Source: Pelotomaculum isophthalicicum JI
Lineage (GTDB): Bacteria; Bacillota; Desulfotomaculia; Desulfotomaculales; Pelotomaculaceae
Assembly (NCBI RefSeq): GCF_029478095.1
Contig: NZ_JAKOAV010000005.1
Location: forward strand, 1-64,000
Reading direction: 5' to 3'
DNA: 64,000 bases
Below are positions 1 through 64,000 of this stretch, in pieces. The translations under genes and the position numbers were made by a program. Numbering within the stretch: position 1 is the first letter of the stretch; each line of letters opens with the position of its first letter. The notes under the pieces are model-generated. The model had not been told where the DNA came from. It searched no databases and saw only the letters and a program-made list of their open reading frames with translations.

Positions 1-808
<808 letters not shown>

Positions 809-820
809 CTAAATTTAGAT

Positions 821-922
821 ATTGGTTATTGGTTATTGGTTGGTGGTTAGGATGGAGGAAATTCGCTAAAGCGAATTTCTACAAATAAACCAACGGCTAA
901 CGACCAACAACCAGCAAACCAA
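821..922. repeat. Palindromic heptamer repeat in the 23S-5S spacer
   Basis: The left arm is a tandem of 7-nt units of the GGTTATT/GGTTGGT type. A central hairpin of GAAATTCGC and GCGAATTTC (858-879) follows, then a right arm of complementary ACCAAC-type units, so the whole block can fold back on itself. The same architecture recurs at 36339, 53343 and 63040. It will be transcribed within the rRNA precursor. Confidence 0.8.
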
Positions 923-1018
923 TAGCTTGTTCAACTACCCTGTACAGTTTTGAAGGAACAGTTGAAATTAGAAAGCGGTTCCAATATCCAATTTCTAATA
1001 TCCAAATTCCAAAAGGTT

Positions 1019-1133
1019 TCTGGTGGCAATGTCGGAGGGGGTACACCCGTTCCCATACCGAACACGGCAGTTAAGCCCTCCTGAGCCGATGGTACTTGGG
1101 GTTCGCCCCTGGGAGAGTAGGTCGCTGCCAGAT
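1019..1133 (+). rRNA. rrf: 5S ribosomal RNA
   Basis: A gene of about 115 nt with the terminal helix TCTGGTGGC / GCTGCCAGA. It contains the conserved CCCATACCGAACACGG segment near 1052-1067 and the GAGAGTAGG loop E side near 1112. It lies about 210 nt after the 23S 3' end with no tRNA between, and is followed directly by a terminator, so it closes the rRNA operon. Confidence 0.96.
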
Positions 1134-1141
1134 TTAAATTT

Positions 1142-1180
1142 AAAGGGACATTCTCTTGAAAAAGGTGTGTCCCTTTCTTT
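1142..1180 (+). terminator. rRNA operon terminator
   Basis: Inverted repeat AAAGGGACA ... TGTCCCTTT (9 bp) just after the 5S gene, followed by a short T-rich run (CTTTATT). It fits a Rho-independent terminator for the rRNA operon. Confidence 0.75.
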
Positions 1181-1572
1181 ATTGCTTGGGAATAACAGCA
1201 GTGTTCGAAAAGGCTTGACTTGCCGGACCGGGTGTTTATCCGGAGCGGCGCGGAGCACTGGGTGCGGTTTATAGCGCGTGCAGGCATGCAGAAAAGCTCA
1301 AATAGACGCGTAGCTAGCGTATGGCAGTCTGGTCGCAGCGGTTGATAAAACGGTGTTTTTAATTAGCATGAAAATTGCGGAGAGAGCGGAGGATAACCCC
1401 GGTCCGACTACCCCAAATATTTTTCGAACACGGTCGTATTTAATAAATATTATCAAAATATAAAAGTTCGTGTGGCTTTTCTTTTTAACCCAGGGGTAGC
1501 GAGCAGGATAGCATTTGAAAGAAAATAAGGATAATTCAGTAAAATAAAGTAAAAAATCAAAGGATATATAGA
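1181..1572. other. Non-coding interval between rRNA operon and pdx region
   Basis: About 390 bases without a supportable gene. The first 150 bases are GC-balanced and the rest is AT-rich, leading into the promoter at 1573. The longest open frame here lies on the minus strand, has no ribosome-binding site and reads as low-quality sequence, so I see no gene. Confidence 0.5.
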
Positions 1573-1601
1573 TTGACAATATGTGGTAGTATTTACATAT
1601 A
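1573..1601 (+). promoter_or_regulatory. SigA-type promoter upstream of the small ORF and pdxST
   Basis: TTGACA (1573-1578), a 17-nt spacer and CATATA (1596-1601) in an AT-rich region, about 22 nt before the start codon of the 42-residue ORF at 1624. Confidence 0.55.
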
Positions 1602-1623
1602 AACCCTCGAGAGGTGGCCGACA

Positions 1624-1752
1624 ATGAAAGCGATTTGGCGGCTAATTTTTGTTTTTATGATAACTCTGTGCGTTTCTTTTGCTGCCGGAGCATTGCTGAA
1701 TAAAACGTTTCATTTTATACAGCCTATTATTGAACGGTATCTTCAACTTTAA
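1624..1752 (+). CDS. Small membrane protein (42 aa), unknown function
   Basis: An ATG-initiated frame of 42 codons preceded by a GAGAGGTGG ribosome-binding site and the promoter at 1573. The product starts with two basic residues (MKAIWR) followed by a hydrophobic stretch of about 18 residues (LIFVFMITLCVSFAAGALL), which fits a single membrane span or an uncleaved signal, then a short tail ending RYLQL. I do not recognise the family. It lies 80 nt upstream of pdxS, a place where other Firmicutes carry dacA, but it shows no penicillin-binding motif. It is probably co-transcribed with pdxS. Confidence 0.5.
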   Translation: MKAIWRLIFVFMITLCVSFAAGALLNKTFHFIQPIIERYLQL

Positions 1753-1832
1753 TAATCCGTCCGATCTTGTTTTTGTAGGTAGGATATTGTAAAATTATTT
1801 GATAGTTAACAAGAAGTAGTATTGGGGGCATT

Positions 1833-2720
1833 GTGGTGGCAGAAAAAGGAACCTGGTTGGTTAAAAAAGGTCTGGCCGAGATGTTAAAGGGTGGCGTAAT
1901 CATGGATGTTACCACCCCGGAACAGGCCAAAATAGCGGAGGAAGCGGGTGCCTGCGCAGTGATGGCGCTTGAGCGGGTGCCGGCTGATATACGGGCTGCC
2001 GGGGGAGTGGCCAGGATGGCCGATCCCACCGTCATATTAAAAATAATGGATGCTGTCACGATTCCAGTAATGGCAAAAGCGCGTATCGGTCACTTCGTGG
2101 AAGCCCAGATATTAGAATCTCTTGGTGTGGACTATATTGATGAGAGTGAAGTATTAACACCGGCTGACGAGAACCACCATATAAATAAGCATGCTTTTAA
2201 GGTGCCGTTTGTCTGTGGAGCCAGAAACCTGGGTGAAGCATTGAGGCGGATTGGCGAGGGAGCGGCGATGATCCGTACAAAGGGTGAACCCGGGACCGGA
2301 AACGTGGTGGAAGCTGTACGTCACATGCGAATGGTCATGGGGGAGATCCGCAGGCTGCAGAACATGCCTAAAGAGGAACTGATGGCGGCGGCGAAGGAAA
2401 TGGGTGCGCCTTATGAATTAGTGTTACAGGCAGCCGAAACAGGCACTCTCCCGGTGGTGAATTTCGCGGCGGGCGGAATAGCTACTCCAGCCGATGCCGC
2501 CCTGATGATGCAGTTGGGTTGTGACGGGATATTTGTGGGTTCAGGGATATTTAAGTCGAATGATCCGGCGGCCAGGGCCAAGGCTATTGTGGTTGCAACC
2601 ACACATTACAACGATCCCGGTATACTGGCGGAAGTCTCAAAGAACCTGGGCGAGGCGATGCCGGGTCTTGAGATAGCCACTATTTCCCCTGAGTATAGAA
2701 TGCAAGACCGTGGCTGGTGA
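1833..2720 (+). CDS. pdxS: Pyridoxal 5'-phosphate synthase, PdxS (Pdx1) subunit
   Basis: PdxS condenses ribose 5-phosphate, glyceraldehyde 3-phosphate and ammonia into PLP in the DXP-independent B6 pathway, as a dodecameric core decorated by PdxT. The 295-residue product has full family length. With this start, Asp25 (VIMDV), Lys82 ([10 protein letters not shown]) and Lys150 ([11 protein letters not shown]) match the catalytic Asp24, Lys81 and Lys149 of the Bacillus enzyme with a one-residue offset. The start is GTG. GTG codons at 1833 and 1836 are both possible behind GGGGG at 1824, and the second removes one residue. pdxT follows 56 nt downstream, so ammonia donor and synthase are made together. 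Confidence 0.96.
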
Positions 2721-2776
2721 TTTTCTTATAATATTAATTTAATTAATAAATATCATGGGAGGAAGTTTAGGATATT

Positions 2777-3343
2777 ATGCGAATAGGTGTTCTGGCCTTG
2801 CAGGGAGCTTTCAGGGAACACCAGAAAATCCTTGCGGAATGTGGAGTAGAGTCGACGCAAATCAGAAAGAACACGCAGCTTGATGGTATATCAGCGTTGA
2901 TCATACCTGGCGGCGAGAGCACAACCATAGGAAAGTTGATGAACGAATTCGAGCTTTTTGAGCCCATAATTAAAATGAGCGAAGATGGTTTGCCGGTACT
3001 CGGAACCTGCGCCGGGCTAATTATGTTGGCTAAGGAGATTAACGGTTCACAGCAAGCTCGTCTTAATTTGATGGACATATCCGTGGAGCGCAATGCCTTC
3101 GGGCGGCAGGTAGACAGTTTCGAAACTGATTTGGATATACCTGTTTTGGGGGCGCAACCATACCGGGCGGTTTTTATCCGCGCGCCATATATTACCGGTG
3201 TCGGCGGAAACGTTCAGGTGCTGGCGAAATATGAAGAGAAAATTGTGCTTGCTCGTCAGGGGAGGTTTATGGCGGCGGCTTTTCATCCTGAACTAACCGG
3301 AGATTTACGGCTTCATCGTTATTTTATAGAAAATTGTTTATAA
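2777..3343 (+). CDS. pdxT: Glutaminase subunit of PLP synthase, PdxT (Pdx2)
   Basis: A class I-type glutamine amidotransferase that hydrolyses glutamine and channels ammonia to PdxS. The 188-residue product carries the nucleophile Cys78 in GTCAG, the His170/Glu172 pair in FHPELTGD, and the oxyanion-region motif PGGEST near residue 45, all at usual family positions. An ATG start follows a GGGAGGAAG ribosome-binding site. It forms an operon with pdxS, as is common in Firmicutes. Confidence 0.96.
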   Translation: MRIGVLALQGAFREHQKILAECGVESTQIRKNTQLDGISALIIPGGESTTIGKLMNEFELFEPIIKMSEDGLPVLGTCAGLIMLAKEINGSQQARLNLMDISVERNAFGRQVDSFETDLDIPVLGAQPYRAVFIRAPYITGVGGNVQVLAKYEEKIVLARQGRFMAAAFHPELTGDLRLHRYFIENCL

Positions 3344-3414
3344 TAAAACAACTATTTTTCATATTGTAAGTTGAGGTCGGATATAGTATATTTAATTAAC
3401 AGGTTAATAAAAAC

Positions 3415-3656
3415 CCTGTGAAGGGGTAAAGTAATCAGCTGTATCCTTTTCAGAGAGCCGGTGGTGGCTGTGAACCGGTAAGAGCGGCATGATGAAACAG
3501 GCTCCCTGGAGGAGGTTTGCTGAAAGCAGAAGTAGGCAAACCCGGGTTAGTTCCCGTTATCACAAGCTCGAGTGGGCCGGAGTTATTCCGGCTAATAAGG
3601 GTGGCACCGCGGGAGTAACCTCTCGTCCCTATTTTTTAGGGATGAGGGGTTTTTAA
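3415..3656 (+). promoter_or_regulatory. T-box leader (probably serine-responsive)
   Basis: The Stem I region has the AGAGAG box at 3451 and a GCCGGT/ACCGGT helix. A GGTTTGC/GCAAACC hairpin follows at 3515-3543, then the T-box core AAGGGTGGCACCGCGG at 3597-3612. The intrinsic terminator at 3616-3654 pairs CCTCTCGTCCCT with AGGGATGAGG and ends in a T run. The antiterminator bulge reads TGGC, which pairs with a tRNA ending GCCA. Both tRNA-Ser genes at 8071 and 8198 end GCCA, and the genes controlled make serine. A possible specifier AGC lies at 3483-3485, but I could not fix the specifier loop by eye. Confidence 0.9.
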
Positions 3657-3697
3657 TATTTTAAAGTGTAAATTTAAATGAGAGAGGGGAGACTCAA

Positions 3698-4849
3698 ATG
3701 CAAGACAAAAAATATTTAATGATTCCGGGTCCCACACCTGTACCGCCGACAGTGGTTGCCGCTATGTCGCAACCTCTGATAGGCCACAGGTCAGACGACT
3801 TTGCCAAGTTGCATGAGCAGATTGTAGGTAAATTGAAGAAAGTTTTACAAACGAATAACGACATATTTGTACTTACTAATTCCGGTACCGGCTCACTAGA
3901 GACAGCCATTGCAAATACGGTGAATCCCGGCGATAAAGTATTGGCCTTGATTACCGGGAATTTCGGCGAGCGCTTCGCGAATATCGCCAAAGCATACGGC
4001 GCCAAGGTTGACGAGGTGGATTTTGGCTGGGGCAATGATGTTGATTTAAAGGTCGTTGAGGAAAAACTGGCCGCCGATTCCGGCTATAAAGTTGTACTGG
4101 CGACTCAGAACGAGACTTCTACCGGTGTGAAAAACGATATTGCGGGAATTGCCGCGCTTGTATCTAAAACACCCGCCCTGCTGCTGGTTGATGGTGTCAG
4201 CGGCATTGGCGCTATTGAACATAAGACGGACGAATGGGGTGTCGACATCCTGTGCACGGCCTCTCAGAAAGCGCTTATGTTGCCGCCCGGCCTTTCTGTG
4301 ATCACCGTTAGTGAAAAAGCCTGGCGGGTAGTAAATGACAACCAATCGCCACGGTTTTATTTCAGCCTGCCGGCTGCCAAGAAAGTATATGATAAATGGA
4401 ATACCGCTTACACACCTGGTGTGTCGATGTTTTTGGGGATGGATGCCGCCCTGGACATGATGCTGGCGGAAGGTATGGACAATGTTTACGCGCGCCATGC
4501 TTTGCTGGCCAAGGCTACCCGGGCTGCCGCCAAGGCCTTGGGATTAAAGCTTCTTTCCGAGGACCGTTGCGCGTCTAACGCACTCACAGCCGTTTGGAGC
4601 CCGGAGGGCATCGGCGCTGACGATATTCGCAAAGTACTGAAGAAACAGTATGGGATCACTTTTGCTGGCGGCCAGGGAAAATTGAAAGGAAAGATATTCC
4701 GGATTGCTCATATGGGCTTCTCTGATAAAATGGATATTATGATTGCTATCAGCGCGCTGGAAATGGCACTGGCGCAAGTCGGCTATTCTGTTGAGCTTGG
4801 CACAGGTGTTAAAGCCGCCCAGGAAGTATTTTTGGGAAAGGTGGAATAA
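3698..4849 (+). CDS. Class V aminotransferase (serine/alanine-glyoxylate family), probable serine-pathway transaminase
   Basis: A PLP-dependent fold-type I enzyme of the alanine-glyoxylate / serine-pyruvate aminotransferase group. The N-terminus MIPGPTPVP is typical of the family, and Lys191 in TASQKALMLPPG is the Schiff-base lysine. Length (383 residues) is normal. It sits behind a T-box and only three nucleotides before serA, so it most likely supplies the transamination step of serine synthesis (3-phosphohydroxypyruvate to phosphoserine), replacing a classical SerC. That role is inferred from context; serine-glyoxylate or alanine-glyoxylate transamination is the alternative. The ATG start has a GAGGGGAG ribosome-binding site. 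Confidence 0.88.
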   Translation: MQDKKYLMIPGPTPVPPTVVAAMSQPLIGHRSDDFAKLHEQIVGKLKKVLQTNNDIFVLTNSGTGSLETAIANTVNPGDKVLALITGNFGERFANIAKAYGAKVDEVDFGWGNDVDLKVVEEKLAADSGYKVVLATQNETSTGVKNDIAGIAALVSKTPALLLVDGVSGIGAIEHKTDEWGVDILCTASQKALMLPPGLSVITVSEKAWRVVNDNQSPRFYFSLPAAKKVYDKWNTAYTPGVSMFLGMDAALDMMLAEGMDNVYARHALLAKATRAAAKALGLKLLSEDRCASNALTAVWSPEGIGADDIRKVLKKQYGITFAGGQGKLKGKIFRIAHMGFSDKMDIMIAISALEMALAQVGYSVELGTGVKAAQEVFLGKVE

Positions 4850-4852
4850 ATA

Positions 4853-6436
4853 ATGAAGAAAGTATTGGTAATGGACGGTGTTGCTGAAATTGGTTTGGCG
4901 GCGCTCAGGCGCGAGCCGGATATTGAAGTGGTTATCGGCGAAAAAATGTCCGAGGATGAGTTGTGCAATGTTATCGGTGAGTATGACGCAATGATCGTGC
5001 GGAGTGCCACGAAAGCTACCGCAAGAGTTATTGAACATGCCTCTAAGATGATTATAATAGGGCGCGCGGGTGTCGGTATCGATAATATCGACGTGGCTGC
5101 CGCAACAGCAAAAGGAATATTGGTGGTCAACGCCCCGGACGGCAATACCATTGCCGCAACCGAGCACACCATGGCTATGATGCTGGCGCTCACCCGCAAC
5201 ATCCCGCAGGCCTGGGCAACCCTGCGTGCCGGCAAGTGGGACAAGAAGTCCTTCATGGGTGTTGAGTTCAGGAATAAAGTACTGGGTGTCATCGGGCTGG
5301 GCCGGATCGGGTCGGCTGTGGCGAAGCGCGCTCAGGGCATGGAGATGAAGGTTGTCGCCTACGATCCATATATCAGTGAGGAAAAAGCTGAGAGTCTCGG
5401 AATACAGTTGCTCCCGCTGGAAGAGTTATTTAAACAAGCGGACTTTATTACCAATCACCTGCCTCTAACCAAGGAATCCAAATATATCGTCGGGGAGAAA
5501 GCCTTCAGCCTGATGAAAGACGGGGTACGGTTAGTTAACTGTGCCAGAGGCGGCGTGGTGGATGAGCAAGCGTTATATGCGGCGATGAAGTCGGGCAAAG
5601 TCGCCGGGGCGGCACTGGACGTATTTGAAAAAGAGCCTACCACGGAGAGCCCACTCTTCGAATTAAACAATTTCATTGGTACCCCGCACCTGGGCGCTTC
5701 TACCGAGGAAGCCCAGCTTAACGTGGCCTTTGACGTGGCAGTAGAGATTGTGGCTGCCCTGAAAGGGGACTTCGTTAAGAATGCCGTTAATATTCCATCC
5801 TTGAGTCCGAAAGTTATGGCAGTTGTCAAGCCTTACCTGACACTGGCGGAAAAGCTGGGCAAGTTTGTCGCCCAGTTGGTCGGCGGACGGACTGAAAAGA
5901 TTGAAATCACATACAGCGGGGACTTGGCAAGCCAGGATGTAGCCCCCATTACTACAGCGGTATTAAAAGGTTTCCTGGACACCATCCTGCAGGAGATGGT
6001 CAACTTTGTTAACGCTCCGACCCTGGCCAAAGAGCGCGGCATCAATGTTATCCAGCAGCAGGCCGGTGAAGAGGGCGATTATGCCAATCTGATAACAGTC
6101 AAGGTTATTTCGGACAAAGACGAAATTTCAGTGGCTGGGACTATTTTCGGTGGTACCGACCCGCGGTTCGTGTTTATCGACGGCTACCACGTGGATGCGG
6201 TACCGGAGGGGCATATGCTTTATGTTCCACATACCGACAAGCCGAAGATCATCGGTCCGGTAGCCAACCTGATTGGGGCGCATGACATTAACATATCCGG
6301 TATGCAGGTAGGCCGCAAATCTATTGGCGGCAAAGCGGTAATGCTCTTGAACGTTGATACTCCCGTACCTGAAGAAACCATGGCGGAAATCGCTAAAATC
6401 GATGGGGTGCAGGGTGTGAAAAACGTAAGTTTATAA
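4853..6436 (+). CDS. serA: D-3-phosphoglycerate dehydrogenase
   Basis: Catalyses the first committed step of serine synthesis, NAD-dependent oxidation of 3-phosphoglycerate. The 527-residue product is the long form: catalytic and NAD-binding domains (residues 1-310, Rossmann motif GLGRIGS near 147-153, catalytic Arg232 in NCARGGVVDE, His in GTPHLGAST near 279), an intervening ASB-type domain (about 320-450), and a C-terminal ACT domain (about 455-527) expected to bind serine. The start is three nucleotides after the aminotransferase stop, so the genes are translationally close and share the T-box. A terminator follows at 6472. Confidence 0.96.
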   Translation: MKKVLVMDGVAEIGLAALRREPDIEVVIGEKMSEDELCNVIGEYDAMIVRSATKATARVIEHASKMIIIGRAGVGIDNIDVAAATAKGILVVNAPDGNTIAATEHTMAMMLALTRNIPQAWATLRAGKWDKKSFMGVEFRNKVLGVIGLGRIGSAVAKRAQGMEMKVVAYDPYISEEKAESLGIQLLPLEELFKQADFITNHLPLTKESKYIVGEKAFSLMKDGVRLVNCARGGVVDEQALYAAMKSGKVAGAALDVFEKEPTTESPLFELNNFIGTPHLGASTEEAQLNVAFDVAVEIVAALKGDFVKNAVNIPSLSPKVMAVVKPYLTLAEKLGKFVAQLVGGRTEKIEITYSGDLASQDVAPITTAVLKGFLDTILQEMVNFVNAPTLAKERGINVIQQQAGEEGDYANLITVKVISDKDEISVAGTIFGGTDPRFVFIDGYHVDAVPEGHMLYVPHTDKPKIIGPVANLIGAHDINISGMQVGRKSIGGKAVMLLNVDTPVPEETMAEIAKIDGVQGVKNVSL

Positions 6437-6471
6437 AACTTCTACTAAAAACTTGGTTATTTGGGACGGTT

Positions 6472-6499
6472 GGCGCCTCAATTGAGGCGCCTTTCCTTG
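6472..6499 (+). terminator. Terminator after serA
   Basis: A near-perfect palindrome in which GGCGCCTCA pairs with TGAGGCGCC, followed by TTTCCTTGT. It closes the T-box/aminotransferase/serA unit. Confidence 0.8.
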
Positions 6500-6536
6500 T
6501 CATTAAGGAGATTATGCTTTTCGTGATCTATGGATA

Positions 6537-7977
<1,441 letters not shown>

Positions 7978-8070
7978 TGCCAATTTTCTTAAATTGACAC
8001 ATAATTTTATCTATGGTAAACTTATTAATGTGTTATTATGTGATTAAACCGGCAGTTGGAGGGCCTGAAT

Positions 8071-8160
8071 GGAGGGGTGTCCGAGCGGTTGAAGGAGGCG
8101 GTCTTGAAAACCGTTGGTCCTTTGCGGGTCCCGTGGGTTCGAATCCCACCCCCTCCGCCA
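8071..8160 (+). tRNA. tRNA-Ser (TGA)
   Basis: A 90-nt class II tRNA with acceptor GGAGGGG paired to CCCCTCC, discriminator G and encoded CCA. The anticodon loop CTTGAAA gives anticodon TGA (reads UCA). A long variable arm is present, as expected for serine. It stands 94 nt after serS. Confidence 0.96.
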
Positions 8161-8197
8161 TAATACCGGGAATTGGAAGTATATAAGGTAATGTTGT

Positions 8198-8291
8198 GGA
8201 GAGTTGGCCGAGTTGGCTGAAGGCGCTCGCCTGCTAAGCGAGTAGACGGCGTTAAACTGTCTCGAGGGTTCGAATCCCTCACTCTCCGCCA
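8198..8291 (+). tRNA. tRNA-Ser (GCT)
   Basis: A 94-nt class II tRNA with acceptor GGAGAGT/ACTCTCC, anticodon GCT in CTCGCCTGCTAAGCGAG (reads AGC/AGU), a long variable arm, discriminator G and encoded CCA. It is paired with the TGA isoacceptor upstream and followed by a terminator. Confidence 0.96.
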
Positions 8292-8293
8292 CC

Positions 8294-8333
8294 AAGCCTA
8301 CAAACATGTCTGTTTGTAGGCTTTCGCCTTTTT
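8294..8333 (+). terminator. Terminator after tRNA-Ser genes
   Basis: AAGCCTACAAACA pairs with TGTTTGTAGGCTT across a four-base loop, followed by TTCGCCTTTTTAT. This is a strong Rho-independent terminator and marks the border between conserved synteny and the accessory block. Confidence 0.85.
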
Positions 8334-8609
8334 ATCAGCAAATACCTCTAAGCCAAAAATGACAACAAGATCGCGGTAACATGTTACCATTACCCGCTGA
8401 ATATTTATTCTTGATATTCAGACTTTATTCATACCGTGATGGAAAATTGGTGACAAGACCCTTGAGCATGTGTAAAAGCCTAAATGCAGTGATAGGCGGA
8501 TATGTGAAAAAGCTAAACAAATGAACAGAAACTGCAAAAAATACTTGGAAATCATCACTGCTTGTGATACCATAACTATGTATAACTATGGGTATGAGGA
8601 GGTACTAAC

Positions 8610-11600
8610 ATGCAATCCAGTACGGAAAGTATTAAAAAACTGATTGCAGCACTGGGTTTTGCTCCTCAAAATGGGAAAAATAATGTATATTTTAAATCAT
8701 ATCCTTCGCACGACGGGTACTTCATTTGCATTGACTTTAACGAAGAAAAGATAGAGTATTTTACGCAGGTCACTCCGCGGGGGGCTTGCATAAGATTAGG
8801 TGACGCGACAACAAGCAACTTTTCTAACCCTGAAAATTTTGTGGTGTTGGAATGCGTCGATAGGCTGCTGGAAAAGGGGTACAAACCGTATAACATCGAA
8901 TTAGAAAAGAAATATCCATTAGGCCGGAATCTGAAGGGAAAATTGGATATCCTTGTCTATGATGGCGATGTTCCTTTTCTTATGATTGAATGTAAGACTT
9001 GGGGGCAGGAGTACGAAAGAGAGCATAAAAAGATGCTCAGGGACGGCGGGCAGCTATTTTCTTACTACACGCAAGACAGAGCTACAAAATATCTATGCCT
9101 TTATACTTCCCGCCTCGGGAAGACGGTTGAATATAAAAATAGCATCGTTGTAGTTGAGGATAACTGGCGCGAGTTATCCGGCACGAAAGAAATCTACGAA
9201 TATTGGAACAAAAATTTTAAGGACAACGGTATTTTTGAGAACTACTCCGCGCCTTATGATGTCAAGCATAAGGCGCTTACATATGGGATGCTCAGGACGC
9301 TCAAAGAAGAGGACAGCGGGAAAATCTATAATCAAATTATGGAGATATTGCGCCACAACGCAATATCTGATAAACCCAACGCTTTTAATAAACTCCTAAA
9401 TTTGTTTGTATGCAAAATCATTGATGAGAACAAGAACGCGGACGATGAGCTAGAGTTTCAGTGGTTGGAAACGGATAGCGATGAAAGCCTGCAAATGCGG
9501 CTTAACGATTTATACAAGGAAGGTATGTGGCGTTTTCTTGAGATAGATGTCATTGACCATTCGGAAGATGAGGTATCTCAAGCTTTAGAGGGTATTGACA
9601 ACGAAGCGCAGAAGCAACGGCTGAAGGATATGTTCAGGGACGCTAGGTTGAAGAAAAGCCCAAATTTTGCGTTTGTTGAGGTTTTGGACAACAAGACCTT
9701 TGAATTGAACGCGAAAATAGTTCGTGAAATCGTGGAGCTTTTGCAGGTCTACAAGTTTAGGTATGACCAAAAACACGAATTCTTGGGCAATTTCTTTGAA
9801 CTACTGTTAAACGCCAGCATGAAACAGGAAGCGGGGCAGTTTTTTACCCCGGTTCCGATAACCCGTTTCATTATATCTTCACTCCCATTGAAAGAGTTTG
9901 TTCAAAAAAGAATTGACAATAGGGAACGTGATACGCTCCCTGTTGTGATGGACTACGCTTGCGGTAGCGGACATTTTTTAACCGAATACATGTCGCAGAT
10001 GCAGGATATAATTGATACAAAAATCAATATTTCCAAAGCGTTGCCTAGCGTAAGAAATTATTTTCAATCATGGCAAGGCTTGACTAAGTTTTTATGGGCG
10101 AGAGATTCAGTTTACGGTATTGATTTGGATAACAGGCTCGTAAAAACCACAAAGGTCAGCGCCTTTTTCAACGGCGATGGAGAGGCCACTATTGTGTGGG
10201 CTAACGGGTTGGGCAATTTTGAAAAATCAGATGAATATAGAGGTAAACTGAAGCAAATATCCACCCTCGACAGGAAGAACAACGGACAATTTGATATCCT
10301 TATCTCAAACCCGCCATACTCTGTTGAGGCTTTTAAAAGTATGCTCAAATATGGAAGCGAAACGTTTGAGCTTTTTGACCATATAACTGATAACAGTTCC
10401 GAAATCGAATGCCTCTTTATCGAGCGCATGAAACAGTTGCTGAAAGTTGGAGGTTGGGCGGGTATAATTCTGCCAAGTTCCATACTATCCAACGGCGGCA
10501 TCCATTCGAGAGCGCGTGAAATCATATTCAAGTATTTCAATGTAAAAGCGATAGTAGAATTGGGCTCAGGCACGTTCATGAAAACCGGGACGAATACCGT
10601 TGTTCTTTTCCTTGAGCGCCGTTCCGATAACGATAGTATTGCTATTTCAAGGGCGATAGATACTTTCTTTGCCAATAAGAAGGATGTTACCGTTGCCGGA
10701 ATAGAATATGCTTTTTCAAAATACGTTACGAATGTGTACGATGATTTATATTTCGAGGACTACATATCTTTTCTGAATAGCAATGCCAGTAGCCGGATGG
10801 TGAAGCATGAGCTATTTGCGGATTATGCAAAAGTGTTTGGCGATGATGTTTATGCAAAGGCATTTGAGATAGAGAAAGAAAAAATGCTCTACTTCCTTCT
10901 TACATATTCACAAAACATCGTTTTGGTGAAGACAGGCAAGAAACAGAAAGAAAAAGAATTTTTGGGGTATGAATTTAGTGAACGCCGGGGCCACGAGGGT
11001 ATGAAGCGATTGCCCGGCGGGACGAAGCTATATGATGAATCCGGCGATTTGCTTAACCCACAAAAGGCAAATAGTTATATTTATAATGCGTTCCTTGGTA
11101 AAGAAGTGGATATAGATGAAAGTTTGTCCCAAAATGTGTCTTATGGCCGCATGAGTGGGTTTATTGACTATGGGACGGGCAAGTTTGACAGAGTTGTCAA
11201 TTTAAATAAAAGAATCAAAATAGTTTCTAGCTATCCTATGGTAAAGTTGAGTGAAGTAGCTGAGAAGTTATTTGCTGGGGGAGATTTACCAAAAGGTAGA
11301 TATTCTTTAAATGAAACACCCGAATATAAGATTCCTATTTTTGCTAATTCTGTAGAAAAAGATGGGTTATACGGTTATACTGACATTGCTAAAGTAGACG
11401 AAGAATGTGTAACAATATCGGCTAGAGGAACAATCGGTTTTGTAAAAGCAAGAAAAGCGCCTTTTTATCCTATTGTTAGGTTGCTTGTTTTAGTACCAAA
11501 GAAAGATTTTGCAATTAGCAAATATTTGGAATACATCATCTCCCATATGGGTGTAAATCAATTTGGAGTAAACATTCCTCAACTTACTGTTCCACAAGTA

Positions 11601-12296
11601 TCGGAAATCAAAATCCCGATCCCACCGCTTGAAGTGCAGAAAAAAATTGTTGCGGAAATTGAAGCTATCGAGAATGAAGAAAACGCCACAAAAGAGCAGA
11701 TTGAATCTGGAAAAGACAATATTAACTTAATTATAGATAATTGCTTCAATAGCGGTTTTGCAATGACAAAATTGGGTAGTATTGTGCAGTATTCAGAAGA
11801 GCGAATTGATTACCAAAAGCTATCTGCGAAAAATTATATTGGTGTCGATAATCTGCTGCCTAACATAGGTGGGAAAGTTGATTCTCAATATCTCCCCACA
11901 ACAGGGAGTGTGACAGCTTATAAACAAAGTGACATATTATTGTCTAATATACGTCCATATTTGAAGAAAATTTGGTTTGCAAATAATGATGGTGGCAGTT
12001 CAAACGATGTACTCGTATTAACTGTGGTTTCCAAAGATATCATACCAAAGTATGTATATTACAACTTAGCAACTAATGATTTCTTTGATTACGAAATGCA
12101 GAATATCAAAGGAGTTAAAATGCCTCGCGCCAAAAAGGATACCATCTTGAATTATCAAATCCCACTTCCTCTGCTTGAAAAGCAAAAAGAAATCGTATCG
12201 GAGATAGAGAAACACGAAGCGGAAATCGGGACACTAAAAGGCAGACTGGGTGAACTGAAATCCATAAAAGACGGTGTGCTAAAAAAGTATTTGTAG
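8610..12296 (+). CDS. Single-chain restriction-modification enzyme (nuclease + N6-adenine methylase + two-TRD specificity module), type IIG/IIB-like
   Basis: This 1228-residue protein joins all three functions. Residues 90-160 carry a PD-(D/E)XK nuclease core like the HsdR N-terminus: Asp113 in KLDIL, Glu127-x-Lys129 in IECK, and a Q148xxxY152 motif. Residues about 370-760 form an HsdM-type gamma-class N6-adenine methylase with GQFFTP near 408, SAM motif ACGSGHF near 449, and catalytic NPPY near 567. From about residue 870 there is an HsdS-like module with two target-recognition domains separated by a coiled coil (EVQKKIVAEIEAIENEE), ending in a second coiled coil. No DEAD helicase motor is visible, so it is not a classical type I enzyme. 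The layout fits single-chain type IIB/IIG enzymes such as AloI or CjeI, expected to recognise a bipartite site. No partner gene is needed or visible. Base use is more AT-rich than neighbouring housekeeping genes, suggesting acquisition. Confidence 0.9.
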   Translation: MQSSTESIKKLIAALGFAPQNGKNNVYFKSYPSHDGYFICIDFNEEKIEYFTQVTPRGACIRLGDATTSNFSNPENFVVLECVDRLLEKGYKPYNIELEKKYPLGRNLKGKLDILVYDGDVPFLMIECKTWGQEYEREHKKMLRDGGQLFSYYTQDRATKYLCLYTSRLGKTVEYKNSIVVVEDNWRELSGTKEIYEYWNKNFKDNGIFENYSAPYDVKHKALTYGMLRTLKEEDSGKIYNQIMEILRHNAISDKPNAFNKLLNLFVCKIIDENKNADDELEFQWLETDSDESLQMRLNDLYKEGMWRFLEIDVIDHSEDEVSQALEGIDNEAQKQRLKDMFRDARLKKSPNFAFVEVLDNKTFELNAKIVREIVELLQVYKFRYDQKHEFLGNFFELLLNASMKQEAGQFFTPVPITRFIISSLPLKEFVQKRIDNRERDTLPVVMDYACGSGHFLTEYMSQMQDIIDTKINISKALPSVRNYFQSWQGLTKFLWARDSVYGIDLDNRLVKTTKVSAFFNGDGEATIVWANGLGNFEKSDEYRGKLKQISTLDRKNNGQFDILISNPPYSVEAFKSMLKYGSETFELFDHITDNSSEIECLFIERMKQLLKVGGWAGIILPSSILSNGGIHSRAREIIFKYFNVKAIVELGSGTFMKTGTNTVVLFLERRSDNDSIAISRAIDTFFANKKDVTVAGIEYAFSKYVTNVYDDLYFEDYISFLNSNASSRMVKHELFADYAKVFGDDVYAKAFEIEKEKMLYFLLTYSQNIVLVKTGKKQKEKEFLGYEFSERRGHEGMKRLPGGTKLYDESGDLLNPQKANSYIYNAFLGKEVDIDESLSQNVSYGRMSGFIDYGTGKFDRVVNLNKRIKIVSSYPMVKLSEVAEKLFAGGDLPKGRYSLNETPEYKIPIFANSVEKDGLYGYTDIAKVDEECVTISARGTIGFVKARKAPFYPIVRLLVLVPKKDFAISKYLEYIISHMGVNQFGVNIPQLTVPQVSEIKIPIPPLEVQKKIVAEIEAIENEENATKEQIESGKDNINLIIDNCFNSGFAMTKLGSIVQYSEERIDYQKLSAKNYIGVDNLLPNIGGKVDSQYLPTTGSVTAYKQSDILLSNIRPYLKKIWFANNDGGSSNDVLVLTVVSKDIIPKYVYYNLATNDFFDYEMQNIKGVKMPRAKKDTILNYQIPLPLLEKQKEIVSEIEKHEAEIGTLKGRLGELKSIKDGVLKKYL

Positions 12297-12449
12297 TTTT
12301 ATGTGATGCCAACATAATCACCATAATTAATAAAGCTACGACCAACTATAATTGGAAATAATGATTTCAAAAATACAAATGATGGGCATAATGCGAAGAG
12401 GAACACTGGCATCTATATTCACCTAACTTTCCATAATTTATAAGTCTAG

Positions 12450-14132
12450 GAGAGTGTTGCAAAACTCCCATAAAAGGCACACTAACCCCATAAAAATCTA
12501 GCAAGAGACCAATTAAAAAGCAGGGAATCCCCAGTATGCCGGCGAATATTAAAGATATAAGAAGCTACAAGGTGGTGATCTAAAATGCTGGGGCATAAAA
12601 ACAACCAACTCAAATTCACAGATATAGATATACTACAAGCATGGGAGCAAAAACCCATAGTCCCTGAAGACAGCGTTTACTATGGTCTGTCCCAAGCAAA
12701 CGAGATATTTAAAGACGAACTGTTTGCCGATGCATATTCCTTCTCCGGGCGGCCATCCATACCACCGAGCCGTTTAATTAAAGTGCTTTTACTGCAATTT
12801 TACGATAAAGTTTCCGACCGAGAAGCAGAAAACCGAGCCCGCTACGACTTGCGCTGGAAGGTAGCTTTGGGTATTTACATTGCAGAATCCGGTTTTAACT
12901 ACAGTGCGTTATCCAGATTCCGGGCAAGATTGTTATTACACAAGAAAGAACATATTGCTTTTGAAGAGATCTTGGATGCGGTAATAGCCAAAGGGCTACT
13001 CCCCGGCAATTGCGCCAGACAAATAATGGATTCAACCTACGTACTCGGAGCCGGTGCTGTACAGGACACCTATACCTTAATCCGGATGGCTATCAGAAAA
13101 CTTCAAACAACAAGCGGTTAAACCTGAGCACACTGCTGCCAAAGCCTTTAAATCTTGATTATCAGAGCAAAAACAAACCAAAAATCAACTGGGAAGATCC
13201 CGCCGGGCGCAATAAATTACTTAATGAATTGTGCCAAGATGCCTTGCAGATTGTTGAGACAGTTGACAAACTAAAACTTACCAAATAAGAACAGGAATTA
13301 AGAGATATTTTAGCTGCGGTAGCCATCCAGGATATAGAACAACAAAAGGACGATACAGTCAAACTAAAACAAGGAGTGGTCAAAGACCGGATTATTTCCA
13401 CCAACGACCCGGAGATGCGGCACGGCCGCAAATCCAGTGCCCGCAAATTTGATGGTTACAAAACCCATACTGCCATGGAAACAGATAATAACTTTATTAC
13501 CGAAATCGAAGTCACACCAGGTAACGTTCATGACTGTGAAGCAGCCGCTCCGTTAGTGGACCAGCAACCCGAAGAGCGAAAACCGGATACAGTCTTGTGT
13601 GACATGGCCTATGGCACAGGTCAAAACAGAGAAGATATGGAAAAGCGCCAGGTTAAAATAATTTGTCCCGTACCCACAGACTCCGGACGAAACGGCTGTT
13701 TTCCCAAGTCAGCATTTAAAATAGATTTAGATGCCCAAACCTGCCAGTGTCCTGCCGGTAAAATAGTGACTGAGAAAATATATGATAAGAAAACAAATCG
13801 CTTGAAAGTGTTTGTATTTTCACAGGAACAATGTCAAAACTGCCCTCTGCTAAATCAGTGTACCAAAAGCAAAAAAGGCAGACGTACCATCACAGTAAAC
13901 CAATATGAACGACACTTGCAGGAAGCGCGTATCTTTCAGCAAACCGAAGAATTCAAAATTTAGCTATATAGGGTTAGACTGTTTGAAAGAAGGAATAGAT
14001 GGATAAATGCCTCAAAAATAAAGCTAATTGTAAGGCTTAACCAAGATTATTACCATTTTATATATGTCTTGATTTTTAAAATTTATAAAGTTGCTGTGGC
14101 CTTCAAAAAAACAGGGTTTATGCAACACTCTC
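12450..14132 (+). mobile_element. Decayed IS1182-family-like insertion sequence
   Basis: Terminal inverted repeats GAGAGTGTTGCA (left, from 12450) and TGCAACACTCTC (right, to 14132) are perfect over 12 bp and flanked on both sides by CTAG (12446-12449 and 14133-14136). CTAG fits a 4-bp target duplication or palindromic target. The element carries one broken transposase gene. Its right end lies inside the end of the convergent stalk-domain gene. Confidence 0.85.
12585..13963 (+). pseudogene. IS1182-type transposase, frameshifted and truncated
   Basis: The N-terminal part (12585-13121) has the family opening with the helix-turn-helix-like segment SGRPSIPPSRLIKVLLLQFY and MDSTYVLGAGAVQD. Homology then jumps frame twice: near 13105 into QAVKPEHTAAKAFKS, then near 13155 into LDYQSKNKPKINW. 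An in-frame TAA at 13286 interrupts the next part. Reading resumes through DPEMRHGRKSS and a Cys-rich segment to 13963. The conserved C-terminal catalytic portion is mostly missing, with only a short tail-like stretch (KLIVRLNQD) left near 14020. The gene cannot make active transposase, so the copy is immobile unless helped in trans. Confidence 0.88.
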
Positions 14133-15819
14133 CTAGGGAAGCAGGACCCTGTGAGAAAACGGGTCCTGCTTGTTTTATTGAATCTTTAGCCCGGCTGATG
14201 AAAATCGTTTTTGAGGCACTGTCGTATCTAACCTGGAAGCCGAGTTCCTCGGCAATTGTCCTTAAAGGGACCATTGTTATCGTTTTATCCCTGGTAAACG
14301 GGGGTACGTCAAATTGTTTTTCAACGCCGTTGACGGTGTACGTTTGTTGGCCAATATACATGGTGATAGAGGTGTCTTCGCGGCAAATATTTATCTGATC
14401 CGGATCAACCCAAGTAACTTCGCATCCCAGTGCTTTCGACAGGTTTCTTACCGGCACCATCGTCCTGCCTTCCACGTCGCACGGGGGGACGTCAAAAGCA
14501 ACCGGCCTGCCTTCGACCAGCACGTGGATTCTCGTTGAATTATTGGGTTTTTTAAATGAGTTGTTATTTACCAAAGACTCAATATCTGAGCTGTTTAATT
14601 TGGTTAGCACGGGAATATTTGTCTGGACATTCTTGTCTACTTTGTCCTCGGAACCGCATTCTAAATTCAAATCTATTAAAGTAGCGTTCTTACTCACGTC
14701 TTTTACGTTTAACTTGAATGAACCATTGCTCTTGGCATTATTGCTGGTTTGCCGCAGTTGCCCTTCAATTTGCCCGGTAATATCCATCGCTTCCTCCTTA
14801 TCCTGCACGGACAAAATTATACTGTATGTTCCATTCAAGTTTTCGTTGCCGCCGGTAAAATCGGTGTTCACCGTAAGCTTGGCGGTTGATTCCGGAGTGT
14901 CGATGAAGTTCGCCACCGCGACTAGCTTACGCTGTCCCGCCGGCAATAAGGAAACCTCGTATTTTAGTTCTTCTAAATCAATAATTCTTGCCAGATTCTC
15001 CTGTATTTTTTCGGGTTTTTCCGGATATTCGCCTTTACTGACGCTGTGTTCAATTCCGGCTATTATTTCACTCTTAATGTTTTCCTTGTTTACACCGGGT
15101 TCAATAGCGGAGTCTATGTCGGCTAATATGGAAGCGAATCTTTCCTTTTCATTTACGGTTTTTTGCATAAGCGAGTATATAATATCGCATAGGCCTTGCT
15201 GGTCTATACTAAAGGTAACTTTCTGGTTGACTAACGAGGCAGAAAAATACTTATCCGGAATAGCTTCAATCACGAAAACCAGTAAATCCTTGAACCCCGG
15301 CGGTAGGTATTGCCCTTCGTGGTAAGTATATGAGTTCCAAATATCACCTATTTCGCTTCCGGTATAATAAACGTATTTTGGGATACTTATCAGTCTATCG
15401 GTTTTAAAATCCGGGTCGATATCTTTAAGTAATAACAGGGCTTCAGTTGACAGGATTAGCTTGTTGTTATCAATAAACAGGCTGCCGGAATAGTTGTTAT
15501 GATTGTAAGATAAATTATAGTCTATCTCCATCTTTTTTTCGGGGGAATTGAGTTTGGTATCAAATTTCAGCTGAGAGCCGTTTAAATATTTTAACGTTTC
15601 TTCAGTCGAAATAAGTGAACCGCCGAGTGTTTTTAAAAACAGGGTTGCAGTTCCTGAAGATTTTTCAAAGAGCCCGTCCGGCGGGCTGAAAGTTGATTTT
15701 TGAATGCCGTTAAGTAACAGTTGTTTTGCCGTTAGCGCTGATTCCGCCTGGACGGGATTGATAATGCCAAGACAAAAAATAAAACAGAACAACATTAATA
15801 AAGCAAGTTTATTTTTCAT
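14083..15819 (-). CDS. Secreted protein with C-terminal copper amine oxidase-like stalk domains; 3' end altered by IS
   Basis: A 578-residue protein with an N-terminal signal peptide (basic MKNK, hydrophobic core to about residue 24, VQA-E cleavage-like site). A middle region of about 400 residues of mixed beta-type sequence is not one I can assign. Residues about 440-560 contain paired stalk-domain motifs (GRTMVPVRNLSKALGCEVTW and ITMVPLRTIAEELGF), like those found in many clostridial cell-surface proteins. The C-terminal residues after GPASL are encoded by the right end of the IS element. Rejoining the flanks at CTAG gives an ancestral end of ...GPASLDL followed by TAA. The present tail (GECCINPVFLKATATL) is an insertion product. 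Location should be outside the membrane; the function is unknown. Confidence 0.8.
   Translation of the reverse strand: MKNKLALLMLFCFIFCLGIINPVQAESALTAKQLLLNGIQKSTFSPPDGLFEKSSGTATLFLKTLGGSLISTEETLKYLNGSQLKFDTKLNSPEKKMEIDYNLSYNHNNYSGSLFIDNNKLILSTEALLLLKDIDPDFKTDRLISIPKYVYYTGSEIGDIWNSYTYHEGQYLPPGFKDLLVFVIEAIPDKYFSASLVNQKVTFSIDQQGLCDIIYSLMQKTVNEKERFASILADIDSAIEPGVNKENIKSEIIAGIEHSVSKGEYPEKPEKIQENLARIIDLEELKYEVSLLPAGQRKLVAVANFIDTPESTAKLTVNTDFTGGNENLNGTYSIILSVQDKEEAMDITGQIEGQLRQTSNNAKSNGSFKLNVKDVSKNATLIDLNLECGSEDKVDKNVQTNIPVLTKLNSSDIESLVNNNSFKKPNNSTRIHVLVEGRPVAFDVPPCDVEGRTMVPVRNLSKALGCEVTWVDPDQINICREDTSITMYIGQQTYTVNGVEKQFDVPPFTRDKTITMVPLRTIAEELGFQVRYDSASKTIFISRAKDSIKQAGPVFSQGPASLGECCINPVFLKATATL
14138..14176 (+). 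terminator. Hairpin between IS and stalk-domain gene
   Basis: AAGCAGGACCC and GGGTCCTGCTT form an 11-bp stem followed on the plus strand by TGTTTTATT. It works as a plus-strand terminator. On the minus strand it lies inside the present coding end of the stalk-domain gene. Confidence 0.6.
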
Positions 15820-15924
15820 AGAGTTTGTCTGTCCCTCCTATGTTAATAAATTCCTATGGATACACTTTACCATAGATTGGGCAAACATTGTAGATAAAAA
15901 TTAAGTACTATTACGGCGTCACCT

Positions 15925-16830
15925 TTAAAAATCTATTTTGAAACGGTGCATGAACCAGTCGTCGTCGAATTTTCGCCGGGCGAAGAAAGCGCGCCGCTGT
16001 TCCATCGCGCCGTCTTGTAAAACTCTCCTTGTTATTTTTTTAAGTCTAGTTTTGAATTGAACTAGTTCAAGAGTTTTACCGATGCGATTAAAATTGAAAT
16101 GTGAGTAAGCCATGCGCAGCAGATTGTAATGTACATGGTCAAATGTTACGGAATAAGGATGTTTATTCCGGAATAAATGTAGTATTTTAACTGACGGATT
16201 TACATATAACCTGTATCCGAAGAGCCATAGCTTAAGAGAAATTTCTACATCCTCATACCCCCAAACAATGAAGCCGCTGTCGAACCCACCTACTTGGCGG
16301 AATGTTTCGGCACGGACTGCCAGGCACCCACCCGGCAACAGAGGTACGGTTGTAATCTCCAAATTAGTTGGTGACGGCAGCCAGACAGTCTCCAGACGAT
16401 TGTTCCATGTCTGCCCGTAGCCTGCCGCAGCCGGCTTATCCAACGAGCCAACTGCCGGGGATACGGCATCGGCTTCAGGGTGTTGAAGAAAGGTATCCAG
16501 GAGGATGCGCGGCCAATTTTCCGGTACGGTTATATGCGCGTCGCAAAAGATCAGGAATTTACCATGAGCATCTGAGGCGCCAAGATTTCGTGCCCGTGCG
16601 GCTCCAAGTCCGGGAGTATGGATGTGTTTCACTTTCTGATAGACGCGGTTCTCTTGTAAAAAAAGACAGCAACCGTCTGCGGAACCGTCGTCTACGATAA
16701 TGATTTCATAATCATCACTGGATGCGGCCGCGAGAATCGAATCCACGGTCATCTTAACATTTGAACCTTCATTTTTGCAGGGGATAATAATTGACGCTTC
16801 CATTTGATAATTTTCATTGATAGTGGACAT
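15925..16830 (-). CDS. Family 2 glycosyltransferase
   Basis: A GT-A fold glycosyltransferase of about 301 residues. It has the nucleotide-sugar-binding opening EASIIIPCKNEGSN, the IIIVDDGSADG motif, a metal-binding DAH in FCDAHITVPENW (a DXH variant of DXD), and the acceptor-side GGFDSGFIVWGYEDVEISLK, which resembles the galactosyltransferase/GalNAc-T-like ED motif. There are no membrane spans, so it should be cytosolic, perhaps modifying a cell-surface glycan or protein. The ATG at 16830 (MSTINEN) is preferred over one 25 codons upstream because family similarity begins at EASIII. The acceptor is unknown. Confidence 0.88.
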   Translation of the reverse strand: MSTINENYQMEASIIIPCKNEGSNVKMTVDSILAAASSDDYEIIIVDDGSADGCCLFLQENRVYQKVKHIHTPGLGAARARNLGASDAHGKFLIFCDAHITVPENWPRILLDTFLQHPEADAVSPAVGSLDKPAAAGYGQTWNNRLETVWLPSPTNLEITTVPLLPGGCLAVRAETFRQVGGFDSGFIVWGYEDVEISLKLWLFGYRLYVNPSVKILHLFRNKHPYSVTFDHVHYNLLRMAYSHFNFNRIGKTLELVQFKTRLKKITRRVLQDGAMEQRRAFFARRKFDDDWFMHRFKIDF

Positions 16831-16967
16831 AAAACACCCGCCATAGGTTTTATAATAACGTATTAAGCACAGTGAGAAAAAGCCACAAAGCAATTGACAA
16901 AGCAATTAACTTGACTAACTATAATGATTTTGTTAAAATAAAATTCGCATAGAAAACGGTGAAATAT

Positions 16968-17042
<75 letters not shown>

Positions 17043-17044
<2 letters not shown>

Positions 17045-17092
17045 GGAAAATCAAAGCTTCCGGGATTTATTCCGGAAGCTTTGATTTTCCTG
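17043..17092 (+). terminator. Long hairpin after tRNA-Arg
   Basis: A perfect 21-bp inverted repeat starting within the CCA end of the tRNA (CAGGAAAATC ... GATTTTCCTG, loop GATTTATT). It has no classical T run after it, but the stem is very strong. It is probably a tRNA terminator that also acts on the other strand. Confidence 0.6.
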
Positions 17093-17139
17093 GGCGATAA
17101 TTTGGGGATTGCCTGCCCATTGGCAAAAAATATGCAAAG

Positions 17140-17162
17140 AAAAAACTCGCCATCTAGGCGAG
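17140..17162 (-). terminator. Minus-strand terminator after the 50-aa membrane ORF
   Basis: Read on the minus strand, CTCGCC-TAGAT-GGCGAG is followed directly by TTTTTT. It lies 126 nt beyond the stop of the small gene at 17288-17440 and supports that gene being transcribed. Confidence 0.7.
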
Positions 17163-17287
17163 ATTATTAGGGAGGAGGATTTTTCCCGAGGTTTTTATAA
17201 AGCATACAAAATTTCCAGGCTTGATTCTGTGACGGTGAACACAAAGTTTTGAGCTTTAATAGAAGTATTTGGTGGGATTTGTAATCG

Positions 17288-17440
17288 TTATTTTTTTAGG
17301 AGCTTTCGCTTGCTGATGTAATATAAAAAAGCTACTGAAAGAGCGATTACAAATAATACCGTTAAAATAATCAAGCCGTTGTCGCCTAGAATGGGATTAT
17401 TGTTCGAATTAGACTTAAAAAATGGCAGTGCCAAAAACAT
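17288..17440 (-). CDS. Small single-span membrane protein (50 aa)
   Basis: A 50-codon minus-strand frame starting ATG at 17440, 7 nt behind a GGGGG ribosome-binding site. The product has a polar N-terminal part with an Asn-rich stretch (NSNNNP), one hydrophobic segment of about 20 residues (LIILTVLFVIALSVAFLYYI), and a strongly basic end (SKRKLLKK). This predicts one membrane span with the C-terminus in the cytosol. A minus-strand terminator lies downstream. I do not recognise a family. It is too short for routine gene calling but has start, ribosome site and terminator. Confidence 0.6.
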   Translation of the reverse strand: MFLALPFFKSNSNNNPILGDNGLIILTVLFVIALSVAFLYYISKRKLLKK

Positions 17441-17654
17441 AGGTTACCCCCTGTTTGTGTGACAATAGATTGGGACTGTCCCGATCAAGCCAAATAATGG
17501 CAGAGGCAGTCCTTGATATAGCATACCCATTTCCATCAATAATTTACCTGGTGAATATTAAGTTAAGTGATACTTTTCGTTGAGAAAAAAATTTCCGCTA
17601 CGGGTATGTGACTGAGGCGGTGGGGTGTGTGAATTTTATATAAATTAACAGTGA

Positions 17655-17683
17655 TTTACAATAAATAATAAATTTAATAGTAT
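17655..17683 (+). promoter_or_regulatory. Promoter of the DUF2889-like gene
   Basis: TTTACA (17655-17660), a 17-nt spacer and TAGTAT (17678-17683) in very AT-rich DNA, 33 nt before the GTG start at 17716. The remainder of 17441-17654 holds no gene that I can support. Confidence 0.5.
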
Positions 17684-17715
17684 ATTATTAAGCGTTTATT
17701 GAAAGGGGTGGAAAT

Positions 17716-18552
17716 GTGAAAATATTATACCAAAGTAATTCTTTTTCCACTGTAAAAGTTAATCATGGCGATGAATTGTTGGTTAATAGCTCTTTAATCA
17801 GTACTGATTTTGAAGCGGTCGGCCAAATGGTAACCGATCTTAAAAGCTTCAGGATTAAAAAGGCGCGGTGGGATATCTACCGTTCGCCGGACGGCAGCAT
17901 GAACGGTGGCAAGGAACTGCCGGAACTTGCCGGGGTAGAGGCCTATTTTAGCGCCGGTGGGTTCTTGCGGCGCGTGGTTGGTGATGAGGCGGGCGGATTG
18001 CCAAGAGAATTGCTGGCGGAATGCGTCAAAGGATTAATACAGGCTGAAACCTTTGTTTTTATCGACAGGGGTTATCCATCCGCCAAGGCCTACGAGGATT
18101 ACTGGGATGAAATATATTTGAACGCATGCCGTTATTATAGCAATCTGGAGCGCATCGCGCGCAGGTGGTTTGATTACGTTGGTTATTGTCATCGTGAACG
18201 AAACCTTTTTAACAGGTTTTTGTGTTGCCGGGTTTGCGGCCTTGATAACGGACACTTAACTGCCTCCGGGAGTTTTAGCGACTCGTTCCATGAATTGGGT
18301 GTATGTGTTGATCTAAACGACGGGGGAACTGTTGTTGATTGTACGGGCAATTTCCTGCGGGCTCCGGACCAGGTTTGTTTTGAAAACAGGGAGCATGTGC
18401 TCAAGCTTATTGGTAAAAAGATTGCTCGTATGGAAAAGAAAGAAATTGGTGAACTGGTTGGCGGGCCCCATGGTTGCAATCACCTGGTTGATATTGTCCA
18501 CGGGATCGGCAAAGCTGTGGCGGTATCCCTGGGAATGAACCGTGAAATATGA
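17716..18552 (+). CDS. DUF2889-like protein
   Basis: A 278-residue soluble protein with a GTG start behind a GAAAGGGGTGG ribosome-binding site. The C-terminal third has the feature I associate with DUF2889 proteins, a GGPHGCNHLVDIVHGIG segment near residues 248-264 with conserved Cys and His. The N-terminal half resembles an acyl/aspartyl-type beta-rich domain only weakly. A central Cys pair (FLCCRVCG, near residue 170) may bind a metal. The biochemical role is unknown. It appears monocistronic, with an imperfect hairpin (AGCCGTG/CACGGCT) after the stop. Confidence 0.65.
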   Translation: MKILYQSNSFSTVKVNHGDELLVNSSLISTDFEAVGQMVTDLKSFRIKKARWDIYRSPDGSMNGGKELPELAGVEAYFSAGGFLRRVVGDEAGGLPRELLAECVKGLIQAETFVFIDRGYPSAKAYEDYWDEIYLNACRYYSNLERIARRWFDYVGYCHRERNLFNRFLCCRVCGLDNGHLTASGSFSDSFHELGVCVDLNDGGTVVDCTGNFLRAPDQVCFENREHVLKLIGKKIARMEKKEIGELVGGPHGCNHLVDIVHGIGKAVAVSLGMNREI

Positions 18553-18650
18553 TACATTTGTGAAAGATAGCCGTGCAGATTGTACACGGCTGTCTTATGT
18601 TGGTAGAAATTTTTCGTGATTTTGGATTAGTGATCCTTAGGTATATAGAA

Positions 18651-18845
18651 TTATACACGGAAGCAGCGGGCCAGCTTCTCCATTGAGCGGTCGTATGTTT
18701 TTTCCGCTTCCGGCGGGAATAAGCAACCTGGCGCTCCGCCGTGTTCACGGTGATAGCTGATACATTCGCAGCAAAGTCCTTTTCTTGAACACGTTTTGTA
18801 AGTGCAACTGCAGTTTGCCTTGTTTTTTTCTTGCTTACATTCCAT
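18651..18845 (-). CDS. Small cysteine-rich protein, DUF6485-like
   Basis: A 64-residue protein with nine cysteines arranged CxC...C...CCxC...C ([17 protein letters not shown] onward), followed by [17 protein letters not shown] associate this pattern with the DUF6485 family of anaerobes. The ATG at 18845 has a strong AAAGGAGG ribosome-binding site. The cysteine pattern suggests a metal-binding or small redox protein in the cytosol; the function is not known. It is divergently oriented from radA. Confidence 0.8.
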
Positions 18846-18995
18846 GAAGATACCTCCTTTAAAGATTCGCCTGATCGGGCGAGTATCGTTTTTCTGGTTT
18901 TCGCGGTATTTTTATGCTTCGATAATGTTGCGCTTAATCCCTGCTGGTTTTCGAGCCGTAGTTGTTATTCTTTGTCGATTTTTTCCGATATTTTC

Positions 18996-19024
18996 TTGTT
19001 GTAGAGTGTCCCAAATGTTATAAT
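18996..19024 (+). promoter_or_regulatory. radA promoter
   Basis: TTGTTG, exactly 17 nt, then TATAAT (19019-19024), located 32 nt before the radA ATG. It probably drives radA-disA. The ctsR-mcsAB-clpC genes that precede radA in Bacillus are absent here. Confidence 0.65.
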
Positions 19025-19055
19025 TAATAATTAAACAGAACTGGGTGCTTTTGCC

Positions 19056-20405
19056 ATGCGTGCGAAGTCGTTTTTTCAATGTAGTGTGTGCGGACATCAG
19101 TCTACCCGCTGGCTGGGGCGTTGCCCAGGCTGTGGCGCGTGGAACAGTTTGGTGGAAGAGTTGGGCAGCCGCCAGATTGCTGGCCGGACCCCTGGTAGAG
19201 AAGTTATTCCAAGTCCGGTGACAGAAATTCCTGCCCTGGGGGAGGAACGGCTGCCTGTTGGGATTGATGAACTGGACCGTGTTCTCGGGGGGGGAGTGGT
19301 TCCGGGATCCTTGATTCTGGTCGGCGGCGATCCTGGTATCGGCAAATCCACTCTGCTGTTGCAGATTGCATACCGGTTCAGCGATAGGCTGCAAGTGCTA
19401 TATGTGTCCGGTGAGGAATCGGTCCGGCAGATCAGAATACGGGCCGACCGGTTGGGAGCTTTGTCACCCAACTTATTGCTGGTAGCTGAAACCGATATTG
19501 ATCTAATTGAGCGGCATCTTAATGATGTAAACCCGCCTGTGGCAATTATTGATTCTATCCAAACCATGTTTAAGAACGATCTCGGATCGGTTCCCGGTAG
19601 CGTCGGGCAGGTTCGTGAGTGTACAGCACAATTAATGCGTTTAGCCAAGGCTACCGGGATATCCGTCTTCTTGGTCGGCCATGTGACCAAGGAGGGATTG
19701 TTGGCGGGGCCGCGCGTACTTGAGCATATGGTAGATACTGTTCTTTACCTTGAAGGCGACCGGCACCAGTCTTTTCGCATTCTGAGAGGAGTAAAAAACA
19801 GATTCGGGTCTACCAATGAAATAGGTGTTTTCGAAATGCGCGGACAAGGACTGGTTGAGGTCGCCAACCCTTCGCTCCTTTTTTTGAACCAGTACCCTGG
19901 TGAAAGCGTACCCGGCACAGCAGTAGTGTCAAGTCTTGAGGGATCGAGACCTTTGCTCGTTGAAATACAGGCGCTGGTATCGCCTGCCGGTTACGGCGTC
20001 CCGCGGCGGATGACGGCTGGTGTGGATCACAACCGGGTAGCCCTTATTGCGGCTGTGTTGGAAAAAAGAATCGGACTGAACCTTGGCAGCAATGATATTT
20101 ATGTTAATGCCGTCGGGGGGGTTAAACTGGATGAACCTGCGGTTGACCTGGGCATTGCCCTGGCGCTGACTTCGAGTTTTCGGGATGTCCCTGTGGAATC
20201 CGGTCTTGCCGCGGCTGGTGAGATTGGCCTGGCCGGGGAACTTCGCCCGGTGCCGGGTGCCGCAAAACGGGTGAACGAGGCTTTTAAACTGGGTTTCAAC
20301 CGTTTTTTACTTTCTGCGCAAAGTGAAATTCAAAATAAGACAGAAGCCGAGGTTTTGCGGGCGGTTACACTGGCCGAAGCCTTGGAAGTGGCTATCAAGC
20401 TGTGA
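19056..20405 (+). CDS. radA: DNA repair protein RadA (Sms)
   Basis: A RecA-related ATPase/helicase that processes recombination intermediates. The 449-residue product has an N-terminal zinc finger (Cys9, Cys12, Cys23, Cys26), Walker A GGDPGIGKST near residues 90-99, the RadA-specific KNRFG motif near 247-251, and a C-terminal Lon-like domain (VNAVGGVKLDEPAVDLG onward). All parts are intact. disA starts 9 nt after the stop, matching the conserved radA-disA pair. Confidence 0.97.
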   Translation: MRAKSFFQCSVCGHQSTRWLGRCPGCGAWNSLVEELGSRQIAGRTPGREVIPSPVTEIPALGEERLPVGIDELDRVLGGGVVPGSLILVGGDPGIGKSTLLLQIAYRFSDRLQVLYVSGEESVRQIRIRADRLGALSPNLLLVAETDIDLIERHLNDVNPPVAIIDSIQTMFKNDLGSVPGSVGQVRECTAQLMRLAKATGISVFLVGHVTKEGLLAGPRVLEHMVDTVLYLEGDRHQSFRILRGVKNRFGSTNEIGVFEMRGQGLVEVANPSLLFLNQYPGESVPGTAVVSSLEGSRPLLVEIQALVSPAGYGVPRRMTAGVDHNRVALIAAVLEKRIGLNLGSNDIYVNAVGGVKLDEPAVDLGIALALTSSFRDVPVESGLAAAGEIGLAGELRPVPGAAKRVNEAFKLGFNRFLLSAQSEIQNKTEAEVLRAVTLAEALEVAIKL

Positions 20406-20414
20406 GGTGGAATA

Positions 20415-21491
20415 GTGAAAGAAGAGAAATATGAAGACAAACTCCTGAAAGTCCTGCGCGCGGTAGCGCCTGGAACTCTGCTGCGTGAAGGTTTAGAGAA
20501 TATTTTAAAGGCCAAGTCAGGCGGGCTGATTGTTATCGGGGACTCGCCGGAGGTAATGGAAATAACGGAAGGCGGGTTCTATGTCAATGCGGATTATACC
20601 CCGGCCAATTTATATGAGTTGGCTAAAATGGACGGCGCAATTATTCTCAGTAATGATGCGAAAAAAATATTAAGGTTCAACGCTCAGTTAGTCCCCAATC
20701 AGAATATACCCTCAAGCGAAACAGGCATTCGTCACCGCTCGGCTGAAAGGGCTGCCAAACAAACTGGAAATATGGTAATAGCCATTTCCCAGCGCCGTAG
20801 TGTAATCACTGTTTATCAAGGCGCTTTAAAGTATGTGCTAGGCGCCCTGGGTGTTGTTTTGGCCAAGGCAAACCAGGCGATTCAAACTTTGGAGAAATAC
20901 CGTTCAGTTTTGAACAAGGTTCTGGTAGGGCTTAGCATTCTTGAGTTTGAGGATTCAGTAATGCTTTATGATGTTGCCAAGGCTATTCAGCGGACAGAAA
21001 TGGTTTTGCGCGTGGTTAATGAAGTTGAAAGATATACTAGCGAGCTAGGTGTTGAGGGGCGTTTAATTACCATGCAGGTGGAAGAATTGACGGTTAATGT
21101 GAAAGAAGAAGGATTGCTGGTTATTCAAGATTACGCGACTATGGCCGGTGAAAAGCACCCTTCAAGTATTCTTAACGTAATCGGCAGTTGGCCCGCGGAG
21201 GATTTGCTGGACCTGTCGTTGATTACCCGCGCTCTGGGCTATCCCGGCAATGCCAGTATTCTGGAACAGCATGTATCCCCGCGGGGGTTCCGTGTTTTGG
21301 AGAAAATACCCAGGTTGCCCTTGCCGGTAATTGATAATCTGGTGAAAACTTTCGATAATCTGAAAAGAATCCTGGTTGCGACGATTGAGGAACTGGACGA
21401 AGTGGAAGGCATTGGCGAGGTCCGCGCCAGATCGATTAAAGAAGGGTTGAGCCGTTACCACGAGCAATTGATGCAAGAGCGTCACGGGTAA
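20415..21491 (+). CDS. disA: Diadenylate cyclase DisA (DNA integrity scanning protein)
   Basis: Makes c-di-AMP from two ATP while scanning DNA for branched structures. The 358-residue product carries the DAC-domain motifs DGA (KMDGAIILS, residues about 72-74) and RHR (GIRHRSAERAA, about 106-108), a helical linker, and a C-terminal helix-hairpin-helix DNA-binding region (LDEVEGIGEVRARSIKEGL). The GTG start lies behind GAGGTGG. It is coupled to radA, which is known to modulate DisA in Bacillus. Confidence 0.97.
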   Translation: MKEEKYEDKLLKVLRAVAPGTLLREGLENILKAKSGGLIVIGDSPEVMEITEGGFYVNADYTPANLYELAKMDGAIILSNDAKKILRFNAQLVPNQNIPSSETGIRHRSAERAAKQTGNMVIAISQRRSVITVYQGALKYVLGALGVVLAKANQAIQTLEKYRSVLNKVLVGLSILEFEDSVMLYDVAKAIQRTEMVLRVVNEVERYTSELGVEGRLITMQVEELTVNVKEEGLLVIQDYATMAGEKHPSSILNVIGSWPAEDLLDLSLITRALGYPGNASILEQHVSPRGFRVLEKIPRLPLPVIDNLVKTFDNLKRILVATIEELDEVEGIGEVRARSIKEGLSRYHEQLMQERHG

Positions 21492-21521
21492 CAAATTTTT
21501 AATCCTTATCAGTTAAACATG

Positions 21522-21550
21522 TTGACAGTGCCGTACGGCTATGCTAAAAT
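21522..21550 (+). promoter_or_regulatory. carD promoter P1 (distal)
   Basis: TTGACA (21522-21527), a 17-nt spacer ending GGCTATGC, and TAAAAT (21545-21550). The -35 is a perfect match, and the sequence before the -10 is like that of P2. Confidence 0.8.
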
Positions 21551-21560
21551 TATAGTTTAT

Positions 21561-21589
21561 TTGACAGGGGCTAGACTCTATGCTATAAT
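21561..21589 (+). promoter_or_regulatory. carD promoter P2 (proximal), full consensus
   Basis: TTGACA (21561-21566), exactly 17 nt ending CTCTATGC, then TATAAT (21584-21589): a perfect SigA consensus. It lies 36 nt before the carD start and 39 nt after P1. Confidence 0.9.
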
Positions 21590-21624
21590 TTATACATGGG
21601 AAATATTCGAAGGAGGATAGCGCC

Positions 21625-22101
21625 TTGTTCAAAATTGGTGATAAAGTGGTATACCCGATGCACGGCGCCGGTGTTATTGAGGCCATTGAGGAGAAAGAGG
21701 TTTTGGGGGAAAAACGGCAATATTATATACTACGGCTCCCGGTTGGTGATATGAAAGTAATGATTCCAATAACCAACGGCGGGGGTGTAGGTCTAAGAGA
21801 AGTTATCGACCGGGAAGGGGTGCAGCGAGTTTTTCACATCCTGCGCGAACAATCTTCGGCAATGTCACCCAATTGGAACCGGAGATACCGCGCCAACCTG
21901 GAAAAGATAAAAAGCGGTAACATCTATGAAGTCGCTGAAGTGGTGCGCAATCTGATCAAGCGAGATCGGGAAAAAGGGCTGTCTTCCGGTGAAAGAAAGA
22001 TGTTGGAAAATGCCAGGCAAATTCTAATAAGCGAACTGGTGCTTGCTACAGAACTCGAGGAGGATAAAGCTCAATCTTTACTTGATGGTGCCTTCGCTTG
22101 A
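21625..22101 (+). CDS. carD: CarD/CdnL family RNA polymerase-binding transcription factor
   Basis: A 158-residue protein whose N-terminal TRCF-RID-like domain (MFKIGDKVVYPMHGAGVIEAIEE) binds the RNA polymerase beta lobe. The helical C-terminal domain (about residues 75-150) contacts promoter DNA. In other bacteria this family stabilises open complexes, notably at rRNA promoters. The start is TTG at 21625 behind AAGGAGGA. Two strong tandem promoters precede it, so the product is expected to be abundant. It sits between disA and the PIN-TRAM gene, as in related Clostridia. Confidence 0.93.
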   Translation: MFKIGDKVVYPMHGAGVIEAIEEKEVLGEKRQYYILRLPVGDMKVMIPITNGGGVGLREVIDREGVQRVFHILREQSSAMSPNWNRRYRANLEKIKSGNIYEVAEVVRNLIKRDREKGLSSGERKMLENARQILISELVLATELEEDKAQSLLDGAFA

Positions 22102-22235
22102 TAACGTCAGTTATCGCTGGCGTTATTTATTTTATTTCCCATAAAACGGTAATATTTACGGTTGAAGTAGTAATATAAAAAGAAATATAATATTGTTATG
22201 GAGCAAATAATATTTTCGTGGGAGGAGGTGAAAAA

Positions 22236-23378
22236 ATGGTCAAAAAGGTTATTTATATTGTTCTGGTAGCCGGTTTTACCGGACTGGGATTCGCCGCCGG
22301 CCTGAGTTTAATCGATAGCGGTTTGGTTGCTTTTATTAACAATCTGCCCCAACAGCTCAAGTTTGGTCTTATTGGTCTTTCAACATTAATCGGTTTGTTT
22401 GCCGGGATTCCTGTTTCCCCGCTGCTTATGCGTGGCGCTGTACGGCTGACAGTATTTATTGAACAATATCTCCAGCGTACACCGACTCAGGATTTGGTAA
22501 TGGGTTCGATTGGTTTGATTATTGGACTTATCATAGCTAATTTAATGGGTTCTATTCTATCTTATATGGGCTGGATCGGCAAAGTAATCTGGCTGCTGGT
22601 CACGTTGCTTTTATCCTACCTGGGATTAAGTATCGGCATAAAAAAGAGGGAGGATCTGCTTGCTCTTTTTGCTAGTTTCTCCAAATTCGGCAAGGAGCGC
22701 AGCCCCAAGTCGGATAACCGCAGCGGTAATTCTAAAATACTTGATACCAGCGTGATTATTGACGGCAGAATCGCTGATCTGTGTGAAAGTGGTTTTATTG
22801 AAGGGACATTAATTATTCCTGCTTTTGTGATTGAGGAACTGCGCCACATTGCTGATTCCTCTGATCTCCTGAAAAGGAACAGGGGGCGGCGGGGCCTGGA
22901 TATTTTGAATAAGATGCGAAAAAGGCTGGATATCAAAGTGCAGATTTATGACAATAATCGCGGGCTTGAAAGCGTTGTTGAGGTGGATTCCAAGCTTGTT
23001 AAATTAGGTCAGAAATTAAACGCCAAAATTATTACAAATGACTACAATTTGAATAAAGTAGCTGAATTGCAGGGTGTTAAAGTATTAAATATCAATGAGT
23101 TGGCCAATGCCATCAAACCGGTTGTGCTGCCAGGTGAGGAAATGGTTGTTCAGGTTGTCAAGGATGGGAAAGAAACTGGACAAGGAGTGGCTTACCTTGA
23201 TGACGGCACGATGATAGTGGTGGAAGGCGGCAAGCGTTATATGAACCAGACTATGTCTGTTTTGGTGACCAGTGTGCTTCAAACAGCCGCCGGGCGGATG
23301 ATTTTTGCCAGGCCTAAGTTTGAAAGAAAAGGTGAACCTGGCCCCGGCCATTATAATGAGGTGAATGTTATTGGTTAA
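22236..23378 (+). CDS. yacL: PIN-TRAM domain membrane protein (YacL-type)
   Basis: A 380-residue protein with about four N-terminal membrane segments (residues 1-135), a PIN-like nuclease domain beginning SKILDTSVIIDGRIADL near 168 with conserved acidic residues, and a C-terminal TRAM RNA-binding domain (about 300-360). The family is conserved beside disA/ispD in Firmicutes; an RNA-related function is likely but undefined. The ATG at 22236 follows GGGAGGAGGTG; a start six codons upstream would remove the ribosome site. It overlaps ispD by 14 nt. Confidence 0.92.
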   Translation: MVKKVIYIVLVAGFTGLGFAAGLSLIDSGLVAFINNLPQQLKFGLIGLSTLIGLFAGIPVSPLLMRGAVRLTVFIEQYLQRTPTQDLVMGSIGLIIGLIIANLMGSILSYMGWIGKVIWLLVTLLLSYLGLSIGIKKREDLLALFASFSKFGKERSPKSDNRSGNSKILDTSVIIDGRIADLCESGFIEGTLIIPAFVIEELRHIADSSDLLKRNRGRRGLDILNKMRKRLDIKVQIYDNNRGLESVVEVDSKLVKLGQKLNAKIITNDYNLNKVAELQGVKVLNINELANAIKPVVLPGEEMVVQVVKDGKETGQGVAYLDDGTMIVVEGGKRYMNQTMSVLVTSVLQTAAGRMIFARPKFERKGEPGPGHYNEVNVIG

Positions 23379-24072
23379 AGTGGCGGCAGTTATACCGGCT
23401 GCCGGCCGCGGCGCCCGGATGGGGCTGCCGGTGAAGAAGCAATTTCTTCAGTTGGAGGGTATTCCGGTAATCGGTCACACATTGAAGGTAATTGCAGACA
23501 GTCCGGTTGTCCACGATATTGTCCTGGTGGCAAGTCCGGGAGAAGAGGCTTATTGCCGCAACGCGATTGTGGAGCGGTTTGGTATCCGTAAGATTGCAGC
23601 TATTGTACCGGGGGGAAGTGAGCGCCAGGAGTCTGTTTACAACGGCCTTCTGGCGCTTTCTGCCGATACGGACATCGTACTGATTCACGACGGCGCCAGA
23701 CCGCTGCTTAGGCCGGAGGAGTTGCCGGCTATTGTGGACGCCGGTGCGAGATACGGCGCGGCAACCTTGGCGGTACCTGTGAAAGATACGGTAAAACTGT
23801 CTGGGGAAGATGAATTTGTCGCGGGCACACTGCCGCGGGAACGCTTATGGCTGACTCAAACGCCTCAAGCCTTTCGTTATCAACTGATTATTGAAGCGCA
23901 CCAAAGAGCGATGCAGGGGAAATATACCGGAACCGACGATGCCGGGCTGGTTGAAATACTGGGGCAGCCGGTCAAAATTGTAGCCGGTTCTTACGAGAAC
24001 TTGAAGATAACCACGCCGGAAGATTTACTTGTCGCGTCTGCCATAATCAAGGCCAGACGCGCGAGTGGCTAA
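23365..24072 (+). CDS. ispD: 2-C-methyl-D-erythritol 4-phosphate cytidylyltransferase
   Basis: The third enzyme of the MEP isoprenoid pathway, making CDP-methylerythritol. The 235-residue product opens with the nucleotidyltransferase motif IPAAGRGARMGLPVKKQF, and carries the DGARPLL segment and TPQAF, all typical of IspD. The ATG lies in the 3' end of the PIN-TRAM gene behind GAGGTGA, indicating translational coupling. ispF follows after about 300 nt that hold a small repeat element. Confidence 0.96.
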   Translation: MLLVKVAAVIPAAGRGARMGLPVKKQFLQLEGIPVIGHTLKVIADSPVVHDIVLVASPGEEAYCRNAIVERFGIRKIAAIVPGGSERQESVYNGLLALSADTDIVLIHDGARPLLRPEELPAIVDAGARYGAATLAVPVKDTVKLSGEDEFVAGTLPRERLWLTQTPQAFRYQLIIEAHQRAMQGKYTGTDDAGLVEILGQPVKIVAGSYENLKITTPEDLLVASAIIKARRASG

Positions 24073-24205
24073 GTAAACGGGCTAGACAAGAGTAAATTGG
24101 CGACATTTTGTTCTTGCTTAAGAAATGATACTATCCATTGTTTTTTGGATAAGGACTTTTGGGTATACGTAAGTGGCGAATTTGTTATTATTTAGGAAAT
24201 GGGTA

Positions 24206-24352
24206 AGTGGCCTTTGGGTATATAACACGGCTCATGTTCGGCCCTTATAATTGTTTGAGCTCTATCGCCCTCGGGTTCGGTCAAACTCGCTCGTTTCTCT
24301 CGCTCTTTTAATTAGGCCTCAAAATCGCCGTTTATATATACCCAAGGTCACT
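24206..24352. repeat. Short MITE-like element between ispD and ispF (147 bp)
   Basis: Its ends form terminal inverted repeats: AGTGGCCTTTGGGTATATAA at the left, and the complement of AGTGACCTTGGGTATATATA at the right. Related partial copies occur at 6537, 36128 and 37474. A further fragment with TTTTGGGTATAC lies at about 24152-24175. There is no coding capacity. It separates ispD from ispF, which are adjacent in most relatives. Confidence 0.75.
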
Positions 24353-24378
24353 AAAGGCGAATTCGGAGGGAGTAACAA

Positions 24379-24855
24379 TTGCGGATAGGGTTTGGTTATG
24401 ACGTGCACCGTTTGGTGGCGGACAGGCCGTTGGTGCTAGGCGGGGTAAACATACCCTATGAAAAAGGGCTTTTGGGGCATTCCGACGCGGACGTGCTGGC
24501 GCATGCCGTGATGGATGCCCTATTGGGGGCCGCCGGGGAAGGTGACATCGGCAGGCACTTTCCAGACAGCGATCCGCAATATAAAGGGATCAGCAGTTTG
24601 AGCCTGCTGTCCAGAGTTGAGCATATCCTTAACGGAAAAGGGCTGACAGTTGGGAATATCGATTCTGTTATCGTTGCCCAGGCGCCTAAACTGGCGCCTT
24701 TCATGAATGAGATGAAAATAAAAATGGCAAAATCTTTGCGTACTGAGCCCTACCGGATAAATGTCAAAGCCACTACCACCGAAGGACTTGGTTTTACCGG
24801 CACCGGTGAAGGCATTGCCGCTTACGCGATAGCCCTGGTGTTGCCAGCCCGCTGA
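24379..24855 (+). CDS. ispF: 2-C-methyl-D-erythritol 2,4-cyclodiphosphate synthase
   Basis: Converts CDP-ME 2-phosphate to the cyclic diphosphate in the MEP pathway. The 158-residue product has the metal-binding GYDVHRL at the N-terminus, [30 protein letters not shown]-type core, and [17 protein letters not shown] at the C-terminus. The start is TTG at 24379 behind GGAGGGAG. Confidence 0.96.
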
Positions 24856-24982
24856 ATGTGGTGTTATAATAAGCTACAATTATTACACCTACTACGCCGT
24901 GATAATCGGCGATATATTATGGGATGAGCATGTTAACAGCTACAAAATAGTTTAATAAAAGTATATAAATAATAATAAATCA

Positions 24983-25012
24983 TTGACACGAACACCTGTT
25001 CTATTCTATGAT
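24983..25012 (+). promoter_or_regulatory. gltX promoter
   Basis: TTGACA (24983-24988), an 18-nt spacer and TATGAT (25007-25012). Transcription should begin near 25017-25020, making a leader of about 300 nt before gltX. The upstream part of the gap (24856-24982) is AT-rich and shows nothing else. Confidence 0.7.
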
Positions 25013-25018
25013 GGATAC

Positions 25019-25285
25019 AGGAGGTGCGTGGCATATGAGTGTTAAGTAAAATTTAGAGAGGAAAAGGTTTCTAAGCAGTTAAATCCGATGATGCGTCGCA
25101 AAGACACGCGGTGAAAGTCGGGCGCGGAGGTTAAATCAACCAGGCGGTGGGTAACACCCCCTTCCGGGCAGAACTGTAAAGCCAGGCGGCATGTCTGCCA
25201 CCCGGAATATGGACGAGAGTCCATAGCTAAGCAGTTGAATCCTGTGAAACTGCCTCCCGTATAGTCGGGCGGGAGAGAAATCTAA
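25019..25285 (+). ncRNA. Structured gltX leader RNA, class unknown
   Basis: About 270 nt of GC-rich, hairpin-dense sequence between the gltX promoter and gene. Visible helices are CCGA/TCGG enclosing GCGT/ACGC, a TATGGAC-GAGA-GTCCATA GNRA hairpin (about 25207-25224), GCAGTT/AACTGC (25231-25254), and CTCCCG/CGGGAG (25255-25276). AAGCAGTTRAATCC occurs twice (25073 and 25229). The 5' ACAGGA (25017-25022) can pair with TCCTGT in the 25231-25254 hairpin loop. The segment GTGCG...GTGTTAAGT near the 5' end resembles the start of group II introns, with ACAGGA/TCCTGT as a possible IBS1-EBS1 pair. No domain V, intron ORF, T-box core or terminator T run is visible. It could be a truncated intron domain I or an undescribed cis-regulatory RNA. 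Confidence 0.55.
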
Positions 25286-25325
25286 ATAGATGATTTGTTT
25301 AGATTTCAGAAACCAGGAACTGATA

Positions 25326-26789
25326 TTGTCATCCGTTCGTGTGCGGTTTGCGCCCAGTCCTACCGGTCCCTTCCACATCGGCGGGGCGCGCTCGGCGTTG
25401 TTTAACTGGCTATTTGCCCGCCGTTACGGCGGTACGTTTATTGTAAGAATAGAAGATACCGACATGGAGCGTTCCACCAAGGAGTCGGAGGAAAATATAC
25501 TTGCGGCTTTACGCTGGCTCGGCATGGACTGGGACGAGGGAGTGGAAGTCGGGGGACCGCACGGACCTTACCGGCAAACAGAAAGACTCGGTATCTACCG
25601 GGAGTATATTGAACACTTGCTGCAAGAAGGTCTCGCTTACCGCTGTTATTGCACAGAGGAAGAACTGGCGGCGGAAAGGGACGCGCTTTTGAAGAAAGGC
25701 GAGATGCCCAGATATTTAGGCCGTTGCCGCAACTTGTCCCCGGAAGAACAATCCTGGTTGGAGGCTGCCGGCCGTCAGCCCGTTATACGTTTCCGGGTTC
25801 CAGAAGGTAAAGTGGTCAACGTCAATGACTTGGTACGTGGAGATGTGTCTTTCGAGTGCAACGGTATCGGAGACTTTATTATATTAAAGTCTGATGGTAT
25901 TCCCACCTACAATTTTGCCGTGGTTGTTGACGATCATTTAATGTCGGTGAGCCACGTAATCCGGGCGGAAGAGCACTTGCCGAACACTCCGAGACAGATT
26001 TTGTTGTACGAGGCTCTTGGTTGGCCTTCACCTGAATTCGCCCATGTGTCGCTTATTCTGGGGAAAGACCGGAGTAAAATGAGCAAGCGCCACGGCGCTA
26101 CGGCGGTTGAGCAATATCAGGAAAAAGGGTACTTGCCCGAGGCGTTGGATAACTTTTTGGCTCTCCTGGGCTGGTCGCCCGGGGGTGAAGAGGAAATTCT
26201 TACTATTGAAGCTTTAAAACAGCAGTTTTCCCTGGAAAGAGTGGCTAAAAGCCCCGCTGTATTTGACCTTGATAAATTGAACTGGCTGAACGGGCATTAT
26301 ATCCGGCAGGCGCCCTTGGGAGAAATTACGGATTTGGCCATCCCTTATTTAGAAAAAGCCGGGTATATTACGACACCGTTATCGCAGCCAAAATACGAAT
26401 GGGTTAAAATGGTGGTGGATGCCGTCAGGGAATACCTCACCTGTTTATCGGAGATTACCGGCCATGTAGCTTTCTTTTTTGCGGACATGATTGAGGTGAA
26501 AGAGAATGAGGCAAAAGAAATTCTGTCAGGTGAGCAGGTGCCGGCAGTGTTGGCCGCCTTGCGCAATAAAGTGGCCGGCAGCGGTGAGTTGACTAATTCC
26601 GAGGCGAAGCTTTTGTTAAAAGAAGTCGGCAAGGAAACCGGTTTCAAAGGCAAGCAGGTGTTTATGCCAGTGCGGGTAGCGCTGACCGGCAGCACCCACG
26701 GACCCGAACTCAATCAGGTTATGGTCATCCTCGGCAAAGATAAAATTTATAGCCGCCTTGACAGGGCGTTGGACATGATTTCACGATGA
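25326..26789 (+). CDS. gltX: Glutamyl-tRNA synthetase
   Basis: A class I synthetase that charges tRNA-Glu (and supplies Glu-tRNA for tetrapyrrole synthesis where the C5 pathway is used). It has the N-terminal [18 protein letters not shown] with the HIGG signature, KMSKR near residue 250 ([10 protein letters not shown]), and a C-terminal anticodon-binding domain. I chose the TTG at 25326 ([11 protein letters not shown]) because AGGA sits 7 nt before it and family similarity begins there. An ATG at 25290 would add 12 residues but lies inside a 10-bp hairpin (GAAATCTAAA/TTTAGATTTC). The neighbouring cysE found in Bacillus is absent. Confidence 0.95.
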
Positions 26790-26807
26790 AGCAAATTTGT
26801 CAGTAGA

Positions 26808-27216
26808 CAGTAGTCAGTATTCAGTAGTCAGACGACTATGAAGCTTCGCTTCACCATCATATCGATGAAAATTGGTAATGTTTATTTTGAAGGAGAATAA
26901 GAGAACGGTTTATCGTCTATCCGGGTGTTTCCGAAGCATAAGATATACGGTTCGTCGTCGCAATTTTGGGGTGTCGCCGTCTTATAACAGCGAACATTGC
27001 AGTATATTTCCATAAACGTAGCAAAACGAATAAAATCTGCTATCTAAATATTGTACGGGGTTCTGTTGAAGAATACCGGTATTACCTGATTCTTGCGAAA
27101 ATATTGGATACAATGATATTTCCAAAAACAAAACTTTAATTTACAAAAAGTTAGTAATTCCTGTAGCATTTGAACGGGTTATTCTGACTACTGGCTACTG
27201 AATACTGACTACTGAA
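26808..27216. repeat. Non-coding block bounded by inverted heptamer arrays
   Basis: The gltX-cysS gap (444 nt) is framed by TCAGTAG-type heptamers. The left array at 26808-26840 and the right array at 27184-27216 are inverted and share AGTAGTCAGTATTCAGTAG over about 24 bp with one mismatch. Between them lie about 345 nt of AT-rich sequence with a small GAAGC/GCTTC hairpin near 26850 and no open frame that I can support. It may be a non-autonomous repeat element with internal cargo. Confidence 0.65.
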
Positions 27217-27233
27217 TTGAAGGAGGCCGGACG

Positions 27234-28694
27234 ATGGAGATTTACAATACCATTACCAGACGCAAGCAGACCTTTCAACCGCGGGAACCCGGCAAGGTAG
27301 GCATATATGTCTGCGGTCCCACTACCTATAACTACATTCACCTCGGCAACGCGCGGCCGTTGGTTTTTTTTGACACTGTCCGACGGTATTTGAAACATAA
27401 AGGCTACGACGTGACATATGTACAAAATTTTACCGATATGGATGACAAGATTATTAAGCGTGCCGGGGAGGAAGGGATGAATCCCCCTGACCTGGCAAGT
27501 AAGTATATCTCTGAATTTTTTAAGGACGCGGATAATCTGAATGTTTGGCGCGCGGATAAAAACCCGAAAGTAACCGAGCATATCCCGGATATCATCGATA
27601 TGGTGGATAAGCTGGTGCAAAACGGGACGGCTTATGTGGTTGACGGCGACGTTTATTTTGAAGTGCGGAAATTCGCCGGTTATGGCAAACTGTCCGGCCG
27701 GAGCCTTGAGGATATGCAGGCCGGGGCGCGTGTCGACGTGGACGAGCGGAAACGTGATCCGATGGACTTCGCCCTTTGGAAGTCCGCCAAACCTGGCGAA
27801 CCGTCATGGGACAGCCCTTGGGGGCCTGGACGGCCGGGTTGGCATATTGAATGTTCCGCCATGTCGCTGAAATACCTTGGCTCAAACTTCGACATCCACG
27901 GGGGCGGGTTTGACCTGGTTTTCCCACACCACGAGAATGAAATAGCCCAGAGTGAAGCGGCCACTGGCGAGCCTTTTGTCCGCTACTGGATGCATAACGG
28001 TTTTATCACTGTAAATGAGGAGAAAATGTCCAAGTCTCTCGGGAACTTTTTCCTGGTGCGTGATATTTTGGGGAAATATCCTGGGGAACTGGTCCGGTTC
28101 TTTTTGTTGTCCACTCATTACCGGAGCCCGCTGGACTTTGATGATGAAAAACTTTCCGCTGCCGGGCGGGGGCTGGAGAGGATCAAGACCGGCTTACGTT
28201 TACTGTCCGAAGCCCTGAGCAAACCCCGGAAAGAAGGGGATACGCTGGTGTCAGCGGAGCTCGGCGCCGCGCTGGATTCTCTAAAAAGCTCGTTTGAAGC
28301 CGCGATGGACGATGACTTTAACACTGCCCTGGCCATTAGTGTTATTTTTGACCTCACCAGAGAAGTGAACACCGCCGTCCAGCGGTTGGGAGGGACATTG
28401 TCACCTTCGGACCGCGAGGTTCTGCTGAAAGCGAAGGAATTATTCATCTCGTTTAACGATGTGATCGGTATTTTCAAGGTTGACAAAAACACGGGTGATA
28501 TAATCCTGGATAATGTGCCGGATGACAGCGCCGGGCTGGTCGAAGGGCTGATCAACCTGGTTATTGAGGTGCGGCAGGAAGCCCGCAAAAAGAAGGATTG
28601 GGCTTCAGCCGACCGGATCAGGGATGGGCTTAAAGAACTTGGCGTTATTCTGGAGGATACCCCGCAGGGAGTTCGTTGGAAAAAGCAGGGATAG
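27234..28694 (+). CDS. cysS: Cysteinyl-tRNA synthetase
   Basis: A class I synthetase. The 486-residue product has the zinc ligand Cys27 in [12 protein letters not shown] (36-39), further zinc ligands in HIECSAMS and [10 protein letters not shown], and KMSKS near 265-270 ([11 protein letters not shown]). The C-terminal helical tRNA-binding domain is complete. The ATG at 27234 follows GAAGGAGGCCGG. The last bases overlap or abut the Mini-III start. Confidence 0.97.
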
Positions 28695-28696
28695 GA

Positions 28697-29134
28697 TTGC
28701 TGTTAAGCTTAACGGATATTGGAATTGGTCAGGTCGAACGCCCCGGTGAACTGCCGGCGCTGGTCCTGGCTTATGTAGGGGACGCTGTTTATGAACTGGC
28801 AGTGCGCAGCCATCTTGTCGGGCGCGGTGCTGTTAAAGTAAACCGGCTGCACAAAGAAGCGGTTAAATATGTAAATGCCATGGCGCAAGCCCGGGTGTTG
28901 CGCGCCCTGGAAGGAAGACTTACCGAAGAAGAAGCGTCAATATCACGCCGCGGCCGGAACGCAAAATCACCCCACATTCCACGTAGCGCCGGGGTAATCG
29001 AATACCGGCAAAGCACTGCTCTGGAATGCCTGATCGGTTACCTCTATTTGAAAGGAGATACCGCCCGGCTCGGCGAGATCATTAAAGCGGCACTGGAAGC
29101 AGCGGGCGAAGAAGTGCCATGGGAGAGTGAATAA
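28697..29134 (+). CDS. mrnC: Mini-ribonuclease III
   Basis: A dsRNA endonuclease of the RNase III class lacking the dsRNA-binding domain, which matures 23S rRNA ends in Bacillus. About 145 residues contain the catalytic [10 protein letters not shown] motif and the second acidic motif ECLIGYLYL. The start is uncertain: TTG at 28697, two nucleotides past the cysS stop with AGGGATAGG before it, or TTG at 28676, which overlaps cysS. Active-site residues are present, so it is expected to be functional. Confidence 0.92.
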
Positions 29135-29136
29135 GC

Positions 29137-29961
29137 TTGAATAAAAATTATGTCGGTGAAGGTAAGGTTCAGCTTATTGCCGGCGGGGGTAAGATTTATA
29201 CAGATATTGCTGCCAGGTTTGTTGGTTCTGAGAAATCCTTAGATGAGATTATCGCCAGGCCTTACTCTAAGGAATTGGTTCTAAGAATTGTGAACAGCGG
29301 GCATAAAGCAGCTGTTGAATTTGATTATTTTATTTTTGGAATAGAGGGTTTTGCCAGGGTCACAGAAATTCAGCTGGTCAGAAAAAGAATAGCTTCGTAC
29401 ATGATTAAAACCGGACGTTTGAATAAAGATGGAAAAAGATCGTTCGATATCGTTATACCAAAAAATATTGAGAATAACAGAGTTAGCTATAAGTTGCCGG
29501 TAGGGGCGTTAACTCTAACTGATGGAACGCCCTTGCAAAATTATCTGCCTGATGAAGTAGTCGAACTAAACTATAATATTGGTGTGGATGAAATTCTGGA
29601 TATGATAGAAAATTGGTACGAGGCCGGAGTAAGAGATGGTTTTCCGGAAGAGGACTTGAGGTACTTAAAACCACAAGCGACAGAATTCAAAGCAATAATA
29701 GGCATGAACGCGCATGCATTATCAGACTGGTTCAGTATTCGTTGTTGTAAAAGAGCGCAAGATGAAATTAGGGATTTGGCAAATAAAATGTTAGCGCTTT
29801 GTAAAGCGGCGGCGCCTGACTTATTTATTAATGCCGGGCCAAATTGTAAGGTTTTGGGCTATTGTCCCGAAAATGAAATGCAGCATCAAGACTGCCGGGG
29901 GAAGGTTATAATTAAAGCTGAAGCGATGAAATTACTAAAGGAAGCTAGGATAAAAAAATAA
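29137..29961 (+). CDS. thyX: ThyX-like (flavin-dependent thymidylate synthase family) protein with altered signature
   Basis: A 274-residue protein whose overall layout follows ThyX: HKAAVEFDYFIFGIEGFARV, then the position of the RHRxxSxNxxSxR signature, then GMNAHALSDWFSIRCCKRAQDEIR with the conserved RAQ, and a Cys-containing C-terminus (GPNCKVLGYCPE). The signature reads RKRIASYMIKTGRL (residues 82-95), so the FAD-contacting His is Lys, Asn is Met, the second Ser is Thr and the following Tyr/Phe is Leu. It either works with a changed site or is a paralogue of different function. It begins two nucleotides after mrnC (TTG start), as in related Clostridia. Confidence 0.8.
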   Translation: MNKNYVGEGKVQLIAGGGKIYTDIAARFVGSEKSLDEIIARPYSKELVLRIVNSGHKAAVEFDYFIFGIEGFARVTEIQLVRKRIASYMIKTGRLNKDGKRSFDIVIPKNIENNRVSYKLPVGALTLTDGTPLQNYLPDEVVELNYNIGVDEILDMIENWYEAGVRDGFPEEDLRYLKPQATEFKAIIGMNAHALSDWFSIRCCKRAQDEIRDLANKMLALCKAAAPDLFINAGPNCKVLGYCPENEMQHQDCRGKVIIKAEAMKLLKEARIKK

Positions 29962-29963
29962 GT

Positions 29964-30057
29964 ATTCAGGAGTCAGGAGTCAGGAGTCAGAATAACTAAA
30001 AAAGATTAAGAAATTTTTTATTCTGACTCCTGACTTCTGAATTCTGACTACTGATTA
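29964..30057. repeat. Heptamer hairpin repeat between thyX and rlmB
   Basis: The left arm carries three or four TCAGGAG units. GTCAGGAGTCAGAATAA pairs perfectly (17 bp) with TTATTCTGACTCCTGAC on the right, then further CTGAATTCTGACTACTG units follow. A strong RNA hairpin would form in the transcript just before the rlmB ribosome-binding site. Confidence 0.8.
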
Positions 30058-30070
30058 AGGAGAGAGTCAC

Positions 30071-30832
30071 CTGGACGACATTATAGCGGGCCGCAACCCG
30101 GTGCGTGAAGCGCTGCGGGGCGGCAGGCCGATTAATAAGATATTGATGTCTAAGGAAAGTAATTCGGGACCCTTGCAGGAAATTTTTGCTTTAGCCAGGG
30201 GTAAAGGCATCCTTGTGCAAAAGGTGGAAAAACAAGGGCTGAATAAGTTTGTATCGGAAACCTCTCATCAGGGAGTTATCGCTTTGGTATCGCCCAAGGC
30301 TTATGTGGCGGTCGAAGACATCATAGAGGCGGTACAGCCGGGCGAGGAGCCTTTTTTAATCCTGCTTGATGAAATCAGCGATCCCCATAATCTGGGGGCG
30401 ATCCTGCGTACAGCGGATGCAGCGGGTGCGCATGGGGTGATTATCCCGCGTCGCCGTTCTGCCCCGTTAACGCCCACCGTGGCCAAATCGTCCGCCGGTG
30501 CAATTGAATATGTGCCTGTGGCCAGGGTTGCAAACATTGCCCAAACAATCGAAACCTTGAAAAAAAGAGGGATTTGGCTCATCGGGGCTGATGCGGGCGG
30601 TCAGGAGCTTTACTGGGATGTCCGGCTGGACGGGCCGCTCGCGCTGGTGATTGGCGGTGAGGATAAAGGCCTGGGCCGGTTAGTGAAGGAAAAGTGCGAT
30701 ATCTTAGTGCGGTTACCGATGTCGGGCCAGGTTAATTCGTTAAACGCTTCCGTTGCTGCCGCCCTGCTTGCCTACGAGGTAGTCCGGCAGAGGAGAAAGG
30801 CCTTGGAGCATGCAGGAGTATCTCATAGTTGA
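30071..30832 (+). CDS. rlmB: 23S rRNA (guanosine-2'-O-)-methyltransferase RlmB family (SpoU)
   Basis: A SPOUT-class rRNA methyltransferase. The N-terminal substrate-binding domain starts DDIIAGRNPVREALRGG. The catalytic domain has motif 1 LDEISDPHNLGAILRTADAAG, motif 2 LVIGGEDKGLGRLV and motif 3 LPMSGQVNSLNASVAAALLAYE, ending in the usual place. The conserved N-terminal DIIAGRNPV lies upstream of the first GTG (30101). The only plausible start is CTG at 30071, 8 nt behind AAGGAG (30057-30062); ATT at 30080 is a weaker alternative. It overlaps the NYN nuclease gene by 23 nt. Confidence 0.93.
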   Translation: MDDIIAGRNPVREALRGGRPINKILMSKESNSGPLQEIFALARGKGILVQKVEKQGLNKFVSETSHQGVIALVSPKAYVAVEDIIEAVQPGEEPFLILLDEISDPHNLGAILRTADAAGAHGVIIPRRRSAPLTPTVAKSSAGAIEYVPVARVANIAQTIETLKKRGIWLIGADAGGQELYWDVRLDGPLALVIGGEDKGLGRLVKEKCDILVRLPMSGQVNSLNASVAAALLAYEVVRQRRKALEHAGVSHS

Positions 30833-31322
30833 CGGCTATAACATAATATTCGCCTGGCCTGAATTTGAAAAATTCAAGGAATCAAGTCTTGATCATGCCA
30901 GGTCAAAACTTGTGGCAATTTTAGCCAATTATTCGCCGCTCTCCGGGCAAAAGGTTGTAGTAGTCTTTGACGCTTATCAGCAAAAAAATATTACCGGCAA
31001 AGCGGAATTTATCGACGGTGTGGAGGTTGTTTATACGCAGCATGGAGAGACGGCAGACACTTTAATTGAGCGGTTGGCCGGAGATCTCTCAAAAGACGGC
31101 TTGGTTTATGTGGCCACTTCGGACTGGGCGGAGCAGGGGATTATATTTGGCCGGGGAGCTTATCGCATTACCCCCGGTGAGTTGCGAATGCAAGTTAACC
31201 ATGTCAAACAGGAAAACGAAGAACTATGGTCAGAGTCTAAACCGGTGGACAGTTATCTGGAGAACCGGCTATTAGAAAAGGTTCGCTTGAAATTGGAAAA
31301 GTGGCGAAGAGAAAAGGGGTAA
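30810..31322 (+). CDS. yacP: NYN domain ribonuclease-like protein (YacP/Rae1 family)
   Basis: A 170-residue PIN-like NYN nuclease. The N-terminus YLIVDGYNIIFAWPE carries the conserved Asp, followed by VVVFDAYQ and VYVATSDWAEQG with further acidic residues. The Bacillus homologue Rae1 cleaves mRNA in the ribosomal A site. The ATG at 30810 lies inside the end of rlmB, so translation is coupled. Confidence 0.9.
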   Translation: MQEYLIVDGYNIIFAWPEFEKFKESSLDHARSKLVAILANYSPLSGQKVVVVFDAYQQKNITGKAEFIDGVEVVYTQHGETADTLIERLAGDLSKDGLVYVATSDWAEQGIIFGRGAYRITPGELRMQVNHVKQENEELWSESKPVDSYLENRLLEKVRLKLEKWRREKG

Positions 31323-31351
31323 CCGTCAATGTTAGGCTTGTTTAATTTTCC

Positions 31352-31380
31352 TTGACGAGTTTCCGCCCCTTCGCTATAAT
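31352..31380 (+). promoter_or_regulatory. sigH promoter
   Basis: TTGACG (31352-31357), exactly 17 nt, then TATAAT (31375-31380). The transcript would have an untranslated leader of about 150 nt before the GTG at 31537. Confidence 0.8.
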
Positions 31381-31536
31381 AGTATGGTAAAGGAACGGGA
31401 AAACTAAATAGTTTTGATGCCTTAACCAGTGGAAATAAAAGATAGTTCCGGGTTATTAGCCCGGACTTTATTATCAGATAAGGGAGAGGTTTTTTGTTTT
31501 TTACCGTCGGTAAAAGAGACAGAGCGGGGGGATAAT

Positions 31537-32181
31537 GTGAGTCTTCAAGCCCAAAGGGAAATTCTGAACGTGTATCAGCTAAGCGTTGATGAGGAGGTAG
31601 TGGAGTTTGCCCGTGAAGGTGACGATGACGCGCTGGAATTTTTAATTAATAAATACAAAAATTTTGTCCGGGCAAAAGCTAGATCCTACTTCCTAATCGG
31701 GGCAGACCGGGAGGATATCATCCAAGAGGGCATGATTGGTTTGTATAAAGCTATCAGGGACTTCCGGGCGGACAAGCTCTCATCTTTTCGCGCTTTTGCC
31801 GAGTTGTGCATAACAAGGCAAATTATCACCGCTATCAAAACAGCGACCAGGCAAAAGCATATCCCCTTAAATTCCTACGTTTCTTTAAATAAACCTATCT
31901 ATGATGAAGACTCTGACCGTACTTTGCTGGACATCATTTCCGGTTCTAAGATTGCTGACCCTGAAGAATTAATTGTATCCAAAGAAGAATTTGATAATAT
32001 AGAGGAAAAAATGGGTGAAATCCTGAGTTCGCTGGAATGGAAAGTATTGATGTCCTATCTTGAAGGAAAATCATACCAGGAAATAGCCGAAGACTTAAAA
32101 CGTCATGTTAAGTCCATTGATAATGCTTTGCAACGGGTTAAGCGAAAATTGGAGCGCTATCTGGAAAAGCGCGAAGTGTGA
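31537..32181 (+). CDS. sigH: RNA polymerase sigma factor SigH (Spo0H-type)
   Basis: A 214-residue alternative sigma factor for transition-phase and early sporulation genes. Region 2 contains LEFLINKYKNFVRAKARSYFLIGADREDIIQEGMIGLYKAIRDF-type sequence, and region 4 has the helix-turn-helix SYQEIAEDLKRHVKSIDNALQRVKRKL. The GTG at 31537 (SLQAQRE) follows GCGGGGGG and gives the family length. An in-frame start at 31429 would add 36 non-conserved residues in the leader and is rejected. Confidence 0.95.
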   Translation: MSLQAQREILNVYQLSVDEEVVEFAREGDDDALEFLINKYKNFVRAKARSYFLIGADREDIIQEGMIGLYKAIRDFRADKLSSFRAFAELCITRQIITAIKTATRQKHIPLNSYVSLNKPIYDEDSDRTLLDIISGSKIADPEELIVSKEEFDNIEEKMGEILSSLEWKVLMSYLEGKSYQEIAEDLKRHVKSIDNALQRVKRKLERYLEKREV

Positions 32182-32305
32182 ATCAAATAATTAATTATCT
32201 AACCAATATCTAACTAAATAATGATTTACTCCTTTTGCCTGTATTTCCGGTTTTGAGTAGATTCTGCCGGGGTGGGAGGGGTTTTGTTGTTTTGCCCGCA
32301 TGGTA

Positions 32306-32334
32306 TTGACAGCAGTAAGATTATCACTTATAAT
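32306..32334 (+). promoter_or_regulatory. Promoter of tRNA-Thr/tRNA-fMet unit
   Basis: TTGACA (32306-32311), 17 nt, TATAAT (32329-32334): a perfect SigA consensus, 15 nt before the mature tRNA 5' end. The remainder of the sigH-tRNA gap shows nothing else. Confidence 0.9.
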
Positions 32335-32349
32335 GTTTATTGTGTCACT

Positions 32350-32425
32350 GCCGGCGTAGCTCAATTGGCAGAGCAGCTGATTTGTAATCAGCAGGTTGCG
32401 GGTTCGAGTCCCATCGCCGGCTCCA
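32350..32425 (+). tRNA. tRNA-Thr (TGT)
   Basis: A 76-nt tRNA with acceptor GCCGGCG/CGCCGGC, anticodon loop TTTGTAA giving TGT, discriminator T and encoded CCA. Confidence 0.96.
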
Positions 32426-32453
32426 CAAATGCTGATTTCAAGTTAGTTATTAT

Positions 32454-32529
<76 letters not shown>

Positions 32530-32539
32530 GATGAGATAT

Positions 32540-32568
32540 CTCGCAGCGATTGCGAGGTTTTTTATTTT
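32540..32568 (+). terminator. Terminator after tRNA-fMet
   Basis: CTCGCA/TGCGAG hairpin followed by GTTTTTTATTTT. Confidence 0.85.
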
Positions 32569-32588
32569 AAGCAATTCGGGAGATCAAC

Positions 32589-33029
32589 ATGAGCACTGAT
32601 TTAATCGTTAGGATTTTAAAAAAGATACCTTTTTTCGAAGGCCTGGATGCCCGGACATTGGAATTCTTTGCCCGCTGTGCGACCCTTATAAAGGTGAAAA
32701 AGGGCGAAATGATTTTTCGGGAAGGTCAAACTAGTGACAAGATGTATATCATTGTGCAGGGAAAGGTGGAAATTTCCAGGACCGGCAAGGATGGACAAGT
32801 AAGAATATTAGCCCAGTTGGAGCACCCGGATATGCTGGGTGAAATGACTTTGCTTGACGGAAAGCCCAGATCGGCCACAGCGATAGCTGGGGAAGATAGT
32901 ATCTTATTTAGTTTGTCCCGGCAGGATTTTCAAATTTTCTTAAAATCTAATTTTCCCGTGGCCTTAAAGATCATCGAAACACTAAGTCTGAGGTTGAGGA
33001 CCGCTGACGAACAGCTGGGACAGAGCTGA
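32589..33029 (+). CDS. Stand-alone cyclic nucleotide-binding domain protein
   Basis: A 146-residue protein made almost entirely of one CRP-type cyclic nucleotide-binding beta-roll: FFEGLDARTLEFFARC, FREGQTSDKMYIIVQGKVEIS, and the phosphate-binding cassette region LGEMTLLDGKPRSATA near residues 87-102. There is no C-terminal helix-turn-helix, so it is not a normal CRP/FNR repressor. It may act as a sensor subunit or partner protein. It lies between two tRNA pairs and has its own short hairpin terminator. Confidence 0.85.
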   Translation: MSTDLIVRILKKIPFFEGLDARTLEFFARCATLIKVKKGEMIFREGQTSDKMYIIVQGKVEISRTGKDGQVRILAQLEHPDMLGEMTLLDGKPRSATAIAGEDSILFSLSRQDFQIFLKSNFPVALKIIETLSLRLRTADEQLGQS

Positions 33030-33048
33030 TAGCGGTCAGCCTTTTTAT
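33025..33048 (+). terminator. Terminator overlapping the CNB gene stop
   Basis: GCTGA/TCAGC stem with a TAGCGG loop, followed by CTTTTTAT. The stop codon is inside the stem. Confidence 0.55.
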
Positions 33049-33057
33049 CGCTGGGGC

Positions 33058-33087
33058 TTGACATATGTTTCTGAATTATGCTAAACT
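33058..33087 (+). promoter_or_regulatory. Promoter of tRNA-Thr(GGT)/tRNA-Met unit
   Basis: TTGACA (33058-33063), 18 nt ending TTATGC, then TAAACT (33082-33087). The TATGC before the -10 is shared with the carD and rpoB promoters. Confidence 0.75.
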
Positions 33088-33145
33088 ACGGTATGCGGCT
33101 AAGCGAGAGTTGAAGTTTATGAAAAAAAATAGCTGCTAAATTTTT

Positions 33146-33221
<76 letters not shown>

Positions 33222-33230
33222 AAAACGGAA

Positions 33231-33333
33231 ACAAGAGGTCAGAGGTCAGAAGTCAGATTAAGAAAGAAATCGTTTAAAGACGATTTCCAATAAACAATCT
33301 GATATCCGACATCGGACATCCGACTACTGATAA
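33231..33333. repeat. Heptamer hairpin repeat between two tRNA genes
   Basis: Left arm of GAGGTCAGAAGTCAG units, a central hairpin GAAATCGT/ACGATTTC (about 33266-33288), and a right arm with CCGACATCGGACATCCGACTACTG. It lies between tRNA-Thr(GGT) and tRNA-Met and would be cut out during tRNA processing. Confidence 0.75.
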
Positions 33334-33410
33334 GGCGGCGTAGCTCAGCTGGTTAGAGCACACGGTTCATACCCGTGGTGTCCGGGGTTCAAGTCCCTGC
33401 GCCGCTACCA
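33334..33410 (+). tRNA. tRNA-Met (CAT), elongator
   Basis: A 77-nt tRNA with acceptor GGCGGCG/CGCCGCT, anticodon CAT in GGTTCATACC, and encoded CCA. The paired first acceptor base separates it from the initiator form. A tRNA-Ile read by lysidine cannot be fully excluded by eye. Confidence 0.88.
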
Positions 33411-33421
33411 ATGAAGAGAAG

Positions 33422-33450
33422 CCAGTGATATGATCACTGGTTTTTGTTTT
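33422..33450 (+). terminator. Terminator after tRNA-Met
   Basis: CCAGTGAT-ATG-ATCACTGG followed by TTTTTGTTTTT. Confidence 0.9.
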
Positions 33451-33596
33451 TATGAACAAAGGTCGCCAAAGGCAAATTTATTCCTTATCACTTGCTAAGA
33501 AAGGTCAGCGAAGTCTGATTTGCTGATGATAATCAAGCGTATGGTATAAATAGGCAGAAAGATTGTTAAAATAAGACTAGGTGCCCGGGGAAACTA

Positions 33597-33625
33597 TTGA
33601 CATGACAATTTAATTGTGATAAATT
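33597..33625 (+). promoter_or_regulatory. rpmG-secE-nusG operon promoter
   Basis: TTGACA (33597-33602), 17 nt, TAAATT (33620-33625), 62 nt before rpmG. The preceding stretch 33451-33596 shows no gene. Confidence 0.75.
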
Positions 33626-33687
33626 CAGTAAGGTTAATTCTCAAAAAGGTGCAGAATTTTTTTTTAGTTTTGGGGGAGGTGGCTTTA

Positions 33688-33837
33688 GTGAGAGTAGGAG
33701 TTACATTAGCATGTACTGAGTGTAAACGTAGAAATTACACCACTATGAAGAACAAGAAAAACGATCCCGGCAGGATCGAAATGAAGAAGTACTGCAGGTT
33801 TTGCCAGACCCATACCTTGCACAAGGAAACAAGGTAG
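33688..33837 (+). CDS. rpmG: 50S ribosomal protein L33
   Basis: A 49-residue L33 of the zinc-binding type: CTEC (CxxC) near residues 9-12 and CRFC (CxxC) near 36-39, with the typical [17 protein letters not shown]-like middle. The GTG at 33688 behind GGGGGAGGTGG gives the family start MRVGVTLAC. It is the first gene of the secE-nusG operon, as in Bacillus. Confidence 0.95.
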
Positions 33838-33943
33838 GAACGGTTATCTTTTGGAATACTAGCCGCATTCTGGTCTGATGGTATACGCCGGTATTATTTC
33901 AGGTCGGGCGCGTTTTAGATAAAAGTTAAGGATGTGGCGTTAT

Positions 33944-34297
33944 ATGGCCTTAATGAAGAAACAGGATAACAATAATAAAAAAGAATCGTACAAAAAAGAA
34001 ACCAACCTGAAAGAAGCGTCAAAAAAAACCCTTGCAGATAGTAAAGAAAAGAAAGTGTTGGTAAAAAAAGATTCCGGTAAGGTTGTCGCTAAGAAAGACA
34101 GGGTGAACCGGGTCGAACAGATAAAGAAGTTTGCGCGGGGAGTAATGAATGAGTTAAAAAAGGTCCATTGGCTAAATGGCCGTGAGGTTGTTATATACAC
34201 TTCGGTAGTATTGTTGGCGGTTTTATTTGTAGGTTGCTTAATTTGGTTGTTCGATTCAGTGTTGAGTGTGGTCCTGAAACTGATAATGCAAAGATAA
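33944..34297 (+). CDS. secE: Preprotein translocase subunit SecE
   Basis: The small gamma subunit of the SecYEG channel. The 117-residue product has a long lysine-rich N-terminal extension (residues about 4-60), the amphipathic FARGVMNELKKVHWLNGREVVIYT motif, and one C-terminal membrane span (VVLLAVLFVGCLIWLFDSVL). The ATG at 33944 is preferred; one four codons upstream overlaps the AAGGA ribosome site. nusG follows. Confidence 0.93.
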   Translation: MALMKKQDNNNKKESYKKETNLKEASKKTLADSKEKKVLVKKDSGKVVAKKDRVNRVEQIKKFARGVMNELKKVHWLNGREVVIYTSVVLLAVLFVGCLIWLFDSVLSVVLKLIMQR

Positions 34298-34301
34298 TTT
34301 T

Positions 34302-34343
34302 CCTTAAGGGGGTTAGGGACCTAAGGCCAAGAAAAGGGGTCCC
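34302..34343 (+). promoter_or_regulatory. Two competing hairpins before nusG
   Basis: CCTTA (34302-34306) can pair with TAAGG (34322-34326), while GGGACC (34316-34321) can pair with GGTCCC (34338-34343). The two structures exclude each other. The second covers the AAGGGG ribosome-binding site and is followed by TTGTATTTT, so it could act as attenuator or translation switch. This is inferred from pairing only. Confidence 0.4.
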
Positions 34344-34352
34344 TTGTATTTT

Positions 34353-34880
34353 ATGATAAAGAAATGGTATGTTGTACATACCTATGCCGGCTATGAAAAT
34401 AAGGTAAAAGCAAACCTCGAAAAACGGATCGATTCCATGGGGATGGAAGAAAAGATTTTCCGTATACTCGTGCCGATGGAAGATGAAGTTGAAATAAAAG
34501 ACGGTAAAAAGAAGATCTCCAAGCGAAAAGTTTTTCCGGGGTATGTGCTGGTTGAGATGTTTATGACTGACGATTCCTGGTATGTCGTGCGCAACACCCC
34601 CGGGGTGACAGGTTTTGTAGGTTCAGGCTCAAAACCTATCCCTTTGAATGACGATGAGGCCAGGCAGATTATCAGACAGATGGGAGTTGACGAGCCCCGG
34701 ACGCGGATTATTCTTTCCGTAGGTGAAAATGTTCGCGTTATATCAGGCCCTTTTGAAAATTTCATCGGGATAATTGAAGATGTCAGCACGGAAAAACAAA
34801 AAGTAAGAGTATTAATCTCCATGTTTGGACGGGAGACCCCGGTTGAACTGGATTTTAGTCAGATAGAGAAGACTTCTTAA
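34353..34880 (+). CDS. nusG: Transcription termination/antitermination factor NusG
   Basis: A 175-residue protein with the NGN domain (KKWYVVHTYAGYENKVK at the start, FPGYVLVEMFM near 60) that binds the RNA polymerase clamp, and a C-terminal KOW domain (VGENVRVISGPFENFIGIIEDV). The start is ATG 34353 or TTG 34344; the latter is closer to AAGGGG at 34334-34339, the former gives the usual N-terminus. It stands before the L11-L1 genes, as expected. Confidence 0.94.
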   Translation: MIKKWYVVHTYAGYENKVKANLEKRIDSMGMEEKIFRILVPMEDEVEIKDGKKKISKRKVFPGYVLVEMFMTDDSWYVVRNTPGVTGFVGSGSKPIPLNDDEARQIIRQMGVDEPRTRIILSVGENVRVISGPFENFIGIIEDVSTEKQKVRVLISMFGRETPVELDFSQIEKTS

Positions 34881-34905
34881 CTTTTGAACAGGAGGTGTAA
34901 TGCAA

Positions 34906-35334
34906 ATGGCAAAAAAAGTTTCAGCCATAATAAAACTGCAAGTTCCGGCAGGCAAGGCCACCCCGGCGCCGCCGGTGGGTCCGGCTCTGGGACAGCATGG
35001 TGTTAATATCATGGCTTTTGTAAAGGAATATAATGAACGTACCGCTTCTCAGGCCGGTCTGATTATTCCGGTTGAGATTACTGTTTTTGAAGATCGTTCC
35101 TTTACTTTTGTGACCAAAACTCCGCCCGCGGCTGTCCTGCTTAAGAAAGCGGCAGGGATTGAAACAGCTTCCGGCGAACCAAACCGTAAAAAAGTTGCGA
35201 AACTTCCTCTCGCCAAAGTCCGTGAGATTGCTGAAATAAAGATGCCTGACCTTAACGCCGCCAGTATCGAGGCGGCAATGCGGATGGTTGAAGGAACTGC
35301 CCGCAGTATGGGTATTGAAATCGTGGAAGGTTGA
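34906..35334 (+). CDS. rplK: 50S ribosomal protein L11
   Basis: A component of the GTPase-associated centre, binding 23S rRNA near L10. 142 residues: N-terminal domain with the proline-rich [29 protein letters not shown] hinge region and a C-terminal RNA-binding domain. The ATG at 34906 (MAKKV) is preferred over 34900 because spacing to GGAGG is 10 rather than 4 nt. Confidence 0.97.
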
Positions 35335-35399
35335 CAAATTAATGTGTATGGCAAGTGGGAGGAAAAATTTCCGCTAAGACCACAAGGAGGAATAATGTT

Positions 35400-36098
35400 A
35401 TGCCAAAGCATGGTAAAAAATATTTGAATGCAGTGAAGGAATTTGAACGCAATGCGGTTTATGAACCGGCTGATGCGCTTGAACTGGTAAAAAAAATAGC
35501 CCCCGGAAAATTCGATGAAACTGTTGAAGTATCCATCCGGCTGGGCGTGGATCCCCGCCACGCCGATCAGCAGGTGCGTGGCGCGGTTGTACTGCCGCAT
35601 GGAACAGGTAAAACCCGCACCGTACTAGTGTTTGCAAAGGGTGATAAGGCTAAAGAAGCTGAAGAATCTGGCGCTGATTTTGTAGGAGCGGAAGATATGA
35701 TAGCCAAGATTCAACAAGAAGGTTGGCTGGGATTTGATGTAGCTATTGCAACCCCGGATATGATGAGCACTGTAGGCAAATTGGGGCGGATTCTGGGGCC
35801 CCGCGGCCTGATGCCCAATCCAAAAACCGGAACCGTTACCTTTGACATCACCAAAGCCGTACAAGAAGTAAAGGCTGGTAAAATAGAGTACAGGGTAGAT
35901 AAAGCGGGCATTATTCACGCCCCGATCGGCAAAGTTTCTTTCAGCGTCGAAAAGCTCCAGGAAAACCTGCGCACTTTGATGGACGTCCTGAACAGGGCTA
36001 AACCTGCCTCTGCTAAAGGTCAGTATCTCAAAGGCATTTCTCTGTCATCTACTATGGGACCTGGAATCAAGGTTAATACTCAAAAAGCTTCTTTCTAG
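35400..36098 (+). CDS. rplA: 50S ribosomal protein L1
   Basis: Forms the mobile L1 stalk. 232 residues with the usual MPKHGKKY start, the lid-domain segment and [19 protein letters not shown]. The ATG at 35400 follows AAGGAGG by 9 nt; a frame opening upstream at 35355 is not conserved. It is co-transcribed with rplK. L1 often represses its own operon in other bacteria. Confidence 0.97.
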
Positions 36099-36127
36099 CG
36101 TTCTATATGAAGTTATAGATATTGTGT

Positions 36128-36179
36128 AATCCTATGGACTTGCATGAGGGGCGATTTTAAGGCCTGATTAAAAGAGAGA
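36128..36179. repeat. Decayed fragment of the short terminal-repeat element
   Basis: GGCGATTTTAAGGCCTGATTAAAAGAG matches the inverse of the right half of the 24206-24352 element with few changes. It lies directly before the L10 leader. Confidence 0.5.
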
Positions 36180-36180
36180 A

Positions 36181-36335
36181 CCCTCGGAATAGCCGAGGGA
36201 ACGTACAACTCAATAATAAGCTGTGGACAGCCGGTGCGTTTGCATAATGGCCCGAAAGCCGCCGGCCGAGGCCTATCTCTTTACTGCGTATAAATTACGA
36301 GGCCTCTGTGTTTTGTCCACAGAGGCCATTTTGGT
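36181..36335 (+). promoter_or_regulatory. Ribosomal protein L10 leader (rplJL autoregulatory RNA)
   Basis: Contains CCCTCGG/CCGAGGG, the CCGAGGCCTATCTC segment typical of Firmicutes L10 leaders, and a final terminator GGCCTCTGTG/CACAGAGGCC at about 36301-36328 followed by ATTTTGG. The L10-L12 complex is expected to bind the leader and cause termination. The T run is poor. About 120 nt separate the terminator from rplJ, partly a repeat. Confidence 0.8.
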
Positions 36336-36338
36336 TGT

Positions 36339-36433
36339 GAGTCGTTGGTCGTTGGTCGTTTAGATTGTTTGTTGGAATTCGCCTTGCGAATTCCTTCTAT
36401 CCCAACCACCAACCACTAACCACCAACCGCCAA
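36339..36433. repeat. Palindromic heptamer repeat between L10 leader and rplJ
   Basis: Left arm of GTTGGTC units, centre GGAATTCGC-CTT-GCGAATTCC (36374-36394), and a right arm of AACCACC units. It lies between the leader terminator and the rplJ ribosome-binding site. Confidence 0.85.
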
Positions 36434-36454
36434 GAGGGGAGGTGTTATCAAAGA

Positions 36455-36982
36455 GTGCCTATCTCAAAAGCAAAAAAAGATGAAATTCTTTTAGATTTAA
36501 AAGAAAAATTTGAGGGATCTACAGTATCGATCTTTGCTGATTACCGTGGTTTGAATGTCAGCGAGGCGACGAAGCTGCGCCGGAAACTCCGGGAAGCGGG
36601 TTGTGAATTCAAGGTGGCAAAGAATACCTTGACCGGCTTGATGGTTAAACGTCTTGGCATTGAAGGTATTGAACCATACCTGGAGGGTCCTGTGGCGATT
36701 GCCTTTGGAAAGGATCCGGTGGCGCCGGCCAAAATACTTGCCGATTTTATCCGTGAGACTAAAAAAATGGAGATTAAGGCTGGTATTCTGGAAGGAAAGG
36801 TAATTGACGCCAGGGGTATTAAAAATCTGGCTGATTTGCCCCCGCGTGAAGTTCTTCTGTCTAAAGTGCTGGGCGGCATGCAGTCTCCGCTTTATGGTTT
36901 TGCAAGTGTGCTTCAAGGTACTATCCGTAGTTTTGTTTACACACTGGAAGCAGTTCGCAAACAGCGCGCAGGTGAAGCTTAG
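36455..36982 (+). CDS. rplJ: 50S ribosomal protein L10
   Basis: Base of the L12 stalk. 175 residues: N-terminal rRNA-binding domain (ADYRGLNVSEATKLRRKLREAG, VAKNTL) and C-terminal helix for L12 dimers. The GTG at 36455 behind GAGGGGAGGTG gives PISKAKKDE; an upstream in-frame extension runs through repeat DNA and is rejected. Confidence 0.96.
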   Translation: MPISKAKKDEILLDLKEKFEGSTVSIFADYRGLNVSEATKLRRKLREAGCEFKVAKNTLTGLMVKRLGIEGIEPYLEGPVAIAFGKDPVAPAKILADFIRETKKMEIKAGILEGKVIDARGIKNLADLPPREVLLSKVLGGMQSPLYGFASVLQGTIRSFVYTLEAVRKQRAGEA

Positions 36983-37034
36983 TTGGATTTTATTTTGATA
37001 AAAAAGACTTATTATTGAAAGGTAGGTTACGTAA

Positions 37035-37415
37035 ATGTCCAAGGTGCAAGAAATTCTTGAAGCAGTAAAAGGTATGACTGTTCTGGAGTTATCTGAATTA
37101 GTCAAAGCTTTTGAGGAGGAATTCGGCGTGAGCGCAGCCGCTCCGGTGGCTGTTGCAGCCGCTCCCGGGGCCGCTCCGGCGGCAGCCGCTGAAGTGGAGG
37201 AACAGACAGAATTTGATGTAATCCTTACCGCCGTTGGCGACAAAAAGGTTAATGTGATTAAGGTGGTCAGGGAAATCACCACACTTGGCCTGAAAGAAGC
37301 GAAAGATCTGGTCGACGCGGCGCCGAAAGCCGTCAAGGAAAAGATTAATAAACAAGAGGCTGAGGAAATAAAAGCCAAGCTTACCGATGCCGGCGCCACT
37401 GTGGAAATCAAGTAG
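37035..37415 (+). CDS. rplL: 50S ribosomal protein L7/L12
   Basis: A multicopy stalk protein that recruits translation GTPases. 126 residues: N-terminal dimerisation helices, an Ala/Pro-rich hinge (residues about 35-55), and the C-terminal domain [22 protein letters not shown] ... [13 protein letters not shown] start behind AAAGGTAGG. A strong terminator follows. Confidence 0.97.
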
Positions 37416-37436
37416 GCAGCCAGATGCGATAATCCG

Positions 37437-37463
37437 AAAAGGGGCCTCCGGCCCCTTTTTTAG
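37437..37463 (+). terminator. Terminator after rplL
   Basis: AAAAGGGGCC-TCC-GGCCCCTTTT followed by T's: a strong Rho-independent terminator that separates rplJL from rpoBC. Confidence 0.9.
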
Positions 37464-37473
37464 TGGAATCCAA

Positions 37474-37519
37474 CAATTATGAGGCCGAACATGAGCCGTG
37501 TTGTATGTCCAAAGGTCAC
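37474..37519. repeat. Half copy of the short terminal-repeat element
   Basis: The inverse of this stretch (GTGACCTTTGGACATACAAC then ACGGCTCATGTTCGGCC) matches the left half of the 24206-24352 element over about 46 bp with few differences. Confidence 0.7.
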
Positions 37520-37563
37520 AGAAAGGTTCAGTAAATTAGTTCTCTTTTTTATCAAATAATACC

Positions 37564-37592
37564 TTGACAAACATAATTTGATATGCTAAAAT
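37564..37592 (+). promoter_or_regulatory. rpoBC promoter
   Basis: TTGACA (37564-37569), 17 nt ending GATATGC, TAAAAT (37587-37592). It is followed by a leader of about 335 nt before rpoB that holds an AAATCCC/GGGATTT hairpin near 37790 and no gene that I can support. Confidence 0.85.
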
Positions 37593-37934
37593 TACAAAAT
37601 GTCATTAAAAATTGTAGTATATCTATGTATTGGATTATAATTTATGATGGCGCATAAAATCTATGTAAAATAATGTATTTTTTCATTATTTTGGCAATAA
37701 TATTTAAGATAGTCTGATTTTGTATAAAGCGAGGTATTGTAAAGAAAACAAAGCCTTGCTTTTCATTGTCTCGGTTTAAACGTGTAGCAAAATCCCTCTT
37801 GGGATTTGTGAGTAATAGGACACGCTAGCGGTTTTTCAGTGCTGTTTTTTGCTAACTGGCCGGTAGTAGCGCCCATGGAAAAGTAATCGGTACAAGTATT
37901 CTTCTTATTTTGAGACGGGGGTGTGAGGCGCTAG

Positions 37935-40900
37935 ATGATTTATCCCGAGAAGGTGGGGGGCAGGGGCCGAAAGAGTTTCGCTAAGCTAAAAGAGGTTCTT
38001 GAACTGCCTAACCTTATTGAGGTCCAGCGCAATTCCTACGATTGGTTTTTAAAAGAGGGGTTAAGAGAGGTTTTCCAGGATATATCTCCCATACAGGATT
38101 TTACCGGAAACCTCGTTCTTGAGTTTTTAGATTATACCCTCGGCGATCCAAAATACTCGGTGGAGGAGTGTAAAGAGAGGGACGTGACCTTTGCCGCGCC
38201 TTTACGGGTCAAGGTGCGTCTAATCAATAAAGAAACCGGGGAGGTCAAAGAACAGGAAGTCTTTATGGGAGATTTCCCCTTGATGACCGAAAAGGGCACT
38301 TTTATCATCAACGGAGCTGAGCGTGTGATTGTAAGCCAGTTAGTCCGTTCACCCGGTGTTTATTTTAATGAAATTATTGATCCAACCGGAAAAAAACTTT
38401 ACACGGCCACGATAATACCTAACCGGGGCGCTTGGCTGGAATTTGAAACTGATATTAATGACCATGTCTTTGTTAGGATTGACCGTACCAGGAAAATATT
38501 GGCCACTGTTTTGGTGCGCGCGCTCGGTTACAGCACCAATACAGTGATTAACGAGCTTTTTAACGGTGATAAAAGTATTCAGGAAACCTTGTCCCGGGAT
38601 AATTGCGATTCCGAAGAAGAGGCGCTGGTAGAAATCTACAAGCGCTTGCGCCCTGGGGAACCGCCAACAGTTGAAAGCGCGAAATCGCTTTTGGAAGCGC
38701 TCTTTTTTGATCCTAAACGCTATGATTTGGCTAATGTCGGCCGTTATAAGATTCAAGAAAAACTGCAGCATGGCATTCTTTACCGTTACGGCGAAAACGC
38801 CAAAGGGGAAACAGATTTTGATCCTTATTTAAAAAAGGAATTGCCTAAAGAACGTGAATTCATAAGAGAGTTGACCAGGGAAGACATTATTGAGACAATC
38901 AGGTACTTGCTGGGTTTGGTGAATTCCGAAGGCCACGTGGACGATATCGATCACCTTGGTAACCGGCGTTTGCGTTCAGTTGGCGAGTTGTTGCAGAACC
39001 AGTTCAGGATTGGTTTGTCCAGAATGGAGCGGGTAGTCCGAGAGAGAATGACAATTCAGGATGTAGACGTGATTACGCCGCAGGTATTGATTAACATTCG
39101 CCCGGTGGTTGCCGCCATTAAAGAATTCTTTGGGTCGAGTCAATTGTCGCAGTTCATGGATCAGACCAACCCGCTTGCCGAGCTTACCCATAAGAGACGT
39201 CTTTCCGCCCTTGGACCGGGTGGTTTGTCGCGGGAACGGGCGGGTTTTGAGGTGCGTGACGTTCATAATTCACACTATGGCCGGATGTGTCCGATTGAAA
39301 CACCTGAAGGTCCCAACATCGGCTTGATCGGCTCGCTCAGCACCTATGCCAGGATCAACCCGCTTGGTTTCATTGAAACGCCTTATCGCAAAGTCGATAA
39401 AAATAATAAACGGGTTACCGACGAAATAGTTTATCTCACCGCCGATAAAGAAGAAGGTTACGTCATAGCCCAGGCCAACGCGCCTTTGGATGAAGAAGGT
39501 CGTTTTCAGGAAAACCGGGTCAACGCCCGATCCCCTGAAATCGTGGTAGTTCCCGCTGACCGGGTGGATTTCATGGATGTGTCGCCAAAACAGGTCTTCA
39601 GTATTGCGACGGCGCTAATTCCGTTTCTTGAGCACGATGACGCAAACCGGGCCTTGATGGGAGCAAACATGCAACGCCAGGCCGTGCCTTTATTAAAAAC
39701 ACAGGCGCCCCTGGTCGGCACCGGGATTGAATATAAAGCCGCCAGGGATTCCGGTGTGGTGGTAATTGCCAAAAATCCGGGTGTCGTCGGGCAAGTGACC
39801 GCAAACGACATTATTATTCAGACTGATGCCAGGTATGAGGGAACATGGCCTTACGATATATCAACCGAAACAAAGGAACCGTTGGCTAATAAAGGCGATA
39901 TAATTACCGAAGCGGCGGTAGAACTGCTGAAGAAAAAAGGTTTGCTGGAAGAAATCACTACCCATTCGAGACAAACTATGTACCGGCTGAAAGTGTATAA
40001 TGTTCCAGTTTCACAAGTTATGGATGAAAAGAAATACCATGTGCCTGAAATTAAAGAAATTAAAGCCTTGAATGATATTTATGCGCCTGAAACCGCAGAG
40101 ATTCTCATTAAAAAAGATGAAAAAATAAGCAAAGGGAGTTTAGATCGTCTGGATCAGGCCGGAGTCAAGGTCCTTTCGGTAACAGTTGGTTTGAATCTGG
40201 TTTACCGGCCACCGGGCACTGATAGATACAAATTATTGAAGTTTACTCGCTCCAACCAGGGCACATGTATCAACCAAAAGCCCATTGTACAGCTAGGTGA
40301 ACGTGTGGAAGCGGGACAGGTTATAGCCGACGGCCCTTCCACCGACTACGGCGAACTGGCGCTTGGCAGGAATATTCTGGTAGCCTTTATGCCCTGGGAA
40401 GGTTATAATTATGAAGACGCTATACTTGTAAGTGAGAAAGCGGTAAAAGAGGACTTCTTTACTTCGATTCATATTGAAGAATATGAATGTGACGCCCGCG
40501 ATACCAAGTTGGGCCCCGAGGAGATTACCAGAGATATTCCCAATGTAGGCGAGGAGATTTTAAAAGACCTGGACGCGCGGGGGATTATCCGGACAGGTGC
40601 GGAAGTGCGGCCGGGTGACATTCTAGTCGGCAAGGTAACACCAAAAGGGGAAACTGAATTAACCGCCGAGGAACGTCTCTTGCGTGCTATATTTGGTGAA
40701 AAAGCGCGGGAGGTAAGGGATACTTCTCTTAGGGTGCCGCATGGTGAAGCAGGTAAAATTGTCGATGTGAAGGTTTTTTCTAGAGATAACGGAGATGAAC
40801 TGCCGCCTGGCGTGAACCAGTTGGTGCGGGTTTATATAGCCCAAAAAAGGAAAATTTCTGAAGGCGACAAGATGGCCGGCCGCCACGGTAATAAAGGTGT

Positions 40901-41729
40901 TATTGCCCGTATCCTGCCGGAAGAGGATATGCCTTTTCTGCCGGACGGCACACCGATAGAAATTGTTCTGAACCCATTGGGCGTGCCTTCCCGGATGAAT
41001 ATAGGGCAGGTTTTGGAGGCGCACCTTGGATGGGCCGCTAAGGCGCTTGGTTATCATGTGGCCACGCCGGTGTTTAATGGAGCCTCGGAAAAAGATATTC
41101 TTGATAAATTGAAAGAAGCAGGACTGTCGGAAAACGGTAAGATGACGTTGTACGACGGGCGCACTGGAGAGCCTTTTGACAATCCGGTGACAGTGGGTTA
41201 CGTATATATGCTTAAACTCGCCCACCTGGTAGACGACAAGATTCACGCGCGTTCCACCGGACCTTACTCTCTGGTTACCCAACAGCCGCTGGGCGGCAAA
41301 GCCCAGTTTGGCGGACAGCGTTTCGGTGAGATGGAAGTGTGGGCGTTGGAGGCTTATGGTGCGGCCTATACTTTGCAAGAGATCCTGACCGTAAAATCTG
41401 ACGACGTGGTGGGACGGGTAAAAACTTACGAGTCCATCGTTAAAGGCGAAAATGTGCCTGAGCCAGGTGTCCCTGAGTCCTTCAAGGTACTGATAAAAGA
41501 GTTGCAGAGCCTTGGACTGGACGTCAGGGTATTATCCGAAGACGACCGGGAAATCGAAATTAAGGAAGTTGAAGAGGATATCACTGAAACCGCGAAAGAA
41601 CTGGGTATAGACATACAGCAAGAAGAATTGCCTGAAGTCGTTAGTGACGAAGATTACGACGGCGATATAGATGAAGAAGAGTTTAATGATGATTATCAGG
41701 AAGATGATTTCGAACTGGAAGATGAGTAG
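37935..41729 (+). CDS. rpoB: RNA polymerase beta subunit
   Basis: 1264 residues with all beta-subunit landmarks: the rifampicin-pocket region ([20 protein letters not shown], then [11 protein letters not shown] and [18 protein letters not shown] near residues 390-460), the [12 protein letters not shown] lobe near 980, and the C-terminal [15 protein letters not shown] strongly acidic tail ends the protein ([20 protein letters not shown]). The pocket looks wild-type. ATG start. rpoC follows after 20 nt. Confidence 0.98.
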
Positions 41730-41749
41730 CTCCTGAAGGAGGGATTCTT

Positions 41750-44700
41750 TTGCTGGAATTAAATAATTTTGACCGTATTCGTATCGGCCTGGCATCTCCC
41801 GAGCAAGTCATTAGCTGGTCCAGCGGCGAGGTTAAAAAACCTGAAACAATCAACTACCGTACTTTGAAACCGGAAAGGGACGGGTTGTTCTGTGAGCGTA
41901 TTTTTGGGCCGACCCGTGACTGGGAATGTCACTGTGGCAAATATAAGCGTGTCCGCTACAAGGGAGTGGTTTGCGACCGGTGCGGAGTAGAGGTGACCCG
42001 TTCCAAAGTGCGCCGGGAGCGCCTCGGTCATATCAAACTTGCCGCTCCGGTTTCACATATATGGTATTTTAAAGGTATTCCCAGCCGGATGGGTCTGTTG
42101 CTGGATATGTCCCCACGCGCTTTGGAAAGGGTATTATATTTTGTTTCATATATTGTGACTGATCCCGGCGATACCGGGTTAATCAAGAAGCAGTTGCTTA
42201 CCGAAACGGAGTACCGGGAAAACAGGGAAAAATACGGCAACACTTTTAAAGCGAGCATGGGTGCTGAAGCCATTAAAGTTCTTTTGGAGGAAATTGATCT
42301 GGAGGAACAGGCTAAAGAGCTTCGCCAGGAATTGAGAGACGTTACCGGCCAGCGTAAAATCAGGGCAATCAGGCGTCTGGAAGTGGTGGAAGCTTTCCGC
42401 AAGTCAGGAAACCGGCCCGAGTGGATGGTGCTGGATGTTGTTCCGGTTATTCCTCCCGAGCTTCGCCCGATGGTTCAGCTGGATGGCGGACGTTTTGCCA
42501 CGTCCGACTTGAATGATTTATACCGCAGGGTGATTAACCGCAACAACCGTCTAAAAAGATTGCTGGATCTCGGCGCTCCGGATATTATTGTCAGAAATGA
42601 AAAAAGAATGCTCCAGGAGGCTGTTGATGCCCTGATTGACAACGGTCGCCGGGGTAGGCCGGTTACAGGCCCGGGCAACCGCCCGTTGAAATCGCTGAGC
42701 GATATGCTGAAAGGAAAGCAAGGCCGTTTTCGCCAGAACCTTCTGGGCAAACGGGTTGATTACTCCGGCCGCTCAGTTATAGTCGTCGGTCCGAATCTGA
42801 ATATCCACCAGTGCGGCTTGCCTAAAGAAATGGCTATTGAGTTGTTTAAGCCTTTTGTCATGAAACGCCTGGTGAATGACGGTCATGCCCATAACATAAA
42901 AAGCGCTAAACGCATGGTTGAGAGAGTGCGTCCGGAGGTTTGGGATGTGCTTGAAGATGTTATCAGCGAACATCCTGTTCTGCTTAACCGTGCTCCAACC
43001 TTGCACCGCTTGGGCATCCAGGCTTTCGAACCAACGCTGGTGGAGGGAAAGGCCATTCAGATCCACCCGATGGTTTGTACCGCTTATAACGCTGACTTCG
43101 ACGGCGACCAAATGGCCGTGCACGTGCCCCTGTCCGCGGAAGCGCAATCCGAGGCCAGGTTGCTGATGCTTTCATCGAATAATATTTTGAACCCTAAGGA
43201 CGGCCGCCCGGTAGCCATACCTACTCAGGACATGGTTTTAGGCATCTACTACCTAACTTCGGAAGAGCCCGGAGTAAAGGGTGAAGGAAAGTTTTTTAAA
43301 GACAGTGAAGAGGCTGTAATGGCTTATTACAACGATGTTATTTCGCTGCATGCCAGGATAAAAGTGCGGATGCCCGACAGAAGCATGCTTGAAACTACTG
43401 TCGGCAGGGTTATTTTTAATGAGGTTATACCTCCTGAATTAGGTTATATTAACCAGATAGCGGATAAAAAAGTGCTGAGCCGGATTGTTGATGAATGTTA
43501 CCGGCAACTGGGTTTCTCGGCTACCACCAAATTGCTTGACGGAATTAAAAAGCTCGGTTTTACTTTTGCCACTAGGGCGGGAGTCACCATTGGCATTCAA
43601 GACATAACAATTCCGGAACAGAAAAAAGAAATTCTCAGAGATGCCGAAAAACAGGTTGAAAAAGTCGAGTTGCAGTACCGTCGTGGCTTGATTACGGAAG
43701 ATGAGCGGTACCGGAAAGTGATTGGGATATGGAACGACGCGACGAAAAATGTTACCGACGCGCTGGTTGAAACGCTTAACCGGTTCAACCCGGTTTATAT
43801 GATGGCCAATTCCGGCGCCCGCGGAAATATCCAGCAGATCCGCCAGCTTGCCGGGATGCGTGGTTTGATGGCCGATCCTTCCGGCCGGATTATCGACCTG
43901 CCGATCAAGGCGAACTTCCGGGAAGGCCTTACCGTTTTGGAATACTTCATTTCTACTCACGGCGCCAGGAAAGGTTTGGCTGATACGGCGCTGCGCACGG
44001 CTGACTCCGGCTACCTGACCCGCCGTTTAGTGGACGTCGCCCAGGATGTGATTGTCAGGGAAATTGACTGCGGCACTTCGCAGGGCATTACAGTTGAGGA
44101 GATTAAAGACGGCACCGAAGTTATTGAAAAGATTGAAGACCGGATTATCGGAAGGGTAGCGATTGAGGATATCAAGGTGGAGATAGACGCCGGCGACGAG
44201 CTGGAAGAGGACATTATCATGCCGGCGACCGGTGAGGTGCTGGTGCGAAAACACACAATTATTGATCAGGAGCATTTGAATAAAATACGGCAGGCCGGCG
44301 TCGCCTTGCCGCAAAGGACCCTGGTACGCGCTGATGAAGAAATCACTGAAGAACACGCTGATCGAATTGTTAGAGCAGGTATAAAAAAAGTAAAGATTCG
44401 TTCCGTTTTAACCTGTAAGACCCGTTATGGCGTATGCATCAAATGCTACGGACGCAACCTGGCTACCGGCCGCAATGTCGACATCGGTGAGGCCGTTGGC
44501 ACCATCGCCGCTCAGAGCATCGGCGAGCCGGGCACCCAGCTTACCATGCGCACCTTCCATACCGGCGGCGTGGCCGGGGATGATATTACCCAGGGCTTGC
44601 CGCGTGTGGAAGAACTTTTTGAGGCCCGGCGCCCCAAAGGTCAAGCTATCATTGCCGAGGCGGACGGCGTGGTCGAAGTGCGGGAAATTAAAGGACGCAA

Positions 44701-45400
44701 AGAAATTGAAGTTACCACAGAGGACGGCGAGAAAGCCGTTTATCAAGTGCCTTACGGCGCCCGTCTTAAAATTAAAAACGGCGACCGGGTCGACGCCGGT
44801 GACGAGCTGACAGAAGGGTCGGTAAATCCGCATGACCTGCTCAAGATCAAAGGGGTTCAGGGCGTGCAGATTTATCTTCTTCAAGAGGTTCAGCGGGTTT
44901 ACCGGCTGCAGGGTGTGGATATTAACGACAAGCATATTGAAGTAATGATTAGACAAATGCTGCGGAAAGTTAAACTGGATGACTCCGGTGACACCGACCT
45001 GCTGCCGGGTGGTCTGATTGATATATTCGAGTTTGAAGATGAAAATACCCGGATTGAAGCGTTAGGAGGCGAACCCGCCACCGCCAGGGCGGTGCTGCTG
45101 GGGATTACCAAGGCTTCTCTGGCTACAGATTCATTTCTGTCCGCCGCATCTTTCCAGGAGACTACCAGGGTGCTTACCGAAGCGGCCATTAAGGGCAAGT
45201 TGGACCCGCTTATCGGCCTGAAAGAAAACGTGATCATCGGCAAGCTTATTCCTGCCGGCACGGGGATGTCCCGCTACCGCAACATCAGTATCAGTATATT
45301 AGATGAAGAAGGCATGGAAGATCAGGATTATGAAAGTGATGAAGATATCCTCGAAAGTGATCAAGTGCAGGATGATTTTCTGACGACGACTACTGTATAG
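41750..45400 (+). CDS. rpoC: RNA polymerase beta' subunit
   Basis: 1216 residues: the N-terminal zinc finger [20 protein letters not shown] (about 62-81), the catalytic Mg2+ loop [10 protein letters not shown] near 450, the bridge-helix/trigger-loop regions, and a second zinc site ([15 protein letters not shown] near 885-900). The TTG at 41750 follows GAAGGAGGG. The end is acidic ([20 protein letters not shown]), like RpoB. Confidence 0.98.
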
Positions 45401-45412
45401 CTCTACTTGAGG

Positions 45413-45513
45413 GTCAGTAGTCAGTAATCAGTAGTCAGTATTCAGTAGTTGGAATGGGAGAACGGTTTTATCGTCACCGCGGCATTCTGAATTCTGACTA
45501 CTGAATTCTGAAT
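45413..45513. repeat. Heptamer hairpin repeat after rpoC
   Basis: Left arm with about five TCAGTAG/TCAGTAA units, a centre of about 40 nt with GAACGG, and right arm ATTCTGAATTCTGACTACTG. It lies just before the str operon promoter. Confidence 0.8.
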
Positions 45514-45530
45514 GCCTGAACAGTACAATA

Positions 45531-45559
45531 TTGACAATGGCATCTTGTGGTGATAAGAT
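45531..45559 (+). promoter_or_regulatory. str operon promoter
   Basis: TTGACA (45531-45536), 17 nt, TAAGAT (45554-45559), 35 nt before the L7Ae-like gene. Confidence 0.8.
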
Positions 45560-45594
45560 ACTAAAGTGTCCGGATTTCAGGGGGTTAAGCTGTT

Positions 45595-45846
45595 ATGGCT
45601 TATGAGTTGCTGCTATCAGCGCGAAAAAAAACCGTAGGCGCTAAACAGACATTGAAAGCCATTGAGCGGGGGCAGGCCAAAGTGGTATATATAGCTCAAA
45701 ACGCTGACAAGCATGTGGTCGAACCAATCTTCCGGATTTGCGCTTCAAAGGGTATCCGAGTAATCCAGGCAGAATCCATGCAGGCGCTGGGAAAGGCCTG
45801 TGGTATTGAAGTACGCTGTGCTTCTGCGGCTGTTATTGAGGAATAA
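45595..45846 (+). CDS. rplGB: L7Ae-like ribosomal protein (YbxF type)
   Basis: An 83-residue L7Ae/L30e-fold protein of the YbxF group that binds kink-turn RNA in Bacillus. Sequence features are the ARKKTVGAKQTLKAIERGQAK opening, VVYIAQNAD and the final RCASAAVIEE. ATG start. It is the first gene of the str operon before rpsL, as in Bacillus. Confidence 0.93.
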   Translation: MAYELLLSARKKTVGAKQTLKAIERGQAKVVYIAQNADKHVVEPIFRICASKGIRVIQAESMQALGKACGIEVRCASAAVIEE

Positions 45847-45885
45847 ATTTTGTATGATTAGAGCCGGGAAGGAGGTGTTTTATAA

Positions 45886-46260
45886 GTGCCAACTATTAGC
45901 CAACTGATCCGAAAGGGCAGGGAGGAAATTATTAAAAAGTCTACCGCGCCGGCTCTAAAGGAGAGCCCTCAGAAACGGGGCGTTTGTACCAGGGTATACA
46001 CGACTACACCGAAGAAGCCCAACTCCGCTTTACGTAAAGTTGCCCGGGTCAGACTTACCAACGGCATTGAGGTAACCTCCTACATTCCGGGCATCGGGCA
46101 TAACCTGCAAGAGCACTCGGTTGTTCTGGTGCGCGGCGGCAGGGTAAAGGACATACCGGGTGTCAGATATCATATTGTTCGCGGCTCACTGGATTCCGCA
46201 GGCGTTCAGAACAGGAAACGGGGACGTTCAAAATACGGTTCGAAGCGGCCTAAAAAATAA
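45886..46260 (+). CDS. rpsL: 30S ribosomal protein S12
   Basis: A decoding-centre protein of 124 residues. Conserved [17 protein letters not shown] contains Lys residues whose mutation gives streptomycin resistance, and [17 protein letters not shown] carries the Asp modified in many bacteria. The sequence looks wild-type. GTG start behind GGAAGGAGGTG. Confidence 0.97.
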
Positions 46261-46298
46261 GTGTTGACTATATATTCGTGGCAAAGGGGGGAAATTTT

Positions 46299-46769
46299 TT
46301 GCCGAGAAGAGGGGCTATTGCCAAACGGGAAATCCTACCGGACCCCGTATACCGGAGCAAGGTTTTAACCAAGTTGATCAACCAAGTGATGTTAGATGGT
46401 AAAAAAAGTCTTGCCGAGGCGGTTGTCTACGGTGCGTTGGATATAATCCAAGAAAAAACGAGTAAAAACCCGTTAGAAGTATTTGAACAGGCGATGAAAA
46501 ATATTATGCCGGTGCTTGAGGTAAAGGCCCGCCGGGTTGGTGGGGCTAACTATCAGGTTCCGATAGAAGTGCGGCATGACCGCAGGCAGACGCTGGGCAT
46601 TCGCTGGCTGACCCGGTATTCCAAGGAGCGGGCCGGCCGGACCATGGCCGAAAAGCTTGCCGGTGAAATTATGGACGCGGCTGCAAATACAGGCGGTTCC
46701 GTAAAGAAGAGAGAAGACACTCATAAAATGGCGGAAGCTAATAAAGCATTTGCGCATTACCGGTGGTAA
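46299..46769 (+). CDS. rpsG: 30S ribosomal protein S7
   Basis: Primary binder of the 16S 3' domain, 156 residues (standard length). The TTG at 46299 gives [17 protein letters not shown], the family N-terminus, behind GGGGGGAAA; a GTG seven codons upstream is not conserved. fusA begins 10 nt later. Confidence 0.95.
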
Positions 46770-46779
46770 GGGGGAGCTT

Positions 46780-48855
46780 ATGGCGCGTCAGTTTTCGTTG
46801 GATAAAATTCGAAACATAGGAATAATGGCACATATTGACGCCGGCAAGACCACCACTACCGAGCGGGTATTGTTTTATACCGGTAAAGTGCATAAAATCG
46901 GGGAAGTGCATGATGGCGCGGCAACGATGGATTGGATGGTCCAGGAGCAGGAACGGGGTATTACCATTACTTCCGCGGCGACCAGCTGCCGGTGGCGTGA
47001 TTACCAGATTAATATTATCGATACGCCAGGGCACGTGGACTTCACTGTCGAGGTAGAACGCTCTCTGCGCGTGCTTGATGGCGCAGTAGCGGTTTTTTGC
47101 TCAGTTGGGGGCGTCGAACCACAATCCGAGACAGTATGGCGGCAAGCCGACAAGTATGGTGTCCCCAGGATAGCCTTCATAAATAAAATGGACCGCGTGG
47201 GGGCCGACTTTCACCGTGGAGTGAAAATGATTAAAGAGCGTTTAGGCGCTAACCCGGTGGCTTTGCAAATACCCATCGGAATGGAAGATAAATTTCATGG
47301 TGTCATTGATTTAGTCAGGAATAAGGCGATTATTTATATTGATGAACTGGGCGTCGACAGTAAGGAGACCGACATCCCGCCGGAGCTTGCTGAAGAAGCG
47401 AATATATTTAGAAACAAGTTGATTGAAGCGGTTGCCGAATCTGACGAAAATTTGATGATGAAATATCTTGAAAACGAAGAACTTTCGGAGAAAGATATTC
47501 AAGAAGGCATTCGCAAAGCTACTCTGGCTGTGCAGATGATCCCGGTGCTGTGCGGTTCCGCTTTTAAGAACAAAGGAGTGCAGCCTTTGCTGGACGCGAT
47601 TGTGGATTATTTACCCGCGCCCACGGAAGTGCCTTCCATGCGCGGGGTTGACCCGGAAAGCGGCGAAGAAAAAGAACGGGCGGCGAGCGATGATGAACCT
47701 TTTGCCGCTCTGGCCTTTAAAATCATGGCTGACCCTTACGTGGGCAAGTTAACCTTTTTTCGGGTTTATTCCGGTAACTTGCAGTCCGGCTCGTATATCT
47801 ACAATTCAACCAAGCACAAGCGGGAGAGAATCGGGCGCATTCTGAGAATGCATGCCAACCACCGGGAGGATATCACCGAAGTATTTACCGGTGATATTGT
47901 TGCCGCAGTGGGGTTGAAAGCCACCAGCACAGGAGACACCCTGTGTGATGAAAAAGCGCCGATTTTTCTTGAATCTATGGATTTTCCTGAACCGGTCATC
48001 CATGTGGCCATCGAACCGAAAACCAAGATGGACCAGGAGAAAATGGGGATTGCCCTACAGAAGCTGGCTGAGGAAGATCCCACCTTCCGGATTAATACCG
48101 ACCCTGAAACAGGGCAAACGCTGATATCGGGTATGGGTGAATTGCACCTGGAGATAATTATCGACCGGATGCTGCGTGAGTTTAATGTGGAAGCAAACGT
48201 AGGGCGGCCGCAGGTTGCTTACAAAGAAACTATCAGGAAAAAGGTCAAGGCGGAAGGTAAGTTTGTCCGCCAGTCAGGCGGGCGCGGCCAGTACGGCCAT
48301 GTTGTTTTGGAAATTGAGCCGCGGGAGCCGGGCTCCGGATATGAGTTTACCAGCAAAATCATTGGCGGGGTCATCCCCAAAGAGTATATTCCGGCAGTTG
48401 ACGCGGGCGTTAAGGAGGCCCAGGAAAACGGCGTTTTGGCTGGTTTCCCGATGGTAGACATCGGAGTCACCCTGCTGGACGGTTCTTACCACGATGTGGA
48501 CTCATCGGAAATGGCGTTTAAGATTGCCGGTTCCATTGGTTTTAAGAATGCCGCCGCAAAAGCCGGCGCGGTTTTGATGGAACCGGTTATGAAGGTGGAA
48601 GTCGTGGTGAACGATGAGTATATGGGTGACGTGATCGGCGATGTGAACTCCCGTCGAGGGCGGATCGAGGAAATGGAGCCGCGTAACGGGATGCAGATAA
48701 TCCACGCGCTCGTGCCGCTGGCGGAGATGTTCGGCTATGCCACCGACCTGCGCTCGCGCACACAGGGACGCGGCACCTACAGCATGCAGTTTAGCCATTA
48801 TACTGAAGTGCCGCAAAATATCGCAGAAGGAATTATTGCCAGACGGCAAGGGTAA
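46780..48855 (+). CDS. fusA: Elongation factor G
   Basis: The translocation GTPase, 691 residues: G1 AHIDAGKTT near residue 17, G3 DTPGHVDF, G4 [10 protein letters not shown], then domains II-V with GGRGQYGHV and [13 protein letters not shown]. The ATG at 46780 behind AAGGGGGAG is preferred over one 10 codons upstream, which overlaps rpsG. Confidence 0.98.
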
Positions 48856-48943
48856 AATATGGGTATCCGGAATCTGGCTTAACAATTGTCAGCAAGTAGG
48901 ATGAATTGTTTGCAGTTAAAAAATTTAAAGGAGGATAAAACTT

Positions 48944-50146
48944 ATGGCAAAACAAAAGTATGAGCGGACTAAACCCCACGTTAACATCGGCACCATCGGC
49001 CACGTTGACCACGGCAAGACCACCCTGACTGCGGCAATCACCATGGTCCTGAATACAGTCGGTCAGGCGACGATTAAAAAGTTCGAAGAAATCGACAACG
49101 CTCCTGAAGAGCGTGAGCGCGGCATTACCATTAATACCGCCCACGTCGAATATGAAACCGATAAGAGACACTATGCCCACGTCGACTGCCCGGGCCACGC
49201 CGACTACATCAAAAACATGATTACCGGCGCCGCTCAAATGGACGGGGCGATCCTGGTCGTGTCCGCGGCGGACGGCCCGATGCCCCAAACCCGCGAGCAT
49301 ATCTTGCTGGCCCGCCAGGTCAATGTTCCCTACATCGTAGTATACCTTAACAAAGCTGACATGGTCGACGACGCGGAACTTCTGGAATTGGTCGACATGG
49401 AAGTGCGTGAATTGCTGACTACTTATGAATTTCCAGGCGATGAAATCCCCATCATTACCGGTTCGGCGTTAAAAGCGATGGAATGCGCCTGTGGCAAGAA
49501 AGACTGTGAATGGTGCAAGTCCATCTGGGAGTTGATGGACGCCGTTGATGAGCATGTTCCAACACCTGTGCGGGATACCGACAAGCCTTTCCTGATGCCG
49601 GTCGAAGATGTGTTTTCCATTACCGGTCGCGGTACCGTGGCCACCGGCCGGGTCGAGCGCGGCATGGTCAAAGTGCAGGATGAAATCGAGATCGTGGGAC
49701 TTGCCGACAAGCCCCGGAAGACCGTGGTGACCGGTGTGGAAATGTTCCGGAAGATTCTTGACAGCGGCCAAGCCGGCGACAATATCGGCTGCCTGCTGCG
49801 TGGCGTCGATCGGAAGGAGATCGAGCGCGGGCAGGTTTTGGCAAAACCCGGCTCGATCAAGCCGCACAAAAACTTTTCTGCCGAAGTGTTGGTACTGACC
49901 AAGGAAGAGGGCGGCAGGCACACACCGTTTTTCAACGGCTACCGTCCCCAGTTTTATTTCCGTACTACCGACGTGACCGGCGTGATCACCCTGCCGGATG
50001 GCGTTGAAATGGTAATGCCGGGAGACAACATTAAAGTTGACATCGACCTGATTACCCCGATCGCCATTGAAGAAGGGCTGCGCTTCGCCATCCGTGAAGG
50101 TGGCCGCACTGTGGGCGCGGGCGTTGTTACCGGTATTAGGGAGTAG
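48944..50146 (+). CDS. tuf: Elongation factor Tu with Cys-rich insertion
   Basis: Delivers aminoacyl-tRNA to the ribosome. 400 residues: G1 [10 protein letters not shown]3 DCPGHADY, G4 NKADMVDD, G5 SALKA. Just after G5, at about residues 181-191, a short insertion reads [11 protein letters not shown], giving CxC-x4-C-x2-C, absent from the E. coli and Bacillus proteins. It may bind metal or form disulfides, and I recall similar insertions in related anaerobes. ATG start behind AAAGGAGG. A repeat-containing gap follows. Confidence 0.97.
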
Positions 50147-50226
50147 TTTGTATTCGACCAGCTTAATTATTTGTTAGTGCGTTTATGTTGTTATTGGCAA
50201 ACGCGATGAGGTGAGAGGTTGCCAAA

Positions 50227-50300
50227 TCAGTAGTCAGTAGTCAGTAGTCAGTAGTCAGAATAAATGAAAGATCGCGTAAAGACGATATTAATGGGCAATC
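50227..50300. repeat. Heptamer repeat between tuf and rpsJ
   Basis: At least four direct TCAGTAG units from 50227, followed by AGAATAAATGAAAGATCGCG and a weaker complementary side (GACGATATTAATGGG). The rest of the tuf-rpsJ gap, including CCGGCAAGCG ... CCGGCAATCGGG, has no gene. Confidence 0.7.
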
Positions 50301-50393
50301 AGACTGCCGGCAAGCGACTACAACAAACTACCGGGATGGGGAATTTTCACCGAGAAAGTCCGGCAATCGGGCGAAAAGGAGAGCAGGATATTG

Positions 50394-50702
50394 ATGAAAA
50401 GCCAAAAAATCAGGATCAGGCTAAAGGCCTTTGACTATCATATTTTAGACCAGTCGGCGTTGAAAATTGTAGATACCGCGAAAAGGACGGGCGCCTCTGT
50501 CGCCGGTCCGGTTCCGCTGCCAACTGAAAAAAATATATATACCATTTTACGTAGCCCTCATGTTAACAAGGACTCTCGCGAACAGTTCGAAATGCGGACC
50601 CATAAGCGTTTGATTGACATCATCGAGCCTACCCCGAAAACGGTGGACGCTCTTATGCGGCTAGACCTGCCGGCCGGTGTCGACATTGAAATCAAACTAT
50701 AG
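50394..50702 (+). CDS. rpsJ: 30S ribosomal protein S10
   Basis: A 102-residue protein of the 30S head, also known as NusE in antitermination. Typical [18 protein letters not shown] and [29 protein letters not shown]. The ATG at 50394 is preferred over the TTG just before it. First gene of the S10 operon. Confidence 0.96.
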
Positions 50703-50744
50703 TTGGAAGAAGGAGTAAGATTATTTCCGGTTTAGATAGAGGTA

Positions 50745-50826
50745 ATGTTGAGAACCAGCTCAACCAATTGCCACAGAATTCGGAGGCCGGGGGCAAATGC
50801 GGAGCAGTTTTCGTTTCCGGCCTTTG
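50745..50826 (+). promoter_or_regulatory. Hairpins in the rpsJ-rplC gap
   Basis: A small TTGAG/CTCAA hairpin near 50746-50763 is followed by AGGCCGG/CCGGCCT pairing over 50791-50824 and then TTGAAAAA. The second looks like a weak attenuator or a structured element before rplC. Function is unknown. Confidence 0.35.
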
Positions 50827-50848
50827 AAAAACGGAGGTGCATTATCTA

Positions 50849-51484
50849 ATGCCAAAGGGTATTCTGGGGAAAAAAGTTGGAATGACACAGGTTTTTACCG
50901 AAGTAGGTCTGGCCATTCCGGTCACTGTAATTGAAGCAGGTCCTTGCCTCGTAGTGCAAAAGAAGACCCCGGGAACTGACGGTTACAGTGCGATCCAAAT
51001 CGGTTTCGGAGAGAAGAGGGAGCGTCTTTTTACTAAACCTCTGAAAGGCCATTTTACCAAAGCCGGCGTGCGGCCGTTGCGCTACCTGCGTGAGTTGAGG
51101 GTTGAAGATGCGGATTCATACGAGGTAGGCCAGGAAATTAAAGCTGATATTTTTGCCCGGGGGGAAAAAGTAGATGTGGTTGGTACTAGTAAAGGGCACG
51201 GCTTTTCCGGCGGGATCAAACGTCACGGTTTTCACCGCGGCCCGATGGCCCATGGTTCCAAGTACCACAGGCGTCCAGGTTCGCTAGGGGCGAAAGGTCC
51301 GGCCCGTGTGTATAAAGGCAGGAAATTGCCGGGGCAATACGGCTCGGAGCGAATAACGGTACAGAACCTTGAAGTGGTAAAAGTTGACGGCGATCGCAAC
51401 CTGCTTGCCGTTAAAGGAGCCATACCCGGACCCAAGGGCGGTCTGGTGCTGGTGATACCGTCGACAAAGGCGCGGCAGCGCTAG
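50849..51484 (+). CDS. rplC: 50S ribosomal protein L3
   Basis: 211 residues with [16 protein letters not shown], the [26 protein letters not shown] loop reaching the peptidyl-transferase centre, and [22 protein letters not shown]. The ATG at 50849 is the conserved start; one four codons earlier is closer to the ribosome site GGAGG but non-conserved. Confidence 0.97.
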
Positions 51485-51569
51485 AAAAGAGACTTAAGCC
51501 GAAGACGCAGGGCGTGGCATGTTGCGCACCTGCGGCCGAAAAGGCTTACGGCTCAGAAAGGGGACACTC

Positions 51570-52193
51570 ATGCCTACAGTAGCAATTTATAATATTAACG
51601 GCGAACAGGTCGGGGAACTAACGCTGAAAGATGAGGTATTCGGCGTTGAAGTTAATGAATCTGTTTTGCATGATGCCGTTGTGATGCAGTTGGCCAGCCG
51701 TCGCCTGGGTACCCACGCTACTAAAACCAGGGCTGATGTGAGCGGTGGTGGCCGCAAGCCATGGCGGCAAAAAGGCACCGGCAGAGCTCGTCACGGCACC
51801 TCCCGTTCACCAATCTGGCGTGGCGGCGGGATTGTTTTTGGGCCACATCCCAGAGACTACCAATATAGTCTGCCTAAAAAGGTAAGGAGGCTGGCTTTGA
51901 AATCAGCCCTCTCATCTAAAGTCCATTCCGGTGACATTCTGGTTGTGGAGCAATTGCAGATGGAGCAGCCAAAAACCAGGGATATGGCTAAAATATTAAA
52001 CAACCTCAAAATCAATGACGCACTGCTGGTAACAGCGGAAGCTGATCAGGCGGTGGAAAAGTCAGCCCGTAATATACCGGGGATCAAGCCGCTTACTGCC
52101 AACGGACTCAATGTATATGACATCCTGGCGTATAACAAGCTGATCATGACTAAGGATGCGGTGGCCAGGGTTGAGGAGGTGCTCGCGCAATGA
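51570..52193 (+). CDS. rplD: 50S ribosomal protein L4
   Basis: 207 residues: [17 protein letters not shown] start and the exit-tunnel loop [29 protein letters not shown]. The ATG at 51570 lies behind AAAGGGG; a longer frame from 51519 is not conserved. It overlaps rplW by 4 nt. Confidence 0.96.
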
Positions 52194-52477
52194 AAAATCC
52201 GCGCGATGTTTTAAAGAAACCGGTAGTGACCGAGAAGAGCACGTCCTTGTTAAAGGACAATAAATATACTTTTCTGGTTGATCTAAAAGCTAACAAAGTG
52301 GAAATCCGGCAGGCTGTCGAGAATTTGTTTAAAGTTAAAGTGGAAAAAGTAAATACCATGCGCGTTAAGGGAAAAATTAAGCGGGTTCGCAGAATCCCCG
52401 GCAAAACCCCTGATACGAAAAAGGCGATAGTCACTCTTAAAGAGGGCAATCGAATCGAGATTTTTGAAGGAATGTAG
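52190..52477 (+). CDS. rplW: 50S ribosomal protein L23
   Basis: 95 residues, tunnel-exit protein with [23 protein letters not shown] and the [17 protein letters not shown] loop. Start ATG overlaps the rplD stop (ATGA), so translation is coupled. Confidence 0.96.
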
Positions 52478-52519
52478 TTTTGCCGCGATAACATTAATTT
52501 ATTGAGGGGGTGAATCCCT

Positions 52520-53344
52520 GTGGCTACTAAAAGTTTTAAGCCAACGTCACCGGGACGCCGGTTTGTAACCGTTTCGGACTTTAAGGATATTACCCGTTCG
52601 GAACCCGAAAAGTCGTTGCTGGAACCATTAAAAAAGAGCGCCGGCCGCAACGCGTACGGCAGGCTGACAGTGAGACACCGGGGCGGCGGGCACAAGCGGA
52701 TGTACAGGATTATCGATTTTAAACGTAATAAAGACGGTATTCCGGCCAAGGTGGCCAGTGTGGAGTATGACCCGAACCGTTCTGCCAGAATAGCTCTGTT
52801 GCACTACGCGGATGGTGAAAAGAGATACATACTCGCTCCTATTGGTGTCAGCGTCGGGCAAACCGTCGTATCGGGTCCGGATGCGGATATTAAGGCGGGT
52901 AATTGTCTGCCGTTACGTAATATCCCATTAGGCACAGTAATTCATAATATCGAATTGTACCCCGGTGGCGGCGGTCAATTGGTACGCTCGGCCGGCGGGT
53001 CCGCGCAGCTAATGGCCAAGGAAGGCAAGTATGCCAATATAAGAATGCCATCCGGTGAAATGCGGCTTTTATTGCTTGACTGCCGTGCCACCATTGGACA
53101 GATAAGCAATGTTGATCATGAAAATATAACAGTCGGTAAAGCCGGCCGGAAACGCTGGATGGGCATCCGGCCCACTGTGCGGGGTATAGTGATGAACCCG
53201 GTTGACCACCCGCACGGTGGTGGTGAGGGCCGCTCACCTATCGGCCGCAATCCTGTTACTCCGTGGGGTAAACCAGCTTTGGGCGCCCGCACACGGAAAA
53301 GAAAACCGAGCGATAAGCTAATCGTGAAAAGAAGAACCAAATAG
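52520..53344 (+). CDS. rplB: 50S ribosomal protein L2
   Basis: 274 residues with the conserved [18 protein letters not shown] and the peptidyl-transferase-proximal [14 protein letters not shown] (conserved His). GTG start behind TTGAGGGGGTG. A 125-nt gap with a palindromic repeat separates it from rpsS. Confidence 0.97.
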
Positions 53345-53452
53345 CGGTTGGTGGTTATTGGATAGTGGTTGGTGGTTAGGATGGAAGGAATTCGCAAGGC
53401 GAATTCCAACAAACAATCTAGCGGCCAACAACTGACAACTAACAACCAGAAG
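53343..53452. repeat. Palindromic heptamer repeat between rplB and rpsS
   Basis: Left arm of GGTTGGTGGTTATTGG-type units, centre GGAATTCGC-AAG-GCGAATTCC (53387-53407), and right arm AACAACTGACAACTAACAACC. It ends right at the rpsS ribosome-binding site. Confidence 0.85.
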
Positions 53453-53471
53453 TGAAAGGAGGTCTGCTATT

Positions 53472-53756
53472 TTGGGCCGGTCATTGAAAAAGGGGCCGTA
53501 TTGCGAAGAACGGCTTTTCAAAAGAATAGAGGCCATGAATGAGACGGGCGAAAAAAGAGTTGTTAAGACCTGGTCCAGGCGCTCAACCATCTTCCCTGAA
53601 ATGGTAGGGCACACCATAGCCGTACATGACGGGCGGAAACATATCCCTGTTTATATCACCGAAGATATGGTTGGTCACAAACTGGGAGAATTTGCGGTTA
53701 CCAGGCTTTTTCGGGGGCATGGTCACCATACGGAAAGGTCTACAGCGCTGAAGTAG
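53472..53756 (+). CDS. rpsS: 30S ribosomal protein S19
   Basis: 94 residues with [18 protein letters not shown] and the conserved [27 protein letters not shown] start (53472) behind GAAAGGAGG. Confidence 0.95.
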
Positions 53757-53866
53757 AAGCCGTAAAACAAGAAGTCAGAGGCGATGCAAACTATTTTGGT
53801 TGATAACCCCGATATGTAGCCTCCGGCTTTCAGTTCCGGCATCTTAACGAAGGGGGTTAATAATCT

Positions 53867-54214
53867 GTGGAAGCTAAGGCCACAGCTAAATTTATAAGAA
53901 TTTCCCCGCGAAAGGTGCGCACAGTAGTGGACCTGATCCGGGGTAAAAAAATTCAGGAGGCCCTTGCAATTTTAAGATACACACCCAAACGGGCCTCAGA
54001 GGCTGTAACAAAGGTAGTTAAATCTGCAGCCGCAAACGCCGAACACAATCAGCAAGCCGATAAGGATGAGTTGTTCGTAACCGCGGCATATGTTGATCAA
54101 GGACCTACGTTGAAGCGGTTCCAGGCCCGGGCCATGGGCCGCGCGGATGTTTTACGCAAGCGTACCAGTCACATTACTGTCGTGGTGGGTGACAAAAAGG
54201 AGGGTAGATCTTAG
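53867..54214 (+). CDS. rplV: 50S ribosomal protein L22
   Basis: 115 residues, with a loop lining the exit tunnel. Typical [23 protein letters not shown], then [33 protein letters not shown] start behind AAGGGGG. Its stop shares a base with the rpsC GTG. Confidence 0.96.
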
Positions 54215-54909
54215 TGGGGCAGAAGGTAAATCCCAAGGGCCTGCGGATTGGCATTATCCGGGATTGGGAAGGCAAGTGGTTTGCTGACAAAAAAAACTAC
54301 GCCGGCCTCTTGCATGAGGACTTAAAATTACGCAAGTTCATTAAAAAGAAACTTTACGTGGCGGGCGTTTCGCGCATTCAGATAGAACGGGCAGCCAACC
54401 GGATAAAAGTATTTATCCACACTGCCAAACCGGGTATCGTCATCGGGCGGGGCGGTTTGGAAGTGGAAAATTTGCGCAAACAGCTTGAACAGATAACCGG
54501 CAAGCAGGTCAGTGTTAATATTGTGGAGATAAAGATTCCTGAGGTGGACGCTCAACTCGTAGCTGAAAATGTGGCTTCTCAACTGGAGAAACGGATTTCG
54601 TTCAGAAGGGCTATGAAGCAAGTTGTCACCCGCTCCATGAAGATGGGAGCGAAAGGGATCAAAATTGCGTGCGGCGGTAGATTGGCCGGCGCTGAAATTG
54701 CCCGCAGCGAATGGTACAGCGAAGGCAAAGTTCCTCTTCATACCTTGCGTGCCGATATTGATTACGGTTTTGCCGAAGCGAACACCACCTATGGAAAGAT
54801 CGGCATCAAAGTATGGATTTATAAAGGCGAAGTATTACCGGCAGCCAAGGATGCCGTAAAAACCCCGGCCAGGGGAGGAAAGGCCGCACCTGGTGAAGGA
54901 GGCGTATAG
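54214..54909 (+). CDS. rpsC: 30S ribosomal protein S3
   Basis: 231 residues: [21 protein letters not shown] start, KH domain with [15 protein letters not shown], and a short C-terminal Gly/Ala-rich extension ([15 protein letters not shown]) beyond the core. GTG start overlapping the rplV stop by one base. Confidence 0.96.
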
Positions 54910-54911
54910 GG

Positions 54912-55343
54912 ATGCTTATACCGAAAAGGGTTAAATACCGCAAACAGCACCGCCCTGGGACAGTTGGCAGGGCTAAAGGCGGCAAGGAAGTCAGTTTTGG
55001 TGAGTTTGGCCTTCAGGCTCTGGAGTCGGCCTGGATTACCAACAGGCAAATAGAAGCGGCCCGTATTGCCATGACGCGTTATATCAAGCGGGGTGGCAAG
55101 GTGTGGATCAGAATTTTTCCTGACAAGCCAATAACTGCAAAGCCGGCTGAAACCCGGATGGGTTCAGGCAAGGGTACTCCTGAATACTGGATTGCCGTTG
55201 TCAAACCGGGCCGGATTATGTTTGAGTTAGCGGGCATTACCGAAGAAGTGGCTCGCGAAGCGATGCGTTTGGCGTCTCACAAGTTACCGATTAAAACAAA
55301 ATTTGTGAAACGCGGGGAAGTAGGTGAGGTCGTTGAAAACTAA
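54912..55343 (+). CDS. rplP: 50S ribosomal protein L16
   Basis: 143 residues: [14 protein letters not shown] start, [35 protein letters not shown] core. It begins two nucleotides after rpsC and overlaps rpmC. Confidence 0.97.
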
Positions 55344-55536
55344 GGATATTAGAGAGTTGACTGATTCCGAGCTATATAAGAAACTGGACGACTCCAAGGA
55401 TGAACTCTTTAAATTGAGATTTCAAATGGCCACCGGACAGTTGGATAACCCGATGAAACTGCAGGAAATCCGCCGCAGGATCGCGCGTGTCAAGACGGTA
55501 ATTCGCGAGCGTGAGTTGGGGATCCAGCGGGCGTAA
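55333..55536 (+). CDS. rpmC: 50S ribosomal protein L29
   Basis: About 67 residues, a two-helix tunnel-exit protein ([30 protein letters not shown]). I chose TTG 55333 because it gives the conserved MKxKEIRELT opening; GTG at 55324 would add three residues. Both lie inside the end of rplP. Confidence 0.9.
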
Positions 55537-55621
55537 GACTAGCATCAGGCTTTAATGTGCCAGGCTAATAAAGGGATATCAACTGGTAGAAATGCTCTTA
55601 GTTTAGGAAGGAGTATTGTGA

Positions 55622-55885
55622 ATGGAAGAACGTGGAATGCGCAAGGTTCTTACCGGCAGGGTGGTAAGTGACAAAATGGAAAAGACTGTGGTTGTGGCCG
55701 TTGAAACTCTGGTCAAACATCCAATGTACCAGCGCATCATTCGACGCACCCGTAAGTTTAAAGCGCATGACGAAGAAAACTCCTGCCGGATCGGCGATAA
55801 AGTGAAAGTAATGGAAACCAGGCCGCTGTCGAAAGAAAAACGGTGGCGCGTGGTTGAGATCCTGGAGCGGGCGGAACAGATTTAG
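55622..55885 (+). CDS. rpsQ: 30S ribosomal protein S17
   Basis: 87-residue OB-fold primary rRNA binder: [30 protein letters not shown], then [26 protein letters not shown] start behind AAGGAG. Confidence 0.96.
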
Positions 55886-55927
55886 CGTTTAATAGTCGTA
55901 AGTAGGAAGTGTGAGGAGGTTGCAGCT

Positions 55928-56296
55928 TTGATTCAGGTACAGTCTTTGCTCACCGTGGCTGACAACACCGGGGCTCGCAGGCTGATGTGCATCCGTGTTT
56001 TGGGTGGATCGTTGCGGCGCTATGCAGGCGTTGGCGACATTGTTGTTTGTTCCGTTAAAGAAGCCACGCCAGGCGGCGTTGTTAAGAAAGGTGATGTAGT
56101 TAAGGCCGTGGTGGTCCGCACGAAAAAAGAAGTAAGGCGCCCGGACGGATCCTACATCAAGTTTGACGAAAACGCTGCTGTGATCATCAAGGATGATAAG
56201 AGTCCGCGGGGAACGCGTATTTTCGGGCCTGTGGCCAGGGAATTGAGAGACCGTGAGTTCATGAAGATTATCTCACTGGCGCCGGAAGTACTCTAG
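55928..56296 (+). CDS. rplN: 50S ribosomal protein L14
   Basis: 122 residues, full family length: [26 protein letters not shown] and the final [15 protein letters not shown] start at 55928 behind GTGAGGAGG. Confidence 0.96.
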
Positions 56297-56348
56297 CGCC
56301 GGATATCTTTAAAATATTGACGGTGAGTTCGGAGGTGACACAAAATAT

Positions 56349-56672
56349 ATGGTAAAACCCAGCGTCCACGTCCGTAAAGGAGACACAGTTTTAGTCGTCA
56401 CTGGTAAAAATGCGGGAAAAAAGGGCAAGGTTCTTGAAGTGATACCGGGTAAAAGCAAGATAGTTGTTGAAGGAGTAAATATAGTTAAACGCCATACCAA
56501 GCCTACCCAGAAACTACCGCAAGGGGGCGTATTGGAGAAAGAAGCCCCAATACACAGCTCGAATGCGATGCTTTTCTGCAATAAGTGTAACACCCCAACC
56601 AGGATTAGCAACAAAGTCCTTGAAAACGGGGAAAAAGAGCGCGTCTGCAAAAAATGTGGAGAAGCAATCTAG
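56349..56672 (+). CDS. rplX: 50S ribosomal protein L24
   Basis: 107 residues with the KOW motif HVRKGDTVLVVTGKNAGKKGKVLEV and a C-terminal CNKC ... CKKC pair (residues about 77-80 and 101-104) that could bind zinc. ATG start. Confidence 0.96.
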   Translation: MVKPSVHVRKGDTVLVVTGKNAGKKGKVLEVIPGKSKIVVEGVNIVKRHTKPTQKLPQGGVLEKEAPIHSSNAMLFCNKCNTPTRISNKVLENGEKERVCKKCGEAI

Positions 56673-56673
56673 T

Positions 56674-56732
56674 AGTTGGCGGTTAGCGGTTGGTGGTTAT
56701 CCGATTTCCGATGTCTGACGACTGACATCTGA
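56674..56732. repeat. Heptamer repeat between rplX and rplE
   Basis: AGTTGGCGGTTAGCGGTTGG units, then ATGTCTGACGACTGACAT hairpin. It is a short hybrid between the GTTGGTG-type and TCAGTAG-type repeats. Confidence 0.6.
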
Positions 56733-56749
56733 GAAGGGAGGTAGTGAAG

Positions 56750-57292
56750 ATGTCCAGATTGAAAGATAAATACAAGAATGATGTGGTACCAGCCCTGTTC
56801 AAAAAGTTTGGGTACAAGAATATCATGCAGGTTCCCAAATTGGAAAAAGTAGTTGTAAGCATGGGCGTGGGTGAGGCGATTCAGAACTCTAAAGCAATCG
56901 ACTCTGCCTTAAGCGACCTGATGATCATCACTGGACAAAAACCCGTTACGACCAAAGCTAAGAAATCAATAGCGGCCTTTAAGCTGCGTGCCGGCATGAC
57001 AATCGGCGCAAAGGTTACTTTGCGTGGGGAACGTATGTATGAGTTTGTCGACAAACTTTTTAACATAGCTATGCCAAGAATTCGTGACTTCAGGGGTATC
57101 TCGCCCAAGTCATTTGACGGACGCGGCAATTACAGCATGGGTGTTCGTGAGCAGCTTATGTTTCCGGAAATAGAGTATGATAAGATAGATAAAATTCGCG
57201 GTATGGACATCATTTTTGTAACTTCGGCTAAAACAGACGAAGAGGCAAGGGAATTGTTAGGATTGATGGGTATGCCGTTCCGGGCGGCATAA
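56750..57292 (+). CDS. rplE: 50S ribosomal protein L5
   Basis: 180 residues, binds 5S r[44 protein letters not shown]-type start and [21 protein letters not shown]. The ATG at 56750 lies 8 nt behind AAGGGAGG; a GTG two codons earlier is less likely. Confidence 0.97.
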
Positions 57293-57322
57293 TGAGTTAT
57301 CTACCGAAAAGGAGGCAAGTTG

Positions 57323-57508
57323 GTGGCTAAAAAATCAATGGTTTTGAGAGCTATGCGGGCGCCAAAGTTCACGGTGCGCGAACACAATAGATGCAAAATC
57401 TGCGGGCGGCCGCACGCCTACATGCGGAAATTTGAGATTTGCCGGATTTGCTTTCGGGAGCTCTCATACAAAGGTGAAATTCCGGGAATCCGCAAAGCCA
57501 GTTGGTGA
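57323..57508 (+). CDS. rpsN: 30S ribosomal protein S14, zinc-binding type
   Basis: 61 residues (short type Z form): CKIC and CRIC zinc ligands (near 23-26 and 39-42), then [21 protein letters not shown] at 57323 (AKKSMVLRA) behind AAAGGAGGC. Confidence 0.96.
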
Positions 57509-57529
57509 TCAGGAAGGAGGTAGTTGCAC

Positions 57530-57928
57530 GTGGTTATGACCGATCCTATTGCAGATTTCTTGACCAGAATCCGGAACGCCAATACATTTTATCATGATAA
57601 AGTAGAGGCGCCTGCTTCCAAGGTTAAAAAAGCAATCGCCAACATTCTGAAAGACGAAGGCTTTGTTAAAGATTGCGAATTTGTAGACGATGGAAAGCAA
57701 GGGATTATCCGGGTTTACCTTAAGTACGGAACTAATAAGGAACGGGTGATCACCGGTCTCAAGCGCATATCAAAGCCGGGTTTAAGGGTATACGCCAGAA
57801 AAGATAATGTGCCGAAAGTTTTAGGCGGTCTCGGAATAGCCATTATCTCAACTTCTAAAGGATTCATGTCTGATAGAAAGGCGCGTAAAGAAGGACTCGG
57901 CGGCGAGGTAATTTGCTACGTATGGTAA
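57530..57928 (+). CDS. rpsH: 30S ribosomal protein S8
   Basis: 132 residues, same length as the Bacillus protein: [17 protein letters not shown] start, [27 protein letters not shown] at 57530 gives the conserved MVMTD; ATG two codons later is the alternative. Confidence 0.95.
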
Positions 57929-57973
57929 TTAATACCATGCGCTTGAATACATTTAGGATGGCAGGTGTAATTT

Positions 57974-58522
57974 ATGTCCAGGATTGGTAGACAGCCTGTA
58001 CCAGTGCCCGCCGGTGTTGATGTACAGATCGACGGTAACCGGGTGCGGGTTAAAGGCCCGAAGGGGCAGTTGGAAAGAGAGTTGCACCGGGACATGGTTG
58101 TGAAATATGAGGGAGGACAATTATTGGTCGAGCGTCCTTCTGATAATAAGCAACATAAGTCGCTCCACGGTTTGACACGTACCCTTGTCAACAACATGGT
58201 GGTAGGAGTTACAGCAGGTTTTCAGAAGAACCTGGAGTTAGTTGGCGTTGGTTACCGCGCCTCCAAACAAGGTAACAAACTGGTTTTGGCCATGGGCTAT
58301 TCCCACCCGGTAGAGATTGAACCGGAAGCGGGATTGGAAATTGAAGTTCCGGCGCCGGCCAGGATCAGTGTAAAAGGTATCGACAAGGAAAAAGTGGGAG
58401 CCCTGGCGGCGTTTATTCGTGCTGTACGTGAACCGGAACCCTATAAAGGGAAAGGCATCAGGTACGAAGGTGAGAAAGTCCGGCGCAAGGTCGGCAAGGC
58501 CGGCGGTAAAGGTAAGAAGTAA
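57974..58522 (+). CDS. rplF: 50S ribosomal protein L6
   Basis: 182 residues with the duplicated L6 fold: [21 protein letters not shown] and the C-terminal [19 protein letters not shown] signature. ATG start behind GGCAGGTG. Confidence 0.97.
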
Positions 58523-58587
58523 AGATTAGTGATCAAAAGTGATAACATTTTCATAATACTTATTTAAGAAAGGCAGTGAAGTCCTAA

Positions 58588-58956
58588 GTGCTGAATAAAC
58601 CCGACCGTAAGGCCCTGCGGGCAAAAAAGCGCTTCAGGGTGCGCAAGAAAATAACCGGCTCTGCCGGCCGGCCCAGACTGAACGTGTTTCGCAGCATCCA
58701 AAATATTTACGCCCAGATCATTGATGATGAAAGCGGTTTAACTCTGGTGGCCGCATCTACCATTGGACCGGAACTAAAAGGCAAACTGGCCACGGGCGGT
58801 AATACGGCTGCTGCTACGGCAGTGGGCGATTTGCTGGCCAAAAAGGCGATTGAGGCCGGAATCAAACAGGTGGTTTTTGACCGTGCCGGTTATATTTACC
58901 ATGGCCGGATCAAGGCTCTGGCTGACGCGGCGCGGGCAGGCGGACTGGAATTTTAG
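58588..58956 (+). CDS. rplR: 50S ribosomal protein L18
   Basis: 122 residues, 5S rRNA binder: basic start [28 protein letters not shown] and C-terminal [23 protein letters not shown]-like helix (here ARAGGLEF). GTG start. Confidence 0.96.
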
Positions 58957-58962
58957 CGGAAT

Positions 58963-59067
58963 GGGGACACACCTTCTTGTGTTGAATAAACCTGGAGGCA
59001 TTAATCCTGAACGTGGTCTGTTAATGACCTAGTTGCTATTAGTGCAGGCTAGTGAAGGAATGTCCCC
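58963..59067. repeat. REPIN-like pair flanked by GGGGACA
   Basis: GGGGACACACCTTC at the left and the complement of GGGGACATTCCTTC at the right form inverted ends 105 bp apart between rplR and rpsE. Such GGGGACA-type ends are like REP sequences linked to IS200-like RAYT transposases. No transposase is in the window. Confidence 0.5.
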
Positions 59068-59090
59068 GATTGGAGAAAGGAGGGAAATAG

Positions 59091-59591
59091 ATGGCGAGGA
59101 TTGACGCCAGCAAACTGGAAACAACCGAAAAAGTGGTATATATAAACCGGGTGGCCAAGGTCGTAAAAGGCGGACGCAGGTTCAGTTTTTCCGCTCTAAT
59201 GGTAGTAGGCGACAGCAACGGCCATGTCGGTGCCGGTCTGGGCAAAGCGGGTGAGGTTCCCGAGGCCATCCGCAAGGGCATTGAAGATGCGAAAAAATCA
59301 TTAATAAAAGTACCTCTTTCCGGAACAACCATTCCTCATGAAGTAACTGGTAACTTCGGGGCAGGTAAAGTTTTACTAAAACCAGCGGCGCCAGGAACCG
59401 GTGTGATCGCGGGCGGTCCCGTCCGGGCGATCCTGGAGTTGGCCGGTGTGCATGATATTCTTACCAAGTCACTGGGTTCCAACAATGCTAACAATATGGT
59501 TCGCGCTACCATGGAAGCCTTGAAAAGTCTAAAAACCCCGGAAGAAGTGGCCCGGCTGAGAAATAAAACGGTAGAGGAACTACTTGGGTAA
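59091..59591 (+). CDS. rpsE: 30S ribosomal protein S5
   Basis: 166 residues: double-stranded RNA-binding-like domain ([27 protein letters not shown]) and [24 protein letters not shown], then [14 protein letters not shown] start behind AAAGGAGGG. Confidence 0.97.
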
Positions 59592-59605
59592 AAGGGGGGA
59601 ATGTC

Positions 59606-59806
59606 GTGGCCAAGTTGAAGATAACCCTGATCAAGAGTCTGATCGGCCATCCGGAAAGACAGAGGATCACTGTGCGGACCTTAGGCCTTACCAAAGTAAG
59701 CCGCTCGGTAATACACGAAGACACTCCGCAAATCAGGGGCATGATTAATAAGGTTGCGCATTTGTTGAAGGTCGAGGAAGCCGGGGCGTCGGACCCGCAA
59801 ACTTAA
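59606..59806 (+). CDS. rpmD: 50S ribosomal protein L30
   Basis: 66 residues: [38 protein letters not shown] start behind AAAGGGGGG, 14 nt after rpsE. Confidence 0.96.
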
Positions 59807-59859
59807 GTTGAGCGGGCCAAAGAAGCGCTGGTCTAGAGGAATGTTAAGGAGGTGTCATC

Positions 59860-60300
59860 TTGAAACTGCATGAACTAAGGCCGGCTCCTGGAGCGAGACC
59901 TAAACCCACCCGCAAGGGGCAGGGGATCGGCTCCGGTTTGGGCAAGACGGCCGGACGCGGCCATAAAGGGCAAAAGTCACGCTCTGGCGGGGGCGTGCGC
60001 CCTGGGTTTGAGGGCGGGCAAATGCCGCTGCAGCGTCGCATGCCGAAACGTGGATTTTATAATAAGTTTGCCAAGGAAATTATTGCTGTCAACGTGGCAG
60101 CGCTAAACCGGTTTGAAGACGGTGTTACCGTAACACCCGAAACTTTGCTTGACGCACGCTTGATCAAAAAGATTGGTGACGGTGTAAAAATACTGGGCAA
60201 CGGCAATCTTGAGAAATCTCTAACCGTATGTGCTCAAGCTTTCAGCAAGTCGGCCGAAGAAAAGATCGCAGCTGCCGGTGGCAAAGCTGAGGTGATTTAA
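59860..60300 (+). CDS. rplO: 50S ribosomal protein L15
   Basis: 146 residues: [44 protein letters not shown]-type basic N-terminus and [16 protein letters not shown] start behind AAGGAGG. secY starts one base after the stop. Confidence 0.97.
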
Positions 60301-60301
60301 A

Positions 60302-61561
60302 TTGCTGGGTAGTTTTGCGAATGCCCTGAAAGCAACAGAATTAAGAACAAAGATTCTTTATACTCTTGGGTTGATCTTTGTTTTCAGACTGGGCGCTCAT
60401 ATTCCTGTACCCGGGGTTAACCCGGAAAGATTTGCCGAGTTGGTTGGCAGCGGCGCAATTTTCGGTTTCTTCGATGTGATTTCCGGTGGCGCGCTGAAAA
60501 ACTTTTCAGTATTTGCCATGGGTATTATGCCTTATATCAACGCTTCGATTATCATGCAGCTTTTGACAGTGGTAATTCCGCACTTGGAGCGTCTGAATAA
60601 GGAAGGTGAAGAAGGCCGCAAGAAAATTACTCAATACACCCGTTATCTTACCGTGGTACTGGCGTTTATCCAGGGTATCGGCATGGTGGTCGGAGTAAGT
60701 GGTTCGTTGCAGAATCCCGGTCTGGCGACTTACCTTATGACTGCCATCACTATAACCGCCGGCACTACATTCCTGATGTGGACGGGTGAACAAATTACTG
60801 AAAAAGGAATTGGCAACGGTATATCACTGTTAATTTTCGCGGGTATTGTTTCAAGGATTCCGGCAGGGATCGTAAGGGTTGTTGAATATTTGAACGCGGG
60901 CACCATTAACATACTGAGTCTCTTGTTGCTTATCGTCATTGGAGCATTAGTGATCGCCGGTGTGGTTACAGTACAAGAAGGGCAGCGACGCATACCGGTG
61001 CAATATGCCAAACGTGTAGTCGGACGCAGGGTTTACGGCGGACAGACCACTCACCTGCCGCTCCGGGTCAATCAGGCCGGCGTTATTCCGGTGATTTTCG
61101 CCTCATCATTATTGATGTTTCCGGAAACTATCGTTAAATGGTTTTCCAACAGCGGAGCTGCCGCGTTCTACACGAAGTGGTTTGGTTGGGGGACCGTTGC
61201 GCATACGGTCATTTACGCTCTTTTGATTATCGGATTTACTTTCTTTTATACAGCAGTCATTATGAACCCGGTGGATATGGCCGATAATATCAAAAAATAC
61301 GGCGGTTTTATCCCGGGGTTGCGCCCCGGGCGGCCGACAGCGGAATACATCAGCCGGATAATGAACAAGATAACCCTGGCTGGAGCCATTTTCCTGGCCT
61401 TGGTTGCGATATTGCCGAATTTTGTGCTCCTGACGACCAGGATACCAAATATCTATTTCGGGGGCACCGCGCTGTTGATTGTGGTTGGCGTGGCATTGGA
61501 TACTATGAAACAGGTGGAATCGCACATGTTGATGCGCAGTTACCAGGGGTTTATTAAGTAG
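60302..61561 (+). CDS. secY: Preprotein translocase subunit SecY
   Basis: The channel subunit of SecYEG, 419 residues with ten membrane segments: [27 protein letters not shown] at TM1, the plug region [33 protein letters not shown], and the cytosolic loop with [20 protein letters not shown] start directly after rplO, so coupled. adk, usually next, is missing here. Confidence 0.97.
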
Positions 61562-61569
61562 GTGGGCAT

Positions 61570-62316
61570 ATGATTACCTGTAAGTCTGAAAAAGAACTCT
61601 CCTATATGAGAGATGCCGGGCGAGTTGTGGCTGAAACACTGGCGGAACTTACCGGTGCCGTGAGTGTCGGAGTAACAACCCGGGAGTTGGACCGGCTGGC
61701 GGAAGACTATATTGTCAAAGCCGGCGCAAGACCGGCTTTTAAGGGGTTGTACGGTTTCCCCTACAGCATCTGCGCTTCGGTAAATGAAGAGGTTGTACAT
61801 GGGTTTCCCAGTTTAAGGAAGTTGACAAGTGGAGATATTATTAGTATTGACATTGGCGCGGAAGTAAATGGATACTATGGAGATAGTGCCGTCACTGTCC
61901 CTGTGGGGGAAATAAGCAGCGACGCCATGCGGCTCTTAAAGGCAACGGAAGAATCCCTTTACCGTGGAATTGAACACGCCAGGGAAGGCGCCAGGCTATC
62001 GGATATATCCAACGCCGTGCAGACTTGCGCTGAAGGCTATGGTTATTCGGTAGTGCGTGACTTTGTCGGGCATGGAATTGGCAGTAGCCCGCACGAGGAC
62101 CCGCAGGTGCCAAATTTTGGCAAGCCCGGAAGAGGCCCCAGACTGAAAGCGGGAATGACATTAGCGATTGAACCGATGATCAATATGGGCACTTATGAAG
62201 TGCGGACTCTTTCAAATAACTGGACGGTAGTAACTTTGGACGCAAAGCTTTCAGCTCATTTCGAACATACTATTGCCATTACAGATGACAAACCGGAGAT
62301 ACTGACAATATTATGA
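61570..62316 (+). CDS. map: Methionine aminopeptidase, type I
   Basis: Removes N-terminal Met from nascent proteins. 248 residues with metal ligands in [16 protein letters not shown] (two Asp), [16 protein letters not shown] (His), AIEPMI (Glu) and FEHTIAI (Glu). ATG start behind GTAGGTGGG, 8 nt after secY. Confidence 0.97.
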
Positions 62317-62387
62317 CTAGCAGGCTATCATTAAAGAAAAGTACTGATTGCTGGTAGCTGTTTCTAATGATGAGAGGAAGGAAATGG

Positions 62388-62735
62388 ATGTCTCAGTCAG
62401 TGCCTAATAGTGGCAATATCGTCTTAAACCGGATATCCGGCAACCGAAACGCTTTACAGGTCGGGTGCTTGGTTAGCTCGACAAAAGGCCGCGATAGAGG
62501 CAGATTCTATCTGGTGATAGGTTGTGAAAATCTATCATCCAGGGTACGCTTGGCAGACGGAGAAGGGCGAAAAGTGGAAAATCCCAAATTTAAAAATATC
62601 AAGCACTTAAATATTTATGAAGTTATTGCCGGAGAAGTATCAAGCAAAGCCGAAAACGGGAAAAGGATAACCAACGCGGACATTCGGAAAGAGCTCAAGA
62701 GTCTTGTAAAAAACTTTGATAAGTGTTCATTTTAG
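62388..62735 (+). CDS. KOW-domain RNA-binding protein (L14e-like)
   Basis: 115 residues. The part from [21 protein letters not shown] is a KOW-type beta-barrel like eukaryotic L14e/L6e, followed by a lysine-rich region ([19 protein letters not shown]). The family is found between map and infA in Clostridia and may bind ribosome or mRNA. ATG at 62388 lies 7 nt behind GAGGAAGG; a frame from 62367 adds seven residues. Confidence 0.85.
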
Positions 62736-62760
62736 GATAAGGAGGTTGGTCAGATACCTA

Positions 62761-62979
62761 ATGTCAAAGCAAGATGTTATCGAGGCTGAAGGTACTGTCA
62801 TTGAACCGTTGCCAAACGCCATGTTCCGTGTGGAACTCCAGAATGGCCATAAAGTGTTGGCGCATGTTTCCGGCAAGATTAGGATGAACTTTATCAGGAT
62901 TTTGGCCGGTGACCGGGTGACAGTAGAACTTTCACCTTATGATTTGAATCGCGGGCGAATTATTTATCGATACAAGTAA
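62761..62979 (+). CDS. infA: Translation initiation factor IF-1
   Basis: 72-residue OB-fold protein: [65 protein letters not shown]-type sequence. The start at 62761 is fixed by family length. The nearest ribosome-binding site GGAGG (62741-62745) is 15 nt away, longer than usual. Confidence 0.96.
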
Positions 62980-62980
62980 A

Positions 62981-63245
<265 letters not shown>

Positions 63246-63268
63246 TACCAGGAGGTGTTTAATAATTT

Positions 63269-63640
63269 ATGGCACGTATCGCAGGCGTTGACTTGCCAAG
63301 AGATAAACGGGTCGAGATTGCCCTTACTTATATTTTTGGCATTGGTAAGCCCACGTCCCAAAAAATCCTTTCTCAGACGAATGTCAACCCTGATACCAGG
63401 GTAAAGAATTTAACTGAGGATGAAATTAACAGGCTGCGTGAAATTATTGAGAAGAATCACAAAGTGGAAGGCGATTTGCGCCGGGAAATTGCTTTAAACA
63501 TCAAGCGCCTGATTGAAATTGGCTGCTACCGTGGATTAAGGCACCGCCGTGGTATGCCGGTACGGGGACAACGGACTAAAACTAATGCCAGGACCCGTAA
63601 AGGACCGCGTAAGACAGTCGGCGTGCGCAGGAAAAAGTAA
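63269..63640 (+). CDS. rpsM: 30S ribosomal protein S13
   Basis: 123 residues: [28 protein letters not shown] start, [30 protein letters not shown] end. ATG start behind AGGAGGTG. Confidence 0.97.
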
Positions 63641-63663
63641 CGTGAGTGTTAAGTTGGCTCAGT

Positions 63664-63804
63664 GTGGCGTGGCGCTTACCTGGAGGGCGGTTTTAGGATT
63701 AAGTTGTTAGCTTGGCCGTCCCCGAAATAGGCGGGGCAGCAGCATAGGTGAGCTTAGACGGTCCGGGGGCGAACGCGTTAGCCTGTAGGTAAGCGCTACG
63801 CCAT
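63664..63804 (+). ncRNA. Structured RNA element in the rpsM-rpsK gap
   Basis: The strand at 63664-63681 pairs with 63787-63804 over 18 consecutive base pairs, two of them G-T. Inside, GGCCGTC (63714-63720) can pair with GACGGTC (about 63757-63763), and CCCCG/CGGGG forms a 5-bp hairpin with an AAATAGG loop. The element ends 62 nt before rpsK. It lies where S4 regulates the alpha operon in other bacteria, but I cannot match it to a described leader. Confidence 0.6.
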
Positions 63805-63866
63805 GCGATCTAGCGGATAATCTGAGCAAACTTGACGCATGTAAATAAATTTAAGGAGGTTATTAG

Positions 63867-64000
63867 ATGGCGCGTCGCGTAACCAGGACGAAAAGACGTG
63901 AACGCAAAAATATAGAATCTGGTGTTGCGCATATCAGATCTACTTTTAATAATACCATAGTAACCATAACTGATACCAAGGGTAATGCGATATCCTGGGC
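63867..64000 (+). CDS. rpsK: 30S ribosomal protein S11 (partial)
   Basis: The first 44 codons are present; the window ends in the gene. [21 protein letters not shown] then [23 protein letters not shown] is typical S11. ATG start behind TTAAGGAGG. rpsD and rpoA are expected next. Confidence 0.96.

What the first reader, a model, noticed from the sequence alone, without database searches (positions are those of the whole stretch)
8610..12296. Single-polypeptide nuclease-methylase-specificity enzyme (type IIG/IIB candidate)
One 1228-residue protein combines a PD-(D/E)XK nuclease with QxxxY, an HsdM-like methylase (NPPY) and a two-TRD HsdS module, without a helicase. Known single-chain type IIB enzymes (AloI, CjeI) cut on both sides of a bipartite site. 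The two dissimilar TRDs here imply an asymmetric split recognition sequence. It sits alone behind tRNA-Ser genes and next to an IS, pointing to acquisition.
Basis: partly seen in the sequence, partly recalled or inferred. Interest (0 to 1): 0.6.

Follow-up and report, generated by a model that had tools for sequence, protein, structure and literature searches.

The report
Single-chain type IIB restriction-modification enzyme
This gene encodes an ordinary all-in-one bacterial DNA-defence enzyme, which marks its own DNA and probably cuts unmarked DNA on both sides of a split target site; it was recently acquired beside a tRNA gene, and its relatives swap DNA-reading domains freely.

Summary
ORF 8610-12296 (+, 1228 aa, intact) encodes, in order, an N-terminal PD-(D/E)XK nuclease, a helical connector, a gamma-class adenine methylase (NPPY) and a TRD1-CR1-TRD2-CR2 specificity module. 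No Walker A motif or helicase domain was found. The four nuclease residues shown essential in type IIB BsaXI (E73, D90, E105, K107) correspond to E99, D113, E127, K129 here. The best solved relative is RM.BsaXI, and the best family model is PADLOC type IIG (E 7e-234). Cutting on both sides was not testable. The two TRDs are unrelated, so an asymmetric bipartite m6A site is likely. The gene is foreign: 39% GC (specificity part 35%), present in the species' two genomes but in none of the other related genomes searched. It lies between tRNA-Ser and an IS1182-like element at a spot holding other cargo, or almost nothing, in relatives. Across 16 relatives at 52-74% identity the nuclease-methylase half is conserved while TRDs are reassorted, one TRD family occurring in both slots. 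That is domain movement, already described for type I and two-subunit IIG enzymes. New member of a known kind.

The parts
8610..12296 (+). Single-chain restriction-modification-specificity (RMS) gene, 1228 aa
8610..9176 (+). N-terminal PD-(D/E)XK nuclease domain, about residues 1-189; E99, D113, E127, K129, Q148, Y152
   Evidence: alignment to BsaXI; essential BsaXI residues from PMC11997821; invariance; fold
9177..9770 (+). Helical connector, about residues 190-387
   Evidence: secondary structure (low confidence); BsaXI connector 193-348
9771..10631 (+). Gamma-class N6-adenine methylase, residues about 388-674; motif I DYACGSG 448-454, NPPY 567-570
10632..10919 (+). Multi-helical segment, about residues 675-770, at the place of the BsaXI 'knob' (inferred)
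   Evidence: local pLDDT about 59-86; position after the methylase core as in BsaXI
11205..11640 (+). TRD1 of the HsdS-like module (residues about 866-1010)
11634..11753 (+). CR1 long helix (residues about 1009-1048)
   Evidence: helix 149-189 of the S model; conserved IPxPPLxxQ motif at 1002
11748..12185 (+). TRD2 (residues about 1047-1192), unrelated in sequence to TRD1
12180..12293 (+). CR2 long helix (residues about 1191-1228)
   Evidence: helix 331-369 of the S model
8198..8291 (+). tRNA-Ser(GCT); homology to the same locus in related genomes ends at its last base
12446..14136 (+). IS1182-like element with a broken transposase (12585-13121 and 13376-13963), bounding the acquired stretch on the right

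Best explanation
A self-sufficient single-chain type IIB (type IIG sensu lato) restriction-modification enzyme. Its two different TRDs, held apart by two coiled helices, read the two halves of an asymmetric split DNA site. The gamma-class methylase domain puts N6-methyladenine in each half-site of the host DNA. [quoted passage not shown] Shown here: domain order, active-site residues, two dissimilar TRDs, no translocase, no partner gene, horizontal acquisition. Inferred: activity, double-sided cutting, oligomeric state, target sequence.
For: PADLOC REase_MTase_IIG E 6.8e-234. Best PDB relative RM.BsaXI E 4.4e-42, also top by fold for the RM part, E 8e-15. BsaXI-essential residues conserved. 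S part modelled as TRD1-CR1-TRD2-CR2 and matching HsdS structures, E 4e-15. Nuclease and methylase active sites invariant across relatives whose RM halves are 61-89% identical in pairs, so both are under selection. No conserved partner gene in the relatives. AloI/CjeI-type enzymes are about 1250 aa with two C-terminal TRDs (PMC3874165).
Against: Nothing contradicts it. The RM fold model is poor (mean pLDDT 54) because the alignment is shallow. No REBASE sequence of AloI, CjeI or TstI could be compared. The HSDR_N_2 Pfam match is below its cut-off.
Confidence: 0.88

Rival explanations
1. A single-chain IIG enzyme with a bipartite site that cuts on one side only, because one nuclease domain serves two TRDs.
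For: The 1 RM: 2 TRD stoichiometry is an acknowledged puzzle (PMC3874165), and TstI makes its first break long before the second (PMC4027205).
Against: The characterised single-chain enzymes with two TRDs cited here (AloI, CjeI, TstI) cut on both sides.
Confidence: 0.07
2. An epigenetic methylase whose nuclease domain is inactive in vivo.
For: Maintenance methylation alone could give a host advantage; expression was not tested.
Against: All four nuclease residues essential in BsaXI, plus QxxxY, are conserved here and almost throughout the family.
Confidence: 0.04
3. The specificity-methylase part of a type I or MADS-like multi-gene system.
For: The best NCBIfam match is MAD2 (137.8 bits).
Against: The MAD2 score is far below the curated cut-off of 720. 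There are no other subunits next to the gene or in relatives, and the protein has its own nuclease.
Confidence: 0.01

Closest known systems
AloI / CjeI / PpiI / TstI (single-chain type IIB RMS enzymes)
   Same: One chain of about 1250 aa in the order nuclease, methylase, TRD1-CR1-TRD2-CR2; asymmetric bipartite sites (PMC3874165, PMC4027205, PMC11997821)
   Different: Sequences could not be compared here; the target site of this protein is unknown
BsaXI (type IIB, RM + separate S)
   Same: Homologous nuclease-connector-methylase, the same essential nuclease residues, HsdS-like S
   Different: S is a separate subunit in BsaXI; BsaXI also has a long two-helix paddle, which other characterised type IIB enzymes lack
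Type I HsdS specificity subunits
   Same: S module fold and IPxPPLxxQ repeats
   Different: Fused to nuclease and methylase; no HsdR translocase
H. pylori type IIG S gene with domain movement (Furuta et al. 2011, PMC3077401)
   Same: TRD families shared between slot 1 and slot 2
   Different: There the S gene is separate and alleles of one species are compared; here the enzymes are single-chain and span genera

Membership tests
Single-chain type IIB (AloI/CjeI/TstI type) | One chain of about 1250 aa in order R-M-S | tested here: met
   1228 aa
Single-chain type IIB (AloI/CjeI/TstI type) | N-terminal PD-(D/E)XK nuclease with intact catalytic residues | tested here: met
   E99, D113, E127, K129 aligned to BsaXI E73, D90, E105, K107; D113, E127, K129 invariant, E99 nearly so
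Single-chain type IIB (AloI/CjeI/TstI type) | Gamma-class methylase with NPPF/Y/W | tested here: met
   NPPY 567-570; Pfam N6_Mtase 1.3e-25
Single-chain type IIB (AloI/CjeI/TstI type) | TRD1-CR1-TRD2-CR2 at the C terminus, two different TRDs | tested here: met
   TRD1 and TRD2 fall in different families, BLASTP similarity lying at the ends of the halves toward the CRs
Single-chain type IIB (AloI/CjeI/TstI type) | Helical knob after the methylase core | tested here: inconclusive
   Helical segment 675-770 at the right place (local pLDDT about 59-86) but no superposition of that domain alone
Single-chain type IIB (AloI/CjeI/TstI type) | No ATP-dependent translocase | tested here: met
   No helicase family match, no Walker A
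[quoted passage not shown]
   Needs biochemistry
Single-chain type IIB (AloI/CjeI/TstI type) | Methylates adenine in each half-site without an accompanying methylase | not testable with these tools
   No partner methylase in the neighbourhoods; needs a methylome
Single-chain type IIB (AloI/CjeI/TstI type) | Direct sequence similarity to AloI, CjeI or TstI | not tested
   REBASE is not available; the PADLOC IIG model is a proxy
Type ISP (LlaGI type) | RecA-like translocase in the same chain | tested here: not met
MADS (MAD2) | Score above the curated cut-off of 720 bits | tested here: not met
   137.8 bits

The most novel reading that the evidence does not exclude
The family is a natural single-chain type IIB lineage in which TRDs move freely between the two slots and between genera, and in which the chain can be opened into RM + S (L019). 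Matched natural pairs such as the window enzyme and L019, which carry the same two TRD families fused and split, could show how one nuclease-methylase unit serves two recognition domains.
Probability: 0.25. Interest if true: 0.45.

Novelty: new member of a known kind. Interest (0 to 1): 0.25.

Why it matters
Few type IIB enzymes are sequenced (16 of the 28 listed in REBASE, PMC11997821). A coherent family with a conserved catalytic half and interchangeable TRDs is a source of new bipartite specificities, and it bears on the open question of how single-chain enzymes act with one catalytic unit for two TRDs. For the host it is an ordinary defence gene.

Tried and rejected
tRNA-directed integration: no integrase and no second copy of the tRNA-Ser end near 8000-14200, so an integrating island is not shown. 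Viral carriage: no relative in viral contigs, and only partial matches in phage records. Partner gene: none shared by the relatives. General tRNA association of the family: no tRNA in 12 relatives' loci. Phase variation of the window gene: the only homopolymer of note is one G6 at 8779. Whole RM fold: the model is too poor for domain superposition. Target-site prediction: no reference TRDs of known specificity were available.

Full report
Observation. The ORF at 8610-12296 is real and intact. The whole stretch from serS through the gene recurs in a second MAG of the species with 2 mismatches in 5607 bp. Pfam, NCBIfam and PADLOC agree on a nuclease-like N terminus, an N6-adenine methylase and two specificity repeats. 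The best PADLOC model is type IIG (E 6.8e-234), and the best solved relative is RM.BsaXI (E 4.4e-42).

Active sites. In BsaXI, alanine substitution of E73, D90, E105 or K107 abolishes cleavage (PMC11997821). By the HMMER alignment these correspond to E99, D113, E127 and K129. D113, E127 and K129 are invariant in the family and E99 nearly so. QxxxY is Q148/Y152, methylase motif I is DYACGSG (448-454) and motif IV is NPPY (567-570). No Walker A motif and no helicase family were found.

Specificity module. An AlphaFold model of residues 859-1228 (mean pLDDT 73.6) shows two globular domains and two long helices (149-189 and 331-369 in model numbering) and matches HsdS structures (1yf2, E 4.4e-15) as well as S.BsaXI. 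The two TRDs fall into different sequence families; their only BLASTP similarity lies at the ends of the halves toward the conserved repeats. An asymmetric bipartite site is therefore expected. The RM model (mean pLDDT 53.8, shallow alignment) is usable only locally, but its top matches by Foldseek and VIA-align are BsaXI chains. A helical segment at 675-770 sits where BsaXI and all characterised single-chain type IIB enzymes carry the 'knob' (PMC11997821); this is suggestive, not shown.

Family. One scan of 84,980 species genomes gave 17 loci: one is the same species, and 16 are relatives at 52-74% identity in best segments, mostly Lachnospiraceae and other Clostridia, with one Synergistaceae and one Treponema. 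The scan used only six short peptide patterns, so this is a lower bound. RM halves are 61-89% identical in pairs (12 sequences). The specificity halves form 11 TRD groups among 27 TRDs. One group occurs in slot 2 of L006, L007, L014, L016 and L017 and in slot 1 of L009 and L012, at 65-75% identity between slots. TRD2 of the window belongs to a group shared with L004, L005, L012 and L019, and TRD1 is shared only with L019. Such movement was described by Furuta et al. for type I and for a two-subunit IIG enzyme (PMC3077401). Here it is seen across single-chain enzymes of different genera.

Fission. L019 encodes the same two TRD groups as the window, but as RM (900 aa) plus S (354 aa), the stop TGA overlapping a GTG start. 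It lies inside a well-supported clade with fused L006 and L009 (100/97), so it derives from a fused form. By eye, the junction looks like a single frameshift; a MAG sequencing error is not excluded. EcoKI has a comparable hsdM/hsdS frameshift (PMC3510504, abstract).

Acquisition. The gene is 39% GC (methylase half 41%, specificity half 35%, GC3 30%) against 47% for the window. It is absent from 149 other genomes of genus, family and beyond, and present only in the species' two genomes. In the congener G001 the alignment stops at the last base of tRNA-Ser(GCT) (8291) and resumes at 14138, with 3.1 kb of other genes between; G002 and G003 have only about 220-245 bp there; G005 has a different R-M-like pair beside the same tRNA. 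The stretch 8292-14137 is therefore the variable part. Its right end is an IS1182-like element, 12446-14136, that replaced the last codons of the neighbouring minus-strand gene. No integrase or att duplication was found, so the route of entry is unknown.

Mechanism. By analogy with TstI (homotetramer, bridges two sites, first break long before the second; PMC4027205) and BsaXI, the enzyme should recognise a split site with its two TRDs, methylate an adenine in each half and cut unmodified DNA on both sides. Activity, cut geometry and target are inferred.

Verdict. This is a new member of a known kind, with modest extra interest from TRD reassortment and the split relative.

Noticed in passing
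window 12446-14136: IS1182-like element with 19-bp inverted repeats and a transposase broken into two ORFs. It replaced the C-terminal codons of the minus-strand gene 14083-15819: 17 residues come from the IS, where the congener's protein ends in TDL. An 81% identical copy is on C45.
   Followed up: yes
L055:3864-3872 and L056:2364-2371: Distant homologue on Lactobacillus gasseri plasmids has a poly-G tract of 9 (split ORF) or 8 (one 1248-aa ORF) between nuclease and methylase regions, which looks like a phase-variable type IIG switch.
   Followed up: partly
L019:7929-11689: Natural split of the enzyme into RM and S genes with a GTGA overlap, nested among fused relatives and carrying the same TRD groups as the window.
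   Followed up: partly
L015:659-4744 (and probably L014:440-4364): A helical segment matching window residues about 690-770 is duplicated in L015 (32% identity between copies). L014 seems similar but has Ns in the contig.
   Followed up: partly
L036 (G005), about 2099-5979: A different R-M-like pair (1075-aa MmeI/Eco57I-type methylase plus a 219-aa protein) lies beside the same tRNA-Ser, so the spot may be a defence hot spot in this family.
   Followed up: partly
G000 C5:81225-82848, C2:184293-187115, C19:28075-30325: Three further adjacent methylase and specificity gene pairs (type I-like) in the same genome.
   Followed up: no

Follow-up and report, generated by a model that had tools for sequence, protein, structure and literature searches.

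Several bacterial MITEs with effects at the RNA level have been described, and the passages of PMC2229807 that deal with them cover Correia/NEMIS, ERIC, RUP, and YPAL, with RNase III being proposed for NEMIS and RNase E for ERIC repeats. According to this part of the source, they are small, non-coding, dispersed intergenic repeats with terminal inverted repeats and target duplications, their transcripts form long stem-loops, and both empty and filled sites occur. The repeat family reported here resembles them in these respects, with target duplications read in two clades other than that of the window and with predicted stem-loop transcripts. Structured elements are also present in alpha operon mRNA, namely Alpha_RBS (RF00140) and the S4 leaders, and the element considered below lies in the same operon. 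HEARO RNA (RF02033) is mobile, and it resembles this element in being structured, in its length, and in its occurrence in some genomes of the same family.

The window, i.e., the whole stretch of 64,000 nucleotides from Pelotomaculum isophthalicicum JI that was analyzed, contains a structured element between rpsM and rpsK (Table 1). The end of rpsM (63640) and the start of rpsK (63867) bear out the 226-nt spacer reported in an earlier note on this DNA, while the description of other junctions as short is contradicted by the infA-rpmJ spacer (62980-63131), which measures 152 nt. The latter carries many short direct repeats of the cagaagt type, and only 77% of its columns are identical between two genomes of the same species, which is a strong difference. 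In the rpsM-rpsK spacer, the 18 base pairs (two G-T) noticed earlier all form and are part of an even longer closing helix of 21 consecutive pairs. Such a helix had been considered unlikely by chance, and in 300 dinucleotide shuffles the longest helix indeed averaged 10.6 pairs and reached a maximum of 18 in a single shuffle. The spacer folds well as RNA on both the plus strand (-91.6 kcal/mol, z -4.35) and the minus strand (-70.3 kcal/mol, z -5.62), and the DNA fold of the plus strand has a z of -4.60. Scans for promoters and terminators gave nothing exceeding chance, and Rfam 15 E-value scans (positions 62500-64000 as well as sets of 7, 13, and 10 loci) yielded no match overlapping the element.

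Table 1. Copies of the repeat, parts of the rpsM-rpsK (rps) copy, and adjoining genes in the window.
Feature	Coordinates	Strand	Basis or remark
rpsM (S13), upstream gene	63269..63640	+	ORF list; protein in 21/25 family genomes
rpsM-rpsK copy of mobile hairpin repeat, core degenerate	63641..63845	+	insertion relative to 18/21 family genomes and left-arm alignments; right border approximate
Left terminal inverted repeat, rps copy, cgtgagtgttaagttggctcag	63641..63662	+	mirrors right end
Left arm of 21-bp closing stem	63662..63682	+	computed pairing; RNA and DNA folds
Degenerate core, rps copy	63693..63782	+	alignment to sister species G001; no R1 match
Right arm of 21-bp closing stem	63786..63806	+	computed pairing
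Right terminal inverted repeat, rps copy, ctgagcaaacttgacgcatg	63822..63841	+	imperfect complement of left end
rpsK (S11) start, downstream gene	63867..64000	+	ORF list; continues past window end
Repeat copy, second subfamily, stem gacctttgggtatata	24225..24334	-	R1 58.8 bits, E 5.6e-12
Left-half copy, spacer between genes taken to be rplA and rplJ	36131..36202	+	weak R1 match, 22.1 bits; adjoins L10 leader
Right-half copy, spacer between genes taken to be rplL and rpoB	37469..37519	+	88% identity across 51 nt to further copies (blastn)
Left-half copy	6503..6578	+	87% identity across 69 nt to further copies (blastn)

A comparison within the family shows that the element is an insertion. S13 was located in 21 of the 25 genomes. 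Three of these belong to the window's genus and have S13-S11 gaps of 226, 226, and 260 nt, whereas the gap measures 18-33 nt in all of the remaining 18. The element was very probably inserted in an ancestor of this genus, at a place where relatives have about 18 nt.

Sequences related to the rps copy occur elsewhere in the window's genome (G000), in a second genome of the same species (G060), and in the sister species (G001). Between genes read as leuC and leuD in G000, the leftmost 53 nt of the rps copy recur with 85% identity (45/53 positions), and matches of 36/45 and 42/52 were obtained with the copies L190 and L048, respectively. Against all five other copies tested, the left arm outscores the best of 300 shuffles. 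For the right arm, this is clearly the case with just the leu copy and the orthologue of the rps copy itself, the result being marginal against L048 (27 versus 26 for the shuffles) and not beyond shuffles for three other copies, and the middle part matches only the orthologue in G001. The left terminal repeat cgtgagtgttaagttggctcag is related to the ATAAAGTTTGCTCAG ends of other copies. A scan of 25 genomes with a left-arm consensus pattern gave nine matches in G000, six in G060, three in G001, seven in G008, one that is probably due to chance in G020, and none in the other 20; the reversed pattern, used as a control over all 25 genomes, gave none. Both G000 and G060 carry the leuC-leuD copy, and inspection by eye showed the same junction without the element in G001. 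Similarly, no element was seen by eye in the 220 nt upstream of leuD in five further genomes (G008, G009, G011, G007, and G012), of which G012 has a different upstream neighbor, with L325 left unmatched by the script. Empty sites were found at both rpsM-rpsK and leuC-leuD. The repeat is short (approximately 110-260 bp), non-coding, and multicopy, and half copies are frequent. Within the window, the copy at 24225-24334 has a rod core shortened to 110 nt, and an L10_leader match (RF00557, 36203-36342) starts where a left-half copy stops. Several contigs end no more than about 80 bases from a copy (e.g., L217, L218, L286, and L361), so assemblies seem to break at the repeats and copy numbers may be underestimates.

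Target duplications are readable in other clades. Families f16 and f7 provided 22 copies for examination, of which eight show exact 6/6 duplications (TATTTA, TACCTA, TAGCTA, TAAATA, TAGTTA, TAATGA, TAGATA, and TATTTA, i.e., seven TANNTA and one TAATGA), three match at 5/6 positions, and 11 have none; five of these 11 are units in or near the L266 tandem array. The duplications directly adjoin inverted ends that conform to G(A/T)TTCCxCTGAAAAA. Terminal inverted repeats were found (14 of 14 in L278), and a 137-bp derivative without the rod apex has TAAATA on both flanks. In the window genus's own subfamily, the rps copy included, no target duplication was readable. An exact-pattern scan of eight genomes for a transposase sharing the terminal repeats revealed short copies and single ends, together with a few pairs that were widely spaced or faced outwards, and no inward pair 0.8-3 kb apart. 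A 19.9-kb inward pair is present in G053:C18, and a 4.6-kb inward pair at L340, considered as an autonomous partner, was judged to be due to chance; it surrounds genes that we take to be unrelated. At the same locus (3597-5267), a 556-aa protein, presumably a large serine recombinase, adjoins an apparently interrupted gene read as comEC, downstream of a presumed comEA. Searches of phage, plasmid, and IMG/VR sequences with one DNA query and one exact pattern returned no match. Taken together, the rpsM-rpsK spacer very probably contains a copy of a MITE-like mobile repeat that is dispersed and non-autonomous, in agreement with the mobile palindromic element that the earlier note had offered as one of its two readings, given the absence from near relatives and the copies elsewhere in the genome. 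Since no transposase was found in the scan, we infer the mobilizing enzyme, presumably a DDE-type transposase that would recognize the terminal repeats and work in trans.

The repeat belongs to a much wider family. When a full-length copy (L058) was used as a DNA query against 113 genomes of the order, 22 were matched, but the match is confined to the gene flanking L058 in G019, G046, and G080 and to a coding stretch in G010. For alignment, 22 seed elements were hand-picked for recognizable outer stems, all from L105-L134 except L048, with the exclusion of partial copies and flanking-gene or coding matches (L116, L117, L118, L121, L123, L126, and L128), duplicates (L105 and L112), and the additional tandem units in L122 and L134. 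They align across about 178 nt and adopt one rod-shaped fold, in which an outer stem is followed by short helices separated by seven tandem 5'-GA-3'/5'-GA-3' motifs; the full-length relatives have in common a core of about 146 nt that includes these motifs. The sequence of the outer stem and ends is wholly different between clades, whereas the inner rod persists in many families and shows compensatory changes. At the seven sites, GA/GA occurs in 12, 10, 20, 20, 19, 13, and 20 of the seeds, and the sixth motif has five GC/GC replacements. Canonical pairing in the seeds reaches 82.3%, compared with 71.5±0.9% after shuffling and 24-50% after sliding; because the seeds were hand-picked for outer stems, their conservation and outer-stem pairing are upper estimates. 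Changes on both sides are found at 24 of 42 pairs. Of the 31 pairs enclosed by the outer stem, RNAalifold recovered 18. For one helix, the register that it prefers (columns 61-65 with 147-150) has zero double changes, and the register used instead (57-60 with 147-150) includes a pair that is GC in 12 sequences and AU in 9.

A covariance model (R1) was built from the rod core. With a threshold of E 1e-3, it matched 34 of the 113 genomes of the order, and with E 1e-4 it matched 28 of 398 genomes of the phylum, both samples including the window's genome, in which there are 13 matches; the maximum number of copies per genome is at least 28. For 110 aligned copies, the covariation score is 0.260 versus 0.107±0.004 in shuffled alignments, although the alignment was fitted to the model and leans towards it. 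In these copies, G.A or A.G makes up 84-94% of the motif columns at four sites and 47-81% at the sixth and the two outermost sites, and the pairs beside them swap A-U for G-C or C-G for G-C. The G.A motifs belong to one strand, because the complement would carry TC/TC. In the outer flanks, an uninterrupted run of at least eight pairs between the 30-nt flanks was detected in 79 of 110 copies, compared with 157 of 2200 letter-shuffled flank pairs. The covariation indicates that the rod fold is under selection. At L266 (5635-6466, in G068:C45), four rod elements with common outer stems are arranged head-to-tail at 228-229-bp spacing, and a fifth is located 3.8 kb upstream. Tandem pairs of c-di-GMP-I riboswitches lie near rod elements in L111 (2386-2641) and L112 (2386-2646).

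With regard to orientation, 151 copies found with R1 were counted, excluding the rps and leu copies and with genes defined by a simple ORF rule. Seventy-four of them lie between co-directional genes, 55 in sense and 19 in antisense (p 3.4e-5, with copies treated as independent), and a separate count with a different ORF rule and copy set gave 54:15 among 110 copies. The sense:antisense ratio is 25:3 in f14, 10:3 in f16, 5:0 in f31, 3:1 in f18, 2:0 in f7, and 1:0 in g8, but the bias is not general, as it is 5:5 in the window's genus, 4:4 in genus g7, and reversed (0:3) in f39. RNA-level selection in some clades is possible, in counts that combine the directions of transcription and replication.

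The rps copy itself is not matched by R1, because its core has decayed, so it is assigned to the family by its arms and ends. When G000 is compared with G001, the core shows 14 substitutions at 90 aligned sites together with 19 gap columns, while only one of 42 sites in the 21-bp helix has changed, versus 32 of the 128 fourfold sites in the two flanking genes, rpsM and rpsK (Fisher 6e-4). Arms defined by the fold have changed at 4 of 90 sites with one gap column (Fisher 3e-5 versus fourfold sites), and the central part at 13 of 75 with 19 gap columns. Narrower arm borders, drawn after the alignment had been seen, give 2/96 (p 4e-7), and preset wider arm segments give 7/127 with 17 gap columns. 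Within the species, G060 differs from G000 at one of the 226 spacer sites. As judged from this comparison of two species, in which the stem changed little while the core decayed, the chances appear evenly balanced that the stem has been retained as an mRNA element. In the genus ancestor, the repeat would have been inserted between rpsM and rpsK, after which the core would have decayed and the closing stem been kept. By analogy with the proposals for NEMIS and ERIC in the relevant part of PMC2229807, the retained stem would most likely serve as an RNase III entry point or as an exonuclease barrier, and it would uncouple the mRNA levels of rpsM from those of rpsK-rpsD-rpoA.

A different origin was also put forward in the earlier note, namely an undescribed leader of rpsK-rpsD-rpoA. 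A cis-regulatory element of this type, evolved for that purpose and bound by S4 or another ribosomal protein, would agree with the location within the alpha operon, with the slow stem between the two species, and with the S4 leaders listed elsewhere before rpsM or rpsD, including in Clostridia, in part of PMC7247131. However, conservation at the same place in relatives, which is expected of a ribosomal protein leader, failed to appear: the long spacer is confined to one genus (3 of 21 family genomes), copies of the repeat also occur at leuC-leuD and at further loci unrelated to it, and the sole Rfam match in 62500-64000, with E values up to 5 allowed, is an Alpha_RBS at the start of rpsM that falls short of the gathering score (18.6 versus 38 bits). 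An S4-type leader was therefore rejected and an ancestral conserved regulator is very unlikely, and binding of S4 to the hairpin is not indicated. Nevertheless, the leader and mobile readings are compatible, since the slow rps stem leaves room for a secondary role in the operon. Descent from HEARO, as a remnant of an IscB-IsrB omega RNA, was suggested by the fact that several left ends follow ATGA or GTGA and by CATGAGTGTTAAG, CGTGAGTGTTAAG, and ATATGACTATAAAG at left ends. Except for a hypothetical divergent class, this identity was rejected and has a negligible probability, because neither RF02033 nor RRXRR was found in G000, G060, G001, and G008, although the same RF02033 search matches three of eight genomes (one over the cut-off) and RRXRR is found in two of eight, and because the HEARO alignments of relatives show a different sequence and fold.

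Chance, or recombination with the other copies, could also explain the slow stem, in which case the rps copy would be the same mobile repeat, now decayed and functionless; we give this explanation a little less than an even chance. It would account for the decayed core and accords with the frequent half copies, the balanced orientation in the window's genus, and a rod core that G001 carries at another orthologous place (L204) and G000 lacks there (L197). On the other hand, the low rates of change in the helix and the fold-defined arms relative to fourfold sites argue against it, and gene conversion by the nearest other copy in the genome is unlikely, as that copy is only 85% identical over the left arm.

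In a broader, tentative reading that we regard as possible but doubtful, the repeats form an undescribed class of mobile structured RNA element that extends across much of the phylum; no published description of the family was found in the open-licence literature. The rod would be selected as RNA, sense-oriented in some clades (25:3 in one), and possibly protein-binding or nuclease-evading, letting copies live inside operons, and one copy would have been domesticated in this genus as an alpha-operon processing hairpin. The rps copy is of interest as an insertion into an essential operon whose stem, rather than its core, seems to have been kept.

As regards the known systems, Alpha_RBS and the S4 leaders precede rpsM or rpsD in the portions of PMC10931766 and PMC7247131 that describe them, whereas the insertion reported here lies between rpsM and rpsK and is limited to one genus. 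HEARO RNA differs from the repeat family in sequence, fold, and associated gene. Descriptions of bacterial MITE-like repeats are usually limited to a single genus and based on the ends, while the rod family makes it possible to test whether the RNA or single-strand fold of a mobile repeat is itself selected. Unlike Correia/NEMIS, ERIC, RUP, and YPAL, it extends beyond one genus, has 6-bp, mostly TANNTA duplications (in two clades), and carries across many families a rod core with seven tandem G.A motifs that belong to a single strand.
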